Part shown: piece after piece, positions 1 to 64,000 of the stretch
Numbering within the stretch: position 1 is the first letter of the stretch
Layout: every line of letters begins with the position of its first letter
Source: Streptomyces misionensis
Lineage (GTDB): Bacteria > Actinomycetota > Actinomycetes > Streptomycetales > Streptomycetaceae
NCBI RefSeq assembly: GCF_900104815.1
Contig: NZ_FNTD01000004.1
Coordinates: forward strand, 6,447,001 to 6,511,000
Direction: 5' to 3'
Length of the DNA: 64,000 bases
Notes under the pieces: model-generated
What the model was told of the DNA's origin: nothing
What the model saw: the letters and a program-made list of their open reading frames with translations, nothing else
Database searches by the model: none
Program-made: the position numbers and the translations under genes

Positions 1-500
1 AGTACCGCAAGCACCACATCCCCCAGCTCAAGGGCTTCTGGGAGAAGTACTACTTCAAACCCGGCAACCTGGGCTGGCCGGTCTTCGACACCGCCGTCGG
101 CAAGGTCGGCGTCTACATCTGCTACGACCGCCACTTCCCGGAGGGCTGGCGGCAACTGGGCCTCGCCGGAGCCCAGTTGGTATACAACCCGTCGGCCACC
201 CACCGAAGCCTGTCCAGCCACCTGTGGCAGCTGGAGCAGCCCGCCGCGGCCGTCGCCAACGAGTACTTCATCGCCGCCATCAACCGGGTCGGCCGCGAGG
301 AGTACGGCGACAACGACTTCTACGGGACCTCCTACTTCGTGGACCCGCGCGGCCGGTTCGTCGGGGACACCGCGGGCGACAAGGCCGACGAACTCCTCGT
401 CCGCGACCTCGACTTCGGCCTGATCGACGACGTGCGGCAGCAGTGGGCCTTCTACCGCGACCGCCGCCCCGACGCCTACGAAGGGCTGGTGCAGCCGTGA
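1..500 (+). CDS. Nitrilase-family hydrolase, beta-ureidopropionase-like (3' part only)
   Basis: The window opens inside this gene. Codons run from base 3 to the TGA at 498-500, leaving 165 C-terminal residues. It belongs to the carbon-nitrogen hydrolase (nitrilase) superfamily. In this setting it should release beta-amino acid, ammonia and CO2 from N-carbamoyl-beta-amino acids, the last hydrolytic step of reductive pyrimidine breakdown. The catalytic Lys is in YRKHHIP at the very start and the catalytic Cys in YICYDRHFPEG. The catalytic Glu lies outside the window. It is about 70 percent identical by eye to the complete paralogue at 3561-4403. Its stop overlaps the next gene's GTG (GTGA), so the two are translationally coupled. 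The family is certain; the substrate is inferred from context. Confidence 0.88.
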   Translation, partial: YRKHHIPQLKGFWEKYYFKPGNLGWPVFDTAVGKVGVYICYDRHFPEGWRQLGLAGAQLVYNPSATHRSLSSHLWQLEQPAAAVANEYFIAAINRVGREEYGDNDFYGTSYFVDPRGRFVGDTAGDKADELLVRDLDFGLIDDVRQQWAFYRDRRPDAYEGLVQP

Positions 501-1780
501 GCGACCTCTACTCCCGTCACCGCAGGGTCATGCCCGACTGGCTCGCCCTCTACTACGACGACCCCATCGAGATCACGCACGGCGAGGGACGCCACGTCTG
601 GGACTCCGACGGCCGCCGCTACCTGGACTTCTTCGGCGGCATCCTCACCACCATGACCGCGCACGCGCTGCCCGAGGTGACCAAGGCGGTCAGCGAGCAG
701 GCCGGGCGCATCCTGCACTCCTCGACGCTCTACCTCAACCGGCCGATGGTCGAACTCGCCGAGCGCGTCGCCCAGGTGAGCGGCATCCCGGACGCCCGCG
801 TCTTCTTCACCACCTCCGGCACCGAGGCCAACGACGCCGCCCTGCTGCTCGCCACGACCTACCGGCGCAGCAACACCGTCCTCGCCATGCGCAACAGCTA
901 CCACGGCCGTTCCTTCTCCACCGTCGGCATCACCGGCAACCGCACCTGGTCCCCGACCTCCCTGTCGCCGCTGCAGACCCTGTACGTGCACGGCGGCGTC
1001 CGCACCCGGGGCCCCTTCGCCCACCTGGACGACCGCGCCTTCATCGACGCGTGCGTGGCCGATCTGAAGGACGTCCTCGGGCACACCCGCCCGCCCGCCG
1101 CGCTGATCGCGGAACCCGTCCAGGGTGTCGGCGGGTTCACCTCGCCGCCCGACGGACTGTACGCGGAATTCCGTGAACTGCTGCACGCGCACGGCATCCT
1201 GTGGATCTCCGACGAGGTGCAGACCGGCTGGGGCCGCACCGGAGACCACTTCTGGGGCTGGCAGGCCCACGGCCGCAGCGGCCCGCCCGACATCGTCACC
1301 TTCGCCAAGGGCATCGGCAACGGCATGTCCATCGGCGGTGTCATCGCCCGCCCCGAGATCATGAACTGCCTCGACGCCAACAGCATCTCCACCTTCGGCG
1401 GCACCCAGATCACCATGGCCGCCGGCCTCGCCAACCTCACCTACCTCCTCGAACACGACCTCCAGGGCAACGCCCGCCGGGTCGGCGGCCTGCTCATCGA
1501 GCGGCTGCGGGCCGTCGCCGCCCAGCTGCCAGGGGTACGCGAGGTCCGCGGGCGCGGACTGATGATCGGCATCGAGCTGGTGAAGCCGGGCACCGACGAG
1601 GCCGACCCACAGGCGGCCGCCGCCGTCCTGGAGGCGGCCCGCGCCGGGGGACTGCTCATCGGCAAGGGCGGCGGCCACAACACCAGCGCCCTGCGCATCG
1701 CCCCGCCGCTGTCGCTGACCGTCGCCGAGGCCGAGGAGGGCGCCGCCGTCCTCGAAAGCGCGCTGCGGAGCGCGTACTGA
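497..1780 (+). CDS. Class III PLP-dependent aminotransferase (beta-alanine/beta-aminoisobutyrate type)
   Basis: The 427-residue protein is a full-length fold-type I class III aminotransferase. Visible motifs are SGTEAN (about 107-112, phosphate binding), DEVQTGWGRTG (about 239-249, with the Asp that pairs with the pyridine nitrogen) and the PLP Lys at about 271 in FAKGIGNG. The start is the GTG at 497, which overlaps the upstream nitrilase stop by 4 bases and gives the family's usual length. Next to two ureidopropionase-like genes and a dihydropyrimidinase, the likely job is to transaminate beta-alanine or beta-aminoisobutyrate to the semialdehyde, ending the pathway. Other omega-amino acid substrates remain possible. 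It is followed after 47 bp by the pucR-type regulator on the same strand. Confidence 0.9.
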   Translation: MSDLYSRHRRVMPDWLALYYDDPIEITHGEGRHVWDSDGRRYLDFFGGILTTMTAHALPEVTKAVSEQAGRILHSSTLYLNRPMVELAERVAQVSGIPDARVFFTTSGTEANDAALLLATTYRRSNTVLAMRNSYHGRSFSTVGITGNRTWSPTSLSPLQTLYVHGGVRTRGPFAHLDDRAFIDACVADLKDVLGHTRPPAALIAEPVQGVGGFTSPPDGLYAEFRELLHAHGILWISDEVQTGWGRTGDHFWGWQAHGRSGPPDIVTFAKGIGNGMSIGGVIARPEIMNCLDANSISTFGGTQITMAAGLANLTYLLEHDLQGNARRVGGLLIERLRAVAAQLPGVREVRGRGLMIGIELVKPGTDEADPQAAAAVLEAARAGGLLIGKGGGHNTSALRIAPPLSLTVAEAEEGAAVLESALRSAY

Positions 1781-1827
1781 CACCGAGGGGAACACCCGGC
1801 ACCGCCGAGCACCAAGGGGAAACGGCC

Positions 1828-3405
1828 ATGACCACGACCTCGGGACCCGGACCCGCCGCCCCGCCGGAACCCGCCCTGTCCGTCCGCCAGGTGCTGACCC
1901 TGGAGCGGGTCCTGGCCGGCCGGCCCGAGGTGGTGGCGGGTGCCGGGGGCCTGGACCGGCCGGTGCGCTGGGTGCACGTCGCCGAGGCCGCCGACGTGGG
2001 CGTGATGCTCAGCGGCGGCGAGATGGTGCTCACCACCGGGGTGCTGCTCGCCGGCGACGAGGCCAAGCAGGCCGAGTACATCCGCTCGCTGCACCGCGCC
2101 GAGGCCGCCGCCGTGGTCCTCGGGCTCGGCCGGGCCTTCCCCACGCCGCCCGAGGTGATGCGCCGCGCCGCCGAACGCTGCGGGCTGCCCCTGGTCGTCC
2201 TGCACCGCCCCTTCCCCTTCGCCGAGCTGACCGAGGAGGTCCAGTCCCGGCTGCTGCGGCGCAAGTTCGCCGCCGTCAGCCTCTCCGAGACGGTCCGCAC
2301 CGACCTCACCGCGCTGATCACGGCCGGCGCCCCGCTGCAACGGCTGCTGGACGAGGTCGCCCGGCACGGCGGCTGCCCGGTCGTCGTCACCAACCTCGCC
2401 CACCGCGTCCTCGCCACGGCCGGGGAGCGGTCCGCGGTGGACGACGTGCTGCGCGACTGGGAGCGCATCGCCCGGCAGACCGGCGGCGCCGGTGACGAGT
2501 GGATCCGCGCCGAACTCGGCGGGCGCGGCGAGCGCTGGGGCCGGCTGCTGCTGTGCGGCTACCGGGGCGACGCGGCCACCGGGCGGCTGCTCGCCGACCG
2601 CGCCGCCGAGGCCCTGGTCCTGCACCGCATGCTCGGCGGCGGCTCCGCGCACAGCTGGGAGGAGCAGTCCGCGCAGAGCCTGCTCACCGACCTCGTCTCC
2701 GGCGTCGTACCGGCCCGGCAACTGCTGCCACGGGCCCGCGCGGCCGGCCTGCCGGTCAACCTGCGCACCTTCGTGCCGCTCGTCGTCCCCGAAGCCGAAC
2801 CCGCCGTGCTCGACCGGATGCTGCGGGTGCTGGGCCTGGCCGGGCTGGCCGGCGAACTGTCCGACGGGGTCACCGCCGTGCTGCTCAGCCTGCCCCGCGA
2901 CCGGCCCGCCGAGACCCTGCTCACGCTCTTCGCGGCCCGGCTGCGCGAGGGGACCGGGCGGCCGGACGCCGTGGTCGCCGCCGCGGACCCGCGCACCCTC
3001 TGGGACGAGGTGCCGGCCGGACTGCGCGAGGCCCGGCACGTGGCCGAGGCCGTCGCCGGTTCCGCCGCCGCCCTCGGCCTCCCGGCCGTCGTCCGCCTCA
3101 AGGACGTCCATCTGCGGGGCCTCGTCCGGCTGCTGCGCGACGACCCGCATGTGCAGTCCTTCGCCGAACGGGAGCTGGACGGGCTGCTGTGCACGGCCGA
3201 ACCCGAACTGCTCGGCGTGCTGCGCACCTATCTCGCCACCGGCCGCAACAAGTCCCGCACCGCCCGGCTCCACCATGTCTCCCGGCCCGCGCTCTACCGC
3301 CGCCTGGAGGCCATACAGGACCGCCTCGGCGTCGACCTCGACGACTTCGAGCAGGCCGCCTCGGTGCACATCGCGCTTCTCGCGCATGACGCGCAACAAC
3401 GCTGA
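1828..3405 (+). CDS. PucR-family transcriptional regulator
   Basis: This is a 525-residue regulator with the usual PucR architecture. An N-terminal purine-catabolism-regulator-like domain (about 15-140, beginning VRQVLTLERVLAG) is followed by a central GGDEF-like/CdaR region. The C-terminal PucR helix-turn-helix (about 470-515) contains the family signature around NKSRTARLHHVSRPALYRRL. ATG 1828 is preceded by AAGGGGA at 1814-1820. The gene sits inside the pyrimidine cluster, 47 bp after the aminotransferase. It probably controls the nitrilase-hydA unit downstream, where two direct repeats lie in the 155-bp leader. PucR proteins usually sense the nitrogen-rich substrate and often activate; the effector here is inferred to be a pyrimidine or one of its breakdown products. 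Confidence 0.9.
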   Translation: MTTTSGPGPAAPPEPALSVRQVLTLERVLAGRPEVVAGAGGLDRPVRWVHVAEAADVGVMLSGGEMVLTTGVLLAGDEAKQAEYIRSLHRAEAAAVVLGLGRAFPTPPEVMRRAAERCGLPLVVLHRPFPFAELTEEVQSRLLRRKFAAVSLSETVRTDLTALITAGAPLQRLLDEVARHGGCPVVVTNLAHRVLATAGERSAVDDVLRDWERIARQTGGAGDEWIRAELGGRGERWGRLLLCGYRGDAATGRLLADRAAEALVLHRMLGGGSAHSWEEQSAQSLLTDLVSGVVPARQLLPRARAAGLPVNLRTFVPLVVPEAEPAVLDRMLRVLGLAGLAGELSDGVTAVLLSLPRDRPAETLLTLFAARLREGTGRPDAVVAAADPRTLWDEVPAGLREARHVAEAVAGSAAALGLPAVVRLKDVHLRGLVRLLRDDPHVQSFAERELDGLLCTAEPELLGVLRTYLATGRNKSRTARLHHVSRPALYRRLEAIQDRLGVDLDDFEQAASVHIALLAHDAQQR

Positions 3406-3452
3406 CACCTGAGACCACCTGGGAAAACGGCGGTGAAACATGGGCCCACGAA

Positions 3453-3498
3453 GACATGACACGGTGGCACGCCGACCGTCCGCGGACGTGACACGCTG
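3453..3498 (+). promoter_or_regulatory. Pair of direct repeats, candidate PucR sites
   Basis: GACATGACACGGTG (3453-3466) and GACGTGACACGCTG (3485-3498) match at 12 of 14 positions and start 32 bp apart, close to three helical turns. They lie 60-110 bp upstream of the ATG at 3561, in the only sizeable non-coding gap between the regulator and the nitrilase-hydA operon. That placement suits an activator or repressor site. Assignment to the adjacent PucR regulator is inference. Confidence 0.4.
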
Positions 3499-3560
3499 CC
3501 CGTCGAACCGCGCCCGGCCGCTTCCTAGGCTCACCGGACACCCACCGAACGGAGGCTTCG

Positions 3561-4403
3561 ATGAGCCGAGTGATCCGAGCCGCCCTCTTCCAGGCCGCCT
3601 GGACCGGCGACAAGGAATCCATGATCCAGGTGCACGAGCAGGCCGTCCGCGACGCGGCCGCCCAGGGCGCCCAAGTCCTCTGCTTCCAGGAGCTGTTCTA
3701 CGGCCCCTACTTCTGCCAGGTGCAGGACAAGGCGTTCTACGACTACGCCGAACGGATCCCCGACGGCCCGACCGTGAAGCGCTTCCAGTCCCTCGCCCGC
3801 GCCCTCGGCATCGTGCTGATCCTGCCGATGTACGAGGAGGAACAGCCGGGCGTCCTCTACAACACCGCGGCGGTGATCGACGCGGACGGCACGTACCTCG
3901 GCAAGTACCGCAAGACGCACATCCCGCAGGTGCGGGGGTTCTGGGAGAAGTTCTACTTCCGCCCGGGCAACAGCGGCTGGCCCGTCTTCGACACCGCCGT
4001 CGGCCGGATCGGCGTCTACATCTGCTACGACCGCCACTTCCCCGAGGGCTGGCGGGCCCTCGGCCTCGCCGGCGCCGAGATCGTCTTCAACCCCTCGGCC
4101 ACCTCCCGGGGCCTGTCCCGCTACCTGTGGCAGCTGGAGCAGCCCGCGGCGGCCGTCGCCAACGAGTACTTCGTCGGCGCCATCAACCGGGTCGGCGTGG
4201 AGGACCTCGGCGACAACGACTTCTACGGCACCACGTACTTCGTGGACCCCGAGGCCCAGTACGTCGGCGAGGTCGCGGGCGACAAGGAGAACGAACTCGT
4301 CGTACGCGACCTGGACCTCGCCAAACTCCGCGAGGTCCGCGACCGCTGGCAGTTCTACCGGGACCGGGCGCCGGGCGCGTACACGCCGTTGACCGCGCCG
4401 TGA
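3561..4403 (+). CDS. Beta-ureidopropionase-like nitrilase-family hydrolase
   Basis: A complete 280-residue nitrilase-superfamily enzyme. The catalytic triad is visible: Glu44 (CFQELFYGP), Lys118 (LGKYRKTHIP) and Cys155 (YICYDRHFPEG). It is predicted to be cytosolic and to hydrolyse N-carbamoyl-beta-alanine or N-carbamoyl-beta-aminoisobutyrate made by the dihydropyrimidinase encoded 27 bp downstream. ATG 3561 has a strong GGAGG site seven bases upstream. It is the paralogue of the truncated gene at the window start, so the cluster carries two enzymes of this type, perhaps for different side chains or carbamoyl substrates. It is the first gene of the unit nitrilase-hydA-luciferase-like oxidoreductase and is likely controlled from the repeats at 3453-3498. 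Confidence 0.9.
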   Translation: MSRVIRAALFQAAWTGDKESMIQVHEQAVRDAAAQGAQVLCFQELFYGPYFCQVQDKAFYDYAERIPDGPTVKRFQSLARALGIVLILPMYEEEQPGVLYNTAAVIDADGTYLGKYRKTHIPQVRGFWEKFYFRPGNSGWPVFDTAVGRIGVYICYDRHFPEGWRALGLAGAEIVFNPSATSRGLSRYLWQLEQPAAAVANEYFVGAINRVGVEDLGDNDFYGTTYFVDPEAQYVGEVAGDKENELVVRDLDLAKLREVRDRWQFYRDRAPGAYTPLTAP

Positions 4404-4430
4404 CCGAAGCCGAGTGACCCAAGGAGCAGC

Positions 4431-5834
4431 ATGAGCAGCCGTACCGTCATCCGCGGTGGCCTCGTCGTCACCGCGTCGGACGAGATCCACGCCGACGTCC
4501 TCATCGAGGACGGCCGCATCGCCGCCCTGGCGGCGTCCGGCACCCCCGCTGCCGCCGCGTTCACCGCCGACCGCACCATCGACGCCACCGGGAAGTACGT
4601 CATCCCCGGCGGCGTCGACGGCCACACCCACATGGAGATGCCGTTCGGCGGCACCTACGCCTCCGACACCTTCGAGACCGGCACCCGCGCCGCCGCCTGG
4701 GGCGGCACGACCACGATCGTGGACTTCGCCATCCAGAGCGTCGGCCACTCCCTGCGCGAGGGACTGGACACCTGGCACGCCAAGGCGGAGGGCAACTGCG
4801 CGATCGACTACGCCTTCCACATGATCGTCTCCGACGTCACCGACGAGACGCTGAAGGAGATGGACCTGCTGGTGGAGGAGGGGGTGACCTCCTTCAAGCA
4901 GTTCATGGCCTACCCGGGGGTCTTCTACTCCGACGACGGCCAGATCCTGCGCGCCATGCAGCGGGCCGCCGACAACGGCGGGCTGATCATGATGCACGCC
5001 GAGAACGGCATCGCCATCGACGTCCTCGTGGCACAGGCCCTCGCCCGCGGCGAGACCGACCCGCGCCACCACGGCGAGGTCCGCAAGGCACTGCTGGAGG
5101 CCGAGGCCACCCACCGCGCCATCCGGCTCGCCCAGGTAGCCGGCGCGCCGCTGTACGTCGTCCACGTCTCGGCGGCGGAGGCGCTCGCCGAGCTGGCGCG
5201 GGCCCGGGACGACGGCCTGAACGTGTTCGGCGAGACCTGCCCGCAGTACCTGTTCCTGTCCACCGACAACCTCGCCGAGCCCGGCTTCGAGGGCGCCAAG
5301 TACGTGTGCTCGACGCCGCTGCGGCCCAGGGAGCACCAGGCGGCGCTGTGGCGGGGCCTGCGCACCAACGACCTCCAGGTGGTCTCCACCGACCACTGCC
5401 CGTTCTGCTTCACCGGCCAGAAGGAGCTGGGCCGCGGCGACTTCTCCAAGATCCCCAACGGCATGCCCGGCGTGGAGAACCGCATGGACCTGCTCCACCA
5501 GGCCGTCGTCGAGGGGCGCATCTCCCGCCGCCGCTGGATCGAGATCGCCTGCGCCACACCGGCGCGGATGTTCGGCCTCTACCCGAAGAAGGGCACCATC
5601 GCCCCGGGCGCCGACGCCGACGTGGTGATCTACGACCCGCACGCCGAGCAGATCATGTCCGCCGAGACCCACCACATGAACGTCGACTACTCGGCGTACG
5701 AGGGCAAGCGGACCACCGGCCGGGTGGAGACCGTCCTCTCGCGTGGCGTACCGGTCATCGACCAGCGGGAGTACACCGGGCACGCCGGACACGGCGTCTA
5801 CACCCCGCGCTCCACCTGTCAGTACCTCAACTAG
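4431..5834 (+). CDS. hydA: Dihydropyrimidinase (D-hydantoinase)
   Basis: This 467-residue enzyme opens the dihydropyrimidine ring to N-carbamoyl-beta-amino acid. It is a binuclear-zinc amidohydrolase and every metal ligand is visible: His65 and His67 (DGHTHMEMPFGG), the lysine to be carboxylated at 156 (TSFKQFMAYPG), His189 (MMHAENG), His245 (VVHVSAAEAL) and Asp321 (STDHCPF). Length is normal for the family. AAGGAG lies five bases before ATG 4431. The stop TAG (5832-5834) is embedded in the ribosome site of the next gene (CTAGGAGTGG), so expression of the two is tightly linked. Substrate range (dihydrouracil, dihydrothymine or hydantoins) cannot be read from sequence. Confidence 0.95.
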   Translation: MSSRTVIRGGLVVTASDEIHADVLIEDGRIAALAASGTPAAAAFTADRTIDATGKYVIPGGVDGHTHMEMPFGGTYASDTFETGTRAAAWGGTTTIVDFAIQSVGHSLREGLDTWHAKAEGNCAIDYAFHMIVSDVTDETLKEMDLLVEEGVTSFKQFMAYPGVFYSDDGQILRAMQRAADNGGLIMMHAENGIAIDVLVAQALARGETDPRHHGEVRKALLEAEATHRAIRLAQVAGAPLYVVHVSAAEALAELARARDDGLNVFGETCPQYLFLSTDNLAEPGFEGAKYVCSTPLRPREHQAALWRGLRTNDLQVVSTDHCPFCFTGQKELGRGDFSKIPNGMPGVENRMDLLHQAVVEGRISRRRWIEIACATPARMFGLYPKKGTIAPGADADVVIYDPHAEQIMSAETHHMNVDYSAYEGKRTTGRVETVLSRGVPVIDQREYTGHAGHGVYTPRSTCQYLN

Positions 5835-5845
5835 GAGTGGCGCCC

Positions 5846-6868
5846 ATGGACTTCGGACTCGTCCTGCAGACCGACCCGCCGGCCTCCCGCGTCATCGACC
5901 TCATGCGGCGGGCCGAGCAGAACGGCTTCACCCACGGCTGGACCTTCGACTCCGCCGTGCTGTGGCAGGAGCCGTTCGTGATCTACAGCCAGATCCTCGC
6001 CCAGACGCGGAAGCTGACGGTCGGGCCGATGGTCACCAACCCGTCCACCCGCACCCCGGAGGTCACCGCCTCCACCTTCGCCACCCTCAACGACATGTTC
6101 GGCAACCGCACCGTCTGCGGCATCGGCCGCGGCGACTCCGCGATGCGGGTGGCGGGCCGCCGGCCCAACACCCTCGCGCGGATCAGCGAGGCCATGAAGG
6201 TGATCCGTGCCCTCGGCCGCGGCGACGGTGCCGACCTCGGCGGCGGCACGACCGTGAGGTTCCCCTGGGTCCGGCCGGGCGCCCGGCTCCCCGTCTGGAT
6301 GGCCGCGTACGGCCCCAAGGCGCTGAAGATGACCGGTGAGGAGGCCGACGGGTTCATCCTCCAGCTGGCCGACCTCTACCTCACCGAGTACATGGTGAAG
6401 GCCGTCAAGGACGCGGCCCGGGCGGCCGGGCGCGACCCCGCCGAGGTCACCATCTGCGTGGCGGCCCCGGCGTACGTCACCGCCGACGACTCGCCGCAGG
6501 CCCTCGCCCACGCCCGCGACCAGTGCCGCTGGTTCGGCGGCATGGTCGGCAACCACGTGGCCGACCTGGTCGGCAAGTACGGCGAGCACTCCGCCCAGGT
6601 GCCCGGCGAACTCACCGACTACATCAAGGCCCGGCAGGGCTACGACTACGCCCACCACGGGCGCAGCGGCAACCCGGACACCGAGTTCGTGCCCGACGAG
6701 ATCGTGGACCGGTTCTGTCTGATCGGCCCGGCCGAACGGCACATCGAGAAGCTGAACGCCCTGCGCGCCCTGGGCGTCGACCAGTTCGCGCTGTACGACA
6801 TGCACGACGCGCAGGAGGCCACCATCGACGCCTACGGCACGAAGGTGATCCCGGCCGTCAACTCCTGA
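5846..6868 (+). CDS. Luciferase-like (LLM) F420-type oxidoreductase of the pyrimidine cluster
   Basis: A 340-residue TIM-barrel protein of the luciferase-like superfamily, closest in look to the methylenetetrahydromethanopterin-reductase-like F420 branch (start MDFGLVLQTDPPASRVIDLM, core GIGRGDSAMRVAGRRP). I recall this as the TIGR03842 group, often found next to dihydropyrimidinase. It starts 11 bp after hydA with the Shine-Dalgarno GGAGTGG overlapping the hydA stop, so it is certainly in that operon. No flavin/iron-sulfur dihydropyrimidine dehydrogenase is in the cluster. This protein may therefore catalyse the redox step between uracil or thymine and the dihydropyrimidine. A ring-opening oxygenase role like that of RutA, also an LLM protein, is an alternative. 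Family is certain, reaction is inferred. Confidence 0.82.
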   Translation: MDFGLVLQTDPPASRVIDLMRRAEQNGFTHGWTFDSAVLWQEPFVIYSQILAQTRKLTVGPMVTNPSTRTPEVTASTFATLNDMFGNRTVCGIGRGDSAMRVAGRRPNTLARISEAMKVIRALGRGDGADLGGGTTVRFPWVRPGARLPVWMAAYGPKALKMTGEEADGFILQLADLYLTEYMVKAVKDAARAAGRDPAEVTICVAAPAYVTADDSPQALAHARDQCRWFGGMVGNHVADLVGKYGEHSAQVPGELTDYIKARQGYDYAHHGRSGNPDTEFVPDEIVDRFCLIGPAERHIEKLNALRALGVDQFALYDMHDAQEATIDAYGTKVIPAVNS

Positions 6869-6948
6869 CCGTCCGTCGTCCGTTCGTCCCTCCCGCCGAT
6901 CCCCTCGGGGGTCCGCCCCAACCCCCCACCCCTGGTCACCCCTCCCCG

Positions 6949-6964
6949 CCTCCCCGCGGGGAGG
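6949..6964. repeat. 16-bp perfect palindrome
   Basis: CCTCCCCGCGGGGAGG reads identically on both strands. It lies in the 152-bp gap between the luciferase-like gene and the transporter. As RNA it could form a 6-bp stem with a CGCG loop, but no U-run follows, so a full terminator is doubtful. It may moderate read-through or be a protein site. Confidence 0.35.
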
Positions 6965-7020
6965 GGCTGGTGCCCGCACGGCCTCCGCCGACCCACCCCG
7001 TTTCCGATTGGGGCCTGCCC

Positions 7021-8550
7021 ATGACCGACACCGCTCCCGCCGGCATACCGCCGTCGGCCCAAGTCACCCTTCCCGACGGCCGGGTGGAGATCGCCCCCGG
7101 CGCTCCGCAGCCCAGCGGCCGCTACGCCAACGAGGACCTGCTGCCGGTCCCGGTCGGCCGGCGGACGTGGACGACGTACAACTTCTCGGCGCTGTGGGTC
7201 GGCATGGCCCACAACACGGCGTCCTGGACGCTGGCCTCCGGTCTGATCGCCGTCGGCATGGACTGGAAGCAGGCGGTGTTCACCATCGCCGTCGCCAATC
7301 TGATCGTGCTGGTCCCGATGCTGCTGACCGGGCACGCGGGACCCAAGTACGGCATCCCCTTCCCCGTCTTCGCCCGCGCCTCCTTCGGGGTGCGCGGCGC
7401 CAACCTGCCCGCCGTCGTACGGGCGTTGGTGGCCTGTGGCTGGTTCGGCATCCAGACGTGGATCGGCGGGGAGGCCATCTACTTCCTCGCCGGGAAACTG
7501 ATCGGCGGCAGCTGGTCGAACGCGGCGCACGTCGGCGGATACGCCTGGACCATGTGGCTGTCGTTCGCGGTCTTCTGGGCGCTGCAAGTGGCCATCATCC
7601 ACCGGGGGATGGAGACCATCCGCCGTTTCGAGAACTGGGCCGCGCCGTTCGTGCTGGTCGGCGCGTTCGTGATGCTGTGGTGGATGGCGAGCAGGGCGGG
7701 CGGTGTCGGCCCGCTGTTCGACCAGCCCTCCACGCTGAGCTGGGGCGGGTCGTTCTGGAAGCTGTTCTGGCCGTCCCTGATGGGCATGATCGGGTTCTGG
7801 TCCACCCTGTCCCTGAACATCCCGGACTTCACCCGCTACGGCCGAAGCCAGCGCGCCCAGACCTGGGGCCAGGCGCTCGGCCTGCCCACCACCATGACCC
7901 TCTTCGCCTTCCTCTCCGTCCTGGTCACCTCCGGGTCCCAGGCGGTCTACGGCAAGCCCGTGTGGGACCCGGTGCAGCTGGCCGCGAAGACCGACAACCC
8001 GGTCGGCCTGCTCTACGCCCTGGTCACCGTCCTGGTGGCGACCCTCTCGGTGAACATCGCGGCCAACCTGGTCTCGCCGGCCTTCGACTTCTCCAACGTG
8101 GCGCCGCGGAAGGTGAGTTTCCGCGCCGGGGCGCTGGTCACCGCGGTCCTCGCGGTGCTGATCTTCCCCTGGAAGCTCTACTCCGACCCGCAGGGCTACA
8201 TCTTCACCTGGCTCGGCCTGGTCGGCGGGCTGCTCGGCACCGTCGCCGGCATCCTCGTCGCCGACTACTGGTTCCTGCGCCGCACCCGGCTGGACCTCGC
8301 CGACCTGTACCGCACCGGCGGCCGATACTGGTACGCGGGCGGCTGGAACTGGCGGGCGGTCGCCGCCTTCCTGGCCGGCGGTGTCCTCGCGATCGGCGGC
8401 GCCCGTCTCGAGCCGCTGTTCGACGGCCGTCCGATCCCCGCCCTCGCCCCGCTCGCCGACTACGGCTGGGCGGTCGGCCTGGGCACGTCCCTGGTGCTGT
8501 ACGTGGCCCTGTCCCTGACGACCGGCGGCCGGCGGCGCAGCACGGTCTGA
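7021..8550 (+). CDS. NCS1-family nucleobase/hydantoin:cation symporter
   Basis: A 509-residue integral membrane protein with about 12 hydrophobic segments beginning near residue 55. The family signature runs from WVGMAHNTASWTLASGL through the conserved FPVFARASFGVRGANLP and CGWFGIQTWIGGEAI. These mark NCS1 transporters (cytosine, uracil, allantoin or hydantoin permeases). As the last gene of the pyrimidine cluster it should import the base that the enzymes degrade. ATG 7021 was chosen because hydrophilic N-terminal residues then precede the first membrane segment as in relatives; no strong ribosome site is visible. The 152-bp upstream gap could hold its own promoter. The gene ends 31 bp from the convergent DUF3558-like gene. 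Confidence 0.9.
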   Translation: MTDTAPAGIPPSAQVTLPDGRVEIAPGAPQPSGRYANEDLLPVPVGRRTWTTYNFSALWVGMAHNTASWTLASGLIAVGMDWKQAVFTIAVANLIVLVPMLLTGHAGPKYGIPFPVFARASFGVRGANLPAVVRALVACGWFGIQTWIGGEAIYFLAGKLIGGSWSNAAHVGGYAWTMWLSFAVFWALQVAIIHRGMETIRRFENWAAPFVLVGAFVMLWWMASRAGGVGPLFDQPSTLSWGGSFWKLFWPSLMGMIGFWSTLSLNIPDFTRYGRSQRAQTWGQALGLPTTMTLFAFLSVLVTSGSQAVYGKPVWDPVQLAAKTDNPVGLLYALVTVLVATLSVNIAANLVSPAFDFSNVAPRKVSFRAGALVTAVLAVLIFPWKLYSDPQGYIFTWLGLVGGLLGTVAGILVADYWFLRRTRLDLADLYRTGGRYWYAGGWNWRAVAAFLAGGVLAIGGARLEPLFDGRPIPALAPLADYGWAVGLGTSLVLYVALSLTTGGRRRSTV

Positions 8551-8581
8551 TCCCGCCGGGGGACGTCCTGGTCCGCGCGGG

Positions 8582-9259
8582 CTAGGACGTCCCGCCCCCG
8601 AGCGCCGCCACGGCGGCCCGCGCCGCCTTGATGGCGCCGGTGTTGATCTCGTCCGTCCCCGGCGCCTTCTTGGTGTCGAAGTCGCTGCCGCTGTACGTCA
8701 CCACCACCAGGGCGTTGGAGACGCGCGCCATCACCACGCCCTCGCGGGTCTGCTGCTTGTCCTCGGTGCTGAGGTTCACGACCGAGTACGCGCTGTCCCC
8801 GAGCCCCGGCACGGTGCCGCCGCCGCTCTTCTTGCCCATCTGCTGCTGGTACTGCCGGGTGGCCTCCTGCACCGACTCGCCGATCTCGTACGACACGTCG
8901 AGCCAGCGGTAGCTGTAGCCGTGCAGGGCGTTCCAGGAGCAGGTGCGGCGCAGCGTGGGATCCGTCGAGGGGATCTCCTTGCCGCCCGTCTTCGCCCCGG
9001 GCACCAGGGACTTGACCGTCGACGCGGGCACGGCGGAGCAGGGGGCGGGCGCGGTGGAGTACGCCTTCGCCCGCGCACTGGCCGAGGGCGCGGGCGCGGA
9101 CGACCCCCCGGACGCCTTGGAATCCGCCGGGTGCCCCGCGGCGGCGGACGGCGCGGCCGGAGCGGAGGACAGCGCCCACCCGGCACAGGCGAGGACCACG
9201 ACCGGGGTCAGCCGGGCGGTGAGGGCGAGCGGCAGAGGCAGAGAACGCACGGCGCACAT
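8582..9259 (-). CDS. DUF3558-like exported protein
   Basis: The 225-residue protein has a probable export signal (about 1-30, hydrophobic LTPVVVLACAGWALSSA). An Ala/Ser/Pro-rich spacer follows, then a compact domain with the DUF3558 look: CSAVPASTVKSLVPGA, a second Cys in RRTCSWN, and a conserved tyrosine-rich stretch. The Cys in the signal region (LACAGWA) could serve as a lipobox, so it may be a lipoprotein, but the match is imperfect. Start ATG 9259 was picked because it places the signal peptide at the N-terminus; no good ribosome site is seen and an upstream in-frame start exists. Function is unknown. It follows the five-gene operon above it after a gap of about 120 bp and may be separately transcribed. 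Confidence 0.7.
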   Translation of the reverse strand: MCAVRSLPLPLALTARLTPVVVLACAGWALSSAPAAPSAAAGHPADSKASGGSSAPAPSASARAKAYSTAPAPCSAVPASTVKSLVPGAKTGGKEIPSTDPTLRRTCSWNALHGYSYRWLDVSYEIGESVQEATRQYQQQMGKKSGGGTVPGLGDSAYSVVNLSTEDKQQTREGVVMARVSNALVVVTYSGSDFDTKKAPGTDEINTGAIKAARAAVAALGGGTS

Positions 9260-9376
9260 CTCGGGGGAGGGGTGCGGAAGAGGTCCGCAAGATGGACGGG
9301 GGACGACAGTCTCACATGACGGCCTGTGAGCGGAAGCGGGAACTCGCTGCGTACTCGGCCGGTCACCCGGCACCCT

Positions 9377-9901
9377 TCACGACGTGCCGCTTCGCCCGGT
9401 TCGCGCCTCCAGCCGACGACGGGCGCCGACTTCTCCGGGGTATTCGCGGACGGTGAGGACGGCGGCCGACCAGCCGACGCACCACGCGACGATCGGGGGC
9501 AGGATCGGCGTCGCCAGCAGCAACGGAACGAGACCGGCCCGGGACCAGTACACGGCGCGGCTCCCCTCCGCGCGCTTGGCCGCACGGAAGGCGTCGGGTG
9601 CCGGCGGGTCCACCAGTTGCCGGCGCAGCTTCCGGCGCTGGCCGACCCACCCCCAGACGAAGGTCACGCAGGAAGCGACGATCTGCACGGCGTCCCATAC
9701 CCGGCGCACGCGGGGCGGCATGAAGGTGCGAGGAGCGCCGGAGTACAGCTTCAGCGCCAAGCAGCCGAACAAGGCCAGGACGGTGAGCAGGAAGAGGGCG
9801 TTGACGGTACGGCGCAGCCAGTAGCGTGGGCCGCGTTCGTACCAGGTGGTGCCGAGTCCCGGCAGGGACGGGACCTCCACGGCGGTCGTGCGCGTTCTCA
9901 T
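9377..9901 (-). CDS. Small membrane protein B, paralogue of the preceding gene
   Basis: 174 residues with about three hydrophobic segments (near 35-55, 70-90 and 120-150). It is clearly a tandem duplicate of the gene at 9898-10434. Shared blocks include LGTTWYERG versus LGRTWYRRG, VQIVASCVTFVWGW versus VQVVASCVTFVWGW, and the C-terminal EYPGEVGARR versus QYPSEVGARR. Its ATG overlaps the preceding stop (ATGA), so it is translated with it. No family was recognised. Lying directly behind a WXG-like protein with a hydrophobic C-terminus, it could be an immunity or docking protein for that product; this is inference only. Confidence 0.7.
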   Translation of the reverse strand: MRTRTTAVEVPSLPGLGTTWYERGPRYWLRRTVNALFLLTVLALFGCLALKLYSGAPRTFMPPRVRRVWDAVQIVASCVTFVWGWVGQRRKLRRQLVDPPAPDAFRAAKRAEGSRAVYWSRAGLVPLLLATPILPPIVAWCVGWSAAVLTVREYPGEVGARRRLEARTGRSGTS

Positions 9902-10434
9902 GGTGCGGCGTGGTGTTCTTCCATCCAGCGGCGGGCGCCGACCTCGCTGGGGTATTGGCGGACGGTGACCCATGCGATCAACCAGCCGGCGGCGTACGCG
10001 GCGAAGGCCGGCATGACGGGCGCGGCGAGGATGACCAGCCCGCGGCCCAGGGCGACCAGGCCCGGGGTTCGCCTGCTGTGGTCGCGTTTGGCCTGGTAGG
10101 TCTCACCGGGGGAGGGGGGATCGAGAAGCGCCTTGCGGTGGCTGCGGCGCTGGGTCACCCAGCCCCATACGAATGTCACGCAGGACGCCACCACCTGCAC
10201 CACGTCCCACACGCCCCGCGCCGTGGACGGCAGGATGTCGCGGAATCCGGAGTACAGGCTCAGCGCGAAGAAGCCGAACATGGCGACGACGAGCAGGAAG
10301 AAGACCGCCGTGCGGACCCGGCACAGCCAGTACAGCGCGCCGCGTCTGTACCACGTCCGGCCGAGCTTCGGCAGGGCGGGGACGGGCACGGAGAAGCCGG
10401 GGGCCGGGGCTTCAGAAGATGCTTTTGACGCCAT
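9898..10434 (-). CDS. Small membrane protein A
   Basis: 178 residues from ATG 10434, which has GAAGG nine bases upstream; an ATG at 10443 is an alternative. Hydrophobic segments are FFLLVVAMFGFFALSLY (about 43-60), a WDVVQVVASCVTFVWGWV segment (about 75-93) and a long C-terminal pair spanning about 122-160. It overlaps the end of the upstream WXG-like gene by about 23 bases and the next gene by 4, so it belongs to a coupled operon. No known domain was identified. It is the paralogue of the gene at 9377-9901. The N-terminal PKLGRTWYRRGALYWL motif is shared between the two and may be the functional contact. Confidence 0.7.
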   Translation of the reverse strand: MASKASSEAPAPGFSVPVPALPKLGRTWYRRGALYWLCRVRTAVFFLLVVAMFGFFALSLYSGFRDILPSTARGVWDVVQVVASCVTFVWGWVTQRRSHRKALLDPPSPGETYQAKRDHSRRTPGLVALGRGLVILAAPVMPAFAAYAAGWLIAWVTVRQYPSEVGARRWMEEHHAAP

Positions 10435-11710
10435 GCCAGACATCCTTCACCAGTCGCTTGCCGTCGTCGTACGTCTCCGAGGCGACGTGCTTCGTCCCCG
10501 TCCACACGCCACCGACCACACCGTGGTCGTGGATGTCCTCGCTCCAGTGCTCGTGGAAGGAGTGGTCGATGAGGCTGGTCGCGCCGATCACCACGAGACC
10601 ACCGGCCCCGGCCACCAACGCGGTGGGCACCTCGACGGGCAAGGCGGCCACCACACCCGCGGTGATGGCCGTGCCCGCCACCAGGCCGCCGACGTTGGCG
10701 CCGCCGTCCACGGCGATCGACTTCTGCCACGACCAGCCCTTGTCGTGGTCGTCGGACGCCTCCAGCACACCGCACGCACCGGCCGCGGCGACGTCCAGCA
10801 CCGGGATCTCCTTCAGGAAGTCCGGTACCGCCTCCAGGCTCTTGCCCGCGCGCAGCAGCTCCGCCGCGTCGGCCACCTTCACGTTGAGCGCGCGGTCGTA
10901 GGGCAGCTTGGTGCTGCCGTTCTCGGCGCGCGCGATCGCGTCCTCGAGGTCGTCCACCTTGGTCAGCGCGTCCTTGTACGCGCTCTTGGCGGGCAGGTCC
11001 TTGGGCAGCGCCTTGCCCGCCTTCTGGTACGCCTTGCGCTCCGCGCGCAGCTCCTTCTTGGCGTCGTGCGCCGCCTGCTTGGCGTCGTCGAGCTTCTCGC
11101 GCGCCTTCGCGCCGCCGGCCCGGGCGTCCTCGGCGTCGTACGCGTACAGGCCGCGCAGGTAGTCCGCGATGGTGGTCTTGTCCCCGGTGGACACCGAGCC
11201 GTCCTTGGCCGTCACCTTGTCGTACAGGTCCGACAGCTTCTGCGCCGCGTCCAGACGCGCGTGCTGGGCGGTGTGCAGGATCCCGTCGCGCACCTTGGCG
11301 TACTCGTTCATCGCCGAGATGGCCTTCTGGTCGTCCGCGCTCGGCGGGTTCGCCGTCATGATCGGCACCGGCGCGCCCTTGGAGTCCGTCGACACGCCCT
11401 TGCCGGCGGCGACGTGCTCCGCGTTCTGCAGCGACGTCTCGCAGGTCGACAACGCGTCGGCGAGGTCGCCCAGGATGCCGCCCACCTCGGACACCAGCTC
11501 GGCGAAGGCGCCGGCCGTGAACTCGTCCTCGGACCACACGCCGCGGAACGTCTTCGCCGCCTCGCCCTTCCAACTGGCGTCGTCCGCAAGTTTGTCGACG
11601 GCCTTGCTCAGCACCTTCACCACGCCGTCGAGTTTGTCCTTGGCGTTCTTGTAGGTGGTCGCCATCGTGTGCAGGCCACCGATGTCGCCGCCGACCCAGC
11701 TGTCACCCAT
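10412..11710 (-). CDS. WXG/ESX-like protein with hydrophobic glycine-rich C-terminus (putative type VII-type effector)
   Basis: 432 residues. Residues 1-100 look like a WXG100/ESX-type helical hairpin: the WXG turn is SWKGEAAKTFRG (about 46-57), flanked by helices. A long charged helical region (about 130-265, rich in Ala, Lys, Asp, Glu) follows. A glycine-rich hydrophobic stretch (about 335-375, GGLVAGTAITAGVVAALP and GAGGLVVIGATS) comes next, then a His/Trp-rich tail (HSFHEHWSEDIHDHGVVGG). There is no signal peptide, which suits ESX-type export. The C-terminal layout suggests membrane insertion. Its start shares one base with the preceding stop (TGATG), and two duplicated membrane proteins follow with overlaps. 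An effector with partner and immunity genes is a plausible but unproven reading. Confidence 0.75.
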   Translation of the reverse strand: MGDSWVGGDIGGLHTMATTYKNAKDKLDGVVKVLSKAVDKLADDASWKGEAAKTFRGVWSEDEFTAGAFAELVSEVGGILGDLADALSTCETSLQNAEHVAAGKGVSTDSKGAPVPIMTANPPSADDQKAISAMNEYAKVRDGILHTAQHARLDAAQKLSDLYDKVTAKDGSVSTGDKTTIADYLRGLYAYDAEDARAGGAKAREKLDDAKQAAHDAKKELRAERKAYQKAGKALPKDLPAKSAYKDALTKVDDLEDAIARAENGSTKLPYDRALNVKVADAAELLRAGKSLEAVPDFLKEIPVLDVAAAGACGVLEASDDHDKGWSWQKSIAVDGGANVGGLVAGTAITAGVVAALPVEVPTALVAGAGGLVVIGATSLIDHSFHEHWSEDIHDHGVVGGVWTGTKHVASETYDDGKRLVKDVWHGVKSIF

Positions 11711-12012
11711 CAGTCCAGACCCTCCGTCAGGTCTTCGAAGACACCGTGGATGTCCACGTCGTGCCGGTGGAAGGAGTCGCGCGCGTACGCGGCCTTGTCA
11801 CCGCGGTCGTCCAGGTGGTCGGCGAGCCCGATGTGCAGCGCGATGACGAGGTTCGCGACCTCCTTGATCGCGGCGTCCAGCGCGGGATCGCCGCCGCTGA
11901 CGATGGGCGGTGACACGTCCGGGGCCAGCTTCCGGTAGTCCCCGGCCTGGTCGTGGAAGGTCTTCGCCAGGGTGGAGAGGTCGTCGTAGATGACCTTGAA
12001 GTCGGCCGTCAC
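11710..12012 (-). CDS. Small helical protein of the WXG operon (DUF6317-like)
   Basis: 100 residues starting at GTG 12012, which overlaps the upstream stop by four bases (GTGA). The start VTADFKVIYDDLSTLAKTFH begins an amphipathic helix. A Pro/Gly turn (SPPIVSGGD) and a second helix (LDAAIKEVANLVIALH) follow, giving an ESX-like helical hairpin without a WXG motif. It resembles the short DUF6317-type proteins often encoded beside Streptomyces WXG-like genes. The probable role is a heterodimer or chaperone partner of the 432-residue protein encoded immediately after it. Small size and in-frame coupling make it real despite weak similarity evidence. Confidence 0.75.
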   Translation of the reverse strand: MTADFKVIYDDLSTLAKTFHDQAGDYRKLAPDVSPPIVSGGDPALDAAIKEVANLVIALHIGLADHLDDRGDKAAYARDSFHRHDVDIHGVFEDLTEGLD

Positions 12013-12551
12013 CGGCGCACCTCCCGCGCGAGGGCGGCCAGGTCCGCGGGCCGCCAGTTGGGCTCCTGGGGTGCGACCTGCGGGTCGAGGAGGACGGTGA
12101 CGCCCTGCTCGTCCATGCTCTCGGCCAGCGGGCCGAGCGAACCGGCCACCCACGGCTGCGCCTCGCCGAGTGCCGCCGCCAGCTTCGCCGGCGTGGTGAA
12201 GGCGAAGGCGACCGTGCCGTGGGACGGATGCGCGAACAGCTCGATCATGATGAACGGGACACGGGCGGCGCGGCCCTGGGTGCCCGTCCCGAGGACGGAG
12301 CGCGGATGCGCCGGCACGCACACCGGGGTCTGGTACGGCGGCACGCCCGGCTTGGGGCCGGGCCGGTCGTCGCCGGCCGGGGGCGGGGGAGGGGCGGACT
12401 CGGCGAGGTCCAGCAGCCGGGAGCGGCGCGGTCGCGGAGCCTGCTGCGCCAGGTCGGCTTCCGGCGGCGCCGGTTCCGTCCCCACGAAATCGAGCAGGCG
12501 TGAACGTATCCGCGCCGACACCGCCGTCACCTCTTCCCCGTGGTCGTGCAT
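12009..12551 (-). CDS. SseB/SAV_915-like protein, first gene of the WXG operon
   Basis: About 180 residues from ATG 12551; a GTG at 12521 with GGAAGAGG upstream is an equally reasonable start. The N-terminal third is Pro/Arg-rich with two copies of a short RSRLLDxxxxxxP motif (about 16-25 and 43-53). The C-terminal part (about 75-175) resembles SseB/SAV_915-type domains: VCVPAHPRSVLG, VPFIMIELFAHP and LGEAQPWVAGSLGPLAESM. Such domains recur beside ESX-type genes in actinomycetes. It overlaps the next gene by four bases. The repeated RSRLLD motif is unexplained and could be a docking tag. Confidence 0.65.
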   Translation of the reverse strand: MHDHGEEVTAVSARIRSRLLDFVGTEPAPPEADLAQQAPRPRRSRLLDLAESAPPPPPAGDDRPGPKPGVPPYQTPVCVPAHPRSVLGTGTQGRAARVPFIMIELFAHPSHGTVAFAFTTPAKLAAALGEAQPWVAGSLGPLAESMDEQGVTVLLDPQVAPQEPNWRPADLAALAREVRR

Positions 12552-12711
12552 GGCCGATTCAGGCCCGACCACGGTAGCCAGCGGGCGGTGGGGCAAATCC
12601 TGTTATGTCAGTGCCCGTGAGCCCGACGTGCACGGAACCCATACACGTGTTTGATCGGGGCATGGGCATGCCTTGACCTGTCCCTGAACCGCATCCGCGG
12701 CAGGGCGCGGC

Positions 12712-13776
12712 TCACGGCACCCGGGCGGTCCACTCCTCGGTGCCGAACTTCGTCCGCACCAGGTCCCGGGCGCGGACCAGCTCCTCGTCCGTGATCTTGC
12801 CCGGGGTCAGTCCATAGCGCGCGCGGAAGGAGTCGATCATGCGGTCGATGACCGTCTCACGCGGCAGTCCGGTCTGCCGGCGCAGCGGATCGACCCGCTT
12901 CTTCGCGCTCTTCGTCCCCTTGTCGGAGAGCTTCTCCCGGCCGATGCGCAGCACCTCGGTCATCTTGTCCGCGTCGATGTCGTACGACATGGTCACGTGG
13001 TGCAGCACGGCGCCAGGGCCGCCGCCGGGGCCCACGACGCGCTTCTGCGCAGCGCCGGCGATCTTGCCCTGGTCCGTCGCGATGTCGTTCAGCGGCTGGT
13101 ACCAGGCCCGGATGCCCATGTCACCGAGCGCGCCGAGCACCCAGTCGTCCAGGTAGGCGTAGCTGTCCTGGAAGGACAGGCCGTGCACCAGGGACTCGGG
13201 CACCGACAGCGAGTAGGTGATGGTGTTACCGGGCTCCACGAACATCGCGCCGCCGCCGGAGATCCTCCGCACCACCTCGATGCCGTGCCGGGCGGCGCCG
13301 TCCGGGTCCACCTCGTTGCGCAGCGACTGGAAGCTGCCGATGATCACCGCGGGCGCGCCCCACTCCCACACCCGCAGGGTCGGCGGGCGCCGGCCCGCGG
13401 CCACCTCGGCGGTCAGCACCTCGTCCAGCGCCATGTGCAGGGCCGGGGACTGGGGGCCCTCGTGGACCAGTTGCCAGTCGTAGTCGGTCCAGTCCGTGGC
13501 GTGCGCCAGGGCGCGGCGCACCGCGATGGCGACGCCCTCCGCCGTCAGTCCGAACATCACCGTGCCCGTGGGCAGCGCCGCCTCGATCCGGGCGGCCAGC
13601 CCAGTCGCGTCCGTCGACGAGGGCGAACCCTCGAGAGCCGCGTTGATCGAGAGGATCGCTTCGTCCGGCTCCAGGAAGAAGTCCCCGGCGACTCGCACGT
13701 CGCGCAGGACGCCTTCCTCGACGTCCAGATCCACGACGACCAACTTGCCACCGGGCACCTTGTACTCGCCATGCAC
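12712..13776 (-). CDS. Lipoate-protein ligase A-like enzyme with N-terminal accessory domain
   Basis: 354 residues from GTG 13776, chosen for the strong GGGAGGA nine bases upstream. Residues 1-90 resemble the lipoate-ligase accessory domain that is normally C-terminal (GEYKVPGGKLVVVDLDVEEG, then AGDFFLEPDEAI). Residues 100-350 are the biotin/lipoate transferase fold with RRISGGGAMFVEPGN (about 170-184) and the substrate-binding lysine at about 238 in GKIAGAAQKR. Domain order is thus reversed relative to E. coli LplA and like LplB placed before LplA of Thermoplasma. It should activate lipoate with ATP and load it on 2-oxoacid dehydrogenases or GcvH; an octanoyl transferase role is less likely. 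Monocistronic, on the minus strand. Confidence 0.87.
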   Translation of the reverse strand: MHGEYKVPGGKLVVVDLDVEEGVLRDVRVAGDFFLEPDEAILSINAALEGSPSSTDATGLAARIEAALPTGTVMFGLTAEGVAIAVRRALAHATDWTDYDWQLVHEGPQSPALHMALDEVLTAEVAAGRRPPTLRVWEWGAPAVIIGSFQSLRNEVDPDGAARHGIEVVRRISGGGAMFVEPGNTITYSLSVPESLVHGLSFQDSYAYLDDWVLGALGDMGIRAWYQPLNDIATDQGKIAGAAQKRVVGPGGGPGAVLHHVTMSYDIDADKMTEVLRIGREKLSDKGTKSAKKRVDPLRRQTGLPRETVIDRMIDSFRARYGLTPGKITDEELVRARDLVRTKFGTEEWTARVP

Positions 13777-13958
13777 GGCTTCGATTCCTCCCAGCGCGCG
13801 GCGTCCTGAGCCCGTTGCTCCGACATTCGGATGGAAGCGCACATCTCTCGGATTTCACCTTAATGCTTGCCGCTGGGGAGCGGACAAGCGGCCCCGAGAG
13901 GCGGGGGCGGCCGCGAGGACGGCGCTGCGCGGCGCCCCGCGCTCTCCCGCCAGGGTGG

Positions 13959-14792
13959 TCACGAAGGCGGCAGGGCTTCGAGGAACTCGGCCAGGAGGGC
14001 GTTGAACGCGGCCGGCTGCTCCATGTTGGGAAAGTGCGCCGTGTCCTCGACGGACACCGCGCGGCCGTCGGGTACCGCTTGGACCAGGCGCTCGGCCATC
14101 GCCACGTGGTCGCTCACGTCGAGGGCGCCGTTGATCGCCAGGACGGGGACGTCGATGGACGCCGCACGACGCCAGGTGTGCGGAACCGGCAGGCGATGGT
14201 CCGGCTCGCCCGCCGTGTGCTTGGAGATCGTCCGGGACGCCATGGCGCGCAGGCGGTTCGCGAGGTCCGCGTCGACATCCGCGGGCGAGCGGTGCGGGCC
14301 TGCCGCGAAGCGCACGTGCCCGTCGAGCCAGCCCTCGATGTCGCCCGCCGCCAGCGCGCTGTTCTGGTCCCCGAGGACCTCCAGACTCCAGGGGTCCTCG
14401 AAGTACGGTTCGCTGGTGCCCACGCCGCTGACGACCACGGCGCGGACCAGTCCGGGGTACTCCAGCGCGGTGTCGACCGCGGTACCCCCGCCCATCGAGA
14501 CCCCGACGAGCACCGCCGGCCCGACGCCGAGATGACGCAGCAGGGCCGCCAGGTCGTCGGCCGGACGAAACGGCCGGGTCGCGTTCGAGGAGGCGCCGTG
14601 TCCGCGGGCGTCCGGTGCGATGACCCGGTAGCGCGGGGCGAACGCCCTTGTCTGCTCGTCCCACATGCGGTGATCGAAGAACCCGGCGTGGAGCAGCACC
14701 AGCGGCTGCCCCTCGCCGGCGTCGCGATAGGCGAGGGAGCCGTCGGAGGTCGTGAACGAAAGCGTCTCGGGGTGGTCGGCGACAGCAGACAT
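13959..14792 (-). CDS. Alpha/beta-hydrolase
   Basis: 277 residues. The nucleophile elbow is GVSMGG with Ser99; the acid is probably the Asp in NGALDVSDH and the base the His in DTAHFPN near the C-terminus. The HAGFFDHRMW segment supplies the oxyanion hole region after strand 3. It resembles 3-oxoadipate enol-lactonase-like hydrolases, but no aromatic pathway surrounds it, so the substrate is open. ATG 14792 lies inside a palindrome that also precedes the divergent MarR gene 57 bp away. The pair is probably an autoregulated MarR/target unit responding to a small aromatic or ester compound. Confidence 0.85.
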   Translation of the reverse strand: MSAVADHPETLSFTTSDGSLAYRDAGEGQPLVLLHAGFFDHRMWDEQTRAFAPRYRVIAPDARGHGASSNATRPFRPADDLAALLRHLGVGPAVLVGVSMGGGTAVDTALEYPGLVRAVVVSGVGTSEPYFEDPWSLEVLGDQNSALAAGDIEGWLDGHVRFAAGPHRSPADVDADLANRLRAMASRTISKHTAGEPDHRLPVPHTWRRAASIDVPVLAINGALDVSDHVAMAERLVQAVPDGRAVSVEDTAHFPNMEQPAAFNALLAEFLEALPPS

Positions 14793-14840
14793 GACAACCA
14801 AGGTGTCATCATTGGCGAGAGTTGGCAACCGAAGTGTCAT
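14791..14840. promoter_or_regulatory. Two MarR-type operator copies in the divergent promoter
   Basis: Site 1 (14791-14809) is ATGACA-N7-TGTCAT, a perfect 6-bp inverted repeat. Site 2 (14822-14840) keeps the right arm and core: CAACCAAGGTGTCAT in site 1 against CAACCGAAGTGTCAT in site 2. The sites start 31 bp apart, about three helical turns, and fill the gap between the divergent hydrolase and MarR starts, so one regulator dimer on each would cover both promoters. Confidence 0.6.
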
Positions 14841-14849
14841 TCTTGGGGA

Positions 14850-15323
14850 ATGACAGGCCCCGACACCCCGCTGCCGCCCGACGAGCTGGCCGACCGACTG
14901 ACGGAGGTGTTCGCGCTGGTGGGGCCGCTGTACCGGCGGGTGCACCGCAAGGTGGAGCAGGCCGAGCCGATCGAAGGGCTGTCCGTCGGCGTGCGCGCCG
15001 TCCTCGATCTGCTGCACCTACACGGCCCCATGACCGTCCCTCAGCTGGGCCGCGCCCAGACGCTCAGCCGGCAGTTCGTGCAGCGCATGGTCAACGATGC
15101 CGCCGCCCGGCACCTGGTCGAGGCCGTCCCCAACCCCGCCCATCAGCGGTCCTCGCTGATCCGGCTGACCGCCGACGGCACGGCGGCCATCACCGCGGTG
15201 CACACCCGCGAACACGCGGCCCTGCGACAGGTGGGCGGCGACCTCACCGGCGCCGACGTGGACGCGTGCGTACGCGTCCTGACCCGGATGCTCGCGCTCT
15301 TCGACGAAGCGGACGTGCCCTAG
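14850..15323 (+). CDS. MarR-family transcriptional regulator
   Basis: 157 residues with a winged helix-turn-helix (about 45-110: SVGVRAVLDLLHLHGPMTV, then PQLGRAQTLSRQFVQRMV as the recognition region, and a wing at NPAHQRSSLIRLTADG). N- and C-terminal helices for dimerisation flank it. ATG 14850 is preceded by TTGGGGA. It is divergent from the alpha/beta-hydrolase across a 57-bp gap with two operator copies, the classic arrangement for a repressor of the neighbouring gene and of itself. The ligand is unknown. Confidence 0.88.
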   Translation: MTGPDTPLPPDELADRLTEVFALVGPLYRRVHRKVEQAEPIEGLSVGVRAVLDLLHLHGPMTVPQLGRAQTLSRQFVQRMVNDAAARHLVEAVPNPAHQRSSLIRLTADGTAAITAVHTREHAALRQVGGDLTGADVDACVRVLTRMLALFDEADVP

Positions 15324-15440
15324 CGTCGCCGACTCGCGCCTGACGGCGGACGGTGCGGGCGGTCTCCCCGGTGCGCTCGCGAGGATCTATCTTGGGCGCC
15401 GAAACGGCCGCGCCGCCGGGTCCGGACAGTGAGGGGAAGC

Positions 15441-17327
15441 ATGTTCACCACCCGTCCCACCCTCCAGGGCACCTTCGGCATGGTGTCCTCCACGCACTGG
15501 CTGGCCTCCCAGTCGGCGATGGCCGTGCTGGAGGACGGGGGGAACGCGTTCGACGCGGCGGTGGCCGGGGCGTTCGTGCTCCATGTCGTGGAGCCGCATC
15601 TGAACGGGCCCGCGGGCGAGGTGCCGATCCTGCTGGCGCCGGCCGGGGGACGGGTGCGGGTGCTGTGCGGCCAGGGGGTGGCCCCGGCGGGTGCCTCCGC
15701 CGCCCGTTACCGGGATCTCGGGCTGGACCTCGTCCCCGGCACCGGACCCCTCGCGGCCGCCGTGCCCGGAGCCTTCGACGCCTGGCTGCTGCTCCTGCGC
15801 GACCACGGCACCAAGTCCCTCGACGACGTGCTGAAGTACGCGATCGGCTACGCCGAACACGGGCACCCGACGGTCGACAACGTCGGCGCGGCCGTCGACA
15901 CCGTACGGACGCTCTTCGAGACCGAGTGGACCTCGTCCGCCGCCGTGTACCTGCCCGGCGGGCGCGCGCCCCGCCCCGGTGAACGGCTGCGCAACCCCGC
16001 CCTCGCCGCCACCTGGCGCCGGCTGCTCGCCGAGACCGCGCGGGCCGGCGACCGGGAGGCCCGCATCGACGCCGCGCGCGAGGTGTGGCGCTCGGGATTC
16101 ATCGCCGAGGCCCTGGTCCGGCAGTCCCGGCGGCCCACCCTGGACACCAGCGGCGAGCGGCACACCGGCACGCTCACCGGGGACGACCTGGCCGGCTGGT
16201 CGGCGTCGTACGAGGACCCGGTGACGTACGACTGGCACGGCTGGACCGTCTGCAAGGCCGGCCCCTGGAGCCAGGGCCCCGCCTTCCTCCAGCAACTCGC
16301 CCTGCTCCCGGGGGAGTTGCCCGCGTACGGCTCCGCCGACTACGTGCACCTGCTCATCGAGGGCTGCAAACTCGCCATGGCCGACCGGGAGGCCTGGTAC
16401 GGCGACGCCGCCGAGGTGCCCGTCGCCGCGCTGCTGTCGGACGCCTACAACGCCGGGCGGCGGGGCCTGATCGGAGCCGAGGCGTCGTACGAACTGCGTC
16501 CCGGCAGTCCCGGCGGGCGCACCCCGCGGCTGCCCGCGTGGGCGCACGCGCCCGTACCGGACGGCACCCGGGGCGTCGACCCGATGGGGGCGGGGGAGCC
16601 GACCGTCGCGGAGGTCCCCGAACGGCCCCGGGCGAGCGGCGACGGCGCCGCCCCCGACGGCATCGCGACCGGCCGCGCGGGCACCGGTCCCGACAACATC
16701 GCGACCGGCCCCGACGGCGCCACCCGCGGCGACACCTGCCACCTCGACGTCGTCGACCGCTGGGGCAACATGATCGCGGCCACCCCCAGCGGCGGCTGGC
16801 TCCAGTCCAACCCCGTCGTCCCGGAACTGGGTTTCCCGCTCGGCACCCGGTTGCAGATGGCCTGGCTGGAGGAGGGCCTGCCCAACACCCTCACCCCCGG
16901 CCGCCGCCCCCGTACGACCCTCACCCCGTCCCTCGCGCTGCGCGACGGCGTGCCGGTGATGGCGTTCGGCACGCCCGGCGGCGACCAGCAGGACCAGTGG
17001 CAGCCGCACTTCTTCCTCGCCGTCGCGCTGCGCGCCCCCGTCCGCGGCGGCCTCGACCTCCAGGGCGCCATCGACGCCCCGAACTGGCACAACGACGGCT
17101 TCCCCAGCTCCTTCTACCCGCGCGGCCACCAACCCGGCGCCGTGACCGTGGAGTCCCGGATGCCCGCCGGGGTCGTCGCCGAACTGCGCCGCCGTGGCCA
17201 CGACATCACGCTCGGGCCCGCCTGGTCCGAGGGCCGGCTGTGCGCGGTCGCCCGCGACCCGGAGACCGGTGTGCTGTCGGCGGCCGCCAACCCGCGGGGC
17301 ATGCAGGGGTATGCGGTGGGCCGGTGA
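15441..17327 (+). CDS. Gamma-glutamyltransferase-family protein (Ntn hydrolase)
   Basis: 628 residues, long for bacterial GGT (about 580) because of a low-complexity insert near 375-430 (repeats of PDGIATG/PDNIATGP). The N-terminal half has the family landmarks SSTHWLASQSAMAVLEDGGNA and LNGPAGE. The predicted autocleavage nucleophile is Thr432 in DTCHLDVVDRWGN, aligned with TTHYSVVD of known GGTs, and TPGGDQQDQWQ marks the second subunit. No signal peptide is seen, so a cytosolic role (glutathione analogue, amide or acylase-type chemistry) is more likely than periplasmic glutathione turnover. GAGGGGA precedes ATG 15441. Many actinobacterial members of this branch lack a proven substrate. Confidence 0.82.
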   Translation: MFTTRPTLQGTFGMVSSTHWLASQSAMAVLEDGGNAFDAAVAGAFVLHVVEPHLNGPAGEVPILLAPAGGRVRVLCGQGVAPAGASAARYRDLGLDLVPGTGPLAAAVPGAFDAWLLLLRDHGTKSLDDVLKYAIGYAEHGHPTVDNVGAAVDTVRTLFETEWTSSAAVYLPGGRAPRPGERLRNPALAATWRRLLAETARAGDREARIDAAREVWRSGFIAEALVRQSRRPTLDTSGERHTGTLTGDDLAGWSASYEDPVTYDWHGWTVCKAGPWSQGPAFLQQLALLPGELPAYGSADYVHLLIEGCKLAMADREAWYGDAAEVPVAALLSDAYNAGRRGLIGAEASYELRPGSPGGRTPRLPAWAHAPVPDGTRGVDPMGAGEPTVAEVPERPRASGDGAAPDGIATGRAGTGPDNIATGPDGATRGDTCHLDVVDRWGNMIAATPSGGWLQSNPVVPELGFPLGTRLQMAWLEEGLPNTLTPGRRPRTTLTPSLALRDGVPVMAFGTPGGDQQDQWQPHFFLAVALRAPVRGGLDLQGAIDAPNWHNDGFPSSFYPRGHQPGAVTVESRMPAGVVAELRRRGHDITLGPAWSEGRLCAVARDPETGVLSAAANPRGMQGYAVGR

Positions 17328-17407
17328 CCCCTGTTCTTCAACCCGATTCCACCCGGTGTGCACCGGGCGGGCGGGGATTGTCAGTGGGGCGTGGTCCCAT
17401 AGGGGAC

Positions 17408-18256
17408 ATGAACGAAGAGACGGAAACCATCGACGAGTTTCTCACCCGCCGCGCGGCCGACGTGGAAGACGCGATCCGCGCGGCGGCCGCCGCCGAGATC
17501 CTGCCCCGCTTCCGCTGCCTCACGGCGGCCGACGTGGACCAGAAGAGCGGCCCGCACGACCTGGTGACCGACGCCGACCGGCTGGCCGAGAAGCGGCTCA
17601 CCGAGGCGCTCGGCGCGCTGCTGCCCGGCTCGGTCGTGGTCGGCGAGGAGGCGGTGCACGCGGACCCGGCGACGTACCGGGCGATACAGGGCGACCTCCC
17701 GGTCTGGATCGTCGACCCGGTCGACGGCACCCGTCAGTTCGTGCACGGCGACGACGGGTTCTGCACCCTGGTCGCGCTCGCCCACCGCGGCGTCGTGCTG
17801 GCCTCCTGGACGTACGCCGCGGCGCGCGGCCGGCTCGCCACCGCGGTCCGCGGCCGGGGCGCGTTCCTGGACGGCGAGCGGCTGTCGGCGGGCGTACCGG
17901 CGGCCGGCCGGGACCTGGTCGTCGCCACGTCCCACCCCGACTACACCACCGATGCGCAAAAGCGCGCGCTCCGCCCCCTGTGGACGGACGGCGTCGCCCC
18001 GCGCCCGTGCGGTTCCGCGGGCCTGGAGTATCTGGCCGTCGCCCGGGGCGAGTTGGACGCCGTGGCGTTCTCCTGGGAGGCGGCCTGGGACCACGCGGCC
18101 GGACTGCTGCTGGTCGAGGAGGCGGGCGGCACCCACCTCACCCGCTCCGGCGAACCCTTCCGGATCGCCGGCCGGAACGCCCTGCCCTTCACCGCCGCCC
18201 GCGACACGGCCACGGCCCACCGCCTCACGGAGCTGCTGCGCACGGCGGCGGTCTGA
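17408..18256 (+). CDS. Inositol-monophosphatase-family phosphatase
   Basis: 282 residues with the metal-dependent phosphatase motifs in order: DLVTDADR (about 50-57), GEE (about 80), WIVDPVDGTRQF with metal-binding Asp103 and Asp106, and WDHAAG (about 218-223) near the C-terminus. Histidinol-phosphate phosphatase, inositol-1-phosphatase and 3'-phosphoadenosine phosphatase share these. The RQF after DGT and the isolated location do not settle which. AGGGGA lies before ATG 17408. It lies 80 bp after the GGT-like gene on the same strand; a short inverted repeat (17352-17367) between them may separate the units. Confidence 0.88.
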   Translation: MNEETETIDEFLTRRAADVEDAIRAAAAAEILPRFRCLTAADVDQKSGPHDLVTDADRLAEKRLTEALGALLPGSVVVGEEAVHADPATYRAIQGDLPVWIVDPVDGTRQFVHGDDGFCTLVALAHRGVVLASWTYAAARGRLATAVRGRGAFLDGERLSAGVPAAGRDLVVATSHPDYTTDAQKRALRPLWTDGVAPRPCGSAGLEYLAVARGELDAVAFSWEAAWDHAAGLLLVEEAGGTHLTRSGEPFRIAGRNALPFTAARDTATAHRLTELLRTAAV

Positions 18257-18393
18257 ACCCGGCGCCCCGGCGTCCGGCCCCGTCCCGCCCTTGATCGCGT
18301 CCCACCCGCACAAAACGCACTCGCCCCCACCACCCCCCGCCGTCCGGCATATCCTGGCCCCGAGTGGCCATCGGCTGACGAAGGGGTCCGAAG

Positions 18394-19812
18394 GTGCCGG
18401 CGATGCTCGATGCGGTCGTGGTGGGGGCGGGGCCGAACGGGCTGACCGCTGCCGTGGAGCTGGCCCGCCGGGGCTTCACCGTGGCCGTGTTCGAGGCGCG
18501 GTCCACCGTGGGCGGCGGCGCCCGCACCGAGGAGCTGACCCTGCCCGGGTTCCGGCACGACCCGTGCTCGGCCGCCCATCCGCTCGGCATCAGCTCGCCC
18601 GCCTTCCGCGCCCTGCCCCTCGACCGCTACGGCCTCGAATGGCTGCACCCCGAGCTGCCCATGGCCCACCCGTTCCCGGACGGCACCGCCGCGGTGCTGG
18701 CCCGCTCGGTCGCCAAGACGGCCGCCTCCTTCGGGCCGCGGGACGCGGGGGCGTACCGCCGACTGGTCGAGCCGCTGGTCGCCCACTGGGACACCCTCGT
18801 GCGGGACTTCATGTCGCTGCCGTCGACCGCGCTGCCCCGTGACCCCCTGACCCTCGCCCGCTTCGGCCTCGCCGGGCTGCCGCCGTCCACCTGGCTGATG
18901 CGCCGGTTCAAGGACGAACGGGTCAAGGCCCTGTTCGCCGGGCTGGTCGCCCATGTGATGGCCCCGCTGGACGGGTTCGCCACCGGCGCCATCGGCCTGG
19001 TCTTCGCGCTGGCCGCGCACGCCCACGGCTGGCCGGTGGCCCGCGGCGGCTCCCAGGCGATCTCCGACGCCCTCACCGCCCACCTCGCGGACCTCGGCGG
19101 CGCGGTGCACACGGACTACGAGGTCAAGCGGCTGGACGACCTGCCGCCCGCCCGTGCCTACGTCTTCGACACCTCGCCCGCCGCCCTCGCCCGCATCGCC
19201 GGTTTCGGCGGCTATTACGACCGCTACCGCTACGGCCCCGGCGTCTTCAAGATCGACTACGCGCTGGACGGCCCGGTGCCCTGGACCGCGCCGGAGGCCC
19301 GCGTCGCCGGCACCGTGCAGATCGGCGCGAGCCAGGCCGAGATCGGCACCGCCCTGCGCGCCGCCTCCCGCGAGGGCCGCGCCCCCGAGCGGCCGTTCAT
19401 GATCACCGTGCAGCCGGGCGTGGTCGACCCCACCCGCGCCCCCGAGGGCAAGCAGGTCTTCTGGGCGTACGGCCATGTGCCGAGCGGCTGGTCGGGGGAT
19501 CTCACCGACGCCATGGAACGCCAGCTGGAGCGCTTCGCCCCCGGCTTCCGCGACCGCGTGCTCGCCCGCGCCGTCGCCGGTCCCGCCGAGCTGGCCGCCC
19601 ACAACGCCAACTACATCGGCGGCGACATCGCCTGCGGCGCGGCCTCCGGACTCCAGCTGCTGCTGCGGCCCCGGCCGACCCTGTTCCCGTACCAGACCCC
19701 CCACCCGGCCGTCTTCATCTGCTCGTCCGCCACCCCGCCGGGCCCCGGGGTGCACGGCATGTCCGGGCACAACGCGGCCCGGGCCGTCTGGCGCAGGCTG
19801 CGGCAGACATGA
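18394..19812 (+). CDS. FAD-dependent oxidoreductase, phytoene-desaturase (CrtI)-like
   Basis: 472 residues from GTG 18394 (AAGGGG upstream); ATG 18403 is a close alternative. The Rossmann motif [20 protein letters not shown] at the N-terminus binds FAD. A second CrtI-type block lies near the C-terminus ([18 protein letters not shown]). It resembles the COG1233 group of phytoene desaturase/retinol saturase-like amine oxidases. No carotenoid genes surround it, so a carotenoid role is unlikely and the substrate is unknown. Its stop overlaps the ATG of the macro-domain gene by four bases, so the two were once co-translated. Confidence 0.85.
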
Positions 19813-20185
19813 CCGCCCTCCTTCCGGTGCGGGGAGACATCACCCGCCGGCGCGCCGACGCGATCGTCAACGCGGCGAACTCCTCGCTGCTCGGCGGGGG
19901 AGGGTGGACGGCGCCATCCACCGCCGCGGGGGCCCCGCGATCCTCGCGGAGTGCCGGGCGCTGCGCGCCTCCCGCTACGGCCGGGGACTGCCCACCGGCC
20001 AGGCCGTGGCCACCACGGCGGGGCAACTCGACGCGCGGTGGGTGATCCACACCGTCGGCCCGGTGTACGAGGGCCCGGACAGCGATCCCGCGCCGGTCGC
20101 CTCCTGCTACCGGGAGTCGCTGCGGGCGGCCGACGAGCCGGGCGCCCGGACCGTCGCGTTCCCGGCGCCCCGGCTGCCCGGCGCC
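19809..20185 (+). pseudogene. Frameshifted, truncated macro-domain protein
   Basis: Reading starts as a canonical macro domain (GDITRRRADAIVNAANSSLLGGG) at ATG 19809, which overlaps the upstream stop. Near 19902-19904, where relatives read GGG-GTG-GAC, one G is missing. The domain then continues one frame over (VDGAIHRRGGPAILAECRAL, TGQAVATTAGQLDARWVIHT, VGPVYEG) up to about 20166. There the expected STGVYGYP block is replaced by unrelated sequence. The gene is thus broken twice. Macro domains bind ADP-ribose or remove it or O-acetyl-ADP-ribose. A sequencing error could explain the first lesion but not the missing C-terminus. Confidence 0.75.
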
Positions 20186-20330
20186 GTCGACGGACCATTG
20201 CGGACTGACGAGAGCCCGTGGTCGGCGCATCGTGGGGCACGAGGAGCAGCGGAACGGAAGCCGGCGCAACCTCTTGGTGGGCCGCTGACGGAGCGTCGGC
20301 GGCCGGACCTGTCTGAAGTTGTTCCACGGG

Positions 20331-21446
20331 TCAGGCCCGCGTGCGACCGACCACGCGGCCCACGGCGTTGCGCACCGCGAGGCCCGGTCGGGTGCGGGGC
20401 ACCATGAGCCTGGAGAGCAGACCGACGCGTCGCTGCCGCGGGCCTACCTCACGGCGGAGCCGCGACTCGTAGGCGGCGAAGGCGCGGGCGTGATCACCGG
20501 GGTGGGCGGAGAGCTCTTCTGCGAGGGCGTACGCGCCCGCCATCGCCATGCTGGACCCGTCGCCCAGCAGGGATGTCGCCGCCGCCGCGTCCCCGAGCAG
20601 TACGACCCGTCCGCGGGACCATGAGGGCAGCCGGACGGTGGTCAGGGGGTCGAAGAACGGAGCCGGGTGGTCGAGGAACGCCGCCACGAGTTCCGGTGCC
20701 CGCCACCGCACGTCGGCGTAGGCGTCGGCCACGGTCTGCTTGTGAAGGGCGATGTTCTTGCGGTCGTGGGGCGCCGGCTGTGCGGCCCGGAAGGTGAAGA
20801 TCGCGAGTGGAGTCGTCCGCGAAGGGTGGAGGACCAGCATCCGGTTCGGCACGGTCAGCATCGTCATCTCGGTCGGGTCCTCGATGGCGTCGGGTTCCAA
20901 CGGGACGGTCGCGCCGTACAGGCCCAGGTCGCTCGCGAACTGCCGCTCGGGGCCGAATACCAGGCGCCGTACGGTGGAGTGCATCCCGTCGGCACCGACC
21001 ACCAAGTCGAAGCGCCGTGGCGCGGACCGCCGGAAGGTGACGTCCACCCCGCTTTCATCCTGGTCGAGAGCGGTGACCGTGTCGTCGAACAGGAACTCGG
21101 CCTCGGTCTGCGCCGACCGGTAGAGCACCTCGGACAGGTCGGCCCGGGTCACCTCGACCGTCGGCGCCTTGTCCGAGGTGAGCGGGAGTTGCAGGATCCG
21201 CCTGCCGTCGGGGTCGAGCAGGGTCAGCGATCGATTGCGGGTGGCGAGCCCGCGGAGCTGCGGAAGGATGCCCATGCGGTCGGCGACCGGGATCGCGGGC
21301 CCCTTCACGACCACCGCGCTACCACCGGAGCGCAGCTGCCGGGCGTGTTCGACGACCGTCGGCCGGAATCCATTCCGGGAGAGCCAGTATGCGAGTGCGG
21401 GCCCTGCGATTCCGGCACCGACTATCAGCACCTCGGGCTTCTTCAT
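20331..21446 (-). CDS. FAD-dependent monooxygenase (PHBH/TetX-like, class A)
   Basis: 371 residues with all three class A flavoprotein monooxygenase motifs: GAGIAGPALA (about 10-19, ADP of FAD), the DG motif GADGMHSTVRR (about 152-162) and GDAAAATSLLGDGSSMAMAGA (about 285-305). Such enzymes hydroxylate aromatic rings or inactivate aromatic antibiotics (tetracyclines, rifamycins). The compact size and the pairing with an MFS pump and drug-type regulators favour detoxification. It is divergent from the ArsR-type gene at 21616, with two copies of the AGGTACG-N8-CGTACCT operator in between, so it should be repressed by that regulator. Codon use is visibly less GC-rich than in flanking core genes. 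Confidence 0.87.
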   Translation of the reverse strand: MKKPEVLIVGAGIAGPALAYWLSRNGFRPTVVEHARQLRSGGSAVVVKGPAIPVADRMGILPQLRGLATRNRSLTLLDPDGRRILQLPLTSDKAPTVEVTRADLSEVLYRSAQTEAEFLFDDTVTALDQDESGVDVTFRRSAPRRFDLVVGADGMHSTVRRLVFGPERQFASDLGLYGATVPLEPDAIEDPTEMTMLTVPNRMLVLHPSRTTPLAIFTFRAAQPAPHDRKNIALHKQTVADAYADVRWRAPELVAAFLDHPAPFFDPLTTVRLPSWSRGRVVLLGDAAAATSLLGDGSSMAMAGAYALAEELSAHPGDHARAFAAYESRLRREVGPRQRRVGLLSRLMVPRTRPGLAVRNAVGRVVGRTRA

Positions 21447-21540
21447 GACGATGACCTCGCGGAGTATCGATGACCAGGCCCCCGGCGAGTGCCGGGCCGG
21501 GTCTCAGGGGGAGGCGGCACCGGGCAGCGCAAACGGGTCA

Positions 21541-21562
21541 AGGTACGGTCAGATTCGTACCT
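21541..21562. promoter_or_regulatory. Operator A (AGGTACG-N8-CGTACCT)
   Basis: Perfect 7-bp inverted repeat AGGTACG (21541-21547) and CGTACCT (21556-21562) with an 8-bp spacer, between the divergent FAD monooxygenase and ArsR-type genes. It shares its exact architecture with six other sites in this block. Confidence 0.75.
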
Positions 21563-21579
21563 CAGTGGAGCATATCTTG

Positions 21580-21601
21580 AGGTACGATGCAAGCCGTACC
21601 T
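21580..21601. promoter_or_regulatory. Operator B (AGGTACG-N8-CGTACCT)
   Basis: AGGTACG (21580-21586), an 8-bp spacer, then CGTACCT (21595-21601), 39 bp from operator A. It ends directly at the ribosome site (GAAGGGAG) of the ArsR-type gene at 21616, so binding would block its own expression. Confidence 0.75.
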
Positions 21602-21615
21602 GAAGGGAGTGCCGC

Positions 21616-21951
21616 GTGGCCGGGATCAACCTGGTCGGCCCCGAGGTCGATGCGCTCGATCTGGGTGCGGTGATTCGCGCCCTCGCCGACGAGCACCGTC
21701 GTTCGGTGGTGACGGAGTTGGCCGCCGACCGCAGCGACAGCGAGCGGGGCTGCAACTCGTTCAATCTTCCGATCTCGAAGCAGACCCAGACCCACCACTT
21801 CCGGGTCCTGCGCGAAGCAGGTCTTATCGATGAGATCGACTACGGCAACCGCAAGGGCATCCGACTGCGACGCGTGGACATCGAGAAGAGATTCCCCCGG
21901 CTGCTCGCACTCCTGGGCGCAGAGTCCCCGGGCGGTACTGCTCCTCGCTGA
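21616..21951 (+). CDS. ArsR-type winged-helix regulator 1
   Basis: 111 residues from GTG 21616 with GGGAG six bases upstream. ArsR-like fold: LGAVIRALADEHRRSVVTEL (helix 1-2), SFNLPISKQTQTHHFRVLRE (recognition helix) and a wing at EIDYGNRKGIRLRR. There is no metal-binding Cys pair of the ELCVCDL type, so the inducer is probably organic. It has the same length as, and is about two thirds identical by eye to, the regulator at 25366-25701. Two operator copies precede it. Likely a repressor of the divergent FAD monooxygenase and, through shared sites, of the other genes of the block. Confidence 0.87.
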   Translation: MAGINLVGPEVDALDLGAVIRALADEHRRSVVTELAADRSDSERGCNSFNLPISKQTQTHHFRVLREAGLIDEIDYGNRKGIRLRRVDIEKRFPRLLALLGAESPGGTAPR

Positions 21952-22522
21952 ACACGGCTGAGCACACTGGAAGGAGTCCGAGTCGGCCCTGGGCCGCGAG
22001 CTCGGCCGGATCCGGCTCGTGCCCGGCTCGCAGGTGGCCGAGCGCGACGCGGACACGAATGGATCGGTGTCGCTTCGACCATCGTCCCGCGCTCATGATC
22101 GGCGCCGAGCTCTTCCGCGCGCTCCCTCACGCCAACACCCACTGAGGTTTCCTCAACCTGCGTGCGGGAGGCGACCTCCATCGGAGGCGCGACAACCCAC
22201 CGTCAACGGGTGCCGACCGATGGAACCGAGCGCCCACCACCTACCCCGATCGACCGAGCGGCGACCCCCGGCAAGCCGCGGCCGCCGTACTCGATCTCGC
22301 GGTCCGGACCGTCCGGGAAGGGACGAGCGACCGGCCGGAGCGCGACGTGTAGCTGACACGAGCGGCACGGTCACCGCGGACACCACGCACTCGGAGCGGG
22401 TCCGCGGTGTCCGCCGCACGCTGTGCCGTGGTGCCTGTCCGTGGCTCGGGCCCCGCGCGGGTGTGAGGACCGTGCAGTCACACGCCGGCGGCCTCGGCCA
22501 CTCCGCGCGGCGGCCCGGTGGT
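21952..22522. other. 571-bp non-coding stretch between ArsR1 and the convergent MFS gene
   Basis: No convincing gene. A short open stretch (ATG 22059 to TGA 22143, reading MDRCRFDHRPALMIGAELF) and a neighbouring frame before it look like eroded coding sequence, but I cannot assign them to a family. No operator copies, long repeats or terminator with a U-run were found. The base composition is nearer to the 20-26 kb block than to core genes. Confidence 0.4.
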
Positions 22523-23884
22523 TCACGCCTGTGTGCCGACCTGATCGGCGATCGGGTCTTCCTGGTGCTGGTCCGGGTGGGCCGACAGGGTGCGCGCAGC
22601 CGGGCTCTTGTGCGCCCGGTGGAGCACGTTGATGACCACGGCCAGCAGCAGGGGCAGGAGCGCCAACGCGATCACCACGAGATGGAAGACCTCCGCGTAG
22701 GCCCCGGCGGCTCCGCTGCCACCTGCCGAGACTTTCCGGGCGAGGCCGGGATCGTCGACGCGGGCGGACAGGAGTCCGGCCGTCACCGCGGCGTAGACCC
22801 CTACGGCGGCCGCCTCACTGCCCAGACGGACGAAGTTCAGCACACCGGCCGCGGCCCCCGCACTACGGGCGGGCACGGCGGCGAGGGCCTCCCCGTCGAT
22901 GAGGCCGATCGGGAGACCCCAGCCGAATCCCAGGAGGACCATGGGGAGCACAAGGGTCCACTTCGGGGCGTCGGGGCCGAGGAGCAGCATGCCGAGATCA
23001 CCGACGACGAGCACGGCGAGCGACACGTTGATGATCACCATGGGGGTGATCCGGCGTACGCGGTGGACCAGTGTCGTGGCGAGGACCGGAGCGACGAGCA
23101 CCGGCAGCGTCAGGGGCAGGAGGAACACGCCGGCCTGGCCGGCACTCATGCCGAGGACCGCGCTCAGCGCGACGGGCAGATAGGTCAGCAGGGTCACGTA
23201 GCCCAGGGACCCCGCGACCGGCACCAGGATGACGGCCAGGAAGTACCGGTTGCGGACCGGTGAGAAGTCGATCAGCTTGCGGTTGCCCTCCACAGGGTGC
23301 CTGTGGTCCTTCGGCAGGGCACCACCGGCCAGCAGGGCCACGATCGAGATGGCACCGGCGGCGGCGAAGACGCCCTGCCACCCGACGAACGTCACCAGCC
23401 CCCCGGAGAGGGTCGGTCCTGCGGCCAGGCCCAGACCGACCGTTGTGCCCAGCAAAGCGAAGGCACGAGCGCGCCGGGCACCGGAATACGCGTTGGACAG
23501 CAGGGCCGTGCCACCGGTGGCCACCGCGGCGCCGCCCACTCCGGCGAGCAGGCGTCCCGCGTCGAGAACGTACAGGTTCGGGGACACGACGCTGAGCACG
23601 GAGGCACCCAGGATGAACAGGGAACCGATCATGAAGGTGCGCTTGTGTCCGAGCCGGTCGGAGAGTGCTCCCCAGACCAGGGTGAACAGGGCGAACGAGA
23701 CGTTGAACCCATTCACGACCCACTGGAGAGCGGTCGGGGAGTCGCCCAGGTCTCGGGAGATGTCGGGAAGGGCGATCGCTGTTCCCGCGATGCTGATGGG
23801 CAGGACGAACATCGTGAGCAGGATGACGGGCGTCAGGAACCATGGCGGGTTCGCCCCCTCCGCATGCCTCGCAGTGCTGGTCAC
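22523..23884 (-). CDS. MFS drug:H+ antiporter (DHA2-like)
   Basis: 453 residues. GTG 23884 has GAGGGG eight bases upstream. It is a major-facilitator pump with about 14 hydrophobic segments. The inter-helix 2-3 motif is WGALSDRLGHKRTFMIG (about 71-87) and a motif C-like segment is GLGLAAGPTLSGGLV. Two operators of the local AGGTACG type lie just upstream (23899-23961), so it is controlled with the FAD monooxygenase and luciferase-like genes. It probably exports the compound, or modified compound, that those enzymes act on. The charged tail after residue 425 (HRAHKSPAARTLSAHP) is unremarkable. Confidence 0.87.
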   Translation of the reverse strand: MTSTARHAEGANPPWFLTPVILLTMFVLPISIAGTAIALPDISRDLGDSPTALQWVVNGFNVSFALFTLVWGALSDRLGHKRTFMIGSLFILGASVLSVVSPNLYVLDAGRLLAGVGGAAVATGGTALLSNAYSGARRARAFALLGTTVGLGLAAGPTLSGGLVTFVGWQGVFAAAGAISIVALLAGGALPKDHRHPVEGNRKLIDFSPVRNRYFLAVILVPVAGSLGYVTLLTYLPVALSAVLGMSAGQAGVFLLPLTLPVLVAPVLATTLVHRVRRITPMVIINVSLAVLVVGDLGMLLLGPDAPKWTLVLPMVLLGFGWGLPIGLIDGEALAAVPARSAGAAAGVLNFVRLGSEAAAVGVYAAVTAGLLSARVDDPGLARKVSAGGSGAAGAYAEVFHLVVIALALLPLLLAVVINVLHRAHKSPAARTLSAHPDQHQEDPIADQVGTQA

Positions 23885-23898
23885 TGGGCAACCCCTCT

Positions 23899-23920
23899 AG
23901 GTACGAAAATGTTCATACCT
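23899..23920. promoter_or_regulatory. Operator C (one mismatch)
   Basis: AGGTACG (23899-23905), an 8-bp spacer, then CATACCT (23914-23920), one base off the consensus arm. It begins 14 bp upstream of the MFS GTG on the minus strand, overlapping its leader as sites B and G do for the regulators. Confidence 0.7.
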
Positions 23921-23939
23921 AGAGTCAAGCAGGAAGTGT

Positions 23940-23961
23940 AGGTACGAATCAAGCCGTACCT
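23940..23961. promoter_or_regulatory. Operator D
   Basis: AGGTACG (23940-23946), an 8-bp spacer, then CGTACCT (23955-23961), a perfect copy 41 bp from operator C. It serves the MFS promoter. The same sequence could influence read-through from the luciferase-like gene, which ends at 24056 and is transcribed toward it. Confidence 0.72.
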
Positions 23962-24055
23962 GATGTGATCTGACGGACAGGCGCGTTGTCGGCGGTCGGG
24001 CAGGCGGTCGTGCCCGCCCGGCCGACCGGTCGGGCACGACCGCCTCGGCGTCGCG

Positions 24056-25096
24056 TCAGCGGCTCCGGCTCCAGCCGAGGGCCGCCGGGGCGATGTGCTC
24101 GGCGATGTTCTCCAGGATCCGGAGGTTCTCGTCGCTTCCGAGGAGGTTGGGGATGGTGACCAGCAGGGTGTCCGCGGTGCGTACCGCTTCGTCCTTCGAC
24201 AGAGCCTCCACCACCGTGTCGGGCTCCCCGATGAAGCTCTTGCCGAACCGCGACACGGCTCCGCCCAGAACGCCGACGTGTTCTCTCGACCCCTGTGCGG
24301 CGGCCGCACCGAACAGGGCGCGGTCGCGGTCCGAGACGATGGGCAGGATGCTGCGTACCACCGCCACCCTGGGTGTTCCCGGATGGCCCGCGCGGTGCCA
24401 GGCGTCGCGGAAGAGCTCGATCTGTTCCGTCTGCAGCTGTGCGAACGGGACCCCGGTGTCCTCGGAGAGCAGCGTGCTGCTCAGCAAGTGCATCCCTTGT
24501 TCTCCGGTCCACTGGGCGCTCTGTCGTGTGGCCGAGCCCCACCAGATCCGCTGGGGCAGGGTGCCGGATCGGGGTTCGATCGAGAGCGGCACGGTGGCAC
24601 CGGTTTCCGCGGGGTCGCTCATCGCCATCGGGGCCCCCGCGATCGCCGCCCTGAAACGCTCCGTGTGTGCCCGTGCCATGTCCCCAGCGCGGGAATCGTC
24701 GGTGGGGCCGGGGTGGTGGCCGAAGGCTTCGTAGCCCCGCAGAGCGGGTTCCTGTGACCCCCGGCTCAGGCCGAGTTGCAGGCGGCCGCCGCTGATGAGG
24801 TCGGCGGCGGCGGCGAGTTCGGCCATCATGAGCGGGTTCTCGTAGCGCATGTCTATGACGGCGGTTCCGAGTTCCATCCGCCGCGTCCGCGCCGCCGTCG
24901 CCGCCAGCAGTGCCCAGGGGCTGGCGAACTGCCGCTGGTAGTGGTGCACGCGGACCCAGGCGCCGTCGAAGCCGAGGCGCTCGGCGCCGACGGCGATGTC
25001 GATGTGCTGGGTCAACGCTTCGGTCGCGCCGCCGGCCTGTGAGCCGGGCGTGTGCTGGTGGTGTCCGAAAGAGAGCAGTCCGAGCCGCTTCCTCAT
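24056..25096 (-). CDS. Luciferase-like (LLM) flavin-dependent oxidoreductase
   Basis: 346 residues from ATG 25096, with AAGGAAGG eight bases upstream. It has the luciferase-like TIM-barrel pattern: LGLLSFGHHQ at strand 1, AERLGFDGAWVRVHHY, then MELGTAVIDMRYENPLMMAE and SGGRLQLGLSRGSQEPALRGYEAFG. This is the FMN monooxygenase branch (alkanal-monooxygenase-like) rather than the F420 branch seen at 5846-6868. It is divergent from ArsR regulator 2 with three operators in the gap. It probably acts with the FAD monooxygenase on the same small molecule, or responds to its aldehyde product. Confidence 0.86.
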   Translation of the reverse strand: MRKRLGLLSFGHHQHTPGSQAGGATEALTQHIDIAVGAERLGFDGAWVRVHHYQRQFASPWALLAATAARTRRMELGTAVIDMRYENPLMMAELAAAADLISGGRLQLGLSRGSQEPALRGYEAFGHHPGPTDDSRAGDMARAHTERFRAAIAGAPMAMSDPAETGATVPLSIEPRSGTLPQRIWWGSATRQSAQWTGEQGMHLLSSTLLSEDTGVPFAQLQTEQIELFRDAWHRAGHPGTPRVAVVRSILPIVSDRDRALFGAAAAQGSREHVGVLGGAVSRFGKSFIGEPDTVVEALSKDEAVRTADTLLVTIPNLLGSDENLRILENIAEHIAPAALGWSRSR

Positions 25097-25237
25097 CTTC
25101 TCGCCTTCCTTCGGCCCTGGAAAAGGGTCCGAATCCGGCCGGTCGCGCGACGGTCGCTGGAGGCGGGTCGCGGTTTCGTCGATTGGTGAGCACCGGCGCC
25201 CTTCCGGGCGGAGGTGACGGCGGCCACGACCGGCAAT

Positions 25238-25259
25238 AGGTACGTCCAATGTCGTACCT
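25238..25259. promoter_or_regulatory. Operator E
   Basis: AGGTACG (25238-25244), an 8-bp spacer, then CGTACCT (25253-25259). It is a perfect consensus copy nearest the luciferase-like gene in the divergent promoter region. Confidence 0.75.
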
Positions 25260-25277
25260 TAGTGAAGCATGCTCGCA

Positions 25278-25299
25278 AGGTACGAGACAAGTCGTACTT
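25278..25299. promoter_or_regulatory. Operator F (one mismatch)
   Basis: AGGTACG (25278-25284), an 8-bp spacer, then CGTACTT (25293-25299), 40 bp from operator E, the same phasing as A-B (39) and C-D (41). Confidence 0.72.
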
Positions 25300-25327
25300 G
25301 ATGGGTGGTCGGCAGAATCGCCTTCTC

Positions 25328-25349
25328 AGGTACCGTGGACGTCGTACTT
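25328..25349. promoter_or_regulatory. Operator G (two mismatches)
   Basis: AGGTACC (25328-25334), an 8-bp spacer, then CGTACTT (25343-25349). It lies just before the GGAGG of ArsR regulator 2, the same position as operator B in front of regulator 1. The weaker match could set a higher threshold for autorepression. Confidence 0.6.
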
Positions 25350-25365
25350 GTTGGAGGTGGGCTCA

Positions 25366-25701
25366 ATGGTGGAAGCGGTCGTGACCCAGGCCGACACCGA
25401 TGTCCTGGACCTGGGTGCGGTGCTGCGTGCTCTCGGCGACGAACACCGGCGCGCGGTGATGATCGAGCTGGCCGCGGACAGGAGTGACGGTGAGCGCACC
25501 TGCCACTCGTTCAATCTTCCCGTGAGCAAGCAGACCAGGACTTACCACTTCCGCACCCTGCGCGACGCCGGGCTGATCTGCGAGACCAACTACGGGAACA
25601 AGAAGGGCGTCAGACTTCGCAGAGCGGAGATCGACCGCCGCTTCCCGGGGCTCCTCGACCTGCTCGCCGCGGAGTTCAGCCGGGTCAACCCGGCATCGTG
25701 A
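25366..25701 (+). CDS. ArsR-type winged-helix regulator 2
   Basis: 111 residues; ATG 25366 with GGAGG eight bases upstream. It is a paralogue of regulator 1 with the same fold and landmarks: LGAVLRALGDEHRRAVMIEL, SFNLPVSKQTRTYHFRTLRD and ETNYGNKKGVRLRR. No metal-binding Cys pair is present. Three operators precede it. The last bases of the gene, including its TGA, touch the breakpoint of an IS481-type remnant at about 25700, so the C-terminus may have been set by that insertion. The recognition helix differs from regulator 1 at only a few positions, consistent with both binding the same operator family. Confidence 0.87.
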   Translation: MVEAVVTQADTDVLDLGAVLRALGDEHRRAVMIELAADRSDGERTCHSFNLPVSKQTRTYHFRTLRDAGLICETNYGNKKGVRLRRAEIDRRFPGLLDLLAAEFSRVNPAS

Positions 25702-26044
25702 GGACCCGCTCGATGGTGATGCCTTGCCGGGCGAACCAGGCGGTTGCTCGTCGTAGGAAGCCGGCGCAGGTCGCGGCGGTCTCGTCGGGGAGGTCTTCGG
25801 TGTAGGCGAGGCGGGAGTGGTCGTCCAGGGCGGTGTCCCCTCGGTGCGTCACGGCGAACCCGCCGTCGCCCTCGTCGGCACCCGCCCGCCACTTCCCACC
25901 TGGTGACCGGCCCCGGCCACATCGCCGCCCTCGTCGGGCAGATGCCCTATGCCCGACGGCACCCTGGTCGGTACGCACGGGCCGCGGACACCATCCCAGC
26001 TTGTCCCAGGTCATCCCGGGTCTGCCGCCCGCTCCGGCGGCCAT
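25702..26044 (-). mobile_element. IS481-family transposase remnant
   Basis: On the minus strand, the stretch ALDDHSRLAYTEDLPDETA, then FLRRATAWFARQGITIERVLT, matches the catalytic core of IS481-type DDE transposases (first Asp in DDHSR). The reading breaks where relatives have the second catalytic Asp (LTDNG), and here reads LTMPG-stop. Upstream of DDHSR the frame is also scrambled. No inverted repeats were found. It is a dead fragment whose end coincides with the stop codon of ArsR regulator 2. Confidence 0.7.
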
Positions 26045-26086
26045 CCTCCCTGCCCAGGGCCCTTCGCTGGTCTGCCCAACCAGCGG

Positions 26087-26487
26087 TCAAGCGGAACGAG
26101 TGCCCGGCCGCCAGCACCTCCCGGTGCCCGTGGTCGGAGGCTGCTGGACTGCCCGGTTCAAACGATGGTCGGCGGGGTGTGTCGGGTGGCTGCGGCGGTG
26201 GGGGAGCGGGATGCCGAGGAGGGCGTCGGCGGAGGTGCGGGCGATGTCCCGGGCGGTCTGGCCGTCTGCCGGGGTGCGCAGCACGCGGCGGACCAGGGTC
26301 ACGGACAGGCCGGCCCGGCCCGGTCGGCGATGTCCTGCGCGGACATTCCCCATTCGCGCAGCCGTGCAGCCCACCGGGCGGCGGCATGCGGTGGGACACG
26401 GGCGGACAGACCGCGCGCGTGGTCCTGGTTGCGCCGGCGGCGGCCCCGCAGTGCTGCGGAAGCGGATTGCTCCTCGGTGAGTGGCAT
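26087..26487 (-). pseudogene. Frameshifted helix-turn-helix protein remnant
   Basis: Reading from ATG 26487 gives MPLTEEQSASAALRGRRRRN, and later AARLREWGMSAQDIADRAG, the first half of a helix-turn-helix. A tandem GGCCC duplication (26312-26321, plus strand) adds five bases and shifts the frame. The second half, LSVTLVRRVLRTPADGQTAR with SADALLGIPLP, continues one frame over and then decays. It resembles the HTH head of actinobacterial phage- or plasmid-related DNA-binding proteins. Together with the IS481 fragment it marks a graveyard region between about 25.7 and 26.7 kb. I see nothing else in the rest of that stretch. Confidence 0.6.
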
Positions 26488-26724
26488 GGCGGTTTCCTGC
26501 TGCGCGTTCGGTGTGCCGGCTCACCGAACGCGCCTCCGCCGACAGAGCAGTCCTTCTGCGTAGTGGCTGGCATCACCGGGTCCCTCGCCTTCCGGGCCCC
26601 CGCGGTCCCACGGCACGAGCCGCCTGTTCGGGGGTACCTGCTGGGGGTGCGCGGCGCCCGGCACCGAGGAATGCTCAGGCGCCGTGGCACGGTCCGTGCG
26701 GGAACGACCGGAAGGCCACGAGGT

Positions 26725-27441
26725 ATGGCACGTACGCGGGCACAGGCGAGCACCCGGCATCCCAGGCATGAGCGCAGGGGAGAGGCACGGCTCCCGGCGG
26801 TGGTCGCGACCCTCGCCGCGATCGCCCTGTACCTGCTGCTGCCGCAGCGGCTGCTGATCGCTCCCCGGTACGTCCTGCCCGCCCTGGAGTGCCTGCTGCT
26901 CATCCCGCTTATCGCGATCAACCCCAAACGGCTGACCCGGCAGACGAAGACGTTCCGCGTGCTGTCGCTGACGCTCGTGGGCGTCATCGTGGTCAGCAAT
27001 CTGGTGGCGCTGGTCATCCTGGTCCACGAACTGCTCTACGCCGGGGTGAAGGACGGCCGGTCCCTGCTGGTGGCCGCGCTGCAGATCTGGCTCACCAACA
27101 TCATCGTCTTCGGGCTGGCCTACTGGGAGCTGGACCGGGGCGGCCCGGTCAGCCGCACCCAGGCACCCCGCTCGGCCATGCCGCTGGCCGACTTCCGTTT
27201 CTCCCAGGACGAGAACGACGACGCCGTCCAGGAAGTCGCCGACGGAGCCAGCGGCACCTCGGACTGGGTCCCCACACTGATGGACTACCTGTACGTGTCC
27301 ACCACCAACTCCACCGCCTTCAGCCCGACCGACACCATGCCGCTGTCGACCCGCGCCAAAGCCCTGATGGGGGTGCAGAGCATCTCCGCTCTGCTGACCT
27401 CGCTCCTGGTGATCGCGCGGGCCGTCAGCATCCTGCGCTGA
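26725..27441 (+). CDS. Integral membrane protein, DUF1345/ion-channel-like
   Basis: 238 residues from ATG 26725 (GAGG close upstream, GAAGG further). Hydrophobic segments lie at about 29-45, 50-66, 77-100, 110-135 and the C-terminal 212-235. The C-terminal part, MDYLYVSTTNSTAFSPTDTM, then a final helix ending VIARAVSIL, has the layout of a pore loop plus last helix in two-helix K+ channels. A TTNSTAFSP segment sits where TTVGFGD would be, so a K+ selectivity filter is absent. DUF1345 proteins have a similar ending. Function unknown; the gene is isolated, downstream of pseudogenes. Confidence 0.75.
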   Translation: MARTRAQASTRHPRHERRGEARLPAVVATLAAIALYLLLPQRLLIAPRYVLPALECLLLIPLIAINPKRLTRQTKTFRVLSLTLVGVIVVSNLVALVILVHELLYAGVKDGRSLLVAALQIWLTNIIVFGLAYWELDRGGPVSRTQAPRSAMPLADFRFSQDENDDAVQEVADGASGTSDWVPTLMDYLYVSTTNSTAFSPTDTMPLSTRAKALMGVQSISALLTSLLVIARAVSILR

Positions 27442-27615
27442 CCCCCGGCCGGCCGCCGCGCAACCGCCCACGCGGCGTACATCCAGGCCGCCAAGGCGCT
27501 GCGGCGCAAGCTCGAGAAACGGTCCGCCCAAGGACACGCTTACTGGCAAGCACCCCACGTACAGGGACTCGGGCCGCAGGGGGCGGGGTGAGACCGGCCG
27601 CCCCCGGGTGTCCGG

Positions 27616-29073
27616 TCAGCCGCGCGCCGGAGCCTGGTCGGCACCGGCCGCCGGCTGCTCCGCGGCCTCCTCGCCGCCCGCCGGGCGCAGCGCCGGAATG
27701 AACGCGGCGACGGCCGCGGAGAGCAGCGCGACACCGCAGCCGATCAGCAGGCCGGTGCGGAAACCGTCCTTCGAGGCGATCGTGTGGCCGCCCAGATTGA
27801 TGGTCATGTGGGCGAGGACGACGCCGATCACGGCCGAGCCGATGGTGGTGCCGAGCGAGCGCATCAGGCTGTTGAAGCCGTTGGCGGCGGCGGTCTCGGA
27901 CAGCGGCACCGAACTCATGATGAGCGCGGGCATGGCGCCGTAGGCGAGCGCGACACCGCTGTTGATCACGATACCGGCGACCATGATGCCCGCGGCCGTG
28001 CCCATGAGCGGCAGCGCGACCGCGTAGCCGACGGCGATCACCAGGGCGCCGGCCAGGAGCGTGAGCTTCGGGCCGCGGGAGTTGATCAGCTTTCCGCCGA
28101 GCGGGGAGATGAGCATCATCATGATGCCGCCGGGCGCGATCCACAGGCCCGCCGCGAGCATCGACTGGCCGAGGCCGAAGCCGGTGGCCTTGGGGAACTG
28201 CAGCAGCTGCGGCGCGATCAGCATGAACGAGTACATGCCGACACCGACGAGGATCGACGCGGCGTTGGTGATCAGCACCCGCGGGCGGGCCGTGGTGCGC
28301 AGGTCGATCAGCGGGTCGCGGGTGCGCAGCTCCCAGAAGCCCCAGACCAGCAGCGCGATGACGGCGACGGCGAACAGGCCGAGCGTGGTGCCCGAGGCCC
28401 AGCCCCAGTCGGCGCCCTTGGAGATCGCCAGCAGCAGGGCGACCAGGCCGATCGCCAGACCGACCGCACCGGGCGCGTCGAAGCGCTGGCCCTTGGCGGC
28501 GGCGGGGACGTCCGGCACCACGACGAAGATCAGCACCCCGATGATCAGGGAGAGGGCGGCCGCCCCCCAGAACAGCTCCTGCCAGTCGGCGTACTGCGCG
28601 ACGGCGGCCGCGAGCGGCAGGCCGATCGCGCCGCCGATGCCCATGGAGGCGCTGACCAGGGCGATGGAGCCGCTGAGCTTCTCGACGGGGACGACGTCCC
28701 GTAGCAGCGCGATGCCCAGCGGGATCATGCCCATGCCCATGCCCTGGAGGCCGCGTCCGACGATCATCGGCACGACGGAGGTGGACAGGGCGCACACCAC
28801 TGAGCCGGCCACCAGCGGCACCACGCAGATCAGCATCATGCGCCGCTTGCCCACGAGGTCGCCGAGCCGTCCGGACACCGGCACGCAGACGCCGCCGACG
28901 AGCAGGGTGACCGTGATCACCCAGGCGGCGTTCGACGAGGAGGTGTGCAGGATCTGTGGAAGTTCCGCGATCAGCGGGGTGACCAGTGTCTGCATGATCG
29001 CGGCGACGGTTCCGGCGAGCGCCAGGACGGCGACGATGCCGCCCGTCCGGCTGCTCGGCTGTGGGGCGTTCAT
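27616..29073 (-). CDS. MFS drug:H+ antiporter (DHA2, 14-segment)
   Basis: 485 residues from ATG 29073 with GAGGAG six bases upstream. Motif A is GRLGDLVGKRRMMLICV (about 64-80). Motif C-like GGAIGLPLAAAVA follows, and the C-terminal half continues for 14 membrane segments in total. The tail after 465 is Ala/Glu-rich. It is divergent from the MarR gene at 29197, with a nested palindrome in the 123-bp gap, so it is a typical MarR-controlled multidrug exporter. The substrate is unknown. Confidence 0.9.
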   Translation of the reverse strand: MNAPQPSSRTGGIVAVLALAGTVAAIMQTLVTPLIAELPQILHTSSSNAAWVITVTLLVGGVCVPVSGRLGDLVGKRRMMLICVVPLVAGSVVCALSTSVVPMIVGRGLQGMGMGMIPLGIALLRDVVPVEKLSGSIALVSASMGIGGAIGLPLAAAVAQYADWQELFWGAAALSLIIGVLIFVVVPDVPAAAKGQRFDAPGAVGLAIGLVALLLAISKGADWGWASGTTLGLFAVAVIALLVWGFWELRTRDPLIDLRTTARPRVLITNAASILVGVGMYSFMLIAPQLLQFPKATGFGLGQSMLAAGLWIAPGGIMMMLISPLGGKLINSRGPKLTLLAGALVIAVGYAVALPLMGTAAGIMVAGIVINSGVALAYGAMPALIMSSVPLSETAAANGFNSLMRSLGTTIGSAVIGVVLAHMTINLGGHTIASKDGFRTGLLIGCGVALLSAAVAAFIPALRPAGGEEAAEQPAAGADQAPARG

Positions 29074-29100
29074 GGGTGCTCCTCGGCTTGTGCTGGCAAG

Positions 29101-29137
29101 GATGTGCATCGTACATACTCTATGTATCGACCACATC
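29101..29137. promoter_or_regulatory. Nested palindrome, candidate MarR operator
   Basis: The inner arms TACATA-CTC-TATGTA (29112-29126) are a perfect 6-3-6 inverted repeat. The outer arms GATGTG (29101-29106) and CACATC (29132-29137) mirror each other around the same centre. This AT-rich spot in GC-rich DNA lies midway between the MFS and MarR starts, as expected for the regulator's site overlapping both promoters. Confidence 0.6.
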
Positions 29138-29196
29138 TCAGCGGACGCTGCGCCGAGGGGCACTGAGATACGGTCGGTCCAGAAGGAGGCACGTAC

Positions 29197-29649
29197 ATGG
29201 GCAAGCCGTCGCACCTGGTCGAGTTCGAGCACATGGTCCTCGGGCGGCATCAGCTGAGCAGTACCACCCGCCGGCACCAGGAGGGCCGGCTGGAGCGGAG
29301 CGCCTACATCATGCTCAGCCGGATCGAGGTGCAGGGGCCCATGTCGATCGGGCAGCTCAGCGACGCCTTCCAGCTCGACGCCTCCACCGTCAACCGGCAG
29401 ACCGCGCACGCGATGCGGGCCGGCCTCCTGGAGCGGATCCCCGACCCCGAGGGCGGCATGGCCCGCAAGTTCCGGCTGACCGAGGAGGGCGAGCGGCGGC
29501 TGCGCGAGGAGCGCGACACCCACGTCAAGGACCTGGACCGGGTCTTCGAGGACTGGTCGGCCGAGGACGTGGAGACCTTCGCCCGCTACCTCCAGCGCTT
29601 CAACACCAGCGTGGAGCGCATCACCGGCCAGCCCTGGCCCCGCGCCTGA
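29197..29649 (+). CDS. MarR-family transcriptional regulator
   Basis: 150 residues; ATG 29197 is preceded by AAGGAGG. It has a winged helix-turn-helix (about 36-105): SAYIMLSRIEVQGPMSIGQL, then FQLDASTVNRQTAHAMRAG as the recognition region, and a wing at PDPEGGMARKFRLTEEG. Helices at both ends form the dimer interface. Divergent from the MFS exporter, which it should repress until a drug-like ligand binds. It resembles the branch of MarR proteins whose genes pair with DHA2 pumps in Streptomyces. Confidence 0.9.
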   Translation: MGKPSHLVEFEHMVLGRHQLSSTTRRHQEGRLERSAYIMLSRIEVQGPMSIGQLSDAFQLDASTVNRQTAHAMRAGLLERIPDPEGGMARKFRLTEEGERRLREERDTHVKDLDRVFEDWSAEDVETFARYLQRFNTSVERITGQPWPRA

Positions 29650-30065
29650 GACCCGCCCCGCCCGCCCTTCCCGCCTTTCCCGTCCGCACCGGCGCGCGCA
29701 CCGAGACGTACGTGTCCCGCCGTCAGTTCCCCTGCCGCGCGGCCCTTTCGGAACCGGTGCCTCCCGCCTCCCGCGGCAACTCCCGCACCCGTATCCGGAA
29801 TTGCTGGACGAGCCGCGCGTAACCGGCGCAACCCACCCGGTGAGCAGGGTCGTTGGGCCGCCTCGCGGTGGTAAAGGTTCCGCTAAGCGGGTGATAGCAT
29901 CCCCGCGTCTGTGACCTTGGTCCCCTCGGCTCAGGCACCGCAGAAAACGGTTTCGGTCCGGTCGTCCCCCTGACCTGTCCCGGCCCGTACGCGACCGGTC
30001 GTCCCATCGGTGCGCGCGGTGCACTTCCGCCAACGGCCGCAGGCCAAACGCCAGGAAAGGTTTCC
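29650..30065. other. 416-bp non-coding leader of the conservon
   Basis: No gene is supported here. A GATAGCAT box (29893-29900) preceded by a CCGCT-A-AGCGG hairpin could hold the conservon promoter start region, but no good -35 pairs with it. AGGAAAGG (about 30054-30061) is the cvnA ribosome site. Long untranslated leaders are common for such operons, so post-transcriptional control is possible. Confidence 0.4.
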
Positions 30066-31253
30066 ATGATTCGAGACGCACTTGTCTGGTGCCTGGTCGT
30101 CGTGGCGGCGCTCGGCGTCGCCGCGGCCCTGGTGCTCAGTCGTCGCGCCAAGGCCATAGCGGCGAACAAGGACAGGTCCGAGGCCGCCCTCACCCAGCGG
30201 CTCAGCGAGGCCGACGGCCGGCTCGCCGCCTTACGAGCAGAGCTCCACCAGCACCGGACCGATCACGCCAAGACCATCCAGGAAGCCGAGGAGGCGGCGG
30301 AGGACAGCACCAAGGCCGTACTCAAGGGCTCCGCCCGCTTCCTGCAGAGCCTCGCCGCCGAGCAGCTGGCCCTGCTGGAGGACATCCAGCGCAAGTACGG
30401 CGGTCACTCGGTCCTCGCCGACCTGCTCGAAGTCGGCCACGCCAACGCGCAGATGGCGCGCAAGGCGCAGGGCATCGCCGTCATGTGCGGTGCGCCGCTG
30501 GGCCGCCGCAGCCGCGCCGCGAGCGTCTACGACGTGGTGCGCAGCGCCCAGGGGCAGATCCGCAACTTCCGCCGCGTGGAGATCATGCAGCAGACCGGCC
30601 TCGCGCTGAAGGCGTCGGCGGTCTCGCCCGTCGCCCTCGCCGTGGCGGAGCTGCTCGACAACGCTGCCAGCTTCTCCCAGCAGGGCTCGCCGATCGAGGT
30701 CACGTTCCAGCGGGTGCAGAAGAACCTGTGCATCGTCATCGACGACGCGGGCGTCGGCATGAACGACGAGGAGCGGCAGAAGGCCACCGCCCTGCTCTCC
30801 GGTCAGTACCGTCCCCGGCTGTCCCAGCTGGGCAACCAGCCCAAGTTCGGCTTTCCGGTGATCGGCCTGCTCTCCCAGCAGTACGGCTTCCGGGTCGACG
30901 TGACCGGTGTCTCCCGCTACGGCGGCGTGCGCGCGGTCGTGCTGCTGCCCGAGGAGCTGTGGACCGAGGAGGAGACGGCACCGGTGGAAGACGTCCAGCC
31001 CCCCGTTACCGAGCCCGGCGGCGCCGCCCGGCCCGAGCCCGTGGCGCGCACCGCCAACGGCCTGCCCCGGCGTGGCGCCCGCCAGGTGCCCATCGCCAGC
31101 GTCCCCGACCACGACACCGTCGGCCTGCCGCACGTCCCGGCTGAGGAGGACGCCGGCCGGGCGGCCGGCCGCAGCCTGGGCGCCTTCCAGCGCGGCACGC
31201 TCTCGGGCCGCAACCTCTCCGCGGCACCGTCCGAAGGGTCCGATGACACATGA
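30066..31253 (+). CDS. cvnA: CvnA, sensor-kinase-like ATPase of the conservon
   Basis: 395 residues. One N-terminal membrane segment (about 8-25) is followed by a coiled-coil stretch (about 40-85). The GHKL ATPase domain has an N-box (AELLDNAASFSQ, about 195-206) and a G1 box (DDAGVGM, about 226-232). The tail after 310 is Pro/Ala-rich and disordered. CvnA proteins sit at the membrane and scaffold CvnB, CvnC and the CvnD GTPase, somewhat like a G-protein receptor complex. Phosphoacceptor His is not evident. Codon 56 is TTA (30231-30233), so translation should depend on the bldA leucyl-tRNA. The stop overlaps cvnB by four bases (ATGA). Confidence 0.92.
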   Translation: MIRDALVWCLVVVAALGVAAALVLSRRAKAIAANKDRSEAALTQRLSEADGRLAALRAELHQHRTDHAKTIQEAEEAAEDSTKAVLKGSARFLQSLAAEQLALLEDIQRKYGGHSVLADLLEVGHANAQMARKAQGIAVMCGAPLGRRSRAASVYDVVRSAQGQIRNFRRVEIMQQTGLALKASAVSPVALAVAELLDNAASFSQQGSPIEVTFQRVQKNLCIVIDDAGVGMNDEERQKATALLSGQYRPRLSQLGNQPKFGFPVIGLLSQQYGFRVDVTGVSRYGGVRAVVLLPEELWTEEETAPVEDVQPPVTEPGGAARPEPVARTANGLPRRGARQVPIASVPDHDTVGLPHVPAEEDAGRAAGRSLGAFQRGTLSGRNLSAAPSEGSDDT

Positions 31254-32092
31254 TCACAGACCTGTCGTGGATGCTTGAGGACATCGTGGCCAACGTGCCC
31301 AAGGCACGCCACGCAGTCCTGCTGTCCGCGGACGGCCTGCCCCGCGGGGCGACCGACGGTATGGCGCAGAAGGACGTGCGGACCATCTCCGCCGCCATGG
31401 CGGGCATGCAGTCGCTGAGCCGGGCCACGGCCCACTTCGCCGGGGACGGCCCGGACCGGCAGTGGAACCAGACGATCATCGAGTTCTCGCACGGCTGGAT
31501 CTTCCTGATCGGGGCCGGGCAGGGTGCCTATCTGGCCGCGGCCGCCGCGCCCGACGTCGACATGCAGCAGATCTCCTTCCGCATGCACCGGCTCGTCGCC
31601 CGGCTCGGCAACAACCTCACCTCGCCGCCCCGGGTGCACGCGGACGAGGCCGGGACGGCGCGCGCCCAGCGCGCCCACACCGGCCAGGAGGTCGGCACCG
31701 GGATCCGGATCGCCGATCTGGACGAGGTGATCGGCAAGGTGCACGGCGCCCGGCACGCGGTACTGCTCGGCGCCGACGGCCTGCCCCGCGGCGCCACCAC
31801 CGGCATGAGCCAGGACCTCGCGGACACCATCTCCGCGGCGATGACCGGCATCCACGCCTACAGCCGGGCCACCGCCCAGTTCGCCGGCGTCCAGCCGGAC
31901 GCGGTCTGGCGGCAGACGGTCATCGAGTTCCAGCACGGCTGGATCTTCCTGATCGCGGCCGGCCGGGGCGCCTTCCTCGCCGCCGCGGCCGAGCACGACG
32001 CCGACATCGAGGACTTCACGACCCGGCTGCACCAGGTCGTGCCCCGGCTCGGCGGATATCTGTCCCCGCGCGGGGAGGCGAGCCGCACGTGA
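31250..32092 (+). CDS. cvnB: CvnB, roadblock/LC7 protein with the domain duplicated
   Basis: 280 residues, twice the usual CvnB size of about 140. Two full roadblock/LC7 domains are fused: LSWMLEDIVANVPKARHAVL (first copy) and LDEVIGKVHGARHAVLLGAD (second), each continuing with DGLPRGAT, a helix ending in TISAAM, and HGWIFLI. Copies are about half identical. A linker rich in Ala, Gln and Arg (about 130-150) joins them. Roadblock proteins act as GTPase-activating or scaffolding partners of the CvnD GTPase, and an intramolecular pair would replace a homodimer. It is coupled to cvnA and cvnC by 4-base overlaps. Confidence 0.92.
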   Translation: MITDLSWMLEDIVANVPKARHAVLLSADGLPRGATDGMAQKDVRTISAAMAGMQSLSRATAHFAGDGPDRQWNQTIIEFSHGWIFLIGAGQGAYLAAAAAPDVDMQQISFRMHRLVARLGNNLTSPPRVHADEAGTARAQRAHTGQEVGTGIRIADLDEVIGKVHGARHAVLLGADGLPRGATTGMSQDLADTISAAMTGIHAYSRATAQFAGVQPDAVWRQTVIEFQHGWIFLIAAGRGAFLAAAAEHDADIEDFTTRLHQVVPRLGGYLSPRGEASRT

Positions 32093-32472
32093 GCGACGAG
32101 CCGGACGAGGATCTGGAACTCACCTCCGCGTTAGTCCCGTTCTTCGTGATCACGAACGGGCGGTCACTGCCCCCGGAACACGCCTACGGGCACACCACGC
32201 TGGTGTCCGCGAGCGAGCACGCCGCCACCACGGTGCGCACGCTCACCCCGGAGGCCCGTCAGGTCCTGGACCTGGTCATGGACGGATTCCTGTCCGTGGC
32301 GGAGGTGGCCGCCCACACCCATCTGCCGCTGGGGGTCGTCCGGATCCTGCTGGTCGAGATGGAGGAGAGCGGCCTGATCATCGCGCGGAAGCCGGTGCCC
32401 CGCGCGGAACGTGTCGACCGAGAAGTACTGAACGCCGTGCTCGACGGCCTCAGAGCCCGATTCGGAGCGTGA
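32089..32472 (+). CDS. cvnC: CvnC, DUF742 protein
   Basis: 127 residues from GTG 32089, overlapping the cvnB stop (GTGA). The DUF742 pattern is clear: LVPFFVITNGRSLP, TLVSAS, LTPEARQVLDLVMDGFLSVA and a winged-helix-like HTHLPLGVVRILLVEMEESG. DUF742 proteins are the third member of every conservon and help tether the CvnD GTPase. Codon 15 is TTA (32131-32133), a second bldA-type codon in this operon. Ends 3 bp before cvnD. Confidence 0.92.
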   Translation: MSDEPDEDLELTSALVPFFVITNGRSLPPEHAYGHTTLVSASEHAATTVRTLTPEARQVLDLVMDGFLSVAEVAAHTHLPLGVVRILLVEMEESGLIIARKPVPRAERVDREVLNAVLDGLRARFGA

Positions 32473-32475
32473 TTC

Positions 32476-33036
32476 GTGTACCTGGATTCAGGTGTCCGTA
32501 CGGCGGTGAAGGTGCTCGTGGTGGGGCACTTCGGGGTCGGCAAGACCACATGCATCGCCAGCATCTCCGAGATCGAGCCGCTGCGGACCGAAGAAGAGAT
32601 CACCGAGGCCAGCGAGGGCTTCGACGACCTGTCGGGCACCCCCGACAAGACCACCACGACGGTCGCCATGGACTTCGGCCGTCTGACCATCAACGACGAG
32701 GTGGTGCTCTACCTCTTCGGCACCCCCGGCCAGGAACGTTTCAAGGAGATGTGGGAGGAGCTGTCCAGGGGCGCCCTGGGCGCGCTCGTCCTCGTCGACC
32801 CGGAGCGGCTGTCCGAGTCGTTCCCCATCCTCGACCTGGTCGAGCGGTTCGGCCTGACGTATGCCATCGGCGTCAACCACTTCGACGGCACCCCCGGTTA
32901 TCCGCTCGAAGAGGTGCGCGAGGCCCTGAACCTGTCCGCGGACACCCCCGTCGTCCCCTGCGACGTCCGCGACCAGCAGTCGTCGGCGCACGCGCTGATC
33001 ACCCTCGTGCATCACCTCCTCTCCCTCATCGACTAG
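32476..33036 (+). CDS. cvnD: CvnD, Ras-like small GTPase
   Basis: 186 residues from GTG 32476. The P-loop GHFGVGKTT is at about 17-25. The switch 2 region carries GTPGQERF (about 82-89) and NHFDG stands for the base-specificity NKxD motif. This is the small GTPase of the conservon that couples the membrane complex to an output. It lies three bases after cvnC and 13 bp before the P450 gene, which has AGGAG in the gap. Confidence 0.92.
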   Translation: MYLDSGVRTAVKVLVVGHFGVGKTTCIASISEIEPLRTEEEITEASEGFDDLSGTPDKTTTTVAMDFGRLTINDEVVLYLFGTPGQERFKEMWEELSRGALGALVLVDPERLSESFPILDLVERFGLTYAIGVNHFDGTPGYPLEEVREALNLSADTPVVPCDVRDQQSSAHALITLVHHLLSLID

Positions 33037-33049
33037 GAGCCCCCCGCTC

Positions 33050-34405
33050 ATGCAGCAGCGACCCGGCATAGAGCCGCCCCCCGGCTGCCCCGCACACGCA
33101 AACCTCCCGCTCTACGGCCCCCACTTCGGCTCCGACCCCGACGGCCACTACGCCCATCTGCGGTCCCTCGGCCCGAGCGCGCCGGTGGACATCGCGCCGG
33201 GCGTGGAGGTCGAGCTGGTCACCAGTTACGACGCCGCGCTCTACATCCTCCAGAACCCCGCCTCGTTCGTCCGCGACTCGCGGCGCTGGAACGCGCTGAA
33301 CGAGGGCCGCGTGCCCGAGGACAGCCCCGCGCTGCCGATGCTGGCGTACCGGCCCAACGCGCTGTTCAGCGACGGCGCGGCGCACGCCCGGCTGCGGCAG
33401 GCCGTCACCGACAGCCTGGCCAGCGTCAACGAGCTCCAGCTGGTGCGCCAGACGCAGGCCTCGGCCGACTACCTGATCAGCCGCTTCAGCTCGGAACGGA
33501 TGGGCCAGGCCGAGCTGATGGCCGAGTACGCCCAGCCGCTGCCGCTGCTGGTCTTCAGCGAGCTGTTCGGCTGCCCGCCGGAGATCGGTGACCGGGTCGT
33601 CGCCGGCATCACCGGCATCTTCTCCGGCAGCAACGGCGCCGACCAGCTGCTGGCCGAGGCGCTGAGCGAGCTGATCGCACAGAAGCGCCGCAACCCCGGC
33701 GAGGACCTGACGACGCGTCTGATGCAGCACTCGGCGCAGCTGACCGACGAGGAAGTGCTGCACCAGCTCGTCACCCTGCTCTCCGGGGGCACCACGCCGC
33801 TGTCCGCCGTGATCGGCACCGCCAGTGCGCTGATCCTCGGCGAGGAGTGGCAGTCGGGGCTGCCGGTCGAGGACGCCGTCACCCAGGTGCTCTGGAACTA
33901 CGCGCCGATCGCCAACTACGCGGCCCACTACCCCACGCACGACGTCGAGTTGGGCCACCGGGTGATCAAGGCCAACGACCCGGTGCTGATCTCCTTCGCG
34001 GCGGCCAACACCGACCCGCGCCTGGCCGAGCACCGCGAACAGCTCAGTGCCAAGGCCCACTTGGCCTTCGGCGCGGGCCCGCACGCCTGTCCCGCCAAGG
34101 ACCCGGCGTTCGTGATCGCGGTGACCGCAGTGGAGTCCCTGCTGAACCGGCTGCCGGACATCGAGACCCGGATGCCCTTCAAGGACCTGAGCTGGATTCC
34201 GGCCCCCTGGAGCCGCTCCCTGGTGGCACTGCCGGTGCGCTTCACCCCGCGCATCGTGGTGCCGACGGCGGCCCAGAAGGCGGAATCCCCGGTGACGTCC
34301 TCCGCTTCCCCGGTCGCGGCCACCCCTCGGCCCCCGGTGAACGGTGCGCCGAAGCCCAAAACGGGCCTGTTCAGCCGCTTCCTGGCCTGGACCAGGGGCG
34401 AGTGA
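33050..34405 (+). CDS. cvnE: CvnE, cytochrome P450 of CYP157 type without ExxR
   Basis: 451 residues. The heme ligand is Cys347 in FGAGPHACPA. In the K-helix region, where P450s have ExxR, the sequence is DAVTQVLWNYAP, so the otherwise invariant Glu-Arg pair is absent. The I-helix reads LLSGGTTPLSAV rather than AGxDT. These are hallmarks of the CYP157 proteins of Streptomyces conservons, which are known to lack the motif. The C-terminal 60 residues are Pro/Ala-rich and end in a basic amphipathic segment. Catalytic activity is uncertain; a regulatory or partner role with the following P450 is possible. Confidence 0.9.
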   Translation: MQQRPGIEPPPGCPAHANLPLYGPHFGSDPDGHYAHLRSLGPSAPVDIAPGVEVELVTSYDAALYILQNPASFVRDSRRWNALNEGRVPEDSPALPMLAYRPNALFSDGAAHARLRQAVTDSLASVNELQLVRQTQASADYLISRFSSERMGQAELMAEYAQPLPLLVFSELFGCPPEIGDRVVAGITGIFSGSNGADQLLAEALSELIAQKRRNPGEDLTTRLMQHSAQLTDEEVLHQLVTLLSGGTTPLSAVIGTASALILGEEWQSGLPVEDAVTQVLWNYAPIANYAAHYPTHDVELGHRVIKANDPVLISFAAANTDPRLAEHREQLSAKAHLAFGAGPHACPAKDPAFVIAVTAVESLLNRLPDIETRMPFKDLSWIPAPWSRSLVALPVRFTPRIVVPTAAQKAESPVTSSASPVAATPRPPVNGAPKPKTGLFSRFLAWTRGE

Positions 34406-34500
34406 CGAAGGCAACTCGCTCCGTGCATAGTCACCTTGTATGTGCGTAGGAAGCGGAGGGTATGCATGCGGGCTGATGTCTAGATCAAGAAAGGGTCATT

Positions 34501-35748
34501 GTGGAGACACTCACCACGTCGCCCGCCGACAGACGCTTCGCCGTATCGCTCTTCTCCCGGCTGCGCACGGCCAAGGGCCAGTCCAACCCGTTTCCGGTCT
34601 ACGCGGAACTCCGCTCCCGGGGTGCGGTCGCGCCCGCACCCTGGGGTGGTCACCTCGTGACCGGTTTCGACGTCTGCGACCAGGTCGTGCGCAGCCGGGA
34701 CTGGCTGGAGCCGGACGCCCGCTGGCGTGAGCAGCAGGGCCACGGCACCCGCTGGACGGCGCCGTCCTCCCGGGAGATGAGCCGGACCCTGCCCGCGCTC
34801 AACCCGCCGGAGCACACCTGGGTGCGCCGCTCGGCCGGTATGTTCGACCGCGGCTCGCTCGACCAGATGCGCGGGATCACAGCGCGGTTCACCACCAGGC
34901 TGCTCGACAACCTGGCCGAGCGGCTGCACGACGGCGAGGCCGATTTCAACGCCCTGGTCGCCGAGGAACTGCCGGTCGCCGTCATCGGACACTGGCTCGG
35001 ACTGCCCACCGCCGACCACCCCCGGCTGCGCGAGCTGACCCACGACCAGGTGTTCACCCAGGAACTGCTGCCCTCCGCCAGCCAGTTGGCGCTGTCGGAC
35101 GCGGCCACCGCCGAACTGCGCGCCTACTTCACGGATCTGGTCCGCGAACGCCGCGCCCGCCCCGGCGACGACCCCGTCTCCCGCTGGATATCGGTGTGGG
35201 ACGGCATGGAGAGCGACCGCGACAAGGCCGACGAGGCCGTCTACTTCCTCTCCCTGTTCGTCCTGCTGGCCGCCCTGGAGACCACCACCACCCTGCTGTC
35301 CACCACCACCCTGCTGCTCCTGGAGCACGCCAGGCAGTGGGACCGGCTCACCGTCCAGCCCGACCTGGTGCCCGCCGCCGTCGAGGAGACGCTGCGCTAC
35401 GACCCGCCCACCCATGTGATCAGCCGCGTCTCCTCGCGCGACTGCGAACTGGGCGGGGTGGAGATCCGCAAGGACGAGATGGTCCACCTGCTGATCGGCG
35501 CGGCCCACCGCGACCCGGCCAAGCACGAGGACCCGGAGCTGTTCAACCTGCACCGCAAGCCCGGCCACCTCGCCTTCAGCGGCGGCATCCACTACTGCCT
35601 CGGCGCGCCCCTGGCCCGCCTCGAAGCCACGACCCTCCTCCACCAGCTGGTCACGCGCTTCCCCCGGCTCACCCTCGTCCGCAGGCCGACCTGGGCCCCG
35701 CGCGTGGCCTTCAGACGGCTGCTGAACCTGGACGTCACCCTCGCATGA
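34501..35748 (+). CDS. Second conservon cytochrome P450 (canonical)
   Basis: 415 residues from GTG 34501 with AAGAAAGGG upstream. All standard signatures are present: ExxR at 296-299 (EETLRYDPP), the heme block FSGGIHYCLGAPLARLE with Cys366, and the I-helix LLAALETTTTLLS. It probably carries the redox chemistry that the unusual CvnE protein lacks; CYP154/CYP156-type partners occur beside CYP157 in other conservons, but I cannot name the subfamily. The substrate is unknown. Its stop overlaps the next gene by four bases, tying an enoyl-CoA hydratase-like enzyme into the same operon. Confidence 0.9.
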   Translation: METLTTSPADRRFAVSLFSRLRTAKGQSNPFPVYAELRSRGAVAPAPWGGHLVTGFDVCDQVVRSRDWLEPDARWREQQGHGTRWTAPSSREMSRTLPALNPPEHTWVRRSAGMFDRGSLDQMRGITARFTTRLLDNLAERLHDGEADFNALVAEELPVAVIGHWLGLPTADHPRLRELTHDQVFTQELLPSASQLALSDAATAELRAYFTDLVRERRARPGDDPVSRWISVWDGMESDRDKADEAVYFLSLFVLLAALETTTTLLSTTTLLLLEHARQWDRLTVQPDLVPAAVEETLRYDPPTHVISRVSSRDCELGGVEIRKDEMVHLLIGAAHRDPAKHEDPELFNLHRKPGHLAFSGGIHYCLGAPLARLEATTLLHQLVTRFPRLTLVRRPTWAPRVAFRRLLNLDVTLA

Positions 35749-36590
35749 CCGACATGACCGACATACCCGCGACGGTCCATCCGACCGGCCCCCGCCGCCC
35801 GTTCGCCTGCACGGCGATCCAGGCGGACCTCGACGGCCCCGTGCTGCGCGTCCGGCTCGGCGCCACACCGAGCGACACCACCCTCACGGTCGCCGCCCTC
35901 GACGACCTCCTCACCGTCCTCGACGGCCTCCACGAGCGGCCGGACATCCGGGTCCTGCTGCTGACCGGGGCGGGCGCGGACTTCAACCTGGGCGCCGAGC
36001 GCACCGAGTTCCAGTCGGCGCTGGCGCACGACCCCACCGGCACCGCCCTGCGCCGCATGAACGACAAGGCGCACCGCGTCTGCGAGGCCCTGGAGTCCAC
36101 CCACGCGGTCACCGTCGCCCGGCTGCACGGCAGGGTGATCGGCGCGGGGCTCGCCCTCGCCGCGTACTGCGATCTGCGCGCGGGCGCCGACGACTGCCGG
36201 TTCCGGATGCCCGAGGTCGCCCTCGGCCTGCCCCCCGCGTGGGGCGGCGCCATGGGCCGGCTGATCGCCGAGGCCGGTGCCGCCCGGATCCGCGAACTCA
36301 TGCTCACCGGCGAGAACTTCGACGCGGCCACCGCCCAGCGGATCGGCCTGCTGCACAAAGTCGCGTCCCCGGACTCCCTGGACGCGGCGGTCGACGCCTG
36401 GATCAGGCCGCTGCTGCGGCGCTCGCCCGAGGCGCTCGTCCTCACCAAGCGCATGCTGACCGGATACGCGCGGGCCGCCCGCACCTCCGAGGTGGGCCTG
36501 CTCGACGCCCATCTGCTCAGCGCCCATCTGGGACTGGCCCGCGCCGGACAGCCGGCCCAGCCCCCCGTGCCGGTTCGCTCCCACCACTGA
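35745..36590 (+). CDS. Enoyl-CoA hydratase/isomerase-family protein
   Basis: 281 residues. It shows the crotonase fold: first oxyanion segment LLLTGAGADFNLGAER (about 67-82), second around HGRVIGAGLALAAYCD, and a candidate catalytic Glu in FRMPEVALGLPPAWGG. It starts at ATG 35745, overlapping the P450 stop (ATGA); a second ATG nine bases in is possible. Coupling to a P450 suggests action on the same acyl-CoA or enol substrate, but the reaction (hydration, isomerisation, decarboxylation) cannot be read off. Crotonase members are not standard conservon genes, so this is an add-on. Confidence 0.85.
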   Translation: MTDMTDIPATVHPTGPRRPFACTAIQADLDGPVLRVRLGATPSDTTLTVAALDDLLTVLDGLHERPDIRVLLLTGAGADFNLGAERTEFQSALAHDPTGTALRRMNDKAHRVCEALESTHAVTVARLHGRVIGAGLALAAYCDLRAGADDCRFRMPEVALGLPPAWGGAMGRLIAEAGAARIRELMLTGENFDAATAQRIGLLHKVASPDSLDAAVDAWIRPLLRRSPEALVLTKRMLTGYARAARTSEVGLLDAHLLSAHLGLARAGQPAQPPVPVRSHH

Positions 36591-36772
36591 CCGGTCCGGC
36601 CCCGTCCTCGCCTCCCCCACCGTGACGGGGCCGTTGATCATCCGTGCCCAGCCGTGCCGCGCCGGCACGCCCGCGGGGCCGTGCGCGACGCGCCCGGGAC
36701 GCGTGGCATCATCGGCCGGGGCCGGGACCCCGGCCGGCAGACGCCGCAGCGCACCGAGCCGCAAGGAGCACG

Positions 36773-37642
36773 ATGAACCCCGCCGTCACCGCCCCCGCCG
36801 CGGTGGGCACCGCCCTCCTGGACGACTTCTCGCTGGAGATGACGGGCAAGGACGTGCCCGCGCTCCAGGAGGCGCGCGACAGCATCCCGCAGGGCACCCG
36901 GATCAACGTCACCTTCCTGGCCGGCGAGGACCACGCCGCCCGGCTCGCCGCGGCCCGCGCCGTACGGCGCTGCGGCTTCGTGCCCGTCCCCCACGTCTCG
37001 GCCCGCCGGCTGCCCTCCCGCGCCGCCCTGGAGGAGTTCCTCGCGGGCCTGGCCGCCGACGGCACCGCCGACAACGTCTTCGTGGTCGGCGGTGACCCCG
37101 CCCGCCCCGAGGGGCCGTACGAGGACGCCCTCGCCGTCATCCGCACCGGGCTGCTGGAACGCTACGGCGTCCGGCACGTCGGCATCAGCGGCTACCCGGA
37201 GGGCCACCCCGCGATAACCGGCCCCGCGCTGTGGTCGGCGCTCACCGACAAGGCGGCGGCCATCGGCACGGGGCCCTTCACCGGCGACGTGATCACCCAG
37301 TTCGGCTTCGACGCACAGCCCGTGCTCGACTGGCTGGCGCAGGTGCGCGCCCGGGGCGTCGACCTGCCGGTGCGCATCGGCGTACCCGGCCCGGCGGGCG
37401 TGCGCCGGCTGCTCGGCTACGCCACCCGCTTCGGCATCTCCACCAGCGCCTCCGTGGCCCGCAAGTACGGCTTCTCGCTCACCAACCTGATGGGCACCAC
37501 CGGCCCGGACCGCTTCCTGCGGGACCTGTCCGACGGTTACGACCCGGCCCGCCACGGCACGGTCAAGGTGCACTTCTACACCTTCGGCGGCCTGCGGACC
37601 ACGGCGGAATGGATCACGGACTTCCAGCGCCGGACCCGTTAG
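36773..37642 (+). CDS. MetF-like methylenetetrahydrofolate reductase-family protein
   Basis: 289 residues; AAGGAG seven bases before ATG 36773. TIM-barrel MTHFR pattern: FSLEMTGKDVPALQEA at the start (Glu in strand 1), NVTFLAGED, FVVGGDPARPEGPY, HVGISGYPEGHP and DVITQFGFD, a folate/FAD-type block. It is somewhat divergent from the methionine-pathway MetF and more like the paralogues that accompany THF-dependent demethylation systems. No such demethylase is next to it, so the role (one-carbon metabolism) is tentative. It precedes the Ada-AlkA gene on the same strand after 77 bp. Confidence 0.8.
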   Translation: MNPAVTAPAAVGTALLDDFSLEMTGKDVPALQEARDSIPQGTRINVTFLAGEDHAARLAAARAVRRCGFVPVPHVSARRLPSRAALEEFLAGLAADGTADNVFVVGGDPARPEGPYEDALAVIRTGLLERYGVRHVGISGYPEGHPAITGPALWSALTDKAAAIGTGPFTGDVITQFGFDAQPVLDWLAQVRARGVDLPVRIGVPGPAGVRRLLGYATRFGISTSASVARKYGFSLTNLMGTTGPDRFLRDLSDGYDPARHGTVKVHFYTFGGLRTTAEWITDFQRRTR

Positions 37643-37719
37643 GACCCGCGCGGACGCCGGCCCACGCACATGTCGGAATTCCGCCAGCGGCCGGCCCGCG
37701 CGCTCGCCATCCTGGAGAC

Positions 37720-39207
37720 ATGCAGACAGCGACGCACCTCGACCGGGAGCACTGCGTGCGCGCCGTGCAGTCCAAGGACGCCCGGTTCGACGGATGGTTC
37801 TACACGGCCGTGCTGACCACCGGCATCTACTGCCGGCCCAGCTGCCCCGTCGTCCCGCCCAAGCCCGAGAACATGACGTTCCACCCGAGCGCGGCCGCCT
37901 GCCAGCAGGCCGGGTTCCGGGCCTGCAAGCGGTGCCGCCCGGACACCAGCCCCGGCTCCCCGGAGTGGAACCTGCGCGCCGACCTGGTGGCGCGCGCCAT
38001 GCGGCTGATCGCCGACGGCGTCGTGGACCGCGAGGGCGTGCCCGGCCTCGCCGCCAGGCTCGGCTACAGCACCCGCCAGGTGGAGCGGCAGCTCCTCGCC
38101 GAGCTGGGCGCGGGCCCCCTCGCACTGGCCCGCGCCCAGCGCGCCCAGACCGCGCGGCTGCTGATCGAGACCACCGCGCTGCCCATGGCGGAGATCGCCT
38201 TCGCGGCCGGGTTCTCCTCCATCCGCACCTTCAACGACACCGTCCGCGAGGTCTTCGCCCTCTCCCCGAGCGAGCTGCGGGACCGGGTCCCCGCTCGCCG
38301 GGCGCCCGGCGACGGCACCCCCGGCACCCTCTCCCTGCGCCTGCCGTTCCGCGCCCCGCTCAACCCGTCCAACCTCTTCGGCCACCTCGCCGCCACCGCC
38401 GTGCCCGGCGTCGAGGAATGGCGCGACGGCGCCTACCGCCGCACCCTGCGGCTGCCGTACGGCCACGGGATCGTCGCCCTCACCCCCCGCCCCGACCACA
38501 TCGCCTGCCGCCTCACCCTCAGCGACCTGCGCGACCTCCCCGTGGCGATCAGCCGCTGCCGCCGGCTGCTCGACCTGGACGCCGACCCGGTCGCCGTGGA
38601 CGACCCGCTGCGCACCGACCCGCTGCTCGCCCCGCTGGTCGACGAGGGGCCGGGCCGCCGGGTGCCGCGCACCGTGGACGAGGCCGAGTTCGCCGTCCGG
38701 GCCGTGCTCGGACAGCAGGTCTCCACGGCCGCCGCCCGCACCCACGCGGCCCGCCTGGTCACCTCCCACGGCAAGCCCCTGGACGACCCCGAGGGCGGCC
38801 TCACCCACCTCTTCCCGTCCCCCGAGGCGCTGGCCGCCGTCGACCCCGAGACCCTGGCGATGCCCCGCACCCGGCGCACCACCTTCACCACCCTCGTGCG
38901 TCAACTCGCGGACGGCACCCTCCACTTGGGGGTGGAATCCGACTGGGCCGAGGCGCGCGCCCGGCTGCTCGACCTGCCCGGCTTCGGGCCCTGGACGGTC
39001 GACGTCATCGCCATGCGCGCCCTCGGCGACCCCGACGCCTTCCTCCCCACCGATCTCGGCATCCGGCGCGCGGCCGGCGCGCTCGGCCTGCCGTCCACCC
39101 CCGCCGCGCTCACCGCGCGCGCCGAGGCATGGCGCCCGTGGCGCGCGTACGCGGTGCAGTATCTGTGGGCGACCGACAGCCATCCCATCAACTTCCTGCC
39201 CGTGTAA
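37720..39207 (+). CDS. alkA: Ada-AlkA fusion: methylphosphotriester-sensing regulator and 3-methyladenine glycosylase
   Basis: 495 residues in three parts. Residues 1-85 are the Ada zinc domain with Cys38, Cys42, Cys69 and Cys72 (GIYCRPSC, ACKRC); Cys38 is the likely methyl acceptor. Residues 90-190 are an AraC-type helix-turn-helix (AARLGYSTRQVERQLLAELG). Residues 200-490 are an AlkA glycosylase with helix-hairpin-helix LLDLPGFGPWTVDVIAMRAL and catalytic Asp445 (PTDLGIRRA). Methyl transfer to the sensor should activate alkylation-repair genes, starting with its own operon. Followed 12 bp later by ogt. Confidence 0.93.
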   Translation: MQTATHLDREHCVRAVQSKDARFDGWFYTAVLTTGIYCRPSCPVVPPKPENMTFHPSAAACQQAGFRACKRCRPDTSPGSPEWNLRADLVARAMRLIADGVVDREGVPGLAARLGYSTRQVERQLLAELGAGPLALARAQRAQTARLLIETTALPMAEIAFAAGFSSIRTFNDTVREVFALSPSELRDRVPARRAPGDGTPGTLSLRLPFRAPLNPSNLFGHLAATAVPGVEEWRDGAYRRTLRLPYGHGIVALTPRPDHIACRLTLSDLRDLPVAISRCRRLLDLDADPVAVDDPLRTDPLLAPLVDEGPGRRVPRTVDEAEFAVRAVLGQQVSTAAARTHAARLVTSHGKPLDDPEGGLTHLFPSPEALAAVDPETLAMPRTRRTTFTTLVRQLADGTLHLGVESDWAEARARLLDLPGFGPWTVDVIAMRALGDPDAFLPTDLGIRRAAGALGLPSTPAALTARAEAWRPWRAYAVQYLWATDSHPINFLPV

Positions 39208-39219
39208 GAAGGTTCCACC

Positions 39220-39714
39220 GTGACGTGTCACACCGTGATCGACAGCCCGTACGGTCCGCTCACCCTGGTCGCCGACGAGGACGACGACGCCCTGTGCGGT
39301 CTGTACATGACCGCGCAGCGGCACCGCCCGGCCGAGGAGAGCTTCGGCCCGCGCGACGACTCCCCGTCCTGCTTCGGCGCGACGCGGGAGCAGCTGACCG
39401 CCTACTTCTCCGGCGAGCTGCGGGAGTTCACCGTCCCGCTCGCGCTGCGCGGCACCCCGTTCCAGCGCAGCGTCTGGGAGCAGCTGACCCGCATCCCCTA
39501 TGGGCAGACCCGCAGTTACGGCCAGCTCGCCGACGCCCTCGGCAAGCCCGGCGCCTCCCGCGCGGTCGGCCTCGCCAACGGCCGCAACCCCGTCGGCATC
39601 ATCGTGCCCTGCCACCGCGTCGTCGGCACCGACGGCAGTCTCACGGGCTACGGCGGCGGCCTGGAACGCAAGCGCCGGCTGCTGGACTTCGAGCGCGGCA
39701 CCGCCCTGTTCTGA
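39220..39714 (+). CDS. ogt: Methylated-DNA--protein-cysteine methyltransferase
   Basis: 164 residues from GTG 39220 (AAGGT seven bases upstream). It is a suicidal repair protein removing methyl from O6-methylguanine. The acceptor is Cys131 in IIVPCHRVVG, preceded by the helix-turn-helix GQLADALGKPGASRAVG and followed by GYGGGLERKRRLL. Part of the alkylation repair operon with the Ada-AlkA fusion, whose sensor probably induces both. It ends 15 bp from the convergent sirtuin gene. Confidence 0.94.
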   Translation: MTCHTVIDSPYGPLTLVADEDDDALCGLYMTAQRHRPAEESFGPRDDSPSCFGATREQLTAYFSGELREFTVPLALRGTPFQRSVWEQLTRIPYGQTRSYGQLADALGKPGASRAVGLANGRNPVGIIVPCHRVVGTDGSLTGYGGGLERKRRLLDFERGTALF

Positions 39715-39729
39715 CCTGCTCCCGCCGGC

Positions 39730-40461
39730 CTACACCTGCCGGGCCAGGTCGCCCAGCAGCCGGGGCAGCGCGGTCCCGATGGGTTCGCGGACCACCTCGT
39801 CGGCCCGGTCGTCGTACGGCGTCGGCTCCGCGTTGACGACGATCAGCCGGGCGCCGTGGTCCGCGGCGACCCCCGCGAGTCCGGCGGCGGGCTGCACCTG
39901 GAGGCTGGAGCCGACCGCGATGAACAGCTGACATGCCTTGGTGACGGCCACCGCCTGGCCCAGCACCATGGGGTCGAGGCGCTCGCCGAACATCACGGTG
40001 GCGGACTTCAGGATGCCGCCGCACTCCAGGCACCGCGGATCGTCCTCGCCCGCCTCCACCCGGGCGAGGGCGTCCGCCATCGGGCCCCGCGCATGGCATC
40101 GGGTACAGACGAACTCGCGCGCCGTGCCGTGCAGTTCCAGCGCCTTGCGGGCGGGCAGCCCGGCCGCCTGGTGCAGCCCGTCCACGTTCTGGGTGATCAC
40201 CCGCACCGGCACGCCGGACCGCTCCAGCTCCACGACGGCCCGGTGGGCGGCGTTGGGTTCGGCCCGCAGCGCCTGGTTGTCGCGCCGCATCCGCCAGGAC
40301 CGGCGCCGGATCTCCGGATCGCCCATGTAGTACTCGTACGTGACCAGCTTCTCCGCCTCCGGATCCCGCCGCCACAGCCCGGCCGGACCCCGGTAGTCGG
40401 GGATGCCGGAGTCGGTGGAGATACCTGCGCCACTGAGAATGGCCACGAGAGGCTTGCCCAT
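39730..40461 (-). CDS. cobB: NAD-dependent deacylase, sirtuin
   Basis: 243 residues. Sir2 signatures: GAGIS (about 11-15) with SGIPDYRGPAGLW, QNVDGLH (about 96-102) with the catalytic His at about 116 (LELHGTA), a zinc knuckle CTRC...CLEC, and GSSLQV. It consumes NAD to deacylate lysines, releasing nicotinamide and O-acetyl-ADP-ribose. It is the last gene of the operon ADP-ribosylglycohydrolase-Nudix-sirtuin, 69 bp after the Nudix gene, so its product could be degraded by its neighbours. No strong ribosome site is visible. Confidence 0.92.
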   Translation of the reverse strand: MGKPLVAILSGAGISTDSGIPDYRGPAGLWRRDPEAEKLVTYEYYMGDPEIRRRSWRMRRDNQALRAEPNAAHRAVVELERSGVPVRVITQNVDGLHQAAGLPARKALELHGTAREFVCTRCHARGPMADALARVEAGEDDPRCLECGGILKSATVMFGERLDPMVLGQAVAVTKACQLFIAVGSSLQVQPAAGLAGVAADHGARLIVVNAEPTPYDDRADEVVREPIGTALPRLLGDLARQV

Positions 40462-40530
40462 GGGGCCGAGGGTAGATCGCCGGGCTCACCGGGGCGAACG
40501 GATATCGGGACGGGCGGTGCCGGAGCGGCC

Positions 40531-41028
40531 CTAGGCGGCGCGGTGGCCGTTCTCCAGCTCCGCCGGGCCCGAGCCGTCGGCGAGGACGTCGAGGGCGGCG
40601 AGGACGCGGCGGCCGAGCGCGCCGGGCAGATGGGCGGGCAGCTCCTCGCGCGGCACCAGCCGCCAGGACAGCAGCTCCTCCTCCTGCAACCGGATCGACT
40701 TCAGCTCGTCCTCCGTGAGGACCCCGCCGTCGTACACGTACGCCACCAGTGGCGGCCGTTGCGCGCCGGGCACCCAGTCCACGGCCAGCAGCCGCCCGAG
40801 CGGCCGGTCCAGGCCGATCTCCTCCAGCGTCTCCCGGCGCGCGCCCTGACGGGGCGTCTCCCCGTCATCCGACTCGACCGTGCCGCCCGGAAGTCCCCAG
40901 CCCGCACGGTAGTTGGGCTCGACCAGCAGCACGCGCCCCTCGGCGTCCCGGAAGAGCGCGGCGGCCCCGGCGAGCACCCGGGGCAGACCCGCGATGTACG
41001 CGGCGTAGTCGGCAGTCGTGGTCGTCAT
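40531..41028 (-). CDS. Nudix hydrolase (ADP-ribose pyrophosphatase-like by context)
   Basis: 165 residues. The Nudix box is GGTVESDDGETPRQGARRETLEEIGL with one extra residue in its first loop; the REUxEE core (RETLEEIG) is intact. ATG 41028 overlaps the preceding stop (ATGA), so it is coupled to the ADP-ribosylglycohydrolase. The substrate is not fixed by sequence, but between that hydrolase and a sirtuin the obvious one is ADP-ribose or O-acetyl-ADP-ribose, giving AMP and ribose phosphate. Mutator-type dNTP cleaning is an alternative. Confidence 0.88.
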   Translation of the reverse strand: MTTTTADYAAYIAGLPRVLAGAAALFRDAEGRVLLVEPNYRAGWGLPGGTVESDDGETPRQGARRETLEEIGLDRPLGRLLAVDWVPGAQRPPLVAYVYDGGVLTEDELKSIRLQEEELLSWRLVPREELPAHLPGALGRRVLAALDVLADGSGPAELENGHRAA

Positions 41029-42128
41029 GGGGGAAGGGTAACCAGTGGCGGGCCCTGTGAACCGGCCGTCGCCAGGCGCACGGTGCGTTCGGCCAGCGCA
41101 CTGATCCGCGCCCCGTCGAAACCGAAGACCGCGCTGCGGACCGTGTCTTGGAGGGGGTCCTTCCAGCGGCCCGGCAGGGCGGCGGCCCCGGTGCGCACCC
41201 CGGCCACCGAGCCCGCCGTCGCCCCGTTGGAGTCGGTGTCCAGACCGCCGCGCACGGTGAGCGCGAGGGTGCGGGTGAAGTCGTCGTCGCCGTACAGCAG
41301 CCCGGCGGTGAGCACGGCCGCGTTCGGCACGGTGTGGATCCAGCCCCCGGCACTCTCCCCGGTCGCGGTGGCGACGGTGTCCGCCCACGCGAGACCGGTC
41401 TCGTGCAGCGACATGACGCGCCGCACGGTACGGGCGAGACGGCTGCTCCCCGGGATCACGCCGAGCGCGGTGTCCAGCGCGGCCCGCACGGTCGGCGCGG
41501 TGAACGCGGCCGCGATCAGCGCCGCCGCCCACATGGCGCCGTAGACCCCGTTGCCGGTGTGGGACAGCACGGCGTCACGGCGGGCCAGACCGGCGGCGCG
41601 GACGGGATCGCTGGGGCAGGTCCAGCCGAAGACGTCGGCGCGGATGAGGGCGCCGATCCACTCCTGGTACGGGTTGTCGTACGTCGCCGTCAGCGGCGGC
41701 CGCAGACCGGTCGCGAGATTGCGGTACGCCGCCCGCTCCGCCGTGAAGGTCTGGAGGTAGGGGAGCCGCAGCAGCCACAGTTCGCCGACGTCCTCGGTGC
41801 TGAAGCCGAAGCCGCGCGTCTCCAGCAGGTGCAGTCCGAGGACGGTGTAATCCACGTCGTCGTCGCGGCAGCTGCCGTGGATCCGGCCGCGCACGCAGGC
41901 GCGCCACTCCGGGCGCAGGGCGGCGGCGTCGGCCTCGCCGGCGGGCTCGGGCAGGTAGTCGGTGAGCGGCAGCGCGCCGGCCCGGCGCAGATATCCGTCG
42001 ATGCGCTCGCGGGTCCACACCTCGCCCTGTTCGACCGGTTTGCCGAGCATGTTGCCCGCGATCCGGCCGAGCCAGCCGCCGTGGATCCGGTCGGCGAGCC
42101 CAGCGGGTGCGGGGTGATCGCAGCTCAT
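41025..42128 (-). CDS. ADP-ribosylglycohydrolase-family protein
   Basis: 367 residues. The ARH-type di-magnesium site is visible: DDDVDYT (about 89-95) and GLDTDSNGATAGS (about 293-305), with the typical GRIAGNMLGKP near the N-terminus and YNPYQEWIGA-like TYDNPYQEWIG in the middle. These enzymes remove ADP-ribose from proteins, DNA or O-acetyl-ADP-ribose. First gene of the three-gene ADP-ribose operon. The start is ATG 42128, with no good ribosome site nearby; translation may begin on a leaderless or near-leaderless transcript. Confidence 0.9.
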   Translation of the reverse strand: MSCDHPAPAGLADRIHGGWLGRIAGNMLGKPVEQGEVWTRERIDGYLRRAGALPLTDYLPEPAGEADAAALRPEWRACVRGRIHGSCRDDDVDYTVLGLHLLETRGFGFSTEDVGELWLLRLPYLQTFTAERAAYRNLATGLRPPLTATYDNPYQEWIGALIRADVFGWTCPSDPVRAAGLARRDAVLSHTGNGVYGAMWAAALIAAAFTAPTVRAALDTALGVIPGSSRLARTVRRVMSLHETGLAWADTVATATGESAGGWIHTVPNAAVLTAGLLYGDDDFTRTLALTVRGGLDTDSNGATAGSVAGVRTGAAALPGRWKDPLQDTVRSAVFGFDGARISALAERTVRLATAGSQGPPLVTLPP

Positions 42129-42266
42129 GGCTGGCGTCTACCCGTTTTTCCCGGCCCTGTTCGGCCCGTGGGCAGGGGCATGACGGCGGGGGCCCGGCGA
42201 GGTTAAGGTCACAGCGGCGCGACTGGCCCCGACGTGCGCGGGGCCCGGAGAGCAAGGGGATGGCAA

Positions 42267-43418
42267 GTGGCGGACGCTGCAGTGGACGGGACCCGGCGGG
42301 TCCTCGTCGCCGCTGACAAGTTCAAGGGCTCGCTGACGGCCGTGCAGGTCGCCGAGCGGGTGACGGCCGGGCTGCGCCGGGTCGTGCCGGATCTGCCGGT
42401 GGAGGCGCTGCCGGTGGCCGACGGCGGCGACGGCACCGTGGCCGCGGCGGTCGCGGCCGGTTTCGAACGCCGCGAGGTGCGGGTCGCCGGGCCGCTGGGC
42501 GAGGCGGTGACGGCCGCGTTCGCGCTGCGCGACGGCACCGCGGTGGTGGAGATGGCCGAGGCGAGCGGCCTGCAACGGCTGCCCGCCGGTGTCCTCGCGC
42601 CGCTGACCGCCTCCACGTACGGCTCCGGTGAGCTGCTGCGGGCCGCGCTGGACGCGGGCGCGCGGACGATCGTGTTCGGCGTCGGCGGCAGCGCCACCAC
42701 CGACGGCGGCGCCGGGATGCTCGCGGCACTGGGAGCGCGGTTCCTGGACGGGGACGGCGCGCCGGTGCCGCCCGGGGGCGGCGGCCTCGCCGGTCTCGCC
42801 CGCGCCGACCTGTCCGGGCTCGACCCCCGGCTGTCCGCGGTGGAGCTGGTGCTGGCCAGCGACGTCGACAATCCGCTGACCGGGCCGAAGGGCGCGCCCG
42901 CGGTGTACGCCCCGCAGAAGGGGGCCTCCCCGGCTCAGGTGCGGGCCCTGGACGCGGCCCTCGGGCACTACGCGAAGGTGCTGGAGGCCGAGGTCGGGGC
43001 GCGGGCGGCCCAGTACGCGGCGGCGCCGGGCGCGGGGGCCGCGGGCGGTATCGGGTACGGCGCGCTGCTGCTCGGGGCGCGGTTCCGGCCCGGGATCGAG
43101 GTCATGCTGGACGTCCTCGGCTTCGCGCCGGCGCTGGAGCGGGCGTCGCTGGTGATCACCGGCGAGGGGTCGCTGGACGAGCAGACCCTGCACGGCAAGG
43201 CGCCCGCCGGGGTGGCGGCGGCCGCGCGGGCCGCCGGCAAGGAGGTCGTGGCGGTGTGCGGCCGGCTCGCCCTGTCCGAGCCGCTGCTGCGGGGGGCCGG
43301 GATCGGCCGGGCCTACCCCCTGACGTCCGTCGAGCCGGACGTCGCCCGGTGTGTCGCGGACGCGGGCCCGATCCTGGAACGCGTCGCCTCCCGCATCGCC
43401 GAGGACTTCCTGCGCTGA
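42267..43418 (+). CDS. Glycerate kinase (GlxK/GarK type)
   Basis: 383 residues from GTG 42267 (AAGGGG seven bases upstream). Family marks: VLVAADKFKGSLTAVQVAER at the N-terminus, PVADGGDGT, GVGGSATTDGGAGM and TGEGSLDEQT. It phosphorylates glycerate to 2-phosphoglycerate (or 3-phosphoglycerate) using ATP, joining glyoxylate or glycerate metabolism to glycolysis. That fits loosely with the ethylmalonyl-CoA operon nearby, whose lyase yields glyoxylate, but it is not in that operon. It ends 41 bp before a strong terminator hairpin. Confidence 0.92.
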   Translation: MADAAVDGTRRVLVAADKFKGSLTAVQVAERVTAGLRRVVPDLPVEALPVADGGDGTVAAAVAAGFERREVRVAGPLGEAVTAAFALRDGTAVVEMAEASGLQRLPAGVLAPLTASTYGSGELLRAALDAGARTIVFGVGGSATTDGGAGMLAALGARFLDGDGAPVPPGGGGLAGLARADLSGLDPRLSAVELVLASDVDNPLTGPKGAPAVYAPQKGASPAQVRALDAALGHYAKVLEAEVGARAAQYAAAPGAGAAGGIGYGALLLGARFRPGIEVMLDVLGFAPALERASLVITGEGSLDEQTLHGKAPAGVAAAARAAGKEVVAVCGRLALSEPLLRGAGIGRAYPLTSVEPDVARCVADAGPILERVASRIAEDFLR

Positions 43419-43459
43419 CCGCCCGAGGGCCGCGCCGCCGGGCGCCGGGCACAGGGAAA

Positions 43460-43495
43460 GGGCCCCGAACCCAGCCAACCCTGGGTTCGGGGCCC
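43460..43495. terminator. Strong bidirectional hairpin between glycerate kinase and pssA
   Basis: A perfect 15-bp stem (GGGCCCCGAACCCAG at 43460-43474 pairing with 43481-43495) closes a 6-base loop, CCAACC. It lies between two genes that converge at 43418 and 43511. It has no long U-run, which is usual for Streptomyces hairpins, and can stop transcription from both sides. Confidence 0.85.
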
Positions 43496-43510
43496 TCGGT
43501 CACGACGCCG

Positions 43511-44365
43511 TCACGGCAGCTGCGCGGCGCGCGCCTCCCGCCGGTTGTCGCGGAAGTTGTTCACCCGGCGCGCCGTGGCGAACAGGGGAATCACCGCGCC
43601 CATGACCAGCTGGAGCGCGCAGCCCGTCTGGAGCAGCAGCTGCCCGGACGGGGCGTCGAAGGCCCAGGCGGCCAGCAGTCCCATCGACAGCACGATCCAG
43701 GACAGCATCGCCCCGGCGAGGCGGCCCCGCGGCTTCGGGTACTCCACCCGGCTCACCATCAGCCAGGCGGTGCCCACGATCGCCAGCAGCGTCGCCACGA
43801 ACGGCAGCTCCAGCAGCACGATCGAGACGACCGTCAGCGCGCCGAACGGCGAGGGCATGCCCTGGAACATGCCGTCCTTCATCGTCACGCACGAGAAGCG
43901 CGCGAGCCGCAGTACCACGGCCAGCAGCACCACGATCGCCCCGAGCGCCGCCACCCGCTGGTGCGCGTCGTCCGCGACCATGCCGTAGACGAGCACGAAG
44001 TAGGCGGGCGCCAGCCCGAAGCTGATCAGGTCGGAGAGGTTGTCCAGCTCCGCGCCCATGGGGGAGGAGCGCAGCTTGCGCGCCACCAGTCCGTCGAAGA
44101 GGTCGAACACCGCCGCGCAGAGCATCAGGATGACCGCCGTGGCCGCGCTGTGGCGGGCCATGCCGGACTCCTGGCCTCCGGTGAGGTGCGGGATGAGGAT
44201 GCCGGTGGTGGTGAAGTACACCGCCATGAACCCGCACGTGGCGTTGCCGAGCGTGAGGGTGTCCGCTATCGACAGGCGGAGCGAGAGCGGCATCTCCTCC
44301 TCTTCGTCCACCTCGTCGGCCTCGGGCACCCAGTTCGCCTGGGTCTCCGGATCAATCACGGTCAA
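43511..44365 (-). CDS. pssA: CDP-diacylglycerol--serine O-phosphatidyltransferase
   Basis: 284 residues from TTG 44365; GTG 44359 is an equally credible start. The CDP-alcohol phosphotransferase motif D-G-x2-A-R-x8-G-x3-D-x3-D appears as DGLVARKLRSSPMGAELD with NLSD after it. About 8 hydrophobic segments follow an acidic N-terminus (DEVDEEEEMP). It makes phosphatidylserine, the substrate of the decarboxylase encoded just upstream with overlapping codons, so the pair yields phosphatidylethanolamine. Confidence 0.93.
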   Translation of the reverse strand: MTVIDPETQANWVPEADEVDEEEEMPLSLRLSIADTLTLGNATCGFMAVYFTTTGILIPHLTGGQESGMARHSAATAVILMLCAAVFDLFDGLVARKLRSSPMGAELDNLSDLISFGLAPAYFVLVYGMVADDAHQRVAALGAIVVLLAVVLRLARFSCVTMKDGMFQGMPSPFGALTVVSIVLLELPFVATLLAIVGTAWLMVSRVEYPKPRGRLAGAMLSWIVLSMGLLAAWAFDAPSGQLLLQTGCALQLVMGAVIPLFATARRVNNFRDNRREARAAQLP

Positions 44366-45008
44366 TGCGAGTCACCCCAGCCACGGTCTTCTGTCCGACC
44401 TCGACCGCGACCTCCACGCCCTCGGGCAGGTAGAGGTCGACACGCGAGCCGAAGCGGATCAGACCGATTCGGTCGCCCTGCTCGACCTTCGTGCCCTCGG
44501 GGATGTAGGGCACGATGCGGCGGGCCACCGCGCCGGCGATCTGGATCATCTCGATGTCGCCGAGTTCGGTGTCGAAGTGCCAGACTACGCGCTCGTTGTT
44601 CTCGCTCTCCTTGTTGAACGCCGGAACGAAGCCGCCGGGGATGTGCTCGACCGACGTCACCGTGCCCGCGAGCGGCGCGCGATTGACATGAACATTGAGC
44701 GGGCTCATGAAGATGGCGACGCGGGTGCGGCCGTCCTTCCACGGCATGATGCTCTGCACCACGCCGTCGGCGGGGGAGATGACCCGGCCCTGGGCGATCT
44801 CGCGCTCGGGGTCGCGGAAGAACCACAGCATGCCCGCCGCGAGCGCGGTGGCGGGCACGGCGACGGCCCGGGCGGCGCCGGAGCGGCGGGCGCGGGCCAG
44901 GCTGAGGGCTGCGGTGGCGACGGTCGGAAGAAGCCACGGCGATGCTCCGCGCGCGAGGCGTACGCCGGCCCGGCTGTCGCGAGATGCAGAGGTTTGGCTG
45001 TGGGGCAT
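44352..45008 (-). CDS. psd: Phosphatidylserine decarboxylase, short type
   Basis: 218 residues from ATG 45008 with GAAGG seven bases upstream. One N-terminal membrane region (about 25-58) precedes the catalytic part; the autocleavage site is the GS in IRFGSRVDLYLP (Ser188), which becomes the pyruvoyl group. This is the compact, membrane-anchored class found with PssA in actinomycetes and archaea. It overlaps pssA. A terminator-like hairpin separates it from the acyl-CoA dehydrogenase upstream. Confidence 0.93.
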   Translation of the reverse strand: MPHSQTSASRDSRAGVRLARGASPWLLPTVATAALSLARARRSGAARAVAVPATALAAGMLWFFRDPEREIAQGRVISPADGVVQSIMPWKDGRTRVAIFMSPLNVHVNRAPLAGTVTSVEHIPGGFVPAFNKESENNERVVWHFDTELGDIEMIQIAGAVARRIVPYIPEGTKVEQGDRIGLIRFGSRVDLYLPEGVEVAVEVGQKTVAGVTRIDRD

Positions 45009-45142
45009 GGATGACCTTCGTAGCGGATGATGCCGCGCAAGACGGGGGACGGCGGCTTTTCCGGGGATCGTACCGGTCGCGGGCCGCAACTCGGCAAGCC
45101 AGGAAGCCGAGTCGGCGGCCGAAGAGCGGCGGAACAACGTCT

Positions 45143-45179
45143 ACGGGGTGTGATCTTCCCCTCGAAGAAAACACCCCGT
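45143..45179 (-). terminator. Terminator of the ethylmalonyl-CoA operon
   Basis: A 9-bp outer stem (ACGGGGTGT at 45143-45151 with ACACCCCGT at 45171-45179) carries an inner 5-bp stem (TCTTC/GAAGA, 45154-45168) and a CCCTC loop. It stands 11 bp after the acyl-CoA dehydrogenase stop on the minus strand. It should limit read-through from the operon into psd-pssA. Confidence 0.7.
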
Positions 45180-45189
45180 ACCCGGACAA

Positions 45190-46395
45190 TCAGCCCTGGA
45201 ATCGATACTCTTCGAGCAACCTGCGGCCGATGATCATTTTCTGGATCTCGGCGGTTCCTTCACCGATGAGCAGCATCGGCGCCTCTCGGTACAGGCGCTC
45301 GATCTCGTACTCCTTGGAGAAGCCGTAGCCGCCGTGGATCCGGAAGGCGTCCTCGACGACCTCCTTGCAGTACTCGGAGGCGAGGTACTTCGCCATCCCG
45401 GCCTCCAGGTCGTTACGCTGCCCGGAGTCCTTTTTGCGTGCCGCGTTGACCATCATCGCATGGGCGGCCTCGACCTTGGTCGCCATCTCGGCCAGCTTGA
45501 ACTGGATGGCCTGGTGCTGGGCGATCGGCTTGCCGAAGGTGTGCCGCTGCTGGGCGTAGCCCACGCCCAGCTCGAAGGCGCGCTGGGCGACGCCGCAGCC
45601 GCGGGCCGCGACATTGACCCGGCCGACCTCCACGCCGTCCATCATTTGGTAAAAACCCCGGCCGGTGACGCCGCCGAGCACCCGATCGGCCGGTACCCGC
45701 AGCCCGTCCATGATCAGCTCGGTGGTGTCGACGCCCTTGTAGCCCATCTTCTCGATCTTGCCGGGGATGGTCAGGCCGGGGCGCACCTCGCCGAAGCCCG
45801 GCTCCTTCTCCACCAGGAAGGTCGTCATGGACTTGTGCGGGGCCGTGCCCTCCGGGTGGCCCTCGTCGCTGCGCACCAGTACGGCCACGAGGGACGAGGT
45901 GCCGCCGTTGGTGAGCCACATCTTCTGGCCGGTCAGGACGTACTCGTCGCCGTCCCTGACCGCCTTGGAGCTGATCGCCGACACGTCGGAGCCCAGCGCC
46001 GGCTCCGACATCGAGAAGGCGCCCCGGATGTCACCGGCCGCCATCCGCGGCAGGAAGTGGTCCTTCTGCTCCTGCGTACCGTGCTGCTTGAGCATGTATG
46101 CGACGATGAAGTGGGTGTTGATGATGCCGGACACCGACATCCAGCCGCGGGCGATCTCCTCCACGCACAGCGCGTAGGTGAGCAGCGACTCGCCCAGGCC
46201 CCCGTACTCCTCGGGGATCATCAGACCGAACAGGCCCAGTTCCTTGAGGCCGTCCACGATCTGCTGGGGGTACTCGTCGCGGTGCTCCAGCTCCGTGGCG
46301 ACCGGGATGATCTCCTTGTCGACAAAGTCACGGACCGTGGAGACGATCTCCTGCTGGACGTCGGTCAGACCGGCGGTCTGGGCGAGACGGGCCAT
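45190..46395 (-). CDS. Acyl-CoA dehydrogenase (methylsuccinyl-CoA dehydrogenase candidate)
   Basis: 401 residues. Acyl-CoA dehydrogenase marks: FSMSEPALGSDVSAI (FAD/substrate), KMWLTNGG, RFGxQQ-type RHTFGKPIAQHQAIQFKLAE and the C-terminal GEGTAEIQKMIIGR. As the last gene of the ethylmalonyl-CoA operon it most likely oxidises (2S)-methylsuccinyl-CoA to mesaconyl-CoA. It is shorter than the characterised proteobacterial Mcd (about 540 residues), lacking the N-terminal extension. Other short branched acyl-CoA substrates are possible. Confidence 0.85.
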   Translation of the reverse strand: MARLAQTAGLTDVQQEIVSTVRDFVDKEIIPVATELEHRDEYPQQIVDGLKELGLFGLMIPEEYGGLGESLLTYALCVEEIARGWMSVSGIINTHFIVAYMLKQHGTQEQKDHFLPRMAAGDIRGAFSMSEPALGSDVSAISSKAVRDGDEYVLTGQKMWLTNGGTSSLVAVLVRSDEGHPEGTAPHKSMTTFLVEKEPGFGEVRPGLTIPGKIEKMGYKGVDTTELIMDGLRVPADRVLGGVTGRGFYQMMDGVEVGRVNVAARGCGVAQRAFELGVGYAQQRHTFGKPIAQHQAIQFKLAEMATKVEAAHAMMVNAARKKDSGQRNDLEAGMAKYLASEYCKEVVEDAFRIHGGYGFSKEYEIERLYREAPMLLIGEGTAEIQKMIIGRRLLEEYRFQG

Positions 46396-46398
46396 GTC

Positions 46399-46911
46399 CT
46401 ACTTCTCCTGCTGCTTGAGTTCAGGGCGGCCCGGCTGCTCGCCGCCGCGCTCCTTGATGTACGTCTCGGTGGGCACCATGACCTTGCGGCGGAAGACGCA
46501 CACCAGGGTGCCGTCCTGCTTGTAGCCCTTGGTCTCGACGTAGACGATGCCGCGGTCGTCCTTCGACTTCGACGGCCACTTGTCCAGCACGGTCGTCTCG
46601 CCGTAGATCGTGTCGCCATGGAAGGTCGGCGCCACGTGCCTGAGCGACTCGATCTCCAGGTTGGCGATCGCCTTGCCGGAGACGTCCGGCACGGACATGC
46701 CGAGCAGCAGCGAGTAGACGTAGTTCCCGACGACGACGTTCTTGCCGAAGTCCGTCGTGCGCTCCGCGTAGTTCGTGTCCATGTGGAGCGGGTGGTGGTT
46801 CATGGTGAGGAGGCAGAACAGGTGGTCGTCGTACTCCGTGACCGTCTTTCCCGGCCAGTGCTTGTACGTCGCCCCGACCTCGAACTCCTCGTAGGTGCGT
46901 CCGAACTGCAT
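46399..46911 (-). CDS. MaoC-type hydratase (mesaconyl-CoA hydratase candidate)
   Basis: 170 residues from ATG 46911 (GGAGG nine bases upstream). Single hot-dog fold with the MaoC motif: FGRTYEEFEVGATYKHWPGK, LTMNHHPLHMDTNYA (catalytic Asp/His region) and SLLLGMSVPDVSGKA. Its place in the ethylmalonyl-CoA operon points to hydration of mesaconyl-C1-CoA to beta-methylmalyl-CoA. The proteobacterial enzyme has two hot-dog domains (about 340 residues), so this single-domain form must dimerise or use a different partner. Other enoyl-CoA hydration is possible. Confidence 0.85.
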   Translation of the reverse strand: MQFGRTYEEFEVGATYKHWPGKTVTEYDDHLFCLLTMNHHPLHMDTNYAERTTDFGKNVVVGNYVYSLLLGMSVPDVSGKAIANLEIESLRHVAPTFHGDTIYGETTVLDKWPSKSKDDRGIVYVETKGYKQDGTLVCVFRRKVMVPTETYIKERGGEQPGRPELKQQEK

Positions 46912-46916
46912 GGCGC

Positions 46917-47882
46917 TCAGCCCTCCGGGATCTCGAACTTGGACGTGCGCCGCATGCCGGCGGCGCGTCCCTTGCCGGAGATGACCAGGGCCATCTTGCG
47001 GCTGGCCTCGTCGATCATCTCGTCGCCGAGCATCGCGGAGCCCTTCTTGCCGCCCGCCTCGGACGTGTAGTAGTCGTACGCGTCCAGGATCAGCTCGGCG
47101 TGGTCGTAGTCCTCCTGGGAGGGCGAGAACACCTCGTTGGCGGCGTCGACCTGGCCCGGGTGCAGCACCCACTTGCCGTCGAAGCCGAGGGCGGCGGCGC
47201 GGCCGGCGACCTCGCGGAAGCCGTCGACGTTGCGGATCTGGAGGTAGGGGCCGTCGATCGCCTGGAGGTCGTTGGCGCGGGCGGCCATCAGGATCTTCAT
47301 CAGGATGTAGTGGTAGGCGTCGGCCGGGTAGCCGGGCGGCTGCTCGCCCACGACGAGGGACTTCATGTTGATGGAGGCCATGAAGTCGGCGGGGCCGAAG
47401 ATGATGGTCTCGATGCGCGGGGAGGCCTGCGCGATCGCGTTGACGTTGTTCAGGCCCTGCGCGTTCTCGATCTGCGCCTCGATGCCGATCCGGCCGACCT
47501 CGAAGCCCATCGTCTTCTCGATCTGGGTCAGCAGCAGGTCCAGCGCCACGATCTGCTCGGCGTTCTGCACCTTCGGCAGCATGATGCAGTCGAGGTTCGG
47601 CCCGGCGCCCTCGACCACCGTGACGACGTCGCGGTACGTCCACTCGGTCGTCCAGTCGTTGACGCGGACCACCCGCGTCTTGCCCGTCCAGTCGCCCTCG
47701 TTGAGGAACTTGACGATGGTGTGCCGCGCCTCGGGCTTGGCGAGCGGGGCGCACGCGTCCTCCAGGTCCAGGAAGACCTGGTCCGCGGGGAGGCCCTGCG
47801 CCTTCTCCAGGAAGCGCGGGTTCGAGCCGGGAACGGCCAGGCACGAACGTCGCGGGCGAAGGCGGTTCACGGGGGTGGTCAT
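46917..47882 (-). CDS. mcl: HpcH/HpaI aldolase-family CoA lyase (L-malyl/beta-methylmalyl-CoA lyase candidate)
   Basis: 321 residues. CitE-like TIM barrel: RSCLAVPGSNPRFLEKA, DQVFLDLEDACAPLAK (metal/CoA region), IEAQIENAQGLNN with the metal-binding Glu, and a C-terminal KWVLHPGQVDAANEVFSP. In this operon it would split beta-methylmalyl-CoA into glyoxylate and propionyl-CoA and may also act on L-malyl-CoA. It overlaps meaA by four bases (ATGA at 47879-47882) and is followed by the MaoC gene after five bases. Confidence 0.9.
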   Translation of the reverse strand: MTTPVNRLRPRRSCLAVPGSNPRFLEKAQGLPADQVFLDLEDACAPLAKPEARHTIVKFLNEGDWTGKTRVVRVNDWTTEWTYRDVVTVVEGAGPNLDCIMLPKVQNAEQIVALDLLLTQIEKTMGFEVGRIGIEAQIENAQGLNNVNAIAQASPRIETIIFGPADFMASINMKSLVVGEQPPGYPADAYHYILMKILMAARANDLQAIDGPYLQIRNVDGFREVAGRAAALGFDGKWVLHPGQVDAANEVFSPSQEDYDHAELILDAYDYYTSEAGGKKGSAMLGDEMIDEASRKMALVISGKGRAAGMRRTSKFEIPEG

Positions 47883-49927
47883 GCGGGGACCTCCAGGGGG
47901 TCGAGCTTGTTCGCGGTGCGGATCTCGTCGACGATGCGGCCGATGATCCCGGTGATGTCGAAGTCCTTCGGGGTGAAGACGGCGGCCACTCCGGCTTCCT
48001 TCAGCTGCTCGGCGTCACCGTTCGGGATGATGCCACCTGCGATCACCGGTATATCTGTGGCACCGGCCACACGCAGGCGCCGCAGCACGTCCGGGACCAG
48101 CTGGGCGTGCGAGCCGGACAGGATCGACAGGCCGACCGCGTGCACGTCCTCCGCGAGGGCCGCGTCCACGATCTGTTCCGGGGTGAGCCGGATGCCCTGG
48201 TACACCACCTCGAAGCCGGCGTCGCGGGCGCGGACGGCGATCTGCTCGGCGCCGTTGGAGTGCCCGTCCAGGCCCGGCTTGCCGACCAGGAAGCGCAGCT
48301 TGCCGACGCCCAGGTCGCGGGCGGTGGCGTCCACCTTGGCGCGGACCTCGGCGAGCGCCGAGCCGGCCTGTGCGGGGACGGCCACCGGCGCGGAGGAGAC
48401 CCCGGTGGGGGCCCGGTACTCGCCGAACACCTCGCGCAGCGCCCCCGCCCACTCGCCGGTGGTCACCCCGGCGCGGGCGCACTCCAGGGTGGCCTCCATC
48501 AGGTTCTCGGTGCCGCGGGCCGCCTCCTTCAGCCGCTCCAGCGCCTTGCAGGGGCGCGGATGGTTGAAGGGCGGCTGGTAGCGGGTGTCCCGCCAGTGCC
48601 GCAGCGAGGCGACGACGCGGGCCTCGACCGCCGGGTCCACCGTCTGGATCGCGGTGTCCAGATCGGCGGTGAGCGGGTTGGGCTCGGTGCCCTCGAAGGC
48701 GTTGACGCCGACGATCTTCTCCTCGCCGGACTCGATCCGGGCCCGCCGCTCGGCGTGCGAGGCGACCAGCTGCGACTTCAGATAGCCGGACTCGACGGCG
48801 GCCATAGCGCCGCCCATCTCCTGGATCCGGTCCATCTCCGCGAGGGCGTCGGCGACCAGCTGGTCCACCTTGGCCTCGATCACCTTCGAGCCCTCGAAGA
48901 TGTCCTCGTACTCCAGCAGGTCGCTCTCGTAGGCGAGCACCTGCTGGATGCGCAGCGACCACTGCTGGTCCCAGGGGCGGGGCAGGCCCAGCGCCTCGTT
49001 CCAGGCCGGGAGCTGGACGGCCCGTGCGCGGGCGTCCTTGGACAGGGTCACCGCCAGCATCTCCAGGACGATCCGCTGGACGTTGTTCTCCGGCTGCGCC
49101 TCGGTCAGCCCCAGGGAGTTGACCTGGACGCCGTAGCGGAACCGGCGCTGCTTCGGGTTCTCGATGCCGTAGCGCTCGCGGGTGACCTTGTCCCAGATGC
49201 GGCCGAACGCCCGCATCTTGCACATCTCCTCGACGAAGCGCACGCCCGCGTTCACGAAGAAGGAGATCCGGGCGACCACGTCGCCCATGCGCTCCTGCGG
49301 CACCTGGCCGCCGTCGCGCACGGCGTCCAGCACGGCGATCGCGGTGGACATCGCGTACGCGATCTCCTGCACCGGCGTGGCCCCGGCCTCCTGCAAGTGG
49401 TAGCTGCAGATGTTGATCGGGTTCCACTTCGGGATGTGGGAGACCGTGTACGCGATCATGTCCGTCGTCAGACGGAGCGAGGGTCCCGGCGGGAAGACGT
49501 GGGTGCCGCGGGACAGGTACTCCTTGACGATGTCGTTCTGGGTCGTGCCCTGGAGCTTGGTGATGTCCGCGCCCTGCTCCTCGGCGACGACCTGGTAGAG
49601 CGCCAGCAGCCACATGGCGGTGGCGTTGATCGTCATCGAGGTGTTCATCTGCTCCAGGGGGATGTCCTGGAACAGCCGGCGCATGTCACCGAGGTGCGAG
49701 ACCGGCACGCCGACCCGGCCCACCTCGCCGCGGGCGAGGATGTGGTCGGGGTCGTAGCCGGTCTGCGTCGGCAGGTCGAACGCCACCGACAGACCGGTCT
49801 GGCCCTTGGCGAGGTTGCGCCGGTACAGCTCGTTGGACGCCTCGGCCGTGGAGTGACCGGCGTAGGTCCGCATGAGCCACGGACGGTCCTTTTCCCTCCG
49901 GGTGTCCGAAGGCTGACGCTCTGTCAT
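47879..49927 (-). CDS. meaA: Ethylmalonyl-CoA mutase (MeaA), adenosylcobalamin-dependent
   Basis: 682 residues. The N-terminal mutase TIM barrel (about 20-500; LSVAFDLPTQTGYDPDH, GTTQNDIVKEYLSRGTHVFPP) is joined to a C-terminal B12-binding domain with KPGLDGHSNGAEQ and the cobalt-ligand His556 (DxHxxG), followed by GLSILSGSH. It rearranges (2R)-ethylmalonyl-CoA to methylsuccinyl-CoA. Single-chain form, as in other MeaA-type proteins. Central gene of the ethylmalonyl-CoA operon, nine bases after ccr. Isobutyryl-CoA mutase is a close relative but has another domain arrangement. Confidence 0.93.
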   Translation of the reverse strand: MTERQPSDTRREKDRPWLMRTYAGHSTAEASNELYRRNLAKGQTGLSVAFDLPTQTGYDPDHILARGEVGRVGVPVSHLGDMRRLFQDIPLEQMNTSMTINATAMWLLALYQVVAEEQGADITKLQGTTQNDIVKEYLSRGTHVFPPGPSLRLTTDMIAYTVSHIPKWNPINICSYHLQEAGATPVQEIAYAMSTAIAVLDAVRDGGQVPQERMGDVVARISFFVNAGVRFVEEMCKMRAFGRIWDKVTRERYGIENPKQRRFRYGVQVNSLGLTEAQPENNVQRIVLEMLAVTLSKDARARAVQLPAWNEALGLPRPWDQQWSLRIQQVLAYESDLLEYEDIFEGSKVIEAKVDQLVADALAEMDRIQEMGGAMAAVESGYLKSQLVASHAERRARIESGEEKIVGVNAFEGTEPNPLTADLDTAIQTVDPAVEARVVASLRHWRDTRYQPPFNHPRPCKALERLKEAARGTENLMEATLECARAGVTTGEWAGALREVFGEYRAPTGVSSAPVAVPAQAGSALAEVRAKVDATARDLGVGKLRFLVGKPGLDGHSNGAEQIAVRARDAGFEVVYQGIRLTPEQIVDAALAEDVHAVGLSILSGSHAQLVPDVLRRLRVAGATDIPVIAGGIIPNGDAEQLKEAGVAAVFTPKDFDITGIIGRIVDEIRTANKLDPLEVPA

Positions 49928-49936
49928 CTATGGCTC

Positions 49937-51280
49937 TCAGACGTTGCGGAAGCGGTTGATGGCGTCGATGTGCTTGGCGCGCATCTCCTCGTCGCGCACG
50001 CCGAGGCCTTCCTCGGGGGCGAGGCAGAGCACGCCGACCTTGCCCTGGTGCAGATTGCGGTGGACGTCGTAGGCGGCCTGGCCGGTGTCCTCCAGGGAGT
50101 ACACCTTCGACAGGGTCGGGTGGATCCTGCCCTTGGCGATGAGCCGGTTGGCCTCCCATGCCTCGCGGTAGTTGGCGAAGTGCGAGCCGATGATCCGCTT
50201 CAGCGACATCCACAGGTAGCGGTTGTCGTACTCGTGCATGTAGCCCGACGTCGAGGCGCAGGTGGTGATGGTGCCGCCCTTGCGGGTGACGAAGACCGAG
50301 GCGCCGAAGGTCTCGCGGCCCGGGTGCTCGAAGACGATGTCGATGTCCTCGCCGCCGGTGAGTTCGCGGATGCGCTTGCCGAAGCGCTTCCACTCCTTGG
50401 GGTCCTGGGTCTGCTCGTCCTTCCAGAACTTGTAGCCCTCGGCGTTGCGGTCGATGATCGACTCGGCGCCCATCGACCGGCAGATGTCCGCCTTCTGCTC
50501 GCTGGAGACGACGCAGATCGGGTTGGCGCCGCCGGCGAGGGCGAACTGGGTGGCGTAGGAGCCGAGGCCGCCGCTCGCGCCCCAGATCAGGACGTTGTCG
50601 CCCTGCTTCATGCCGGCGCCGTTGCGGGAGACGAGCTGCCGGTAGGCGGTGGAGTTCACCAGGCCCGGGGCCGCCGCCTCCTCCCACGACAGGTGCGCGG
50701 GCTTGGGCATCAGCTGGTTGGACTTGACGAGCGCGATCTCGGCGAGGCCGCCGAAGTTGGTCTCGAAGCCCCAGATGCGCTGCTCCGGGTCGAGCATCGT
50801 GTCGTTGTGCCCGTCGGAGGACTCCAGCTCCACCGAGAGGCAGTGGGCGACGACCTCGTCACCGGGCTTCCAGGCGTTGACACCGGGGCCGGTGCGCAGG
50901 ACGACGCCCGCGAGGTCGGAGCCGATGATGTGGTACGGCAGGTCGTGGCGCTTGGCCAGCTCGTTGGTGCGGCCGTAGCGCTCCAGGAACCCGAACGTGG
51001 ACAGCGGCTCGAAGATCGAGGTCCACACGGAGTTGTAGTTGACCGAGGAGGCCATGACGGCCACCAGGGCCTCGCCCGGCCCGAGTTCGGGCACGGGGAC
51101 GTCGTCCAGGTGGATCGACTTGCGCGGGTCCTTGTCGCGGGTCTCGAGGCCCGCGAACATCTCCGTCTCGTCCTTGTGGACGGTGATCGCCCGGTACGAC
51201 TCGGGGAGTTGCAGGGCGGCGAAGTCCGCGGGCGTCGCGTCCTTCGACTGGATCGCGTCCAGGATGTCCTTCACGGTCAC
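49937..51280 (-). CDS. ccr: Crotonyl-CoA carboxylase/reductase
   Basis: 447 residues, the usual Ccr length. GTG 51280 was chosen for GGAGG seven bases upstream; a second GTG six bases in is less well placed. MDR-type NADPH reductase: SVNYNSVWTSIFEPLSTFGF, the coenzyme site WGASGGLGSYATQFALAGG, and the CO2-binding residues expected of Ccr are likely (not individually checked). It carboxylates crotonyl-CoA with CO2 and NADPH to ethylmalonyl-CoA, the entry of the ethylmalonyl-CoA pathway and a source of ethylmalonyl extender units for polyketides. It is the first gene of the operon, with a predicted promoter and operator about 230 bp upstream. Confidence 0.94.
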   Translation of the reverse strand: MTVKDILDAIQSKDATPADFAALQLPESYRAITVHKDETEMFAGLETRDKDPRKSIHLDDVPVPELGPGEALVAVMASSVNYNSVWTSIFEPLSTFGFLERYGRTNELAKRHDLPYHIIGSDLAGVVLRTGPGVNAWKPGDEVVAHCLSVELESSDGHNDTMLDPEQRIWGFETNFGGLAEIALVKSNQLMPKPAHLSWEEAAAPGLVNSTAYRQLVSRNGAGMKQGDNVLIWGASGGLGSYATQFALAGGANPICVVSSEQKADICRSMGAESIIDRNAEGYKFWKDEQTQDPKEWKRFGKRIRELTGGEDIDIVFEHPGRETFGASVFVTRKGGTITTCASTSGYMHEYDNRYLWMSLKRIIGSHFANYREAWEANRLIAKGRIHPTLSKVYSLEDTGQAAYDVHRNLHQGKVGVLCLAPEEGLGVRDEEMRAKHIDAINRFRNV

Positions 51281-51509
51281 GGTGTTGCCTCCGGCGGTGA
51301 GCGCCCTGAGGGAGGGGCGCTTGAGGGATCGTCGGTGCTGTGCTGCTGAGGGTTTTCGGGGTGCCGTCGGTTCGGCGGATGGTGCTTCGGCAGCGCTTTG
51401 TGGCGCGGGAGGTTGCCTGTGACGCAGGCGTCCGGGCGCGCGGACCGAGGGCCCGCTGGGACAGCCGAAGAGCGATCGGTCCTCGCTCGCCGGCCGCCCG
51501 GACATCTTC

Positions 51510-51538
51510 AACGTATGACACCGCGTGTCAGGTGACAA
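51510..51538 (-). promoter_or_regulatory. Predicted ccr promoter with operator in the spacer
   Basis: On the minus strand TTGTCA (51538-51533) and TACGTT (51515-51510) are separated by exactly 17 bases. The spacer is filled by the perfect palindrome TGACAC-GCG-GTGTCA (51516-51530, seen on the plus strand as TGACAC-CGC-GTGTCA), and a further half site TGACA overlaps the -35 box (51533-51537). This is a natural site for the TetR regulator encoded upstream. The leader to the ccr start would be about 225 bases. The rest of the 414-bp gap holds no gene. Confidence 0.6.
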
Positions 51539-51649
51539 GGCACTGAGTGCCAGAACTTGCTCTCAGATGAAATCTTTACGTAACAAATGAGCGATGATCG
51601 ATCGAACGGCCTCCCAAATCCACCGGAAAATGGGCTCTGACATGCCAAA

Positions 51650-51673
51650 ACGGCCACCCCGAAGGGTGGCCGT
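51650..51673 (-). terminator. Rho-independent terminator after the TetR gene
   Basis: A perfect 10-bp stem (ACGGCCACCC at 51650-51659 with GGGTGGCCGT at 51664-51673) and a TTCG loop on the minus strand, followed by TTTT. It is placed 21 bp after the TetR stop and isolates that gene from ccr. Confidence 0.85.
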
Positions 51674-51694
51674 CATCACAGCGGGGGAGCGGGC

Positions 51695-52513
51695 TCAGCG
51701 CTCCTTCAGCGCCTCCTCGATGGTGCGCATGACCTCGTCCAGCGGTGCGTCGGTGCGGGCGACGGTGACGAGCACCTCGCCGTGCGCCGAGACGGCCGCC
51801 GGGGCGCTCGCGGCCGGCCGGGCGGTCGTGCCGCGCCCCGCGCCGATGCCGGTGCCGAAGGTCCGGCGGACGATCGCGAAGGCGTGGTCCAGCTGCGCCT
51901 CCACGTCGCCCTGGCCGTCCGCCCGCAGCCAGCGCCGCAGCACGTGGTTGTGGGCGGTGACGACCGCGGAGGCGGCGACCTCGGCCAGCAACGGGTCGTC
52001 GTTGGCGTCGTCGGCGTGCGCGCGCTCGTCGAAGTGGCCGAGCAGATAACGGGTGAACAGGCGCTCGTAGCGGGCCACCGAGGCGATCTCGGCCTCGCGC
52101 AGGGTGGGCACCTCGCGGGTCAGCCGGTAGCGGGCCACCGAGATCTCCGGCTGCGCCGCGTACATCCGCATGACTTCCTTGATGCCACGGCACACCGTGT
52201 CGAGCGGGTGCTCGTGCGCCGGGGCGGCGTTGAGCACCGCCTCGGCGCGGACCAGGGTGTCGTCGTGGTCCGGGAAGATCGCCTCCTCCTTGGAGCGGAA
52301 GTGGCGGAAGAAGGTACGGCGGGCGACGCCGGCCGCCGCCGCGATCTCGTCGACGGTGGTGGCCTCGTACCCCTTGGTCGCGAACAGCTCCATCGCTGCG
52401 GCCGCCAGTTCCCGGCGCATCTTGAGCCGCTGGGCGGCGGCGCGGCTGCCTGCGGCACTCTCCGGCGCGTCGGGCGTAGCTGGTGTACGTGAGGACTTGG
52501 CGGGCTGGGACAT
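51695..52513 (-). CDS. TetR-family transcriptional regulator
   Basis: 272 residues from ATG 52513 (an ATG 18 bases upstream is possible). TetR helix-turn-helix near residues 30-80: AAMELFATKGYEATTVDEIAAAAGVARRTFFRHFRSKEEA shortened here to its core TVDEIAAAAGVARRTFFRHF. A longer than usual C-terminal ligand domain ends in an Ala/Pro-rich linker and a short acidic helix. It lies between the 3-hydroxyacyl-CoA dehydrogenase and ccr, with a palindrome in the ccr promoter, so control of ethylmalonyl-CoA genes by an acyl-CoA ligand is a reasonable inference. Its stop is followed by a clear terminator. Confidence 0.87.
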   Translation of the reverse strand: MSQPAKSSRTPATPDAPESAAGSRAAAQRLKMRRELAAAAMELFATKGYEATTVDEIAAAAGVARRTFFRHFRSKEEAIFPDHDDTLVRAEAVLNAAPAHEHPLDTVCRGIKEVMRMYAAQPEISVARYRLTREVPTLREAEIASVARYERLFTRYLLGHFDERAHADDANDDPLLAEVAASAVVTAHNHVLRRWLRADGQGDVEAQLDHAFAIVRRTFGTGIGAGRGTTARPAASAPAAVSAHGEVLVTVARTDAPLDEVMRTIEEALKER

Positions 52514-52658
52514 GACCCGAACGTACTGCATGGACCCGGTGCGGTGCGCCGCGGTCCCGTATCCCACCTGCGGTCCCGGCGGACCGGGCGGGCACCCCGT
52601 GCGGGGATCGAGCAGCCCGCCCCAGTCCGTCCGCGCACGAGGGCCGTCGCCGGCGCCG

Positions 52659-54464
52659 TCAGCGGCGGGCATACTCGCGGAAGCCGCGGCCCGTCTTGCG
52701 GCCCAGGCAGCCGGCGGCCACCAGGTGCTCCAGGAGCGGGGCCGGGGCGAGCCCGGGGTCCCGGAACTCGCGGTGCAGCACCTTCTCGATGGCCAGCGAG
52801 ACGTCCAGGCCGACCACGTCGAGGAGTTCGAACGGACCCATCGGGTAGCCGCCGCCCAGCCGCATGGCCGCGTCGATGTCGTCCAGCGACGCGTAGTGCT
52901 CCTGCACCATCTTGATCGCGTTGTTCAGATACGGGAACAGCAGCGCGTTGACGATGAACCCGGCCCGGTCGCCGCAGTCCACCGGGTGCTTGCGGATCTT
53001 CGCGCAGACCTCGCGGACGGTGGCGTGCACGTCGTCGGCGGTCAGCACCGTCCGCACCACCTCGACCAGCTTCATGGCCGGGGCCGGGTTGAAAAAGTGC
53101 ATGCCGATCACGTCCTGCGGGCGCGAGGTGGCGCGGGCGCAGGCGACGACGGGCAGCGAGGAGGTCGTGGTGGCGAGCACCGCGCCGGGCTTGCAGACCT
53201 TGTCCAGGGTCTGGAACAGCTGCCGCTTGACCTCCAGGTCCTCGGCGACGGCCTCGACGGCCAGGTCGACGTCCGCGAAGGCGTCGTAGGAGCCGGCCGG
53301 GGTGATCCGGTCCAGGGTCTCGGCGGCGGCCTCGGCGGTCAGCCGGCCCTTGTCCACCGACCGGGCCAGCGACGTGCCGATCCGGGCCTTGGCCGCCTGG
53401 GCCTTCTCCTCGCTGCGCGCGGCCAGGACGACGCCGTAGCCCGCCTTGGCGAACACCTCGGCGATGCCGGAGGCCATGGTGCCGGAGCCGGCGACGCCGA
53501 CCGAGCGGACCTCGCGGCCCTCGGCGCGGGCGCCGCCGGCCGCCGGGGTCAGGGCGTCCGGCACCACGGTGGCGCTGCCCGGCGCCTCGTAGGTGTAGAA
53601 GCCGCGCCCGGACTTGCGGCCGGTCAGGCCCGCCTCGCTGAGCTGCTTGAGGATCGGGGCCGGGGCGTGCAGCCGGTCGTGGGACTCGGCGTACATGGCC
53701 TCCAGGACGGTCCGCGCGGTGTCCACGCCGATCAGGTCGAGCAGCGCGAGCGGGCCCATCGGCAGGCCGCAGCCCAGCCGCATCGCCGCGTCGATGTCCT
53801 CCCGGGAGGCGTAGCGGGCCTCGTACATCGCGGCCGCCTGGTTGAGGTAGCCGAACAGCAGGCCGTCCGCGACGAAGCCGGGCCGGTCGCCGACCGCGAC
53901 CGGCTCCTTGCCCAGTTCGAGGGCGAGGTCCGTGACGGCGGCGACGACCTGCGGCGCGGTCAGCACCGAGGAGACGATCTCCACCAGCTTCATCGCGGGG
54001 GCCGGGTTGAAGAAGTGCAGCCCGAGCACGCGCTCGGGACGGGCCGAGTCGGCGGCCAGCCGGGTCACGGACAGCGCGTTGGTGCCGGTGGCGAGGATGG
54101 TCTCCGGGCGGACGATGCCGTCCAGTTCGCGGAAGATCTGGTGCTTGATCTCGTACGACTCCGGGGCCACCTCGATCACCAGGTCGGCGTCGGCCGCGGC
54201 GGTCAGGTCGGTGGTGACGCGCACCCGGGCCAGCGCGTCGGCGCGCTCGGCCCCGGTGAGCCGGCCGCGCTCCACCGCGCGGGCGGTCGAGGCCTCCAGG
54301 GCGGCCAGCGCCCGCGCGGCCTGGGCCTCGCCGACGTCGATGCCGACCACCTCGCGGCCGGCCTTCACCAGGACCTCGGTGATGCCGGTGCCCATGGTGC
54401 CGAGGCCGACGACGGCGACCTTCGTGAGCGCGGAGGGAGGGGTGTGGGACAGGGGAGTGGCCAT
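52659..54464 (-). CDS. 3-Hydroxyacyl-CoA (3-hydroxybutyryl-CoA) dehydrogenase, duplicated
   Basis: 601 residues, twice the usual single-domain enzyme (about 285), from ATG 54464 with GGAG seven bases upstream. Two complete halves each have the NAD motif (VVGLGTMGTGITEVLVKAG and VAGSGTMASGIAEVFAKAG), the catalytic region LHFFNPAPAMKLVEIV / MHFFNPAPAMKLVEVV and the C-terminal dimer domain starting RPGFVADGLLF / RAGFIVNALLF. It interconverts acetoacetyl-CoA and 3-hydroxybutyryl-CoA, feeding crotonyl-CoA to Ccr. A fused dimer would keep the natural twofold arrangement. Confidence 0.92.
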   Translation of the reverse strand: MATPLSHTPPSALTKVAVVGLGTMGTGITEVLVKAGREVVGIDVGEAQAARALAALEASTARAVERGRLTGAERADALARVRVTTDLTAAADADLVIEVAPESYEIKHQIFRELDGIVRPETILATGTNALSVTRLAADSARPERVLGLHFFNPAPAMKLVEIVSSVLTAPQVVAAVTDLALELGKEPVAVGDRPGFVADGLLFGYLNQAAAMYEARYASREDIDAAMRLGCGLPMGPLALLDLIGVDTARTVLEAMYAESHDRLHAPAPILKQLSEAGLTGRKSGRGFYTYEAPGSATVVPDALTPAAGGARAEGREVRSVGVAGSGTMASGIAEVFAKAGYGVVLAARSEEKAQAAKARIGTSLARSVDKGRLTAEAAAETLDRITPAGSYDAFADVDLAVEAVAEDLEVKRQLFQTLDKVCKPGAVLATTTSSLPVVACARATSRPQDVIGMHFFNPAPAMKLVEVVRTVLTADDVHATVREVCAKIRKHPVDCGDRAGFIVNALLFPYLNNAIKMVQEHYASLDDIDAAMRLGGGYPMGPFELLDVVGLDVSLAIEKVLHREFRDPGLAPAPLLEHLVAAGCLGRKTGRGFREYARR

Positions 54465-54861
54465 CGCGGGACTCCAGGAATGAGGGTGACGACGAGGAAC
54501 GCGCCGGGTGCGCCGGAGGGCGCACCACGGTGCGGAAAGGAGTGCGGGTGTTGCCGGGCCATCGAGCGCACACGCCCGGTGCCGTACCGGCGGGCGTTCG
54601 AGGCGCCCGGCGGCGACGGTGTTTCCGACCGGCTCTGTCCCGAAGCCGGGTCGTACAAGCGGTACTTGGCGCACAGAGCGCACACGGGTACCGAACCGAC
54701 CGATGCCCACGACGGCCGCGTCACCAGACCGTCGCCAGCGGGTGCGAGAGGGTTGCTCGCTCGTATGAGCTTAACCGGTGGGTAACGAGCGCGCCAGCCC
54801 TTGCGGGGGACTTTGTGCCAGGCGCCTCCCGCGGCCCGCTCAAGGCGCCTACGCTGAGGGC
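54465..54861. other. 397-bp divergent intergenic region
   Basis: It lies between the 3-hydroxyacyl-CoA dehydrogenase (minus) and the HEAT-repeat gene (plus), so both promoters must be here. An imperfect TTAACCGGTGGGTAA element (54771-54785) near GCTC-GTAT-GAGC (54759-54770) is the only palindromic spot. The open readings across the gap are GC-driven and not supported as genes. Confidence 0.4.
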
Positions 54862-55446
54862 GTGGACGAAGAGTCGCGATCGCTCACGGAACGCTTACGG
54901 CAGGAGTCGGGCGGCACGGCCGCCTTCGACCGGCTGCTCGCCACCGGGGACCCGGACGAGCTGGCGGAGGTGCTCACCGCGCCCGGACAGCCGCTGTGGG
55001 CGCGCGAGTTGGCCGCGTTCCGGCTCGGCCGGGCCGGCGACCGGCGCGCCTTCGAGTCCCTGGTGCTGCTGCTCAACCACCGCGACCCGCCGCGCTGCGC
55101 CGCCGCCGCACACGCCCTCGCCCGGCTCGGCGACCCGCGCACGGCCCGCGCGGCCGCCGCCCTCGCCACCAACGAACTCCGCGTCGCCTACGCCCTGCAC
55201 CCGGTACGGCTCCTCGTCGCCCTGCGCGCCCCCGAGTCCGTGCCCGCACTGATCACCACCCTGGAGCGGCGGCTGCGCCCGCACGACCCCTACCGGCGGG
55301 TCGCCCTCGCCTGCGTGGAGGGCCTCGGAGCCCTCGGCGACGGACGCGCCCGGCGCGTCCTGACCGAGGCCCTCGCCCACCCCGCCCTCGCGGAGGCGGC
55401 GGTGCACGCACTGGCCCGGCTCCCGCAGGAGGAGCCGGCCGGCTGA
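54862..55446 (+). CDS. HEAT-repeat protein
   Basis: 194 residues from GTG 54862. Three to four HEAT/PBS-lyase-like repeats (starting near 40, for example AAFRLGRAGDRRAFESLVLLL and AAAHALARLGDPRTARAAAAL), each about 30 residues with the LG-D-x-R pattern. Such scaffolds bind proteins or phycobilins; a biochemical function cannot be assigned. Codon 12 is TTA (54895-54897), so translation should depend on bldA. It converges with the secreted-protein gene, ending 9 bp apart. Confidence 0.8.
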   Translation: MDEESRSLTERLRQESGGTAAFDRLLATGDPDELAEVLTAPGQPLWARELAAFRLGRAGDRRAFESLVLLLNHRDPPRCAAAAHALARLGDPRTARAAAALATNELRVAYALHPVRLLVALRAPESVPALITTLERRLRPHDPYRRVALACVEGLGALGDGRARRVLTEALAHPALAEAAVHALARLPQEEPAG

Positions 55447-55455
55447 CCGGCGCGG

Positions 55456-55932
55456 TCAGGGCCAGTACGCGGTGCACAGCCGGCGCCCCGCGTGCCGGCC
55501 GCACGCCTGTGCCTCCAGGTGCCAGCCCCTGCCGTGCACGTACTTGACCGCGCGGGTGTTCTGCTTGCCGCCCGTGTGCACGGTCCCCGAGCACACGCCG
55601 AAGTCCGCCCAGGACCCGTGGTCGACGTCCCATTCCAGCGAGACCGTGTCCCCGCCGCGCGCCCCCGAGATCACCGCCCAGACGTAGTACGGCGCCCCGG
55701 TCTTCGCGTTGCCGTAGCGCACCTGGACCGTGGCACCGCCGATGCGCACCGTGGGCCCGGTGTGCCGGCGCCCGCCCGGGATGTGGGTGTTGGGGTCGAC
55801 GCTGGTCCCGCACGAGGCCGCGGCCCGCGCCGGCCGTGCCTCCTGGGCGGCCGTCGCGGTCGCGACCGACGCGGTGGCCAGCACCGCCACGCCGGCCATC
55901 GCGGCCATGAGGCCCCCGTACTTGTTGGTCAT
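55456..55932 (-). CDS. Small secreted protein with four cysteines
   Basis: 158 residues. A signal peptide (about 1-30, MAAMAGVAVLATASVATATA, cleavage probably after TATAA) is followed by a mature part with four Cys (about 41, 113, 144 and 153), likely two disulfides. Trp, Tyr and Gly are abundant (YYVWAVISG, LEWDVDHGSW), giving a compact beta-rich secreted domain of unknown function. AGAGGGG lies before ATG 55932. No partner gene is evident. Confidence 0.75.
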   Translation of the reverse strand: MTNKYGGLMAAMAGVAVLATASVATATAAQEARPARAAASCGTSVDPNTHIPGGRRHTGPTVRIGGATVQVRYGNAKTGAPYYVWAVISGARGGDTVSLEWDVDHGSWADFGVCSGTVHTGGKQNTRAVKYVHGRGWHLEAQACGRHAGRRLCTAYWP

Positions 55933-56093
55933 GCCTGTGCCCCTCTTGCCGCCGACTGCGGGGTGTCACCGATCACTGACACACCGTCGCCGCAGTCGCC
56001 CGAGCCGAGGCTGGCAGGCGCCCGGGGGAGCGGGCAAGGGGCAGTGGGAGCACATGGGCGCGCGGGCCCCGCGTGCCCGGCGCACCAAAGCGG

Positions 56094-57080
56094 TCAGACG
56101 TCCCTCGTCCGGCGTACGTCCTGCTCGTCCCACATGGTGGTGGAGCGCGGCTCGACCACGGGCCTGCCGCGGACGGGGTGACCGCCGCCGGCGACGGCCC
56201 GCTGCCGCACGGTCTCCGCGTCGAACTCCAGGCCCAGCAGGAGCGCCAGATTGCTGATCCACAGCCACACCAGGAAGACGACGATGCCCGCCATGGTGCC
56301 GTAGGTCTTGTTGTACGACGCGAAGTTCGCCACGTAGACCGCGAATCCCGCGGAGGCGGCCATCCAGATCACCAGGGCGAGCACGCTGCCCGGAGTGATC
56401 CACCGAAAGCCCCGGACCTTGGCGTTGGGGCACGCCCAGTACAGGATCGCGATCATCACGACCACCAGGATCACCAGCACCGGCCACTTGGCGATCGACC
56501 ACGCGGTCAGCGCCGTGTCCCCGATGCCGAGCGCCTGTCCGGTGCGCCGGGCCAGCGGGCCGCTGAAGACGACGATGACCGCGCTGAGCACGGCCAGCAC
56601 CAGCAGCGCCGCCGTGACCCCGACCCGCACCGGCAGCAGTCGCCACACCGGACGCCCCTCCGGCATGTCGTAGACGGCGTTCGCGGCGCGGATGAAGGCC
56701 GCCACGTACCCGGACGCCGACCACAGCGCCACGACGATGCCCACCACGGCCAGGACCGAGCCCGTACCGGCACTGTTCTGCAACTGCTCCACGGACCGGG
56801 TCAGCACGTCCCGCGCCGAGCCGGGCGCCAGCTGTCTGATGTCGGCCAGCAGCCGGTCGGTGGTCGAGCGGCCGGTGATCCCCAGCAGGGACACGAGTAC
56901 CAGCAGCGCCGGGAACAGGGCGAGCATGCCGTAGTAGGTCAGTGCCGCGGCCCGGTCGGTCAGCTGGTCCTTCCGGAACTCCCGCAGGCTGCCTTTGAAC
57001 ACCGCCCCCCACGCGGGCTTCGGCGCCCGCGGCACGCCGCCGTGCTGATCCGTTTGCCCCGGAATGCGAGGTTCGTTCAT
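56094..57080 (-). CDS. YihY/BrkB-family membrane protein
   Basis: 328 residues from ATG 57080. Six membrane segments from about residue 55. The family start is FRKDQLTDRAAALTYYGMLALFPALL, and later come ASGYVAAFIRAANAVY and the C-terminal KTYGTMAGIVVFLVWLWISN. The N-terminus (about 1-25) is Gly/Pro-rich, and a charged tail (VEPRSTTMWDEQDVRRTRD) follows the last segment. Function of YihY proteins is unsettled; older RNase BN assignments were wrong. It is monocistronic or weakly linked to the RidA gene upstream. Confidence 0.88.
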   Translation of the reverse strand: MNEPRIPGQTDQHGGVPRAPKPAWGAVFKGSLREFRKDQLTDRAAALTYYGMLALFPALLVLVSLLGITGRSTTDRLLADIRQLAPGSARDVLTRSVEQLQNSAGTGSVLAVVGIVVALWSASGYVAAFIRAANAVYDMPEGRPVWRLLPVRVGVTAALLVLAVLSAVIVVFSGPLARRTGQALGIGDTALTAWSIAKWPVLVILVVVMIAILYWACPNAKVRGFRWITPGSVLALVIWMAASAGFAVYVANFASYNKTYGTMAGIVVFLVWLWISNLALLLGLEFDAETVRQRAVAGGGHPVRGRPVVEPRSTTMWDEQDVRRTRDV

Positions 57081-57130
57081 GGCCGCCGGGTACCCCGCGG
57101 CACCGGATCGACAGCGGGCCGGCGGCCGCG

Positions 57131-57535
57131 TCACCCGTCGGCGGGTTCCGGCACCACCGCCAGGGCCTCGATCTCCATCAGGAACTCCGGGGCCACCAGC
57201 CCCGCGACCCGCACGGCCGAGGCGGCCGGCAGCCGGTCGTCGGGTATGTGCGCGGCGCGGGCCGCACGGATCTGCGGCATGTGGGCCATGTCGGTGACGA
57301 AGTACGTCAGCTTCACCACGTGCTCGAACCCGGCCCCCGCCGCGGCCAGGCAGCGCCGGAGGTTCTCGAACACCTGGCGGGCCTGGGCCGCGGGGTCGCC
57401 GGGGCCCACCAGGGCGCCGTCCTCGTCCAGGGCCAGCTGGCCGGAGACGGCGACGAGCCGGCCGGTCGCCGAGACGACATGGCTGTACTGCGCGGCGGGT
57501 GCGACGCCGGCGGGGGCGGTGATCCGTTCGGTCAT
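57131..57535 (-). CDS. RidA/YjgF-family enamine/imine deaminase
   Basis: 134 residues from ATG 57535. The RidA fold is seen with SHVVSATGRLVAVSGQLALD, the RxxxLxxxxxx helix around QVFENLRRCLAAAGAGFEHV, TYFVTDM and the C-terminal PAASAVRVAGLVAPEFLMEIEA with the conserved Arg and Glu. These proteins hydrolyse reactive 2-aminoacrylate-type enamines or act on related imines. Overlap with neighbours is absent; 51 bp separate it from yihY. A generic housekeeping role is likely. Confidence 0.9.
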   Translation of the reverse strand: MTERITAPAGVAPAAQYSHVVSATGRLVAVSGQLALDEDGALVGPGDPAAQARQVFENLRRCLAAAGAGFEHVVKLTYFVTDMAHMPQIRAARAAHIPDDRLPAASAVRVAGLVAPEFLMEIEALAVVPEPADG

Positions 57536-57592
57536 GCGCCCATGATGGACCACGCCACCGACAGCGCCCCGGGCCGGGGCGGACGGCGGCGG

Positions 57593-59146
57593 TCAGCGGC
57601 GGAAGCCCAGCAGGCCGTGCAGGATCGAGCCGCGCGAGGACGTCGAGGCCGCCTTCGCCGCCGGCGGCTCGGGCTCCGGGGACCTGGCGCACACCGCGTC
57701 GGCCGTGCCGCTGCCGCGCGGCACCGTGCCGTCGGCCAGGTACGCCGACAGATAGCGGTCCAGGCAGGCGTTGCCGCTCAGTGTGATGCCGTGGTTGCCG
57801 CCGCCCTGCTCGACCACCAGGCTGGAACCCGCCAGCAGCCGGTGGGCCGCGACGCCCCCGGCGTACGGGGTGGCCGCGTCGTCCGTCGCCTGGAACAGCA
57901 GCGAGGACGGCAGCCGGGTGTTGGCGACGTCCGGGTGCCCCGTCCGGCCGGTCGGCCAGAACGCGCACGGCGCGTTGTACCAGGTGTTGTTCCATGCCAT
58001 GAAGGGCGACTTCGCGTACACCGCCCGGGCGTCCCGGCGCCAGCGTGCCCAGTCGTGCGGCCAGGCGGTGTCCCCGCACTGCACGGCCGTGTAGACGCTG
58101 TAGCCGTTGTCGCCGGAGCCGTCCACACCGGCGAACTCGTCGTACGCCTCCACCAGCGGCCCGGTGTCCTTGTCGTGCACATAGGCCGCGAACGCCTCGG
58201 CGAGGTAGGGCCAGTAGCCGTCGTAGTAGCCGCCCGGGATGAACGTGTCCTCCAGTTCGGCGGCGCCCACCCGGCCGCCGGCCGGCCGCTTCGCCAGCGC
58301 GGCCCGCATCGCGTACCACTGCGCCTCGACCTTCGCGGGGTCCTTGCCGAGCCGGTACGTCGCGTCGTACTTCGCGATCCAGGCCATCAGCGCCCGGTGC
58401 CGGTCGTCGAAGGCGTGTTCCTGGCCGATGTTGTCGTCGTACCAGACGCCGGTCGGGTCCACGATCGAGTCCAGCACCAGCCTGCGGATCCGCTCGGGGT
58501 GCAGCTTGGCGTAGACCGCGCCCAGATAGGTGCCGTACGAGTAGCCGAAGTAGCTCAGGCGGGGCGCGCCGAGGGCCGCGCGGATGATGTCCATGTCCTG
58601 CGCGGCGCTGACCGTGTCCATGTGCGGCAGCACATCGGCGTAGTGCCGGGAGCAGTCGGCGGCGAAGGACCGGGCGCGCTCCAGGTTCGCCTGCTCCAGC
58701 GCGGGCGTGGCGGGCACGCTGTCGGGGCGCACCGGATCGAAGTGGCCGGGCGCGCAGTTGAGGGCCGGGCTGCTGTGGCCGACCCCGCGCGGGTCGAAGC
58801 CGACGACGTCGTAGCGCGCCGCCACGTCCTTGGGCAGCGCCGCGGCCACGAACCCGGCGAGCGTGAGCCCGCTGCCGCCGGGGCCGCCGGGGTTGACCAG
58901 CAGCGGGCCCTCGGAGGTCTTGGCGGTGTGCGGCACGCGGGACAGCGCGAGCGTGATCCGCCGGCCGTCCGGGTCCGCGTGGTCCAGCGGCACCTGGAGC
59001 GAGGCGCACTGGAGCGTCGGGTAGTCGCCGGTGCCGCACTTCTTCCAGTCGAGCCGCGCGGGCGCGGCGGCCCGCGCGGGCACGCCGGTGACGGAGCCCG
59101 CCAGCACGGCGGCGGCCGCGCACAGCACGGCTGCGCGTCTTCTCAT
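57593..59146 (-). CDS. Secreted alpha/beta-hydrolase (tripeptidyl-aminopeptidase type)
   Basis: 517 residues; GGGAGGACCC before ATG 59146. A signal peptide (about 1-27, AAVLCAAAAVLAGSVTGVPA) precedes the domain. Nucleophile in FGYSYGTYLGA; the Asp is in ATDDAATPY and the His in GGGNHGI; HGP-like NPGGPGGSG is the oxyanion segment. This is the Streptomyces Slp/TAP-type extracellular peptidase branch that releases tripeptides or acyl-Pro groups. Cys residues at LQCASL, LNCAPG and DCSRHY suggest disulfides outside the cell. Confidence 0.88.
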   Translation of the reverse strand: MRRRAAVLCAAAAVLAGSVTGVPARAAAPARLDWKKCGTGDYPTLQCASLQVPLDHADPDGRRITLALSRVPHTAKTSEGPLLVNPGGPGGSGLTLAGFVAAALPKDVAARYDVVGFDPRGVGHSSPALNCAPGHFDPVRPDSVPATPALEQANLERARSFAADCSRHYADVLPHMDTVSAAQDMDIIRAALGAPRLSYFGYSYGTYLGAVYAKLHPERIRRLVLDSIVDPTGVWYDDNIGQEHAFDDRHRALMAWIAKYDATYRLGKDPAKVEAQWYAMRAALAKRPAGGRVGAAELEDTFIPGGYYDGYWPYLAEAFAAYVHDKDTGPLVEAYDEFAGVDGSGDNGYSVYTAVQCGDTAWPHDWARWRRDARAVYAKSPFMAWNNTWYNAPCAFWPTGRTGHPDVANTRLPSSLLFQATDDAATPYAGGVAAHRLLAGSSLVVEQGGGNHGITLSGNACLDRYLSAYLADGTVPRGSGTADAVCARSPEPEPPAAKAASTSSRGSILHGLLGFRR

Positions 59147-59293
59147 GGGTCCTCCCGGGACGGAGAGGTCGGGTGAACCGCGAGGATCGCGGCTTTGGCC
59201 GCATCGTCCCGGAGCGGGGACCCTGGAGAACGTCCCGCGCCGATAGTTGACCCTATTGCCCGCGCGAAGCCCTCGAACGCTCCCGCGGGGCGC

Positions 59294-60322
59294 TCACATG
59301 AGGGTCAGCTGGGTCGGCTCGGGCCGTGGCGCGGGCCCGGCCGGGCGGATCCGGCGGGCCGCGCCCGCGCGGGTGGGCCCGATGCCGTACTCCCGCGCCA
59401 GCTCGTGCACCTGACGGGTGATCCGGCGCTGGTACCAGGTGGGCGCGTAGGACCCGCCCGCGTACATCCGCTCGTAGCGGCGCACCAGGTGCGGGTGGTG
59501 CTCGCCCAGCCAGGCCGTGAACCACTCGCGCGCCCCCGGCCGCAGATGCAGCACCAGCGGCGTCACCGAGGTGGCCCCGGCGTCCGCGATGGCCTTCACC
59601 GTCGTCCGCAGCTGCTCCGGGTGGTCGCTGAGGAACGGGATCACCGGCGCCATCAGCACCCCGCAGCCGATGCCGTGCTCGCCGAGGGTGCGCACGACGT
59701 CCAGCCGCCGCTCGGGCGCCGGTGTGCCCGGCTCCACCGTGCGCCACAGGGCGGGGTCCAGGAAGCCGACCGAGACCGAGATGCCCACGTCCGTCACCCG
59801 CGCCGCCCGCACCAGCAGATCCAGGTCGCGCAGGATGAGCGTGCCCTTGGTCAGGATCGAGAAGGGGTTCGCGTGCTCGGTGAGGGCGGAGATGATGCCC
59901 GGCATCAGGCGGTAGCGGCCCTCGGCGCGCTGGTAGCAGTCGACGTTCGTGCCCATCGCCACGTGGTCGCCGTGCCAGCGCCCGGAACCCAGCTGGCGGC
60001 GCAGCACCTCCGGGGCGTTCACCTTGACCACGATCTGCGTGTCGAACCCGATGCCGGTGTCCAGGTCCAGATAGCCGTGCGTCTTGCGGGCGAAGCAGTA
60101 CACGCACGCGTGGGAGCAGCCCCGGTAGGGGTTCACCGTCCATTCGAACGGCATCCGCGAGGCGCCCGGCACCCGGTTGAGCACCGAGCGCGCCCGGACC
60201 TCGTGGAAGGTGATCCCGCGGAACTCGGGCGTGTCGAACGTACGGGTGGTGACGGCGTCCGCGCCGAACAGCGCGGTGTCGGCCGCCCGGCCGTGCTCGA
60301 CGTTGAGGTTGTCCCAGCGCAT
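59294..60322 (-). CDS. Radical SAM protein, Rv2578c/SplB-like
   Basis: 342 residues from ATG 60322 with GGAGG four to five bases upstream. The 4Fe-4S cluster motif is C-x3-C-x2-C: Cys69, Cys73 and Cys76 in YRGCSHACVYCFARK. The rest of the barrel follows, including ILTKGTLILRDLDLL and GVLMAPVIPFLSD. Rv2578c-family proteins resemble spore photoproduct lyase, so a role in DNA or nucleotide repair is suggested, not proven. No partner gene is adjacent; it diverges from the SRPBCC gene. Confidence 0.87.
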   Translation of the reverse strand: MRWDNLNVEHGRAADTALFGADAVTTRTFDTPEFRGITFHEVRARSVLNRVPGASRMPFEWTVNPYRGCSHACVYCFARKTHGYLDLDTGIGFDTQIVVKVNAPEVLRRQLGSGRWHGDHVAMGTNVDCYQRAEGRYRLMPGIISALTEHANPFSILTKGTLILRDLDLLVRAARVTDVGISVSVGFLDPALWRTVEPGTPAPERRLDVVRTLGEHGIGCGVLMAPVIPFLSDHPEQLRTTVKAIADAGATSVTPLVLHLRPGAREWFTAWLGEHHPHLVRRYERMYAGGSYAPTWYQRRITRQVHELAREYGIGPTRAGAARRIRPAGPAPRPEPTQLTLM

Positions 60323-60494
60323 GACGCCTCCTCGGTGGAACTCGCCCACACAATAGAACATCTGTTCCCATGATCGTGCGGAGCAGGGCGCGGGGTGGGG
60401 CGCGGACCCCGATCGCGGCCCCCGATTTGGGGGGCCGGGCGCCGGAGTGGTTGGCTTTTCCCAACCCCGAGCAATCAGGTCCTGGAGGAACGCA

Positions 60495-60938
60495 ATGGCG
60501 CAGGTCGAGGCCACTACGGAGCGGGTCGTCGCGGCGGACGCGGAGAAGGTGCTCGACGCCCTCGCCGACTACCGCGGCACGCGGCGCAAGCTGCTGCCCG
60601 AGCAGTTCAGCGAGTACGAGGTGCGCGAGGGCGGGGACGGCGAGGGCACCCTCGTCCACTGGAAGCTCCAGGCCACCAGCAAGCGGGTGCGCGACTGCCT
60701 GCTGGAGGTCACCGAGCCCACCGACGGCGAGCTGGTCGAGAAGGACCGCAACTCGTCCATGGTCACCACCTGGCGCGTCACCCCCGCCGGCGAGGGCAGG
60801 GCCCGCGTCGTCGTCACCACCACCTGGCAGGGCGCCGGCGGCATCGGCGGGTTCTTCGAGCGCACCTTCGCCCCCAAGGGGCTCGGCCGCATCTACGACG
60901 CCGTGCTCGCCCGGCTCGCCACCGAGGTCGAGAAGTAG
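60495..60938 (+). CDS. SRPBCC-family lipid/aromatic-binding protein
   Basis: 147 residues from ATG 60495 with GGAGG six bases upstream. START/Bet v1-like fold: MAQVEATTERVVAADAEKVL as the first strand and helix, then a beta-rich middle (GEGTLVHWKLQAT) and the long final helix LGRIYDAVLARLATEVEK. These proteins bind hydrophobic ligands. It is divergent from the radical SAM gene and followed by a strong terminator, so it is its own transcription unit. No substrate is predicted. Confidence 0.87.
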   Translation: MAQVEATTERVVAADAEKVLDALADYRGTRRKLLPEQFSEYEVREGGDGEGTLVHWKLQATSKRVRDCLLEVTEPTDGELVEKDRNSSMVTTWRVTPAGEGRARVVVTTTWQGAGGIGGFFERTFAPKGLGRIYDAVLARLATEVEK

Positions 60939-60950
60939 CACCAACCCCCG

Positions 60951-60983
60951 CCCCGCGAAGGGGAGTTGTGCGCCTTCGCGGGG
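60951..60983 (+). terminator. Terminator after the SRPBCC gene
   Basis: An 11-bp stem, CCCCGCGAAGG (60951-60961) with CCTTCGCGGGG (60973-60983), and an 11-base loop, then TTTCCCTT. It lies 12 bp after the stop codon and should isolate this unit from the MFS fusion gene. Confidence 0.8.
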
Positions 60984-61122
60984 TTTCCCTTCACCGGTTC
61001 GAGTGGAACTGGCGCCCACCGGGAACCGCCCCGTAACCCACCACGGTTGTTCGTAGTTGTCGCCTCGCGCGAGAAATTGCACGGGTACGACAGCCGCGAA
61101 GGTGGCGCGAGGGGAGCGGAAC

Positions 61123-63552
61123 GTGGGCGGGACGACTCTGGTGGATCACGACACGCTCGTGCTGCTCCCGGATGCCCGGAAGGAACCGGCCGAGGAGGCC
61201 CGGGAGGAGCCCCCGGCGGCCGGCCCCGCGGCCCCGCCGCCGGCCGGTCCGCTCAGCCCGCGCCGGGTGCGGCTGGTCGTCCTCGGGCTGATGCTGGCGA
61301 TGCTGCTGGCCGCCCTCGACCAGATGATCGTGGCCACCGCCCTGCCCAAGGTGGTCGGCGAACTGCACGGCCTGGACCGGATGTCCTGGGCGATCACCGC
61401 CTACCTGCTCACCTCCACCATCGGCCTGCCGCTGTACGGCAAGCTCGGCGACCTCGTCGGCCGCAAAGGCGTCTTCCAGTTCGCCATCGCCGTGTTCGTC
61501 GTCGGCTCCGCGCTCGCCGGACGCGCGCAGAGCATGGACCAGCTGATCGCCTTCCGCGCCCTCCAGGGCGTCGGCGCGGGCGGCCTGATGATCGGCGTCC
61601 AGGCGATCATCGCCGACATCGTGCCGCCCCGGCAGCGCGGCCGCTACATGGGCCTGATCGGCGCCGCCTTCGGCCTCGCCTCGGTCGCCGGACCGCTGCT
61701 CGGCGGCTACTTCACCGACCACCTCTCCTGGCGCTGGTGCTTCTACGTCAACGTGCCCTTCGGCCTGGTCACCCTCGCCGTCGTCGCCGTCGTGCTCAAA
61801 CTCCCCAAGCCCGAAGTCCGCGGCCGCTTCGACGTGCTGGGCGCCCTGCTGCTCGCCGCCGCCTCCACCTGCCTGGTGCTGCTGACCAGTTGGGGCGGTA
61901 CCGAGTACGCGTGGGGCTCGCGGCAGATCCTCGGCCTCGGCGCGGGCGCGCTCGCCACCGTCGTGCTCTTCCTCGTCGTCGAGCACTTCGCCGTCGAACC
62001 CCTCATCCCGCTCCGGCTGTTCCGCGACTCCGTCTTCAACGTCACCGGCCTGGTCGGCGCCGTCATCGGCGTGGGGCTGTTCGGCGCCGCCAGCTATCTG
62101 CCCACCTTCCTCCAGATGGTCGACGGGGCCAGCGCCACCGGCTCCGGACTGCTGATGCTGCCCATGACCGCGGGCATCGTCGCGACGTCACTGCTCTCCG
62201 GCCAGCTCATCAGCCACACCGGCCGCTACCGGGTCTACCCGGTGCTCGGCGGCGCCGTCTCCGTGGCCGGGATGTGGCTGCTGTCCCGCCTCGACGCCGG
62301 AACGCCCCGGCTGCACTACAGCCTCTGGATGGCCGTACTCGGCGCCGGCATCGGACTGGTGATGCCCGTTCTGGTCCTCGCCGTGCAGAACTCGGTGCGG
62401 CCCGCCGACCTCGGCACCGCGACCAGCGCCAACAACTACTTCCGGCAGATCGGCGGCAGCGTCGGCGCCGCCGTCTTCGGCACCCTGTTCGCCAACCGGC
62501 TCGCCGACGCGCTGCGCAGGGAACTGCCCCCGGGCGCCGGCGCCCGGCTGCCCGACCCCGAATCCCTCACCCCGCAGCTCGTGCACGCCCTGCCCCCGGC
62601 GCTGCGCGACGCCTACATCCGCGCCTACGCCGAGGCCATGCCCCGGGTCTTCCTGTACCTCGTCCCGGTGCTCGTCCTCGGTCTCCTCGCCGCCTTCTTC
62701 CTCAAGGAGAAACCACTGGTGTCCCACCACACCGCCGAAACCGACCCCCAGGGCCCCCACACCCACATCCCCCAGGCGCGTTCCCCGTACGCCGCCGGAA
62801 TCCCGGTGTGCGGCACCGTGCAGCATCCCGACGGCACCGTGGTGCCGCGCGCGGCGCTCACCCTCATCGACGTCACCGGACAGCAGATCGGCCGGGGCGC
62901 GAGCGGCGACGACGGGCGGTACGCGCTGAGCACCCCCGGCTCCGGGTCGTACGTCCTGATCGCCGCCGCCGGGGGCCACCAGCCGCAGGCCGTCTCGGTC
63001 ACCGTCGGCGAACGCCCCGTCGAACTCGACGTCGTCCTCGGCGGCGCCGGACGCCTCGCGGGCAGTGTGCTCACCGCCGACGGCAGCCCCGTGCGGGACG
63101 CCACCGTCACCCTCACCAATGTGCACGGCGAGGTGGTCGCCACCACCCGCAGCGGCCGCGAAGGGGGCTACGTCATCACCGAGTTGGTCGCGGGGGAGTA
63201 CACCCTCGCCGCCAGCGCCCCCGCCTTCCGCCCGGCCGCGCTCCCGGTCAGCGTGCAGGCCGCCCGGGAGACCCGGCAGGACGTCGAGCTCGCCGGCGGC
63301 GCAGTGCTGCGCGGCGTCGTACGGGCGAGCGGGGGACGGCCCGTGGAGGACGCCCGGGTCACCCTTCTGGATGCCGCGGGCAACGTGGTGGACACCCTCA
63401 CCACCGGACCGGACGGCGCCTTCCGGTTCGTGGACCTGTCCTCCGGCGAGTACACGGTGATCGCCGCGGGTTACCCGCCGGTCGCCACGGTCTTGCAGGT
63501 CGCGGGCGGTGGCCGCACGGAACGGGATCTCCAGCTGGGACACGAGGACTGA
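61123..63552 (+). CDS. MFS transporter (DHA2) fused to carboxypeptidase-regulatory-like domains
   Basis: 809 residues from GTG 61123 (GAGGGGAG upstream). After a disordered N-terminus (about 1-45), a 14-segment MFS pump spans about 50-535 with motif A at [16 protein letters not shown]. Three CarboxypepD_reg-like beta domains of about 80 residues follow (about 560-805), each with the pattern of [20 protein letters not shown]. The C-terminal part would face the cytoplasm or the wall side depending on topology. Such fusions occur in Streptomyces; the appended domains may bind peptide or polysaccharide. The substrate is unknown. It is followed by the PAS gene. Confidence 0.87.
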
Positions 63553-63704
63553 GGCGGCGCCCGCGGCGGCACCGGGGCGGGGGCCGGTGCGATCAGGTAA
63601 ACCAATTCCCGGATTGCCACACATCGCCACCGGCCACCGCCGTACCGTAGTGGCCGGCGGCACAGATCGTTTGCGAACAGCCGTGGGGAGAAGGGGCCTG
63701 GGCC

Positions 63705-64000
63705 ATGGACCGTGGCAGCGAGCGGGACACAGCTCCCGGGCGCGGCGCCGGCGACACAGCTGCGGGCCGGATTCCGCTTGCGGTGATCGTCGTCGACCGT
63801 GACGGCCTGGTGTCCCACTGGAGCAGTGGGGCACGGCGGTTGTTCGGCGTGGGCCGGCAGGACGCCGTCGGCCGCCCCGCGGCCGATCTGCTGCCGGTCA
63901 CCGGTACCCTGCCCGACCACCTCCAGGGCGGCTCCACGCCGGACGCCCGCCCGGCGGCGTACGACGGCGAGCCCAACGGCGCCGCCGGGTACGGCGGTTC
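63705..64000 (+). CDS. PAS-domain protein, 5' part (possible SpoIIE-type phosphatase or sensor)
   Basis: The window ends inside this gene. ATG 63705 has AAGGGG about ten bases upstream; 98 codons are visible. After a disordered start (MDRGSERDTAPGRGAGD) a PAS domain begins at IPLAVIVVDRDGLVSHWSSG, with LFGVGRQDAVGRPAADLLPV, the usual PAS core. Many Streptomyces proteins of this start continue with GAF and SpoIIE phosphatase or HATPase domains. Type of output domain cannot be known here. Confidence 0.65.
   Translation, partial: MDRGSERDTAPGRGAGDTAAGRIPLAVIVVDRDGLVSHWSSGARRLFGVGRQDAVGRPAADLLPVTGTLPDHLQGGSTPDARPAAYDGEPNGAAGYGG

Follow-up and report, generated by a model that had tools for sequence, protein, structure and literature searches.

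The window analysed here, a 64,000-nucleotide stretch of Streptomyces misionensis DNA, contains a compact five-gene block in which two ArsR-like regulators lie among the genes of two monooxygenases and a transporter:

20331..21446, minus strand: FMO, FAD-dependent monooxygenase, 371 aa, target of module 1 (PF01494, 73.7 bits)
21616..21951, plus strand: R1, ArsR-like winged-helix regulator, 111 aa (HTH_20, 26.2 bits, just below the cut-off of 27)
22523..23884, minus strand: MFS, efflux-type transporter, 453 aa (PF07690, 160.5 bits)
24056..25096, minus strand: LLM, luciferase-like monooxygenase, 346 aa (PF00296, 102 bits)
25366..25701, plus strand: R2, ArsR-like winged-helix regulator, 111 aa (HTH_20, 20.9 bits, below the cut-off of 27)

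The solved structures nearest to FMO are 6-hydroxynicotinate 3-monooxygenase and Tet(50/51/55/56), the latter matched at E values of 2.7e-49 to 1.3e-46, and FMO falls in the same broad family as the tetracycline destructases and the PRK07588-type FAD monooxygenases. It is not assigned as a tetracycline destructase, scoring 194.1 bits against NF033476 where 550 is required, and its 284 bits against PRK07588 are far below the curated cut-off of 454. The nearest solved structure to LLM is 8k74, an alkanal monooxygenase alpha chain. The transporter had been labelled a DHA2 pump, an assignment that is not established by its 106.1 bits against the EmrB/DHA2 model TIGR00711 (230.2 required). A Pfam search of window positions 25685-26044 (minus strand) and 25744-27441 (plus strand) found no family.

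The palindrome AGGTACG-N8-CGTACCT, the predicted operator, had been placed at seven positions in this block, and all seven were recovered at exactly those coordinates, each between the block's genes:

21541..21562, unstranded: exact operator, over the predicted FMO transcription start
21580..21601, unstranded: exact operator, containing the predicted FMO -35, 14 bp before R1
23899..23920, unstranded: operator with one mismatch, over the predicted MFS transcription start
23940..23961, unstranded: exact operator, containing the predicted MFS -35
25238..25259, unstranded: exact operator, over the predicted LLM transcription start
25278..25299, unstranded: operator with one mismatch, containing the predicted LLM -35
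25328..25349, unstranded: single operator with two mismatches, 16 bp before R2, a putative R2 autoregulation site

Four sites are thus exact, two have one mismatch, and the poorest match is the copy closest to R2; the central 8 bases differ between pairs. When up to three mismatches are allowed, the window holds eight matches, as compared with a mean of 1.83 and a maximum of 5 in 100 shuffles. The eighth match, at 32912, has three mismatches and lies outside the block. A scan of the 8.47 Mb genome at up to two mismatches returned 26 places, seven in the block and 19 elsewhere. All six genome sites with no or one mismatch are in the block, and every one of the 19 outside has two mismatches; since a reversed control pattern gives 17, there is no clear excess of the operator elsewhere in the genome, and the recurrence at many unrelated promoters that would have spoken against a dedicated operator was not seen here.

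Predicted promoter layout within operator pairs

The operators of the block are spaced by 39, 41, 40 and 50 bp, which agrees with the preliminary description of groups about 40 bp apart. Phasing in the sense of helical turns is not supported, since the relatives use 39-49 bp: among 75 relatives with two sites the spacing is 40 bp in 58, 39 in eight, 41 in six, and 42, 44 and 47 in one each, and with regulators of 52-61% identity it is 43-49 bp. Helical phasing of the 40-bp step is not needed to account for this pattern, in which the spacing varies and the promoter geometry between the sites is kept. The following elements are predicted in the block:

21564..21569, minus strand: predicted FMO -10, TCCACT, extended by TGC
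21587..21592, minus strand: predicted FMO -35, TTGCAT, within operator (opposite-strand CAA in 75/75 two-site relatives)
23923..23928, minus strand: predicted MFS -10, TTGACT, extended by TGC
23947..23952, minus strand: predicted MFS -35, TTGATT, within operator
25261..25266, minus strand: predicted LLM -10, TTCACT, extended by TGC
25285..25290, minus strand: predicted LLM -35, TTGTCT, within operator

In all of the 75 two-site relatives, a set unbiased for CAA, the site nearer the regulator contains AT(G/T)CAA. Read on the opposite strand, the CAA site supplies a candidate -35. Among 98 pairs, which were picked by CAA, this reads TTGCAT in 64 and TTGAAT in 26, and 17-18 bp from it lies a candidate extended -10, chosen as the best out of four spacings. 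The -10 hexamers mostly lack A at position 2. The promoter pattern is present in all three pairs of the window and arises in 0.003-0.03% of letter shuffles, the pattern so tested having been fixed after sight of those three pairs. The pairing of operators at about 40 bp would thus arise because the two members of a pair flank a single target promoter, and the operator centre would be constant in part because the -35 sits there. A regulator-gene -10 (TACGAT) inside the nearer site is possible; the target-gene -35 is preferred because the same CAA site precedes MFS, where there is no regulator gene on that side.

Operator, regulators and modules across genomes

In other genomes the operator recurs mostly adjoining relatives of R1 and R2. 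When 79 loci (1.20 Mb, 80 regulator genes) were chosen by regulator protein alone, an operator with at most two mismatches was found within 400 bp upstream of 80/80 regulator genes, with at least two sites in 77. These loci hold 149 sites with no or one mismatch, and 142 of them fall in those upstream regions. In a genus sample, the exact operator is present in 36 of 295 genomes, and a regulator relative (E <= 1e-20, anywhere in the genome) in 34 of these 36 as compared with 14 of the 259 genomes without it. Two genomes (G024 and G134) have the operator and no such relative, and in two others (G058 and G042) the relative does not adjoin it. Of the 14 genomes with a relative and no exact site, three were examined: L173 lacks a site altogether, while L174 and L175 have only three-mismatch sites beside the regulator. 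L173 carries an R1 relic without an FMO, with no operator and an altered helix. Taken together, this sequence evidence indicates that the operator belongs to the regulator family, an uncharacterised ArsR-like subfamily with a defined predicted operator; searches of open-access literature returned no description of either the operator or the module.

Covariation points to a residue that may read the operator. The regulator of locus L086 is the sole one of 109 with Asn57 (T57N, in the recognition helix), and all four of its half-sites are AGGTACA. Counting sites with at most two mismatches only, A at half-site base 7 does not occur among the 398 half-sites that belong to T57 regulators (a tally in which some loci enter twice), nor among the 312 taken from the protein-chosen loci alone. 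In L072, with Ser57, base 7 is changed in three of four half-sites, not uniformly, while other S57 regulators keep G, as do 21 of 22 counted S57 half-sites. Further AGGTACA sites were sought as a second example in 392 genomes and none was found. The T57N pairing represents one event; residue 57 is a probable base-contacting residue.

R1 and R2, which had been described as about two thirds identical, are slightly closer, at 70% over 94 residues; a genome search with R2 returned these two alone at E <= 1e-5. A regulator tree with few columns, whose bootstrap had not settled, puts R1 in one group of 78 rows (99/94); R2 is one of the remaining 31 rows, where it belongs to a clade of seven (100/91). 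The loci nearest to R1 are for the most part not those nearest to R2, and the FMO tree splits in two as the regulator tree does. Local duplication of one regulator was rejected on these grounds, and the earlier picture of two near-identical repressors as a local pair gives way to members of separate groups, single in most of the genomes examined and with different enzyme sets. R1-type regulators are accompanied by their FAD monooxygenase in 78/78 cases, and the partners of the R2 clade vary, being sets drawn from an MFS transporter, a second FAD monooxygenase and an enzyme of luciferase-like type. Among 27 genomes searched, 23 have one regulator copy with at least 60% identity (13 R1-type, three of the strict R2 clade, seven looser), with the operator present in all 23. 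The two modules are found together in the window's block, in Streptomyces misionensis and in strain STR69, where one is inverted. The second FMO is absent from two of these three merged loci, where it would be redundant, and the block's only FMO is R1-type. As part of the joint best explanation, the block would be a merger of an R1+FMO module with an R2+MFS+LLM module, the latter having probably lost its own second FMO.

A proposed merged regulon and its alternatives

The AlphaFold model of R2 (pLDDT 82.4) has the ArsR/SmtB fold and matches RexT, SrnR, HlyU, SqrR and CzrA, with RexT best (Foldseek E 3.5e-8, 37% identity). SrnR of Streptomyces griseus (E 4.9e-5, 26% identity) is a nickel-related ArsR protein whose biology differs from that of the R1/R2 block. 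RexT, the ArsR-SmtB redox sensor of Nostoc PCC 7120, is also the closest of the solved structures in sequence (E 7.8e-19). When its residue positions are transferred to the 109 regulators through alignment, that of Cys41 corresponds to Cys46, kept in 109/109, and that of Arg61 is kept in 106/109, whereas the Cys40 position holds mostly G or T and in no case Cys, with E, Q or D in place of Thr68 and I, V, A or M in place of Asn77. The 109 regulators thus lack the full set (adjacent Cys40-Cys41, Arg61, Thr68, Asn77) of a RexT-type peroxide sensor. RexT is reported to upregulate thioredoxin and to bind ATTCG-N15-CGAAT (PMC8960804), an operator different from that of the block. Another example of two related ArsR-type repressors with largely overlapping regulons is provided by sHdrR and SoxR of Hyphomicrobium denitrificans, which are reported to share 138 genes of 165 and 170 (PMC12423496). 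As described there, these are sulfane-sulfur sensors, with two conserved cysteines in sHdrR, as opposed to one invariant Cys in the R1/R2 family, whose operators in the block are all of one sequence in one small region.

The explanation preferred here, to which a probability of about 0.72 is given, is that R1 and R2 repress FMO, MFS and LLM through shared operator pairs in a merged regulon with two sensors. Both proteins would act as dimeric repressors binding AGGTACG-N8-CGTACCT, and the two operators at each target would bracket one promoter: one holds the predicted -35 TTG, the predicted -10 (TGC-TNNACT) lies between the pair, and the other, starting 1-2 bp past the -10, would overlie the site of transcription initiation, so that two bound dimers would close the promoter, repression rather than activation being presumed. 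A small compound that the enzymes process, or its reactive product, would free the repressors and turn on all three genes together; from the enzyme types, the ligand is probably an aromatic or quinone-like compound. R1 would share the FMO pair and thereby control itself, and R2 would have one additional operator of its own. The preliminary description held that both regulators read one operator and switch the set; the 80/80 coupling favours this, and since R1-type and R2-type regulators are each found alone with the same site, both probably read it in this block. Because both modules already had the same operator, the merged block would act as one regulon, and we infer that FMO, MFS and LLM are under common control.

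That one regulator, say R1, runs the block, the other binding too weakly in the cell or having lost its function, would fit with their differences in the helix (residues 53, 58, 60, 64 and 67) and with the degenerate site nearest R2. This is improbable, as both frames are open, with 93% (R1) and 96% (R2) identity to the S. misionensis counterparts, R2-clade regulators standing alone in L018 and L020 adjoin exact operator copies, and regulators further removed, whose residues 56 and 58 differ, still accompany the same operator. Equally unlikely are insulated modules, in which R1 would serve the FMO pair and R2 the MFS and LLM pairs and cross-talk would be slight. The central 8 bases, by which the two would discriminate, do vary between pairs, and the modules are apart in most genomes examined; no half-site base was seen, however, that separates R1-type from R2-type loci, the constant centre is explained by the -35, and the sole FMO of the block is of R1 type.

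Palindromes of this length are common to several regulator families, and a global regulator could read the sites, with the ArsR-like neighbours there by chance, as G024 and G134 might suggest. This is very unlikely given the lack of clear operator excess elsewhere in the genome, the association in loci chosen by protein first, the joint change of residue 57 and half-site base 7 in L086, and the absence of the site from L173, whose regulator relic has a changed helix. Hardly credible are metal-responsive repressors of a metal detoxification block. Metal-sensing ArsR/SmtB proteins are marked by a Cys-rich alpha3 motif or a C-terminal His/Asp site, and R2 carries an additional Cys at position 72 and the metalloregulator model gives weak matches (30.4 and 26.1 bits, cut-off 55); but 99 of the 109 regulators have the invariant Cys as their single one (a further Cys in 10/109), 100 have no C-terminal His, and the target genes code for an MFS transporter and enzymes of flavin type.

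Beyond the merged regulon, it is conceivable, as a tentative extension, that R1/R2 heterodimers and homodimers on shared palindromes form a two-input switch, with sensors for different chemicals and an operator code common to a scattered actinobacterial family. If so, two sensors would have been fused by an inherited operator code and not by on-the-spot gene duplication, and any newly arrived module could plug into an existing regulon through that code. The threshold or two-ligand switch suggested in the preliminary description is likewise a conjecture. From sequence alone, the regulator subfamily acquires a probable operator, together with a layout for its promoters and a residue that probably contacts the bases, and is thereby directly testable. 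The merged block would be a natural case of regulon merging, its modules sharing an operator code, standing separately in most of the genomes examined and being joined in three, through which it becomes a testable question whether cross-talk between sister repressors is kept or used by cells.

The operator and its regulator family

The block comprises the following genes:

20331-21446, minus strand: FMO, an FAD-dependent monooxygenase, leftmost gene
21616-21951, plus strand: R1, an ArsR-like winged-helix regulator, second gene
22523-23884, minus strand: MFS, an efflux-type transporter, third gene
24056-25096, minus strand: LLM, a luciferase-like monooxygenase, fourth gene
25366-25701, plus strand: R2, an ArsR-like winged-helix regulator, rightmost gene

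The seven copies of the palindrome AGGTACG-N8-CGTACCT reported in the preliminary description, at 21541, 21580, 23899, 23940, 25238, 25278 and 25328, were confirmed and lie within the block's three promoter regions, where R2 is preceded by an extra single site, as it is in the genome STR69. All six sites with 0-1 mismatch in the own genome (8.47 Mb) fall inside the block, while sites with two mismatches outside it number 19 versus 17 for a reversed control pattern, and therefore nothing clear points to operator targets elsewhere in the genome. R1 and R2 share 70% identity over 94 residues and are the only two matches when this genome is searched with R2 (E <= 1e-5). Beside the block, a macro-domain gene (19809-20167, plus strand) seems to be broken or misread: by eye its frame shifts near 19900, and its downstream portion aligns with PF01661 starting at profile position 11. 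Directly behind R2, a frame at 25685-26044 (minus strand) resembles a transposase end by eye, and a Pfam search of it gave no match.

With a protein alignment of R1, R2 and 33 of 69 database relatives, and no use of the site, 79 loci from named genomes were fetched (best 80 of 132 matched stretches). Every one of the 80 family regulator genes in these loci has at least one site (<=2 mismatches) within 400 bp upstream; two or more such sites precede 77/80, and an exact site 74/80. Across these loci, 1.20 Mb in total, 149 sites have 0-1 mismatch, and 142 of them are found within those upstream 400 bp. The exact site is present in 36/295 same-genus genomes, and a regulator relative (E <= 1e-20) is found anywhere in the genome in 34/36 of these, as opposed to 14/259 without the exact site. 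G024 (locus L109) and G134 have the site and no relative at this threshold; in G058 (L117) a small monooxygenase gene is preceded by an exact pair, with the relative at another place in the genome, and in G042 relative and site are likewise apart. Three of the 14 genomes that have a relative and lack the exact site were inspected: at L174 and L175 the sites beside the regulator all have 3 mismatches, and at L173 an R1 relative without FMO alongside has helix Thr59 replaced by Ala and no operator even when 3 mismatches are allowed, which suggests a copy in decay. As judged from sequence, the operator belongs to the R1/R2 regulator family.

Residue 57 of the recognition helix is Thr in 102 and Ser in 6 of 109 regulators, and Asn in L086 (Streptomyces sp. 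SID3343), whose two operators read AGGTACA-N8-TGTACCT, with one same base altered in 4/4 half-sites. Near T57 regulators, A at that base occurs in 0/398 half-sites (some loci counted twice), and in 0/312 for the protein-chosen loci alone. In L072 (S57) that base is changed in 3/4 half-sites by direct reading; S57 in other regulators is accompanied by G. By alignment, residue 57 lies two positions past Lys55, the counterpart of Lys50 in RexT, a redox sensor of Nostoc PCC 7120, and weakened DNA binding is reported when Lys50 is altered (PMC8960804). The AGGTACA palindrome was found in 0/392 genus genomes, which gave no second example of the L086 case. Asn57 together with AGGTACA would be a compensatory change; this is a single event plus a partial second one and no statistic, yet it links regulator and operator more directly than their closeness on the DNA.

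A predicted promoter within the operator pair

In two-site relatives, the regulator-proximal site carries AT[GT]CAA at the centre, where the sequence would be expected to be unconstrained (75/75), the other site being AT-rich. On the opposite strand this reads as a -35 element, TTGCAT in 64/98 and TTGAAT in 26/98 pairs (pairs picked by CAA), and an extended -10, mostly TGC-T[CT]NACT and assigned as the best of four spacings, lies 17 or 18 bp past it, just before the second operator. Looser regulators (L102, L107, L108, L118, L119, L123) have TTGCAT-17/18-TAGCGT at the same place, and at least five of them neighbour an ABM-type enzyme, not an FMO (Pfam: L108, L119). The window's three pairs all have the promoter pattern, each directed at its minus-strand gene (FMO, MFS, LLM), and letter shuffles of these pairs reproduce it at rates of 0.0025%, 0.0275% and 0.0085%, the pattern having been fixed after seeing the pairs. 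Promoter layout within the pairs thus accounts for their 39-41 bp step. One dimer would cover the -35 and the other the transcription start, a predicted placement that points to repression.

Other layouts also occur. Exact operator pairs merely 28-29 bp apart are found at L095, L100, L101, L113 and L114 (around 1501-1551), where the regulators are 45-55% identical and the CAA/TTG centre is absent from its fixed place. At L102, L107, L108, L115, L118, L119 and L121, regulators 53-61% identical are divergent to a small ABM-type monooxygenase, with a pair of the same operator spaced 43-49 bp (Pfam run: L108, L119, also L117). In both Promicromonospora species (L022, L023), the LLM-proximal operator has an altered right arm, GGGACCT.

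Two probably merged modules and their possible signal

Regulator copies (>=60% identity to R2) were counted in 27 genomes, reached by starting from 30 of the 79 loci. A single copy is present in 23/27, comprising 13 R1-type, 3 strict R2 clade (Umezawaea beigongshangensis, Actinosynnema sp. ALI-1.44, Pseudonocardia sp. CNS-004) and 7 looser relatives; two copies occur in 4/27, namely S. misionensis, STR69, S. varsoviensis and S. iconiensis, the last two with a second regulator of the looser group on a different contig. Half-sites are the same in R1-only and R2-only loci, and thus each type goes with the operator when alone; R1 and R2 probably both bind it in this cell. The earlier interpretation, in which both read one operator and switch the whole set together in an unusual circuit, is partly supported overall. 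The idea of two related repressors with overlapping regulons is not new, since the ArsR-type pair sHdrR and SoxR is so described (PMC12423496). In searches of the open-access literature, no description was found of an operator code common to an actinobacterial subfamily that has the target promoter built into its operator pair and two modules merged on it.

FMO stands alongside 78/78 regulators at least 80% identical to R1 (L173, without FMO, is outside this set), while partner sets vary in the strict R2 clade of 7 regulators: the window, S. misionensis and STR69 have MFS and LLM, L018 has LLM, and 5/7 (L017-L021) have FMO', a second FMO type. FMO' shares 64-71% identity with FMO, and a 28-row tree places it apart from the FMOs of the R1 type. 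STR69 has both modules, separated by about 2.7 kb, with an inverted R1 module and an FMO' gene. S. misionensis shows the same arrangement as the window, including all seven sites. R1-type genes (>=80%) occur in 18/295 genus genomes and R2-type in the window's own genome only. The block would thus be two modules merged, and the simplest reading is that both the window and S. misionensis have lost FMO'. FMOs beside R1-type regulators are 83-98% identical to the window's across genera (Streptomyces, Amycolatopsis, Nocardia, Lentzea and Glycomyces, among others), which is high given a regulator in 18/295 genus genomes and suggests transfer or strong constraint.

The nearest solved protein, RexT, senses peroxide, and its reactive Cys41 is retained as Cys46 in 109/109 regulators; however, its partner Cys40 and two helper residues are not, and therefore RexT chemistry is not transferable as it stands; a single-thiol sensor is possible. 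Metal motifs are absent: of the 109 regulators compared, 99 have a single Cys and 100 lack a C-terminal His. Targets across the family, which include flavin monooxygenases, a luciferase-like enzyme, MFS pumps and ABM-domain monooxygenases, suggest that aromatic or quinone-like compounds may be sensed.
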